A stretch of 20,008 nucleotides of DNA, taken from positions 1 through 20,008 of IMG/VR virus record IMGVR_UViG_3300028462_000071; one strand, written 5' to 3'. Origin of the DNA: a virus. Shown here in pieces: positions 1 through 20,008 of this stretch. The notes under the pieces were generated by a model that had not been told where the DNA came from, made no database searches, and was given only the letters and a program-made list of their open reading frames with translations. How positions within the stretch are numbered: the stretch's first letter is position 1; every line of letters starts with the position of its first letter. A program made the translations under genes and the position numbers.

Positions 1-2073
1 TCAGCGCGCGCCGGCATCGAGTCGCGCCCGCAACGCGACCAGGTCACGCCGTAGTTCGGCCAGTTCAGCATCCTGCGCCGCGTTCTCAATTTCGAGTTTC
101 GCGTTGAGGCCCTGGATCGCGGCCAGCGCGACACCGTCCGGATCGATGGTGCTGATCGTCAGGTCGTCCTCGCCGAGGCCAAACGCTGCGCGGAAATCCT
201 GCGCCATCGGGCCCATGTGCCGGATCGCCGCGTTGTGGCCCTTGTACTGCCACGTCGCGATCGGCAGCGCGAGCACCGACGCGAGCACGCGGGTAGCATC
301 GACCGGCAAAATTGCAGTCTTGGCGTTGCGGTCGCTGAGCGTGCTCCACGCCGACGCGCCGGAGGCGAGCCGCGCGCCGATGCTCGGAACACCGGTGCCA
401 TCGACCGCGGTGTAGAACGTGAAGCCGCCGGTGGCGCGCACGCGGAACTGGTTCTGACCGCTCGATGTAAAGTCGGCATTGGTACTGTCGGCCCAGACAA
501 AGCTACCGTTGTCGCCATCGCCGTCGAGGGCGTTAGCGACGCCTGTGCATCCGGAGCCGCCGGCCTCGAAGGCCGAGCCAAGTGGTCGCCGCACCTGGGC
601 TCCCCGGCCGCCAACCCAACTGTAAGCGCCTCCGGCACAGTTGCGCTCGCCGCCCGACGCAGTGCTGAACATTCCGAAGGCGCTGTTGACCGCGCCGCCC
701 GCAACCGAGGCATAGACTCCCGACGCGTAGTTGTCCTGTCCGCCAGCGACGCTGCCGTGCTCCGCGCTGGCGCGGTTGTCGCTGCCGCCGACGATCGTGG
801 CAAACAGCCCCGACGCGAGATTGCCGGAGCCCCCGCCCACGCTGCTGAATTGCTGCGACGCGCTGTTGTTACTGCCTCCTGCGACCACGCTGGAGGAGCC
901 CGACGCGCTGTTGAAAAGACCACCACCGATCGCTGCGTAAGGAGCCGACGCCGTGTTGCTCGTTCCGCCTGCGGTTGTGCTGGCGAGACCCGAGGCAATC
1001 GAGGACAAGCCGCCACCCACCGTTGCGTAGGTGTCCGATGCGACATTTCGCCTGCCGCCGCCGACGGAAGCAAAGGCCGCGTCAATCGCCGTGCCCGCGG
1101 CGTCGCCGGCCTGGTTACCGAACCCGCCAGCAATGACGCCGTAAGCGTCGCTGATCCGGTTCGGCGATTCGTCAGTGAAGTTGGGATCGGTGTTGCCCGC
1201 GGGCACGCCGCCTCCGCCAATTGCCGCGCCGCGTACGCCGGCATCGATGACATTGGCCGGGCTGCCGAACAGTACGTTGGAGGTACTACCGATCGTCAGC
1301 GAGTTGCTCTCAAAACGCGCGATGCGCTGGTTCGCGACACGCAGTTCGAACGGTTGCGCATCGGTGGTGCCCAGGAAGTTGAGCAGCGGATCGGTGCCGG
1401 CGTTGCCGAGCCGTCCCCACGCGTTGGCACTGCCCGGCGCACCTGGTGCGCCGGTGGCGCCGGTCGGTCCCTGCAGCCCGGCTTCGCAAGTCACGCTGCC
1501 GCCGGCGGCGACCGACTGGATCGCGCTGCCGGCCGGGCAGGTGCCCGCGACGCGACGCTGCACGGTAGCCGAATCGATGTCGGATGCGCCGACTGAGCCG
1601 TCGACGATGCGCGTCGACGAGATGCTGTCGTTCGCGACCGTGGCCGCGAAGCCGGCCGATTCAGCCACTTGCGCATACGGCGCGGCGGTGATGCGGCTGC
1701 GCGGGATCAACGCGGTGAATGCGCCAGTAGATGTGCCGTCGCGCACCTGTATTTGCAGGAAGCGGTCGCTGCCATCGAAGGCGGTTGCGCCGAAATCCAG
1801 CAGCACGGTGAACACGCCGTTGACCACCGCCACGTCGTTGGCCACGATCGGTATGCCGACGACGAGGCCGGCGGTGTCTTGCAACAAAAACTGCAAGTCG
1901 TAGGCGCCATCGGCGGGGACGCCGCCCGACTGCAGATGGCCCTGGTAGGTCAGGCTCGATCCGATCGCCTCGGCCGGTGGGGCGCACAGCGCGCCGAGTA
2001 GCAGAGTGATGGCAGCGGTCAGGCGCCCTGTGCGCCGACTGCTGACGCGGGCGTGGCAGAAAATCGTGGGCAT
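1..2073 (-). CDS. Secreted 15-residue-repeat protein with C-terminal S74 (endosialidase-type) chaperone domain
   Basis: Probably an exported, fibre-like surface protein; its ligand is unknown. From ATG 2073 it is 690 residues. Residues 1-36 form a signal peptide (RR-rich n-region, TAAITLLLGAL core, cleavage after PAEA). A beta-rich N-terminal domain follows, then a short collagen-like Gly-X-Y stretch (GPTGATGAPGAPG), then about a dozen 15-residue repeats of the form ASGxxSxxxGGxxNx. The C-terminus carries LSDRNAK, YKGHN, GPMAQDF and DGVALAAIQGL, the signature of the intramolecular chaperone that trimerises phage fibres and then cuts itself off. Ser580 in LSDRNAK lies at the family's usual autocleavage position. 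A coiled coil (AELAELRRDLVALRARLD) ends the chain. The frame also extends to a TTG at 2100. I prefer the ATG because it leaves a cleaner signal peptide, but neither start has a good ribosome site. The gene lies outside the prophage, yet its repeat block resembles the phage fibre at 19331. Confidence 0.85.
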   Translation of the reverse strand: MPTIFCHARVSSRRTGRLTAAITLLLGALCAPPAEAIGSSLTYQGHLQSGGVPADGAYDLQFLLQDTAGLVVGIPIVANDVAVVNGVFTVLLDFGATAFDGSDRFLQIQVRDGTSTGAFTALIPRSRITAAPYAQVAESAGFAATVANDSISSTRIVDGSVGASDIDSATVQRRVAGTCPAGSAIQSVAAGGSVTCEAGLQGPTGATGAPGAPGSANAWGRLGNAGTDPLLNFLGTTDAQPFELRVANQRIARFESNSLTIGSTSNVLFGSPANVIDAGVRGAAIGGGGVPAGNTDPNFTDESPNRISDAYGVIAGGFGNQAGDAAGTAIDAAFASVGGGRRNVASDTYATVGGGLSSIASGLASTTAGGTSNTASAPYAAIGGGLFNSASGSSSVVAGGSNNSASQQFSSVGGGSGNLASGLFATIVGGSDNRASAEHGSVAGGQDNYASGVYASVAGGAVNSAFGMFSTASGGERNCAGGAYSWVGGRGAQVRRPLGSAFEAGGSGCTGVANALDGDGDNGSFVWADSTNADFTSSGQNQFRVRATGGFTFYTAVDGTGVPSIGARLASGASAWSTLSDRNAKTAILPVDATRVLASVLALPIATWQYKGHNAAIRHMGPMAQDFRAAFGLGEDDLTISTIDPDGVALAAIQGLNAKLEIENAAQDAELAELRRDLVALRARLDAGAR
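601..1160 (-). repeat. 15-residue tandem repeat block in the S74 protein
   Basis: About twelve imperfect 45-bp units encode ASGxxSxxxGGxxNx. On the plus strand the unit is marked by recurring (c)ccgacgcg at intervals of about 45 or 90 bp, for example near 719, 809 and 899. Such repeats form left-handed beta-roll heads in trimeric surface proteins; that role is inferred from the family. Unit number could vary by recombination without shifting the frame. Confidence 0.75.
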
Positions 2074-2397
2074 GGGTGCAATGAGCTCGAGAGGCGGCAA
2101 CGCCCGGCGGGAATTGCCGGGGACTTACCGCAACTACGGCGAAACCGCGAAACCGGTGCCACGGGCGAAGGGTTGCCGCAGCTTACGCACTTGGAGCGCG
2201 CCACAGGTGCAGACCAACGACGCACGCCGGCCCGGCGGCCACGTGCGCCGCGACTACAGCGCGGCGACCGGCGGCACGAAGGCCTGAACCTCGCTTTTCG
2301 CAGCTGGCCGCTAACCTATGTGTCAAGTCGAGCGGTGAGGGTTTGCTTGGGCCATCCGCGCGCCGCGCAAACGGCGCCTGACATAGCGTTCAGATCC
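2074..2397. other. Intergenic region upstream of the S74 gene
   Basis: About 320 bp of GC-rich DNA with no supportable gene. A minus-strand TTGACA lies at 2321-2326, but nothing resembling a good -10 stands 16-18 bp downstream, so I do not call a promoter. The S74 gene's promoter is probably in this stretch. The last 10 bp (2388-2397, GTTCAGATCC) are the left copy of the direct repeat flanking the next element. Confidence 0.5.
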
Positions 2398-2562
2398 GAA
2401 TGGCACTTACTTAGGCGAAAGTCTGACCAAATTTGCCGTCATTCCAGCGGAAGCTGGAATCCATTTTGACTTTTGCGGCATGTCCGAAGGGGATCAAGAT
2501 GGATCCCAGCTTTCGCTGGGATGACGAGATCTGGTGAGTTCACTCCTAAGTAAGTGCCATTC
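2398..2562. mobile_element. 165-bp MITE-like palindromic element
   Basis: The element is bounded by a perfect 18-bp terminal inverted repeat: GAATGGCACTTACTTAGG at 2398-2415 and CCTAAGTAAGTGCCATTC at 2545-2562. GTTCAGATCC occurs immediately left (2388-2397) and again one base to the right (2564-2573), which looks like a target-site duplication of about 10 bp. There is no coding capacity. Inside sits a near-palindrome (2437-2526). The flanking spacers 2416-2436 and 2527-2544 are also loosely inverted, so almost the whole element can fold back on itself. TIR plus TSD without a transposase is the definition of a MITE. The mobilising transposase family is unknown. Confidence 0.75.
2437..2526. repeat. 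REPIN-like pair of inverted palindromic units
   Basis: Arms 2437-2469 and 2494-2526 are reverse complements at 29 of 33 positions around a 24-bp centre. Each arm holds its own perfect 8-bp hairpin with a 4-base loop: ATTCCAGC/GCTGGAAT at 2441-2460 and ATCCCAGC/GCTGGGAT at 2503-2522. This architecture, two REP-like hairpins in inverted orientation, matches REP doublets (REPINs), known to be scattered through intergenic DNA of gamma- and betaproteobacteria. Here it forms the core of the TIR-bounded element. Confidence 0.75.
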
Positions 2563-2573
2563 AGTTCAGATCC

Positions 2574-3172
2574 GCTTCTGGCCGAGGCGGTTTGAAAACT
2601 CTAGACGCTTAGCGAGCCTTGCCTTCCTTTGATTACTTTTTGACCGCGGCAATTCCTGGAGCGCGTTTTCACGCAGCCTCGGCGGGAAGCCGACTCCGAT
2701 GGTCGTGCATGCGCTCAGCACCAGCGTCTTGATCAGCGCTCGCCGAAACGGCTGATCACCTTTGCCGGAACGCGCAGTGGGGACATCGTTCGCGCCCAAG
2801 TTCCTTCCAAATCAGCCAACGCCAAACTTGGTAGACCCGCTGAAACCGCGCGACCAAAGGAAGTGAGACACCATCGGGACGCATCACAAACTTGGGTGTC
2901 GTTTCCAATCGTCCGGTTCGGCTCATCGAACGTCTTTCTTTGCGCCACAGGTCGCGTTGTGACAGTCGCCCTGCGAGAACACTCGGTGAAACCCTCGGTT
3001 TTGCGACGCGCGTCCTTGGGGGTCGCCCAAATGCGCAAGAATCCCAAGTAACCACGCATAAGAATTCACACAACTTTCGGGCCGAATCGGCGCTGTCGAC
3101 AGGGGCAAAAATCTGTCGGTGTAACAGGACCTGTCGCAGGACCAGTCACAAGCGAAAATCGGCCCCCGGAAA
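2574..3172. other. Intergenic region without a supportable gene
   Basis: About 600 bp with several overlapping short open frames on both strands, none with a convincing start, ribosome site or recognisable domain. Minus-strand frames give protein-like fragments split across frames, including RERCPHC near 2785-2765 and KTLVLSACTTIGVGFPP further downstream. This could be a decayed small zinc-ribbon gene, but the case is weak. The part next to the terminator (3080-3160) contains several CTGTCG words, including the palindrome CTGTCGACAG. I assign no function. Confidence 0.4.
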
Positions 3173-3209
3173 CAACAACGCCAGCGAGGATAAGTCGCTG
3201 GCGTTGTTG
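3173..3209 (-). terminator. Rho-independent terminator of the tRNA-Arg gene
   Basis: A perfect 15-bp stem (3173-3187 with 3195-3209) closes a 7-base loop. On the minus strand it is followed by TTTCC. It begins 10 bp after the encoded CCA end of the tRNA, where a tRNA transcript should stop. Confidence 0.85.
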
Positions 3210-3218
3210 CATTTTCAA

Positions 3219-3295
3219 TGGCGCGCCCGGAGAGATTCGAACTCCCGACCACCAAGTTCGTAGCCTGGTACTCTATCCAACTGAGCTACGGGCGC
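3219..3295 (-). tRNA. tRNA-Arg (anticodon ACG)
   Basis: 77 nt with encoded CCA (3219-3221). The acceptor stem GCGCCCG/CGGGCGC is perfect and the discriminator is G. The D-arm reads AGCTCAGTTGGATAGAG. The anticodon stem CCAGG/CTTGG closes the loop CTACGAA, with anticodon ACG at 3259-3261. The T-arm GGGAG-TTCGAAT-CTCTC has one G-U pair. The anticodon (wobble A is normally edited to inosine) reads CGU, CGC and CGA. Its 3' end faces away from the integrase, so this gene is not the obvious integration target. Confidence 0.97.
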
Positions 3296-3305
3296 GAAGC
3301 GGCGG

Positions 3306-3334
3306 ATTATGTATTCACCTGCCAAATTCGTCAA
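3306..3334 (-). promoter_or_regulatory. Sigma70-type promoter of tRNA-Arg
   Basis: On the minus strand, TTGACG (3329-3334) and CATAAT (3306-3311) are separated by exactly 17 bp, each one base off consensus. The -10 box ends 10 bp before the tRNA, so the leader would be only a few bases. The stretch after the -10 box is GC-rich (CCGCCGC), as in promoters under stringent control. The -35 box stands 21 bp from the first att-like repeat, so the promoter is spared by the prophage. Confidence 0.8.
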
Positions 3335-3355
3335 TAGAAAGACTGCGATTTGGCA

Positions 3356-3369
3356 TGGCGGAGTGGGAG
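3356..3369 (-). repeat. Candidate attL core, copy 1 (tRNA-Ser 3'-end-like)
   Basis: TGGCGGAGTGGGAG. On the minus strand this reads CTCCCACTCCGCCA, which parses as a tRNA 3' end: acceptor strand CCACTCC, discriminator G, CCA. A G73 discriminator is typical of tRNA-Ser. In this copy the match to a generic tRNA-Ser T-stem seems to run a few bases further (GGGAGGG). No tRNA body is attached. I infer a 3' fragment displaced by prophage insertion. Confidence 0.55.
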
Positions 3370-3375
3370 GGGCAA

Positions 3376-3412
3376 GCACGGACGCTTGCGAACCACAGGT
3401 TCGCGTCCGTGC
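3376..3412. other. Long hairpin between the two att-like repeats
   Basis: The left arm 3376-3394 pairs with the right arm 3398-3412 over 15 bp, with a 4-base bulge and a 3-base loop (ACA). There is no T-tract on either strand, so it is not an ordinary terminator. It may be a recombination or excision site, or a remnant of an earlier insertion. Confidence 0.5.
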
Positions 3413-3495
3413 GAGCGACCTTGCGCCAACGGCGCGAGGGCCGGGAATCCCGAACCAACGCGATGAATTCACTAGGATGACGCCGGACTTGCAAC

Positions 3496-3509
3496 TGGCG
3501 GAGTGGGAG
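3496..3509 (-). repeat. Candidate attL core, copy 2
   Basis: This is an exact second copy of the 14-bp TGGCGGAGTGGGAG, 140 bp from copy 1. The flanks diverge immediately on both sides. It lies about 140 bp upstream of the integrase start, a usual position for an att site next to an integrase gene. Which copy is the functional junction cannot be decided from this window. Confidence 0.5.
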
Positions 3510-3611
3510 TCTGCGACCTATCGTCCGCCGCTTTCCGCCCCGTTCCGAAATTCTCGCATAAAAAGGCCTGAACTGGCCAACCCTCCGCCGTACCCTTCCT
3601 GGCTGTTCCGC

Positions 3612-3651
3612 TATGATCCGGTGCCGGTAACGTGGGTAGGGGTGTGGGTAG
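3612..3651 (+). promoter_or_regulatory. Integrase leader with possible -10 box and repeated GTGGGTAG
   Basis: TATGAT at 3612-3617 could be a -10 box, though no good -35 precedes it. GTGGGTAG then occurs twice (3632-3639 and 3644-3651), 12 bp apart, the second touching the ATG. GTAGGGGTG at 3636-3644 contains the only purine-rich stretch that could serve as ribosome site. The repeated word over the initiation region could bind a regulator or the integrase itself; this is speculative. Confidence 0.3.
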
Positions 3652-4878
3652 ATGGCCAGGACGATCAACCGCCTGACGGCGAGAACCGTCGCCACAACCA
3701 CGACAGCAGGCTATCACGCGGACGGCGGCGGCCTCTATTTGCAGGTGACCGCCACCGGCGCGAAGTCGTGGATCTTCCGCTACGCCCGGCAAGGCAAGAG
3801 TCACGAGATGGGACTGGGTCCGGCCGCGGTCGTCGGGCTGCAGGACGCGCGCCAAGCAGCGCTGGCGCAGCGGAAGGTGCTCGCGTCAGGCGGTGACCCC
3901 CTCGCGGCGCGCAGGACCGCTCAGGCCGTGGCGCAGGGCCTCACGTTCGGCGCAGGCGCGACCACCTACATCGAGGAACATCGCACGGGCTGGTCGCTCA
4001 AGCACGCGACCCAGTGGGGCACGTCGCTCCAGCAGCATGGCGCGGACCTGTGGTCGCTGCCGATCGCCATCATCGGCACGGATCACGTCGTCGGGGCGCT
4101 GCGCCCGATCTGGGCTACGAAGACCGAGACGGCCACCCGGGTGCGCGAGCGCATCGCGCGCGTGCTGGACTGGGCTGTGGTCAAGGGATACCGCCAGGGC
4201 GAGAACCCGGCGAGGTGGCGTGGCCACCTGGACAAGCTGCTACCACCACCGAACGCGGTGCACAGCGTCGAGCACCACCCGGCCATGCCCTTCACCGACG
4301 TGCCAGCGTTCATGGCCAAGCTGCGCGATAACCTCAGCCTGTCGGCCCGAGCGCTCGAATTCACGGTGTTGACCGCCTGCCGGACCGGCGAAGTCATCGG
4401 CGCGCAACGGACCGAAGTCACCGGGGATCTGTGGACGGTGCCGGCCGAGCGGATGAAGGGCGGCCGGAAGCATGAGGTTCCGCTATCGGCCCAGGCGCTG
4501 GCCATCGTTGCGGCTATGCCTGCCAGCCGTGCGGCGATCTTCCCTTTGTCGAACGCCGCCATGCTGCAACTACTGGAAGGCATGGGGTTCGGCCAGTACA
4601 CGGTGCACGGCTTTCGCAGCAGCTTCCGGGACTGGGCATCAGAGACCACGGATCACCCGCACCAAGTGGTCGAGATGGCGCTGGCGCACTCGATCAAGGA
4701 TAAGGCGGAGGCGGCCTATCGCCGGGGTGCGCTGCTGGTGAAGCGGCGAGCGCTGATGCAGGCGTGGGCGGATTTCTGTGGGACTGCCGCCGCGCCCAAC
4801 AGCCTTACACGTGGGCCAGAAGAGGATCTCCGGGTTTCCCCGTCGACAGTGAAACGAAGGGCGCGGCGGCAGGGATAG
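3652..4878 (+). CDS. int: P4-type tyrosine integrase
   Basis: Site-specific recombinase that inserts and excises the phage, probably at a tRNA-Ser 3' end (see the repeats at 3356 and 3496). At 408 residues it has the usual length for the family. Residues 1-90 form the arm-binding DUF4102-type domain (GYHADGGGLYLQV, SWIFRYARQGK, GLGPAAVVGLQDAR). A SAM-like core-binding domain follows (about 95-200), then the catalytic domain. The full catalytic set is present: Arg244 (TACRTGE), Lys273 (GGRKHEVPLS), His319 and Arg322 (HGFRSSFRDWASE), His346 (LAHS) and nucleophile Tyr356 (AAYRRG). The basic C-terminal tail (VKRRARRQG) is typical. It is transcribed towards the late operon, which runs the other way. 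No excisionase is visible nearby. Confidence 0.95.
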   Translation: MARTINRLTARTVATTTTAGYHADGGGLYLQVTATGAKSWIFRYARQGKSHEMGLGPAAVVGLQDARQAALAQRKVLASGGDPLAARRTAQAVAQGLTFGAGATTYIEEHRTGWSLKHATQWGTSLQQHGADLWSLPIAIIGTDHVVGALRPIWATKTETATRVRERIARVLDWAVVKGYRQGENPARWRGHLDKLLPPPNAVHSVEHHPAMPFTDVPAFMAKLRDNLSLSARALEFTVLTACRTGEVIGAQRTEVTGDLWTVPAERMKGGRKHEVPLSAQALAIVAAMPASRAAIFPLSNAAMLQLLEGMGFGQYTVHGFRSSFRDWASETTDHPHQVVEMALAHSIKDKAEAAYRRGALLVKRRALMQAWADFCGTAAAPNSLTRGPEEDLRVSPSTVKRRARRQG

Positions 4879-4905
4879 ATTGCCCGCTGGACCGGGGCAG
4901 CGGTA

Positions 4906-5079
4906 TCAGAATTCGAAGTGTTCGACCGTAGGAGTTTTCCTACCCCGGCGCCGCGCCTGATACGCCATCCGCTCAAGCCGGCGTATCTGCTCCCACTTCC
5001 GAGCGTACCGGCCGTTGGCTGGCTGGTAGCGCAGCTCGCGGGCGGTTTCGAGTAGGCGAGTCGCGGTGTCGGGCTTCAT
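4906..5079 (-). CDS. Small basic hypothetical protein (57 aa)
   Basis: An unrecognised small ORF, convergent with the integrase and ending 28 bp from its stop. The sequence begins MKPDTATRLLETARELRYQP and continues with Arg/Lys-rich, helix-prone residues (RYARKWEQIRRLERMAYQARRRGRK), ending PTVEHFEF. The charged heptad-like middle suggests a helical, possibly nucleic-acid-binding or coiled-coil peptide. Its composition looks protein-like rather than like an accidental shadow, and no larger gene covers it. Against it, there is no clear ribosome-binding site upstream of the ATG. Function unknown. Confidence 0.5.
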   Translation of the reverse strand: MKPDTATRLLETARELRYQPANGRYARKWEQIRRLERMAYQARRRGRKTPTVEHFEF

Positions 5080-5117
5080 GGCGACAGGATGCCGGGGCGA
5101 GGTCTCGCGGGCTGCGA

Positions 5118-5273
5118 CTACCGACGTCGACCAAGCTTACCCCGCAACTTGGCGCCGATCGCGCGGACCCGGGTACAGACCGCGCAGGGCTTGCGCACTT
5201 TCGCCGGGGGTTCACGAACTGATACTTCCGGGCGAACGGGAAGTCCTCCCCTGAAGGTGAAGCGCTGATTCAC
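5118..5273 (-). CDS. Possible 51-residue basic CxxC peptide
   Basis: A GTG start at 5273 has AGGGCGG a few bases upstream, and the frame runs 51 residues (NQRFTFRGGLPVRP... KPCAVCTRVRAIGAKLRGKLGRRR). It would follow the last tail gene by 8 bp, as a final member of the late operon. One CxxC pair and a highly basic tail are the only features. A second minus-strand frame over the same bases also gives plausible residues (DFPFARKYQFVNPRRK) but lacks a start. Existence is uncertain and function unknown. Confidence 0.3.
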   Translation of the reverse strand: MNQRFTFRGGLPVRPEVSVREPPAKVRKPCAVCTRVRAIGAKLRGKLGRRR

Positions 5274-5281
5274 TCGCCGCC

Positions 5282-5665
5282 CTAGGTAACGGTGAGCGTT
5301 AGAACAGGGAACGTCTGCGCAACGCCGCCGCACACGACCGATGGCGTGATGCTTGCCACGGTTGGCACACCAGTTAATGACGATACGACCCAAACCCCGG
5401 CGCCGACTTGGTCTATCGATAGCCCAGTGTCTAACGTTACTTCAAACGTCCAGACGATGTCGGGGCACAATTCACCAGCAGCGACGATGGTAGCGGAACC
5501 GCCTATCCCTGCAATTGTTTTGCTTAACCCGCCAGAAATGAATAACACGCTTTCAATCGCGCATTCGCACGAACCCGTCGGCGGGGCGGGGGCCGGCACC
5601 GTGAGACTGATACGGAAATCGCGGCCCGGCGCCACGCTGCGAACCAGCGGAAATCGGCGCGTCAC
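5282..5665 (-). CDS. Small beta-rich phage tail-tip-associated protein
   Basis: 127 residues from a GTG at 5665 that overlaps the upstream stop as GTGA. The same frame runs further upstream inside the previous gene, but the GTGA overlap copies the other junctions of this operon and fixes the start. The N-terminus (TRRFPLVRSVAPGRDFRISLTVPAPAPP) has a Pro-Ala hinge. The rest is rich in beta-strand residues, with four Cys (SCECAI, GELCPD, SVVCGG). I do not recognise a family. As the last gene of the tail module, after the hub-like protein, it may be a tip decoration or assembly factor. Its middle part is visibly more AT-rich than its neighbours, suggesting recent replacement. Confidence 0.65.
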   Translation of the reverse strand: MTRRFPLVRSVAPGRDFRISLTVPAPAPPTGSCECAIESVLFISGGLSKTIAGIGGSATIVAAGELCPDIVWTFEVTLDTGLSIDQVGAGVWVVSSLTGVPTVASITPSVVCGGVAQTFPVLTLTVT

Positions 5666-6882
5666 ACCGTCACCGTCGTGGTCAGGGTACGGCCGTCGCT
5701 GGTGAGGATCGTCAGCGTGTGCTGGCCAGGCGGCATCAGGTCGACCGGGAAGGAGACATTGCCCGCGCTGTCGGTGTAGCGCGTGGTCTCGCCATTCAGC
5801 GTAACGGCGCCTTGCGATATTGGCCGGCCGTCTTCGTCGATCAGGTTGATGATGCGCGAATCGCCTTGCGTCAGGATGCCGACGTTTGCGTATTGTTCCG
5901 GCTCGAGCTGGGTCGATTGCCGGACCATGCGCACCGCAGGAACTGGCCCGGCCGGCACGTCGAATTCGACGGCGCTGATACCGGTCACCAGGTCGACGCT
6001 TCGCCCCATCACGCGGAAGGTGCCAGCGATCGGCAAGCGCGCGTGATCCAGCGACAGGCCGTCCCCAAGCGCCAGCGTTCGCCGCACGCCGGCGATCGAA
6101 GCCCGCCACCCGGGCCGCGCGTCTCGTGTGTCGCTGCGGCGCCCCTGTGCGGCCACTGCGCCGGGGCAATCAAGCTGAACCGACTGCCGGGGTTCACCGT
6201 TCGCGAAATCGAATCGAAGCGTCAGGTCGTTTACAAGTTCGGCGACGTTGGCGGTCGCACCCAGATCGGGATAGCGGCGGTCAATGGTCACAAGGGGGAT
6301 AGGCGTATCACCGCCGGGATGCAGGATCGCCAGACCCGGCGCGTCAGGCGCGAACACGGCCGCGATACTGTCGCAGACCTCGCGCACGGCCGCCTGCACC
6401 GTCACGTCGGCCGACGTCAGGCTCCCCGCGACCACGATCCCGGCGCGCTCGCACTCACGCCGGAACAGTTCGATCTGCCCGGCGGTAACCGCCCGGCCCG
6501 CGATATTGGCCAGGATGTCCTGCACCACGTCCGCGGGGTTGACGATCAGAGCGCCAGTGTTCGCGTTCAACTTGCCGCGCCCACTCGCGACCGGTGTGGT
6601 GCCCTCGTCAATGCCGGCGTCAAATTCGACCACGGTCACCGCGTGTCCTGCGGTGTCGGTCGTGTTGCGCCAGACCCAGTTCGTGACGGGCTGACCATCG
6701 ATCAGGATCTCGTCGACGCTGAGCGATGCGTGATCCGCCCACACCCAGACGCGTCGGCCGGCTTCGTATTGGATCAGGTCGCCGCTGGTCTCGCCGTAGC
6801 GGTGCGGGATGGCCACGGCTTCGCGAAAGCTTTCCCAAGCCGAGGTAGTACGCAGCGGCAGTCGACCGGAATAGGGAGTCAC
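5662..6882 (-). CDS. Probable tail hub/tip protein with C-terminal Ig-like domain
   Basis: 406 residues from a GTG that overlaps the preceding stop as GTGA. The N-terminal third is beta-rich (RYGETSGDLIQYEAGRRVWVWAD). The middle part, NPADVVQDILANIAGR... RRECERAGIVVAG... VQAAVREVCDSIAAVFAPDAPG, resembles the adapter segment of siphovirus tail-hub proteins that begins with NPADVVRDLL-like words. The last 65 residues (LIDEDGRPISQGAVTLNGET... TDSAGNVSFP... PPGQHTLTI) form a carboxypeptidase-regulatory or Ig-like beta-sandwich often found at the ends of tail proteins. The position two genes after the large tail protein suits the distal tail end. The hub assignment rests on position and weak motif resemblance. 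Confidence 0.6.
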   Translation of the reverse strand: MTPYSGRLPLRTTSAWESFREAVAIPHRYGETSGDLIQYEAGRRVWVWADHASLSVDEILIDGQPVTNWVWRNTTDTAGHAVTVVEFDAGIDEGTTPVASGRGKLNANTGALIVNPADVVQDILANIAGRAVTAGQIELFRRECERAGIVVAGSLTSADVTVQAAVREVCDSIAAVFAPDAPGLAILHPGGDTPIPLVTIDRRYPDLGATANVAELVNDLTLRFDFANGEPRQSVQLDCPGAVAAQGRRSDTRDARPGWRASIAGVRRTLALGDGLSLDHARLPIAGTFRVMGRSVDLVTGISAVEFDVPAGPVPAVRMVRQSTQLEPEQYANVGILTQGDSRIINLIDEDGRPISQGAVTLNGETTRYTDSAGNVSFPVDLMPPGQHTLTILTSDGRTLTTTVTV

Positions 6883-7196
6883 GCCTCAATCTCCACGACG
6901 ACTTCCGCGCCGAGCGCGACGCTCTGCACGATGCCGACGAACAGCTCCCCGTCGACCGTATCAACTACCGCCGCCACGGCCCCCAGCGGGGGATCGGAGA
7001 ATAGCGCCGATGACTCGTTCGAGGCGTTGCGAAGGCTCACGCTGACGTTGGCATTCTCGCCGCCGATCGCCGATCGCACCTCGCTCACCGACTGCAGCAG
7101 ACCGTGCCGGGCCGACATGGGCGGAAGGCCGGACACGGCGCGCACGTCGCGGTAGAAATACCGAACCGGCACGCTGTCGATGCGGAGATAAATCAC
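6879..7196 (-). CDS. Small tail-module protein, function unknown
   Basis: 105 residues from a GTG at 7196, overlapping the stop of the large tail protein as GTGA and overlapping the next gene in the same way. No cysteines, membrane segment or recognised motif. Alternating hydrophobic residues (AAVVDTVDGELFVGIVQSVALGAEVVVEIEA) predict mainly beta-structure. Tight coupling on both sides places it in tail-tip assembly. It could be a small baseplate or connector subunit between the large tail protein and the hub-like protein. Confidence 0.7.
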   Translation of the reverse strand: MIYLRIDSVPVRYFYRDVRAVSGLPPMSARHGLLQSVSEVRSAIGGENANVSVSLRNASNESSALFSDPPLGAVAAVVDTVDGELFVGIVQSVALGAEVVVEIEA

Positions 7197-10100
7197 GGCG
7201 TCGGTTCGAGCTGCATCGTTAGCGCGAGGCGACGATGCGCAATGTCAGTCGGCTGGTAACCCATGATGTCGCTCACCTCCAGGTCTTGATCCGGGAAGAT
7301 GACCACGGCCGCCGCGGCTTCCGCGGTGTTGGGCACGATACCGAACCGGCGCTCGTCGTATTCCGTCGCGTGGCTCAGCATCGCGAGAAGCTCGTCGAGC
7401 GAGGTCTGAGTCAGCGCTTCGTGTTCGATGGTGCCGCCCTGCCCTGCACGGCTCACCGCCGACGGCAACCGATATCGCTTCGTCAGCCGGCCTAGTTCAG
7501 CGATGCCCGCGCGGATCTCAAGCTCCAGCGGTTCGCCCAACCAGAGCCAACTCAGCGATCCGGCCTGATTGATCGACACGCGATACTTCGCGCGCTCGCC
7601 CTCGATGGCGTGCCAGATGTTCTCAGCGCGCCACGGGATGACTTGACTCATAGGGGTCGTGGCGAAGTTGTCATCGCTGCCCTGCAACGTGATGACGGCA
7701 TTGCTCGGGATGAGGTGATCGGCCAGCATCACGCCGGCGATGGGCTCGGTACCGGCCGGCGTCACGGTCACGGTGGTGGATGCGGTCCACGCGAAGCGCG
7801 CATCTGTGGGCTGGCGCAAATTGTCGACACCGTTCACCGCTTCGGCCGTAAACGTCCACGTATCGCCCGCCGCCCAACTTGGCGAGACGCCAGGTGCGAA
7901 GACCGCGCTGAGGCCGTCACTCAAGGCAACGGCAGTCGACGGGATGTCCGCTGCGGCTGACCAAGCACCGGCATCCTTGCGCCAGCGGAAACGGGCAGCC
8001 TCGATCGACCACGACCATTGGTCGCCGAGCACGAACGCGATACCGCTGGGCTCGATCTCGAACTGGACGTTCGCATCGTTGGCTTCGCAGCGCCAGGTCA
8101 CGGTACCGTCGACCACAGTCAACCCGATCGTCGTCGGCCATGTCGGTTCCGAGGCCGCGCTCGTCCCCGCGACCGTCACCTGATACCGCTTGCCGTTGCG
8201 CGTCACCGGCCGGCGTTGCTGCCCGAGCGTGTACGCCGTCGACGCAGCCCAGGCCGCCACCGTTCCGCTGTAGGCAGTGGGCGCCGTCGTCAGCAACGCA
8301 TAGCTCGGCAACCGGCCGACGCCGCTGCCGACTACGGAGAACGTCAGCGTATCGTTGCCCGTCTGCCCTCCGCCAAATTCTAGCGGACTGGCGCGCGTAC
8401 TCTGCACCGTGATCGTGTCGCCCTGCTGATACGTCGGGATGCCGTTGACGTTCTCGATCGTGACCGTGATCTGATCGCCATGCGCGAGCAATTCGGGGCA
8501 GCCGAATCGGGGACCGACCCCGAACTCGCGCGTGCTGTGCGCCACGTCCACGCCATCGCTGTTTTCCAGCAGCGACGAGTGGTAGTAAACGCCGGTGAAC
8601 ATGGGCGCGTAGGATTCCGTCCCGAGGTACGCCCACCAATTAACCTCTGTGTCGATATCACGCCAGCAGCCATCCGAGCCGCTGGCGTCATCAAAATTTG
8701 CGGCCAACCCCGCAGCGATTTTGATTTCGGTCACTGCGCTGATGTAGCGCTCGTAGTAGATCTCATCGATAGCCAAGAGGGCGGTAGCTGAGTCACCGGC
8801 AACACGCGCCCATGTGGCCGTGCCGTCGGCAATGGTTCCACCCACGACGGCCACCGTGTGCCATGCCGGCACAGTCGCCGCCGTTGTGCCAGCGACCGTA
8901 ACTTTGAAATATATGCCCGGGTGAGTCAGCCCGGGGTCGGTGCTAGGGACGGACGCCAATACCGTTTGCCCAAGCACCACAGCTGCGGAGGTTGGCCAGC
9001 TAGTGCTAGAGCTGTATCCCACTCCGAGCAGATGGGTTGCATCGGTCTCCAACTGCGCCAGCAAGTCATCCCACATGCCGAGCGGCACCTTGCCGATGTT
9101 CGTCCAGGTCACGCCGCCATCGGCGACGGTCGCGCCGACGGTCGTCGGAAAGGCCGGTTGGGATGCGCCACTCGTGCCGGCCGTGGTCACAGCATAGCGA
9201 TAGCCGTTGACGGTGATCGGCGTGCGGATGACGTCGATCAGGTACGCGGTCGACGCAACCCAGATGGGTTCGACCAGCACGCCTTCGGGCAAAGCGTCCA
9301 AGCATTCCGCAAGCACGGCCGCGGCTTGCTTGATGTAGGTGATGTCCTGATCGATGGACGATGTGGCGCCAGCGGGAATGGAACGCGTATTTGACTGAAT
9401 AAACGTCTTAACGTACGCCGCCAACTTCTGTCGCCGTCGCGATAGCGAGGCTGTGGACACGGGTGTATCTCCTGTGGGGGTAATTCCTAGACAGGCCTGA
9501 TCTGGCCCTCCAATCATGCTGCCGGGCACATCGCATGCAGGGTCAGGCCGCGGCTGATATTCGAAAACCCACGAGCCAGCACGCCCTGCCGCGCCGATCG
9601 TTGCGCGATCCGCTTCGAACAGCGGCAGCGTCGTCAGCCCGTCCCAGTTCGGGCGAACGTATCGCACGCGAATCGACCCGCGATCCGCTTCGGAATCGGT
9701 GCCAGCCGCGGGAATCAGGAAGGTGTACCCGCTCGCGTCGTATGCGATGCCGCTGGTCGCTTCGGCAAGGTCGCCCGACACGTCGCCGCGCACACTCCAA
9801 CGCTCCGCCCCCGGGTCGCGCGTGTTCGCGCAGCGGATCACCAGGCGTTCGGTCGGAACCGATGCGCCGAGCACCATCCCGATCTCTGCGCTTTGAACGA
9901 ATGACGTGCCGTCGCGGACCAGGCTCACGATATACGGCTGGGTCCAGACGGAGAGTTCGGTCGACCCCTGCCCGTTGGGTTGCAGATCGTTGACGATCAC
10001 GCCGTCGACTTCGACCAAGGTCGAACTGTCGCGGATCTTCTGCAGGCAGTCGTAAACCGTCACGATGCCCGTCAGCGTGTTTGTCGTGATGCCGTCGGAA

Positions 10101-10798
10101 ATGACGACGCTACGCGTTCCGGTGATCGCATAGACCGGGGTGCCTCGCTCGATGCTGCGCAGTGGCGCCGGCGAAAAGCTGTAGGTGTAGTCGCCGTTGA
10201 CGAACTTGCGGTACTGGCGATACACCTGCGGGTCGAACCCAAAGCGCAAGCGCGGCGCCGTGGTCGGGATCGTGCCGTCAAGATTGATGTTCGGGGCGCC
10301 AAAGTTCCACTCGTCGCCGACGTACTCGTTCACCCCCTGCCGCAGTTCGGCTTGTAGCGCGTAGCTGGTCGCGGTCGACACCAGTCCGGTCGCGTTGATC
10401 GTGAGCGTGATGCTGTTGCCCGGCGTGCCGGCACTGCGGGCGCGAAGGGTCGCTGACTGGAACGGCGCGTAGGCTTTCCGGGTATCGGATCCAAGGTCTT
10501 CGAGCGTCACCGTGAATGTCTGTGCAGTCAGATCCGCGGCGGAAAGGTCGACCAGTTGGCCGTTGCCGACACCGACGAACACAGGCGCTGACACGCGCGG
10601 CGTGGCGCTGGCAAGGTCCACGATCTGAACATCGAAGGTCGAATCCTGCGCACCGGTGAAGCTGCCGGACAGTGCCACCGATCCGCCGCCGACCTTCTCG
10701 ACTCGGTCGCTGCGATAGACCGCGTCACTCGCGACGACGTTCAGCGCCGACAGCACCGCCGCGCGGACGATGTTGCGATCGTTGCCAAGGTACATCAT
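7193..10798 (-). CDS. Large phage tail protein with three repeated beta modules (1201 aa)
   Basis: The gene follows the tape measure gene with an ATGA overlap, the place of the distal-tail/central-tip proteins in siphoviruses. The N-terminal 450 residues are beta-rich without a motif I recognise. The middle contains modules of the form WxASTAYxxG... NGxxYxVTxAGTSxASxPxWPTTxGxTVxDGTxTW at about residues 513-569 and 850-905, with a more diverged copy near 600-665. A similar module occurs in the tail tube protein. They look like small carbohydrate-binding or decoration folds. The C-terminal 300 residues (SWAAGDTWTFTAEAVNGVDNLRQP... SDDNFATTP... LELEIRAGIAELGRL) again suggest beta-sandwich domains. 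Role: probably structural and possibly cell-surface binding; no enzyme motif is seen. Confidence 0.75.
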   Translation of the reverse strand: MMYLGNDRNIVRAAVLSALNVVASDAVYRSDRVEKVGGGSVALSGSFTGAQDSTFDVQIVDLASATPRVSAPVFVGVGNGQLVDLSAADLTAQTFTVTLEDLGSDTRKAYAPFQSATLRARSAGTPGNSITLTINATGLVSTATSYALQAELRQGVNEYVGDEWNFGAPNINLDGTIPTTAPRLRFGFDPQVYRQYRKFVNGDYTYSFSPAPLRSIERGTPVYAITGTRSVVISDGITTNTLTGIVTVYDCLQKIRDSSTLVEVDGVIVNDLQPNGQGSTELSVWTQPYIVSLVRDGTSFVQSAEIGMVLGASVPTERLVIRCANTRDPGAERWSVRGDVSGDLAEATSGIAYDASGYTFLIPAAGTDSEADRGSIRVRYVRPNWDGLTTLPLFEADRATIGAAGRAGSWVFEYQPRPDPACDVPGSMIGGPDQACLGITPTGDTPVSTASLSRRRQKLAAYVKTFIQSNTRSIPAGATSSIDQDITYIKQAAAVLAECLDALPEGVLVEPIWVASTAYLIDVIRTPITVNGYRYAVTTAGTSGASQPAFPTTVGATVADGGVTWTNIGKVPLGMWDDLLAQLETDATHLLGVGYSSSTSWPTSAAVVLGQTVLASVPSTDPGLTHPGIYFKVTVAGTTAATVPAWHTVAVVGGTIADGTATWARVAGDSATALLAIDEIYYERYISAVTEIKIAAGLAANFDDASGSDGCWRDIDTEVNWWAYLGTESYAPMFTGVYYHSSLLENSDGVDVAHSTREFGVGPRFGCPELLAHGDQITVTIENVNGIPTYQQGDTITVQSTRASPLEFGGGQTGNDTLTFSVVGSGVGRLPSYALLTTAPTAYSGTVAAWAASTAYTLGQQRRPVTRNGKRYQVTVAGTSAASEPTWPTTIGLTVVDGTVTWRCEANDANVQFEIEPSGIAFVLGDQWSWSIEAARFRWRKDAGAWSAAADIPSTAVALSDGLSAVFAPGVSPSWAAGDTWTFTAEAVNGVDNLRQPTDARFAWTASTTVTVTPAGTEPIAGVMLADHLIPSNAVITLQGSDDNFATTPMSQVIPWRAENIWHAIEGERAKYRVSINQAGSLSWLWLGEPLELEIRAGIAELGRLTKRYRLPSAVSRAGQGGTIEHEALTQTSLDELLAMLSHATEYDERRFGIVPNTAEAAAAVVIFPDQDLEVSDIMGYQPTDIAHRRLALTMQLEPTP

Positions 10799-13653
10799 GC
10801 CGAACGCCTCGCCATTGTCTCAAGTTTCGGTTTAATCATTCGCGCAAGTTGCTCCGCGATCTGGTCGGGAGTCCCGCCGATTACCGGGCCCTGTACATTG
10901 ATCGTCAGCGATAGCCCGCCAGAACTGACCGGGCTCGCGTTCGCAGGCCGCGGCGCACTGGCACCGGCGCTGCCCTGCGGTTGACTACCGCCAGCGTCTG
11001 ACGACTTCCCAGACGCGGCCCGGGCGATGCGCTCCGCCTCGATCTGACGCAAGCGTTCGAAGTGATTTCGTTCGGCCAGCCGCAGCGCATCGTCGGCTTC
11101 AGCGCGCGACGCATCGCCACCCTGCCGCCTAAGTTCCTCGATCTGCCTCTGGCGTTGTTCGAACCGACGCTGCTCGATCGCTTCCTCGTTGCCGGATCGC
11201 TGGTCGATTTCATCCTGTTCGGCTTCTGCCAGGGCGGCCAACGCGGCCCGCGCTTGGTTGGCGCTTTCCTCGATCTGCCGAATCTTGGCCGCCGCACGTT
11301 CGGCGCTGTCGGCCAGCGCGTCGAGGTCGGCTTGGTTCAGAAGGTCAAGCTGTCCAAGTCCTTCTCGCGCTTGGTTTGCGAAATCGAGCAGCGCGGATTC
11401 ACCCTGTCGTGCGGCCTGCGAGAAGGCGAACCCGGCACCTTCCCCGGACTCAGCGACTTCCTCGAACGAGCGCTGCATTTGTACTGCGGCCGCAAGCTGC
11501 GAGGCCACGGCGCGGTCTGTCGCAAGTTCGGCGCGCGCGATGCTTTCCGCCACGTCGCCCAAGCTGTGCGAGAGCCGCACGCTCGCGTTGTAGCTTTCCT
11601 TGAAAAACTCCGCCGCAACGGGCGAGATGGCAGAGAACTTCTGGAACACCGCGACGAGCTGGCCGAGGATGCCGCCGATCGCGGCGCCGGTCCCTTCGGC
11701 CGCGGCTGCGGTTTCTTCGTTGGCTGCCGCCGCCTTCTCAGCACCCTGCGCGATCTGGTCGAATGCCTGCGTCCCTTCCTCGGCCGCACCTTTGAGACTG
11801 GCCCGCGTGGTCTCGATCTCCTTCGTGACGCCGCGGATCTGCGCTTCGGTCAGCGCCAACTCGTCCTTGAGCGCCTTGATCTGATCGGTCGACGCGCCGT
11901 CCTTGAGGGCCGCGCTAAGTTGCCGCGAGATCAGCTCAGCCGTGCCCGCCAGCGAACTGCGCGTCGCTTCCATTGCCGCGATAACGCGACGTGCTTCGGC
12001 CTCTGCGGAGTCGCCTATCCCCTTGATGGCGCCGGACGCCAGGTCCGCGGCCTTCGTGATTTCTGCGGTCTTCTCGGCGGCCTTCAGCGCGCCCGCCGCA
12101 TACTCCGCTGCTGTGACCTTTCCCGCCCCGAACGCCGCCTTGAGCGCGGCCTCCATCTTCTTGACTTCGGCGACCGTCTGAGATGAATCCAGCGCCTTGT
12201 TGAACGCGGCACGGAAGCCGGTGGCGGTGACGTCGGCTTCGGTCGCCAGCAGTTCCAGCGCGGTGATGATCTTCTGGCCGGCCTCGGTAATCTCGATGCC
12301 AGCGTTCTGCGCGTCGACGCCGATGGTCTTGAAAGCTTCCGAGATCAGCTCGGTGCGCTTCGCTTCAATCGCGGTCTGGGTCAGCTCCGCCCGCAGCTTT
12401 GCGACAACGTTGGTGACGAGTTCGACTTCGTTGCGGATCGCGCTGAACGGCGTGATGATCCCAGCGATCGCGACTTCCGCCTTCTCCCCGGTGCCGGTGA
12501 GTTTTTCTACTCCGTCCGTGATTTCCTTCAACGCCTGCCCGGCGACGAACTTCATCTGCTTGAACGGCAGCGTCAGCTTCTCGAAGGCGTTTAGGAACGG
12601 GCCGACGATGACATCGGCCGATTCGATCAGCCGGAAGGTATCGCGCAACGCGCCGGTCAGTTGATCTATTTCGACGATCAACTCGGCGAAGTCGATATTG
12701 TCGACGAGCGCCTTAGCCGCTTCGATGCCAGACGCAAACGTCTGATTGAACGTGACCTTGAGCTTCTCGAACTCCGGCGAAGCGGCCAGCGCCGACACGG
12801 CCTCGTTGATGCTCGCGAACTGTTCGCGCGCCAGTTCCAGACTTCCGCCCTGCGCGATGCTGTTCTTGACTTCGTTCAGCGTGTCGCGAAGCTTGATCAG
12901 TTGTGAGTCGAGGTCTTTCACCTCATCCGACGCTGCCCCGGCACGCAGCTTGCCGAGCTCGGTCACAAGCAACTGGATGGAATCGGCGCCCAGCTCTCCG
13001 GTTTCCGCAAGCTTGCGTACCTCGTCGGAACTCTTGCCGAGCGCCTTGCCCAGCAGATCGAAGACCGGGATGCCTTTCTCGGTCAGCGAGACCAGCGCGC
13101 GCGTTCCGATCTCGCCCTTGATCGCCGCCTTGCCGAGCGTTTCGATCGTCCCGATCAGGTCTTGCGCTGAGCCGTCCGTCGCGACCGTGTTGTCGATCAG
13201 AGCCTGCAGCGAGCCGTCGAGCGGATCGAAGCCCGCACGCTTGAGCTTGACCGCAGCGTTGGCAATCTCATCGAACGAGAACGGCACGTCCTTTGCCAGC
13301 ACGCGCACTTTTTCCAGCGAGCGCGTTCCTTCGGCCAGCCCACCGAAGGCGGCCGAGAACTTCTTCCCGAGATCGTCGAACTGCTCGCCGGTTTCAAGAA
13401 CCTCGACGATGCCGTCTTTGATCGCACGGAACCCGACGACAACAGCTACGGCAGCAATGGCCGCGCCGAACTTCCGAACGCCGGCGGTGAGCGCGGAAAA
13501 GCCCGACCCCATCCGTGTGTTGCTGGCTTCCACCACGCGGCTGGTTTTGTCCGCATCTTCGCGCGCACCGCGCCAGGCATCGCCAATTTTCGACAGCCCA
13601 GCCGAGACCTGGTCTTTCAGCCGGTAGATAGTCTCGACAATCTTGTTTGCCAT
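10795..13653 (-). CDS. Tape measure protein
   Basis: Sets tail length and is threaded through the tail tube. 952 residues. A basic N-terminal helix is followed by a hydrophobic segment (about 62-75, FGAAIAAVAVVVGF). The tape-measure domain at about 85-240 contains the family's recognisable run KGEIGTRALVSLTEKGIPVF... SSDEVRKLAETGELGADSIQ. Long Ala/Glu/Gln-rich coiled-coil stretches fill 480-870. A Ser/Pro/Ala/Gly linker (SSDAGGSQPQGSAGASAPRP) precedes a C-terminal segment (LTINVQGPVIGGTPDQIAEQL) common in such proteins. At the usual ratio of about 0.15 nm per residue the tail would be about 140 nm long (inference). The start overlaps the stop of the gpZ-like gene as TGATG. Confidence 0.93.
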   Translation of the reverse strand: MANKIVETIYRLKDQVSAGLSKIGDAWRGAREDADKTSRVVEASNTRMGSGFSALTAGVRKFGAAIAAVAVVVGFRAIKDGIVEVLETGEQFDDLGKKFSAAFGGLAEGTRSLEKVRVLAKDVPFSFDEIANAAVKLKRAGFDPLDGSLQALIDNTVATDGSAQDLIGTIETLGKAAIKGEIGTRALVSLTEKGIPVFDLLGKALGKSSDEVRKLAETGELGADSIQLLVTELGKLRAGAASDEVKDLDSQLIKLRDTLNEVKNSIAQGGSLELAREQFASINEAVSALAASPEFEKLKVTFNQTFASGIEAAKALVDNIDFAELIVEIDQLTGALRDTFRLIESADVIVGPFLNAFEKLTLPFKQMKFVAGQALKEITDGVEKLTGTGEKAEVAIAGIITPFSAIRNEVELVTNVVAKLRAELTQTAIEAKRTELISEAFKTIGVDAQNAGIEITEAGQKIITALELLATEADVTATGFRAAFNKALDSSQTVAEVKKMEAALKAAFGAGKVTAAEYAAGALKAAEKTAEITKAADLASGAIKGIGDSAEAEARRVIAAMEATRSSLAGTAELISRQLSAALKDGASTDQIKALKDELALTEAQIRGVTKEIETTRASLKGAAEEGTQAFDQIAQGAEKAAAANEETAAAAEGTGAAIGGILGQLVAVFQKFSAISPVAAEFFKESYNASVRLSHSLGDVAESIARAELATDRAVASQLAAAVQMQRSFEEVAESGEGAGFAFSQAARQGESALLDFANQAREGLGQLDLLNQADLDALADSAERAAAKIRQIEESANQARAALAALAEAEQDEIDQRSGNEEAIEQRRFEQRQRQIEELRRQGGDASRAEADDALRLAERNHFERLRQIEAERIARAASGKSSDAGGSQPQGSAGASAPRPANASPVSSGGLSLTINVQGPVIGGTPDQIAEQLARMIKPKLETMARRSA

Positions 13654-14228
13654 CAGGTGACTCCGGCCTTCTTCAATGCAAACGCCACTTCGCGATCAAG
13701 CTCGATCGGCAGGCGTTGGTTCCATGTGTCGTCGCCGCGCTGCTGCACGGCATCGGAGATGTATTGCGAGAGCACGTTCGGGCCGTAGAGCTTCTTGATC
13801 GGCAGTCGGCCAACGTGCGGCGAACCGTACTGTTTGCTGCCAACGCCGACGCGGCCAAAGTAGTGACCGCCGAACTTGTCGGCACCGAACGCAGCACGTA
13901 GCACCGCGCGCGGGCCTTGCTTGAGAACCTTCACCGACACGCCACGCTTGGTCTCGCGCGTGCCGATGAATTCCCGCAGCGGAACGCCGCGCGCCTTCAC
14001 CTGGAACACGAGACTCAGGTTGCTGGCCGTCGGCTGCCCCTTGATCCGCAGCTCGTCCTTGATCGTGCCCGCCCGCAGGTTCACGGTCTGGGTAATTTCG
14101 CGCGACTGCCCCGCCTTGATCGACACGCCCACCCGCTTGAGCGCGCGCGCCTCGGCCACATGGATCTGCTGAGCCGCCTGCTTGTACGACTTGGCGATGT
14201 CGCCAAGTGCTTTCGTAATGAATGGCAT
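13653..14228 (-). CDS. Minor tail protein, gpZ-like
   Basis: 191 residues. The N-terminal helix (KSYKQAAQQIHVAEARALKRVG) and following basic beta-rich part (VKARGVPLREFIGTRETKRGVSVKV... KKLYGPNVLSQYISDAV) resemble the lambda gpZ / prophage minor-tail-Z family, which acts at the head-proximal end of the tail and is needed for correct joining or DNA positioning. The order differs from lambda, where Z precedes the tail tube gene; here it lies between tail tube and tape measure. The ATG at 14228 has no strong ribosome site, so its translation may depend on the upstream gene. Confidence 0.7.
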   Translation of the reverse strand: MPFITKALGDIAKSYKQAAQQIHVAEARALKRVGVSIKAGQSREITQTVNLRAGTIKDELRIKGQPTASNLSLVFQVKARGVPLREFIGTRETKRGVSVKVLKQGPRAVLRAAFGADKFGGHYFGRVGVGSKQYGSPHVGRLPIKKLYGPNVLSQYISDAVQQRGDDTWNQRLPIELDREVAFALKKAGVT

Positions 14229-14235
14229 GATGGAA

Positions 14236-14261
14236 GCCCGCGCCGAGTGAGCGACGCGGGC
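14236..14261. other. GC-rich hairpin between tail tube and gpZ-like genes
   Basis: GCCCGCG (14236-14242) pairs with CGCGGGC (14255-14261) around a 12-base loop. It fills the 40-bp gap after the tail tube stop. No T-tract follows on the minus strand. It may slow transcription or protect the abundant tail tube mRNA; this is inference. Confidence 0.5.
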
Positions 14262-14268
14262 GTCAGGG

Positions 14269-15288
14269 TCAGGCCGGGCGGCCGTCGATATACATCGCCT
14301 TCGTGCTCGAATTCAGCACGTTGATACCGACCGCGAACTGCATCGAGGCGACCGCATCTTCCGTGATGAACGGCAACTCGCCGGACGGGCTCAGGGTCAC
14401 GTCCGGGAAGAACGCATCCTGGTTGTCGCCGTACGGGTTGTCCGCGAGGAACTTGAGCTGGCCCTGCAACTCAGCCGAGCCGGTCGTGCGTACCTGCTGG
14501 CGCGTGTTAGCGGCGGGCGTGTAGTCAACTTCGAGGGACAGCACACCACTCGTGACGATCGCAGCGTAGGCCGTGTTCGCCGTTGCGATGGTGCCGGCCG
14601 GCGTAACCGACAGCAGACCCAGCGGCAGATCGAGGCGATAGTTCACGTCCGCCGTCGATGCCACGATGATGAGGCCCATGTTCTTGAACGTGGCCGTGCC
14701 GTCCGCGAAGGTCGTACCGTCCGTGGTGAAGGTCGGCGGCGCGGCCGCAGAGGTGCCCGCGACCGTGCAGACGTACCAATGCAGGTTCGCAGCCGCCGGG
14801 CGGTAGATATTGCCGACAACATAGGCCGTCGAGTTCGCACGAGCCGCCGCCTGCGCGCCCTGCTGGATGCGCGCGACAACCGCCGAAACGACGCGCACGC
14901 CCGCCGGATTGGTCGTGGTCGCGCCGAGCTGGTAAATCCGGTCAGCTTTGACCGAACTCAGCACCTCAGCAACGATCGGCGTCGACGCCTGGGTGATGGT
15001 CACTTCCTCACCCGCCAGGAACAGCGCGAGGTTGGCATTGCTGATGTTGTCGCAATCGATCGTCGCAGTGCGGTTGATCGACAGCGGAACCTGCAAGTCC
15101 TTTTCGCCGATGCCACCTTCCGAAGAGAAATGCTCGTACTGCTCGGATTCGACATTGACGTTGAAGCCCGGCGTGTTGCCGAACGGACGGAAGCCTTGGT
15201 ACACGGCGGCGACCAGCGGATTGAACAGCAGCCGACCACGGCCGAACTTGTACTTGTTGCTGTAGGTGTTGATATTTGGGGCTGCCAT
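14269..15288 (-). CDS. Major tail tube protein with an inserted beta module
   Basis: 339 residues forming the stacked rings of the tail tube. Both ends are typical of siphovirus tail tube proteins: the N-terminal GRGRLLFNP and GNTPGFNVNVESE... SINRTATIDCDNISNANLALFL, and the C-terminal GQLKFLADNPYGDNQDAFFPDV followed by LSPSGELPFI and MQFAVGINVL. Residues 152-205 (NSTAYVVGNIYRP... YVCTVAGTSAAAPPTFTTDGTTFADGTATF) form a module related to those in the 1201-residue tail protein. It is probably displayed on the outside of the tube. GGAG stands 8 bases before the ATG. A terminator-like hairpin and an inverted repeat precede the gene. Confidence 0.9.
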   Translation of the reverse strand: MAAPNINTYSNKYKFGRGRLLFNPLVAAVYQGFRPFGNTPGFNVNVESEQYEHFSSEGGIGEKDLQVPLSINRTATIDCDNISNANLALFLAGEEVTITQASTPIVAEVLSSVKADRIYQLGATTTNPAGVRVVSAVVARIQQGAQAAARANSTAYVVGNIYRPAAANLHWYVCTVAGTSAAAPPTFTTDGTTFADGTATFKNMGLIIVASTADVNYRLDLPLGLLSVTPAGTIATANTAYAAIVTSGVLSLEVDYTPAANTRQQVRTTGSAELQGQLKFLADNPYGDNQDAFFPDVTLSPSGELPFITEDAVASMQFAVGINVLNSSTKAMYIDGRPA

Positions 15289-15308
15289 TTCTCGATCTCC
15301 AGAAACGC

Positions 15309-15336
15309 GAAAGCCCCGCCGGATGGCAGGGCTTTC
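15309..15336 (-). terminator. Terminator-like hairpin upstream of the tail tube gene
   Basis: A 12-bp stem with one mismatch (15309-15320 with 15325-15336) closes a 4-base loop. On the minus strand the 3' arm ends GGGGCTTTC, followed by GCGTTTC. It lies 20 bp before the tail tube ATG, inside an otherwise continuous operon. It could be a leaky terminator, an RNA-stabilising 5' structure, or a bidirectional stop. Confidence 0.55.
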
Positions 15337-15359
15337 TGGGGTGGATTGACGGGGGTGTT

Positions 15360-15429
15360 GCGCTTCCTCGGGCGTGGCGATGGACTTGCGCCCCCGCCTG
15401 TTTCGAACGTGCCGGCGCCGAGGAAGCGC
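15360..15429. repeat. 12-bp perfect inverted repeat between tail terminator and tail tube genes
   Basis: GCGCTTCCTCGG (15360-15371) is repeated in inverse as CCGAGGAAGCGC (15418-15429), with 46 bp between them. Together with the hairpin at 15309 it fills the only long gap (about 170 bp) of the late operon. It could form a large stem in the RNA or be a paired protein-binding site. Confidence 0.55.
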
Positions 15430-15462
15430 GAGAGACGAGTAACGCCTCCGGCAGATCGATAG

Positions 15463-15954
15463 TTAAATCGGTGCGTCAGGGTTGCCGTAGCCCTCCTGGT
15501 AGATCGTGGCGAACGTGATTTCTGCGCCCTCGACCGTGCCGCCTTCTTCGCGCGGCTGCGGGGTCATGCTGACGTAGATCAGCGGGCCGGCGGCGGTGCC
15601 GAGCGCCGTGCGCATGCCGCCGTCTTTCGACCACGACAGCAGGCACTTCTTCACGTCGGCCGCCAGCAAGCCGAGAATTTTCCCGGTGTCTTCTTGTTCT
15701 GCCGCAGCGAAGATAGAGACGATGAAGACGTGGCGCATCGTCATGGAATCGTGTTTGCCTGACCCTGTTGCTCCGTCAGGCGACTCGCCGCCGTCGAACA
15801 GGCTCAGCGCGGGAAGGTCAGCGCTGGCCCAGGTGCGGCGAGCGCGCGCGGCACGCGTCCCCGCATCGCTGTGGTAGCCGTCCGACATTGTGATGGTCAC
15901 AAGCTGCGACAGCAGCGCCTCGGCGACGCACTCGCTCATCGGTAGCGTGCTCAT
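15463..15954 (-). CDS. Probable tail terminator protein (gpU-like)
   Basis: 163 residues from ATG 15954. It caps the tail at the head-proximal end. Support comes from position, directly after the head-tail joining gene and before the tail tube gene, and from the pattern of an N-terminal helix (MSECVAEALLSQLVTIT), a beta-rich body (RHVFIVSIFAAAEQ) and a late strand (GGTVEGAEITFATIYQEGYGNPD), as in tail terminators. The frame also opens five codons upstream (15969). I chose 15954 because it overlaps the previous stop as ATGA and has AAGGCGGG just upstream. Confidence 0.65.
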   Translation of the reverse strand: MSTLPMSECVAEALLSQLVTITMSDGYHSDAGTRAARARRTWASADLPALSLFDGGESPDGATGSGKHDSMTMRHVFIVSIFAAAEQEDTGKILGLLAADVKKCLLSWSKDGGMRTALGTAAGPLIYVSMTPQPREEGGTVEGAEITFATIYQEGYGNPDAPI

Positions 15955-16280
15955 CGTCCCGCCTTGCATTCGGCTACAGCGCGTGACTGGTCTTGCGTCA
16001 CGATGCCGTCAACGGTCCAGGTGTCACCGTCGACCACGAAGTATTCCCCGTGCACCGGGGCCGTCGTCACGTCAGAAAGAAACGCGGTCACAGCGGCGGC
16101 AAAATAGACAACCTGACCTTGATCGCCGAATCGCTGCACGTTCAAATCTACGAAGACGTTGCACGCAACCGCAGCACCTGACTTCCGGTAAAACACCGCG
16201 GCATCACCACCCGCCGCGGAGCCAGACAAGGCGGCGAAGATTTCGGCGTCAAGCGCGCGTAGTTCGGTTCGCTGGCTCAT
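15951..16280 (-). CDS. Head-tail joining protein (lambda FII-like)
   Basis: 109 residues from ATG 16280. It resembles the lambda gpFII / phage attachment family (about 117 aa) in length, position before the U-like gene, and layout. An N-terminal helix (TELRALDAEIFAALSG) is followed by a beta-barrel with VYFAAAVTAFLSDVTTAP, the late motif GEYFVVDGDTWTVDGI (compare the NFWVDRV-type motif in FII) and a polar end. It attaches to the head portal side and receives the tail. A TTG two codons upstream would overlap the previous stop as TTGA and is an alternative start. Ribosome-site evidence does not separate them. Confidence 0.6.
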   Translation of the reverse strand: MSQRTELRALDAEIFAALSGSAAGGDAAVFYRKSGAAVACNVFVDLNVQRFGDQGQVVYFAAAVTAFLSDVTTAPVHGEYFVVDGDTWTVDGIVTQDQSRAVAECKAGR

Positions 16281-16282
16281 AG

Positions 16283-17005
16283 TCAAGAATCCGGGAATGC
16301 CGAAGTCGGCGGCGTGAAGGTCGCGGTGTACCGTGCGACGCCCTTCGTCACGCGGAAATCGTCGATGTACCCATTGAACGCCTGACCTAAAGCGCCAGAG
16401 TCGCTGCCGTAGCCGCCGATGGCGAATACCTTGCTGACACTGAGGTCAGCGGCATTCGATCCGCTCGCACTGGAAACCCCGCCGCGCCATAGCGTCACCG
16501 TGCTGCCGCTGCGCGTTAGCGCGTAATGCACCCATGCCCCAGTCGTTCCCGCTGTAGCTTCGGTGCAGACGAGGGTCAATGTGTTGATATAGACGCCGTA
16601 TTTTCCGTCCATGTTGCCAGTGACTATAGTCAGCCCCCCTGCTACGTTGTAGCCGTGCTGCAGGGCGGCTTGGTACGGAGGCGGATTTAACGCGGTCCAG
16701 TATTGCCACCACTCGATTGTGAAATCTCCGGGCAGATTGAAGTCAGCGTGGTGTGCCGTTTCAATGTGGTTGGTACTTGTAGACAAGTAGCACTTGAGCG
16801 AAGCGGTTCCAAATTTAACGACTGCCGTACTGAGAACAAAGTCAGAACCATACTGCGACCAAGTCTTTCCGGTTTGGTCCGTGAAAGTCGTTGATCCATT
16901 TGTGCCATTCATGTGCAGCAGCGCTGATACGCTTGAGAAATTAGGGTCCGTCCCGACAGGGAAGCGCTGCCGCCCGAACTGTCCCAGTTGCAGCGTAGAA
17001 ATCAC
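16283..17005 (-). CDS. LamG/concanavalin-fold phage protein
   Basis: 240 residues from a GTG overlapping the upstream stop as GTGA. Residues 25-235 fit a Laminin-G-3-type jelly roll: VSALLHMNGTNGSTTFTDQTG, the strand pair FGTASLKCYLSTSTNHIE, DFTIEWWQYW, GAWVHYALTRSGSTVTLWRGG, and the closing GYIDDFRVTKGVARYT. Such domains bind sugars and appear on phage surfaces, so this is probably a virion decoration or receptor-binding protein. By hand count, 16741-16920 is about 48 % GC, far below neighbouring genes (70 % for 13081-13140). It lies before the neck genes, an unusual place. Confidence 0.8.
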   Translation of the reverse strand: MISTLQLGQFGRQRFPVGTDPNFSSVSALLHMNGTNGSTTFTDQTGKTWSQYGSDFVLSTAVVKFGTASLKCYLSTSTNHIETAHHADFNLPGDFTIEWWQYWTALNPPPYQAALQHGYNVAGGLTIVTGNMDGKYGVYINTLTLVCTEATAGTTGAWVHYALTRSGSTVTLWRGGVSSASGSNAADLSVSKVFAIGGYGSDSGALGQAFNGYIDDFRVTKGVARYTATFTPPTSAFPDS

Positions 17006-17391
17006 CGCAGTGCGTCCCGCAGCAACCGAACGCAGACCCGCTCCACTCGCGTCAGCCGTTCGCCCGCCGTGCCTGTGCCGTCTCGTAAGGCAGTGACAAC
17101 AAGCGCCAACTGCACCATGTCGGTTACCCGCTCGGCGGCAAGCGTTTCTGCGTCAATCTGAGCTGCCGACTTGGCGACGAGCACCCATGTGCGGCGGGCT
17201 TGCGTAGGCTCAATCACCACCGGGCCAGGTGCAACATACTGAGTCGCCGACGGCGTCGGCTGTGCGTCCGTCACCAGCAAGCGCAAGCGCGATTGCTTTG
17301 GGTTGCCGGCGAGCGCCGCGTACTGTTCCGGCGTGATGTCCACTAGGTCAAGCAACGAGCCTGTTTCCGTCAGCCGTGCGTACAGGCTCAT
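17002..17391 (-). CDS. Small phage protein between adhesin genes
   Basis: 129 residues, ATG overlapping the previous stop as ATGA. The first half has DITPEQYAALAGNPKQSRLRLLV, then TPSATQYVAPGPVVIEPTQARRTWVLVAKSAAQIDAE. This pattern, a Pro/Val-rich linker, a Trp strand and then 'the residue before a helix', is common in small phage proteins encoded beside tail fibres. The C-terminal part (VTDMVQLALVVTALRDGTG... LTRVERVCVRLLRDAL) is amphipathic helix. It may be an assembly partner or chaperone of the neighbouring adhesins, by location only. Exact function unknown. Confidence 0.7.
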   Translation of the reverse strand: MSLYARLTETGSLLDLVDITPEQYAALAGNPKQSRLRLLVTDAQPTPSATQYVAPGPVVIEPTQARRTWVLVAKSAAQIDAETLAAERVTDMVQLALVVTALRDGTGTAGERLTRVERVCVRLLRDALR

Positions 17392-17954
17392 GCGTCGGTC
17401 CCGGCGGCGGTCGTGATGAATAGGGTGATGCCGTGTAGCCGAGCGTCTATCGCCATCGTGTCGGACGCATTGCCAGTCACTCGCGAGAGACGAAAGAACA
17501 CCATGTCGCTGGTTGCAGGCGTGCCCGCCACGGTGATTGCCGCAGACTCTGGCCCGAAATAGACATCGCTCGTCGTGCCGCCCGTGTCCGTACTCGTCAC
17601 CGCCGTGCCATACGCCACTGCGATCGCGTCGTCGTTGCTAACCGCCACCGCTTGCAGATCCCACACCACGCCGAAGTTCGTCACTGTGGCGGCGTGCGAC
17701 CAGTCCGGTACGAACGTCACGGTGCCTTCGTTCCACGACGGCGGCATCTGAATCGAGAACTGCGCGTACTCCTGGGTCGTGGTGTCAAAATCCAACGTTT
17801 GAATGTCCGGCTGATTCGCTGCGCTCGCGATCGTCGCCAACGCGGCGCAACCGCCCGTCGCCGATGGCGACATACTCCCGGCCGCGATGTAGACCGCGTG
17901 CCGCCCGACGACCGAGACACCTCCGGCGAAACTTCTTAGCGCGACATCGGGCAT
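17388..17954 (-). CDS. Phage structural protein of unknown role (188 aa)
   Basis: It begins at ATG 17954 with AAGGGAG eight bases upstream, the best ribosome site in this part of the operon. The protein is beta-rich with a central conserved-looking stretch, IQTLDFDTTTQEYAQFSIQMPPSWNEGTVTF followed by WSHA, which I recognise as typical of small virion-associated hypothetical proteins in many prophages. The later part (TSDVYFGPESAAITVAGTPATSDMVFFRLSRV) resembles a sandwich-fold domain. It is probably part of the surface decoration set with its neighbours. Confidence 0.7.
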   Translation of the reverse strand: MPDVALRSFAGGVSVVGRHAVYIAAGSMSPSATGGCAALATIASAANQPDIQTLDFDTTTQEYAQFSIQMPPSWNEGTVTFVPDWSHAATVTNFGVVWDLQAVAVSNDDAIAVAYGTAVTSTDTGGTTSDVYFGPESAAITVAGTPATSDMVFFRLSRVTGNASDTMAIDARLHGITLFITTAAGTDA

Positions 17955-17966
17955 GGTCTGGCTCCC

Positions 17967-18899
17967 TTAGAACGCAACCAGCAGCACGTAGGCGTCGCCG
18001 CCGTTACCACCCGCGCCGCCAGCAGTAACCCCCGCACCACCACCACCACCACCCGAACCGGGGCCGCCCGCATCACCACCTCGGCCGCCGGTGGTGGCTG
18101 CCGTGTTCGTCGCGCCGCCGCCGCTGCCTCCGGTCGTTGTCCACGGATGGTATGGGGAATCCCTTTGCCACAGTCCAGACACACCAGCATTAGGGCCAGC
18201 CGCGCCACCGGGAACGCCCGGAAACAACCCGGGGTGTGTTATCGCACCGCCAGCGAAGTCAGCCGCCGTTGATCCGCCACCGCCCGCACCGCCACTACAA
18301 GGCCAGACCGCACCATTGGTCGCGCCTACCGTGCCCGTCTGAGCACCACCAACAGCACCGGCCGACATAGCTTGGCCGCCCCATGAAATAGCGAGCGCGC
18401 TGTTTCCTGCCGTCGTTACTACTGGCGCTGTACTGGCAATGCCGCCAGCACCACCCGCAACAGCAGACCCGCCACCAGAAGTAGCTGCATCAGCATTGCC
18501 AGAAAGTAGGCAGAAATCCGTTAGACCAGAAGCTACGGGCCGTAACGACATGTAGGCTCGACCACCTAACGCACCTGCTATACCAGCGCTGCCACCGCGA
18601 CCCCCTGCCGGGAGGTAGAAATAAACAACATCGCTCAAGAGAGCGAGAGGGAAAATGGCTCGTCCTATGGCCCCACAACCACCACCGCCACCGCCACCAC
18701 CCGCTGCTGCAACGGCCTTGGTAAATCCACCACCACCACCCGCACCAGCACCTAGTAACCAAACGGACAGCATGGTGCAGCCCTTTGCCGCGCTTTTGTT
18801 CCAAATCTCCCACCGCCCCGTTGCAACGAGAGGCCCGGGGACCGCAGTACCCCACGCCTCCCATCGGCGGTCGCCAGTATTAGCGAAAGCAAAACTCAT
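17967..18899 (-). CDS. Glycine-rich phage adhesin (310 aa)
   Basis: A likely receptor-binding protein. A short N-terminal anchor (WEAWGTAVPGPLVATGRWEIW) is followed by CTMLSVWLLGAGAGGGGGF, AAAGGGGGGGGCGAIGRAIFPLALL and VVYFYLPAGGRGG, the pattern of the Gly-rich-2 domain. Many polyglycine runs follow, ending GGAGGNGGDAYVLLVAF. Polyglycine II sheets of this kind make up the host-specific tips of T-even gp38 adhesins; the parallel is structural inference. I start at ATG 18899, which overlaps the preceding stop as ATGA; eight further codons upstream are open. At DNA level the glycine runs form GGT-type tracts, for instance six CAC repeats at 18035-18052. Confidence 0.8.
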   Translation of the reverse strand: MSFAFANTGDRRWEAWGTAVPGPLVATGRWEIWNKSAAKGCTMLSVWLLGAGAGGGGGFTKAVAAAGGGGGGGGCGAIGRAIFPLALLSDVVYFYLPAGGRGGSAGIAGALGGRAYMSLRPVASGLTDFCLLSGNADAATSGGGSAVAGGAGGIASTAPVVTTAGNSALAISWGGQAMSAGAVGGAQTGTVGATNGAVWPCSGGAGGGGSTAADFAGGAITHPGLFPGVPGGAAGPNAGVSGLWQRDSPYHPWTTTGGSGGGATNTAATTGGRGGDAGGPGSGGGGGGAGVTAGGAGGNGGDAYVLLVAF

Positions 18900-19330
18900 G
18901 GCGCAGCCGCAAACTTCTGGCAAGAGGCGGAGAACGCCCAGCCTGCTGCAACCGTGGTGCCGATGGTCACGTAAAGACGATGGGTCGCAACCATGTCCTG
19001 CATGGCGCGCGGAATCGGAATCCAGAGCGCCAAGAGCGCTGCGACTTCACTGTTCGTCGTCGCCGGCAGCGAGATTTGCCCGATCATCATGTTGTTACTC
19101 GCAGTCGCTAGCGTGAGCCCGTTGTTGAGGAACAGGCGTGCGACGCTGGCGGTGTTCGTGCCCAGCGGCATACAGACCACGCCCTCGACCAATCCGCCAT
19201 CGGCGGGTGCGGTGTAGATCAAGTCCGGCGCGCCGCCTGTGCCGTCCTTGGTCGTATTCGCTGTGACGATGGTTTTTGAACCCTGAAAATCAGCGGTCCC
19301 CGTAAATCTTGGAGCAGTGTTGACGGCCAT
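18896..19330 (-). CDS. Small phage virion-associated protein (144 aa)
   Basis: The ATG at 19330 follows the fibre stop directly (TAAATG), with GGAAGGA upstream. The protein begins MAVNTAPRFTGTAD and has the run TTKDGTGGAPDLIYTAPADGG... PLGTNTASVARLFLNNGLT, then LPATTNSEVAALLALWIPIPRAM and a closing YVTIGTTVAAGWAFSASCQKF. I recognise this as a small beta-sandwich protein common in tailed phages of proteobacteria, usually annotated as hypothetical and encoded near capsid or fibre genes. It is probably a decoration or fibre-attachment subunit. Confidence 0.7.
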   Translation of the reverse strand: MAVNTAPRFTGTADFQGSKTIVTANTTKDGTGGAPDLIYTAPADGGLVEGVVCMPLGTNTASVARLFLNNGLTLATASNNMMIGQISLPATTNSEVAALLALWIPIPRAMQDMVATHRLYVTIGTTVAAGWAFSASCQKFAAAP

Positions 19331-20008
19331 TTATTGCATCCTTCCGTTTGCTATTGCCCATCCTCGACCCACGCGCGCCAGAACAGCGGCCTGCACCATT
19401 GCGGTGGTCGCGATCTGAGTTGTGTTGTTTCTCGCAGTCGCCGTCGGGGCGGTGGGCGTGCCTATGAGAGTAGGCGACTCGATGTTTCCGTTGATGTGCA
19501 CGCCTCCCGCGAACCGCAGGCGCAGTTCGTCTACGGCCGTAGACGAGTGATCGGCGTTCTGGCTGTCGGATAGGACGAAGGCCCCCGCGTGGATCGCCTT
19601 CGACCGGCGACCGGCGGAAAAAGTGTAGCTGGCAGTGGCGGTGTTTAATTGACCACCCGGAACAACAGAGTAGTCTCCAGTGGCGTCATTGTTAGCCCCC
19701 CCGCCTACTGCACTGGCCATGGCAGTAGAGGTATTGGTGCTCCCGCCGCCGACGGTAGCCCAGTCGTTGCTTGTGGTGTTGCCAGCACCACCGCCAATGG
19801 TGGACCTGGCGCCGCTTGCGGTATTGTTTTCCCCACCAGAGATGGTGCTGTAGCTACCACTGGCAACTTCCGATACCACGCCCCTGATCGTCTGAAGGTC
19901 TACGGCGTATGTGCCGCGCGCGTTGCCATCGTTGTCCGCCTGCACCGCACCGTTGGCGGCGTTGAGGCGATTGACGACCACGCCCCCATCAGAGGCGTAG
20001 ACCAACGC
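19331..20008 (-). CDS. Phage tail fibre, partial (5' end beyond the window)
   Basis: 225 codons are visible. The frame stays open to the window edge and no proper start is seen (the first possible codon, TTG at 20005, is probably internal). About six 15-residue repeats (ASGSYSTISGGENNT-type) span residues about 47-137. A block follows, SYTFSAGRRSKAIHAGAFVLSDSQNAD... ELRLRFAGGVHI, and the end SPTLIGTPTAPTA... NNTTQIATTAMVQAAV is a frequent tail-fibre C-terminal motif. Repeats and following block closely parallel the host S74 protein at the other end of the window, but no S74 domain is attached here. Likely role: host-surface contact. Confidence 0.8.
   Translation of the reverse strand, partial: ALVYASDGGVVVNRLNAANGAVQADNDGNARGTYAVDLQTIRGVVSEVASGSYSTISGGENNTASGARSTIGGGAGNTTSNDWATVGGGSTNTSTAMASAVGGGANNDATGDYSVVPGGQLNTATASYTFSAGRRSKAIHAGAFVLSDSQNADHSSTAVDELRLRFAGGVHINGNIESPTLIGTPTAPTATARNNTTQIATTAMVQAAVLARVGRGWAIANGRMQ

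Follow-up and report, generated by a model that had tools for sequence, protein, structure and literature searches.

A head-to-head CGTC REP pair between IS4-type ends: a probable non-autonomous element of the IS4 subgroup

In the survey of Di Nocera et al. (2013; PMC3733652), REPs carrying a CGTC tag appear as free repeats that lack a transposase dedicated to them, a small number of sets being embedded in longer palindromes of unstated nature; this survey ended on the question of whether CGTC REPs are moved by some other enzyme. The locus analyzed here, located on an isolated virus record of which a stretch of 20,008 nucleotides (referred to as the window) was considered, raises this question for a single case: what are the inverted repeats enclosing a pair of such REPs, and which enzyme could have moved the enclosed unit?

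Anatomy and genomic setting of the element

Direct reading of the sequence delimited an element of 165 bp at positions 2398-2562 (Table 1). In accordance with a preliminary description made from the sequence, perfect 18-bp terminal inverted repeats (TIRs), recovered by direct reading and by an inverted-arm search, enclose a non-coding palindrome, and the whole element is predicted to fold into a single hairpin of -100 kcal/mol (z = -14 relative to shuffled sequences). When up to three mismatches are allowed, the window contains exactly two occurrences of the inner 15-mer of the TIR, where 0.14 are expected. Neither the sequence nor its open reading frames revealed a transposase gene within the 165 bp; the element lacks what defines an autonomous insertion sequence (IS) and is therefore regarded as non-autonomous and not as an IS. 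A second copy was not found in the window record, and an Rfam search yielded no match at the element.

The sequence GTTCAGATCC is exactly repeated on both sides of the element (2388-2397 and 2564-2573) and had been described as a 10-bp target duplication followed by one extra base on the right. The repeat itself was confirmed; the extra base was not. Because 11 bp is the rule in the family presented below, a duplication of 11 bp in direct contact with both ends is the better reading. Its copies CGTTCAGATCC and AGTTCAGATCC differ by one substitution, and the presumed extra base is the first position of the right copy, altered by mutation.

The core comprises two complete CGTC-1-type REPs in head-to-head orientation. 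Both feature the CGTC tag, the 8-bp stem starting with AT, the 4-nt loop and the CCA tail by which CGTC-1 REPs were defined, and their arrangement corresponds to the head-to-head dimers in which these REPs mostly occur (PMC3733652). Unlike CGTC-1 REPs as described there, the pair in the window is bounded by transposon ends and target duplications. The earlier proposal of a REP doublet packed in transposon-like ends thus holds for this locus, the ends being of IS4 type. RAYT-mobilised REPINs are recognized by a GTAG tag and a cognate RAYT; the core of the element, being CGTC-tagged, does not belong to this class. The family as a whole shows the characteristics of MITEs, namely a length of 70-300 bp, TIRs of 15-30 bp, non-coding content and several copies at different sites, with one copy in the window record.

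Table 1. Features of the 165-bp element and its flanking duplication (window coordinates)
Feature	Position	Strand	Basis
Left copy of the 11-bp target duplication, CGTTCAGATCC	2387..2397	+	Direct reading; 11-bp rule and consensus of the family
Left terminal inverted repeat, GAATGGCACTTACTTAGG	2398..2415	+	Direct reading and arm search; fits the IS4-subgroup end pattern of PMC2266710
REP 1, CGTC-1: CGTC tag, 8-bp stem ATTCCAGC/GCTGGAAT, loop GGAA, tail CCA	2437..2463	+	Definition in PMC3733652
Spacer separating REP 1 and REP 2	2464..2499		Direct reading
REP 2, CGTC-1, head-to-head with REP 1: CGTC tag, stem ATCCCAGC/GCTGGGAT, loop GAAA, tail CCA	2500..2526	-	Definition in PMC3733652
Right terminal inverted repeat, perfect copy of the left one	2545..2562	-	Direct reading and arm search
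Right copy of the target duplication (11 bp), AGTTCAGATCC, altered at its first base	2563..2573	+	Direct reading; target consensus

The element is located between a tRNA-Arg gene (ACG; 3219-3295, minus strand) and a leftward gene (1-2100), and the tRNA gene separates it from a tyrosine integrase (3652-4878) and a tail gene cluster. We infer that it probably sits in the host chromosome next to a prophage. The exact 18-mer TIR was absent from viral contigs, and a relaxed 16-mer was found at 18 viral loci, none of which has a paired end, so that the element was not treated as a phage element. Among phage and plasmid collections, similarity at the DNA level was confined to a REP-core match in one Azospirillum plasmid.

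Core-like, near-identical REP pairs without any TIR were detected in six genomes of the order including Rhodanobacter, showing up to 84% identity to the core in the window and the same spacer start, ATCCATTTTGA. A palindromic core of a kind that also occurs free had been recognized previously, and these relatives provide examples. Since such pairs occur in this order, it is likely that the host belongs to it, as judged from sequence similarity. The flank at 2200-3660 matched 279 of 300 genomes of the order, the matches being dominated by tRNA-Arg, and searches with the tape-measure, integrase and window 1-2100 proteins returned distant relatives only.

Further observations concern the surroundings. 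The product of the gene at 1-2100 has a signal-like N-terminus and, at its C-terminus, an S74 endosialidase-chaperone domain; it also contains repeated GGG/N-rich segments. The tyrosine integrase lies on the 5' side of tRNA-Arg, which is uncommon for attachment sites carried by a tRNA. A GC-rich hairpin (3388-3420) is located between the tRNA and the integrase, and GGCGGAGTGGGAG is repeated at approximately 3358 and 3498.

Targets and full-length relatives sharing the ends

Bacterial genomes, one per species, were scanned with the TIR alone (query GAATGGCACTTACTTARG). At least 118 stretches were obtained, those among the matches listed originating mostly from Proteobacteria (Gamma- and Betaproteobacteria). 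Together with related genomes, the listed matches provided at least 73 short elements with inverted ends, 45 of which are flanked by an 11-bp repeat with at most one mismatch. Symmetrisation of these 45 reconstructed targets (from the matches listed and related genomes) resulted in the palindromic consensus AAA-GGGTCWGACCC-TTT. Within its 11 bp, conservation amounts to 86% for C5 as well as for G7. The target in the window has the TCAGA centre in common with this consensus. Moreover, a second target copy within 400 bp was observed for 8 of 52 targets (15%) vs. 1% of control words. The closest TIR-packaged relative among the loci collected (L205, target CTCTCAGATCC) is moderately similar to the window element, with 118 identities over 168 alignment columns. 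The TIR in the window ends with AGG, that of most relatives with AAG.

Full-length elements featuring the same TIRs and targets are 1500-1531 bp in size and encode a single IS4-family transposase each. Their transposases match the NCBIfam model IS4 NF033592 (E values of 3e-66 and 7e-64) and contain the motifs DGT and Y(2)R(3)E(6)K, the pattern Y..R...E......K being present in 7 of the 9 full-length elements checked. Within the Rhodanobacteraceae, the family to which the Rhodanobacter MITEs also belong, an element of 1519 bp (L259) possesses two perfect GAATGGCACTTACTTAAG ends and the duplication GTGTCAGGGAC, which is identical to the 11 bp at the REP-carrying MITE L025. In one genome (G010), a full-length element and a MITE occur together. 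At the cut-off used, no matching transposase gene was found in the MITE-bearing genomes G001, G002, G003, G004, G384 and G406, and many MITE copies may therefore be relics. The preliminary description had suggested a search for copies with different flanking duplications of 9-11 bp and for a full-length transposon with the same TIR; both exist, the former being TIR-bounded with duplications of about 11 bp, the latter having a size of about 1.5 kb and an IS4-family transposase.

As a separate observation, the intact IS4 element at L259 (1340-1405) carries CGTCGTCATCCCC immediately inward of its left TIR. This sequence resembles the beginning of a CGTC REP, and the related left end at L305 has another sequence at this place.

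For the IS4 subgroup, De Palmenaer et al. (2008; PMC2266710) specify ends of the pattern -AATR--------WTW----, duplications of 10-13 bp, full-length sizes of 1400-1650 bp and a DDE transposase with the YREK motif; strong target specificity is reported there for some members. The family described here resembles this subgroup in its ends, duplication length, full-length size and YREK motif: GAATGGCACTTACTTAGG features AATG at positions 2-5 and TTA at positions 14-16, the duplication in the window is 11 bp with one mismatch, as are 11 bp the rule among relatives, and full-length relatives with the same ends lie within the size range and encode the corresponding transposase. The window element differs from the subgroup by having no transposase gene, and neither MITEs nor REP cargo are described in the available text of that work. 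An IS231-type element, first suspected from the target pattern, was dropped, as IS231 ends begin with CAT.

Of two empty-site matches, a check also proposed earlier, one is clean. For MITE L284, the two flanks meet at a single target in a relative (genome G488), where no insert is present (82% identity over 240 bp). The relative of L205 carries no insert, but does not qualify as a clean empty site because it also lacks most of the target copy.

Considering the known chemistry of the IS4 family, movement would proceed by cut-and-paste in trans. An IS4-subgroup DDE transposase, supplied in trans, would recognize the 18-bp ends, cut the element out and insert it at a palindromic 11-bp target, thereby duplicating the 11 bp; the target would be GGGTCWGACCC between A-rich and T-rich arms. 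The REP pair may have been acquired from among the free REPs of the host and subsequently amplified along with the ends.

REP cargo and interpretation of the element

In order to avoid bias, REP counts were limited to elements from the TIR-only scan (n=44, among the matches listed). Tagged REP hairpins were present in 23 of these 44 elements (16 CGTC, 7 GTAG), and 21 contained neither type. Within the same listed elements, CGTC hairpins reached 4.05 per kb inside vs. 0.32 per kb in the 400-bp flanks and GTAG hairpins 2.10 vs. 0.14 per kb, corresponding to a 13-15 times higher density inside, whereas six control tags showed no comparable excess (0.16-0.65 inside vs. 0.20-0.43 per kb in the flanks). 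Furthermore, the interiors of the at least 73 elements fold far better than shuffled sequences (median z of -5.3, neighbours -0.2), with a p-value of approximately 1e-23 that is generous because copies are non-independent and part of the set was fetched for the REP core. In genome G384 (L233, L268 and L205, L223), two unrelated palindromes, a CGTC REP pair and a CCCTCTCCCC-type sequence, were noticed in the same kind of ends; the second packaged palindrome has shorter matches elsewhere in that genome.

Based on the ends, the YREK motif, the size, the duplication length, the REP enrichment and the clean empty site, the element is very probably a non-autonomous (MITE-type) member of the IS4 family, IS4 subgroup, having a head-to-head CGTC-1 REP pair as payload and being moved in trans into an 11-bp palindromic target. 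Points that speak against it are the single copy in the window record, the moderate similarity of L205, the AGG terminus of the TIR, the second empty-site match, which is not clean, and the MITE-bearing genomes in which no matching transposase gene was found at the cut-off used. The preliminary description is supported in outline, since it had proposed a REP doublet in transposon ends, a long duplication and a transposase encoded elsewhere; those of its checks that could be carried out all gave positive results.

Other origins have to be weighed against this interpretation. REP pairs could have been placed by an enzyme of their own into pre-existing large palindromes, as was proposed for some REP families in 2013, the ends then not being transposon ends. 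The CGTC-1 dimers of H. neapolitanus and the GTAG-15 dimers of A. variabilis, which lie inside longer palindromes (PMC3733652), would agree with such a scenario. It is nevertheless improbable, as the same ends bound full-length elements encoding IS4 transposases, as the 11-bp duplications next to these ends follow one target consensus, and as the entire unit, together with its ends, is missing from the empty site of L284. A pure coincidence, in which an inverted repeat and a short direct repeat surround a REP pair by accident, has the missing second copy in the window record as its only point. It is contradicted by perfect 18-bp ends common to IS4 elements, by a duplication length that holds across the family and by the target consensus, and the number of stretches recovered by the TIR-only scan refutes it, leaving it a negligible chance.

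The element could also have arisen from an IS4 element by ordinary internal deletion, its REPs having happened to lie in the parent IS. Ends identical to those of full-length elements are compatible with this origin, as is the partial CGTC motif right after the left TIR of L259. On the other hand, comparison of the at least 73 MITE interiors with the 9 full-length interiors yielded no meaningful match, except for a single one of 15 bp, so that the MITE interiors are not simple deletion products of these nine elements. Moreover, interiors fall into 32 clusters among the elements collected, the REP excess over the flanks among the matches listed also argues against deletion, and none of the loci collected contains a full-length IS4 element that has this REP pair together with its inner flanks. 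An origin by deletion is accordingly as poorly probable as the insertion of REPs into existing palindromes.

Each part of the favoured interpretation, a REP dimer carried by a non-autonomous IS4-subgroup element, is known by itself. The 2013 survey reported REP dimers in larger palindromes, and a precedent for a REP within a MITE is QMITE2 of Coxiella burnetii (PMC5896051), a 150-190-bp element whose small, TIR-less versions resemble free REPs. Its parent transposase was not identified in that study, and full-size copies were described from one species. The window element is likewise a small MITE containing REP sequences, but QMITE2 harbors a GTAG REP and TIRs of 17-31 bp, and its flanking duplications vary in sequence and mostly measure 7-9 bp (13 bp in one case), in contrast to the CGTC REPs and the 11-bp duplication found here. 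No description of the TIR sequence, or of REPs combined with MITEs and IS4 ends, was found in the open-licence literature; the same applies to the attribution to IS4 ends and to the recurrence across REP superfamilies.

That two REP superfamilies and other palindromes recur between transposon ends of one kind calls for an explanation. Tentatively, and with odds against it, IS4-subgroup transposases might act as a general REP vehicle: their ends may have repeatedly captured whichever REP pair (CGTC or GTAG) was abundant in the host, CGTC REPs may spread in IS4 coats and be freed when the ends decay, and the hairpin might favour capture or mobility, e.g., by joining the ends. The wrapping of many different REP hairpins by the same ends in other bacteria suggests a possible route for REPs without a known transposase, and IS4-subgroup transposases represent a concrete candidate for the enzyme that the 2013 survey asked for. 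The 18-bp handle and the 11-bp target rule can be searched for in any genome and are testable at the bench.

RAYT- and TIRYT-associated repeats as a possible insertion target

RAYT-like (TIRYT) elements carry terminal repeats with the motif GGGGWSAS (PMC3733652), which resembles the insertion target of the IS4-type ends. RAYT- and TIRYT-associated repeats are thus a possible target, and not a relative, of the element. Insertion into RAYT/TIRYT termini as a general rule was rejected, since a match within 1.5 kb was obtained for 3 of 44 loci (crude protein search, among the matches listed); these three protein matches overlap the MITEs themselves. Genome G003 has one IS4-type end inside a TIRYT-type repeat at L318, next to a Y1 transposase gene, and a second end that abuts such a repeat at L305. 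At L318 (900-2200), the Y1 transposase gene is flanked by several ACCTGACCCCTTGCTTCC-type repeats, one of which is interrupted by the IS4-type, REP-carrying end.
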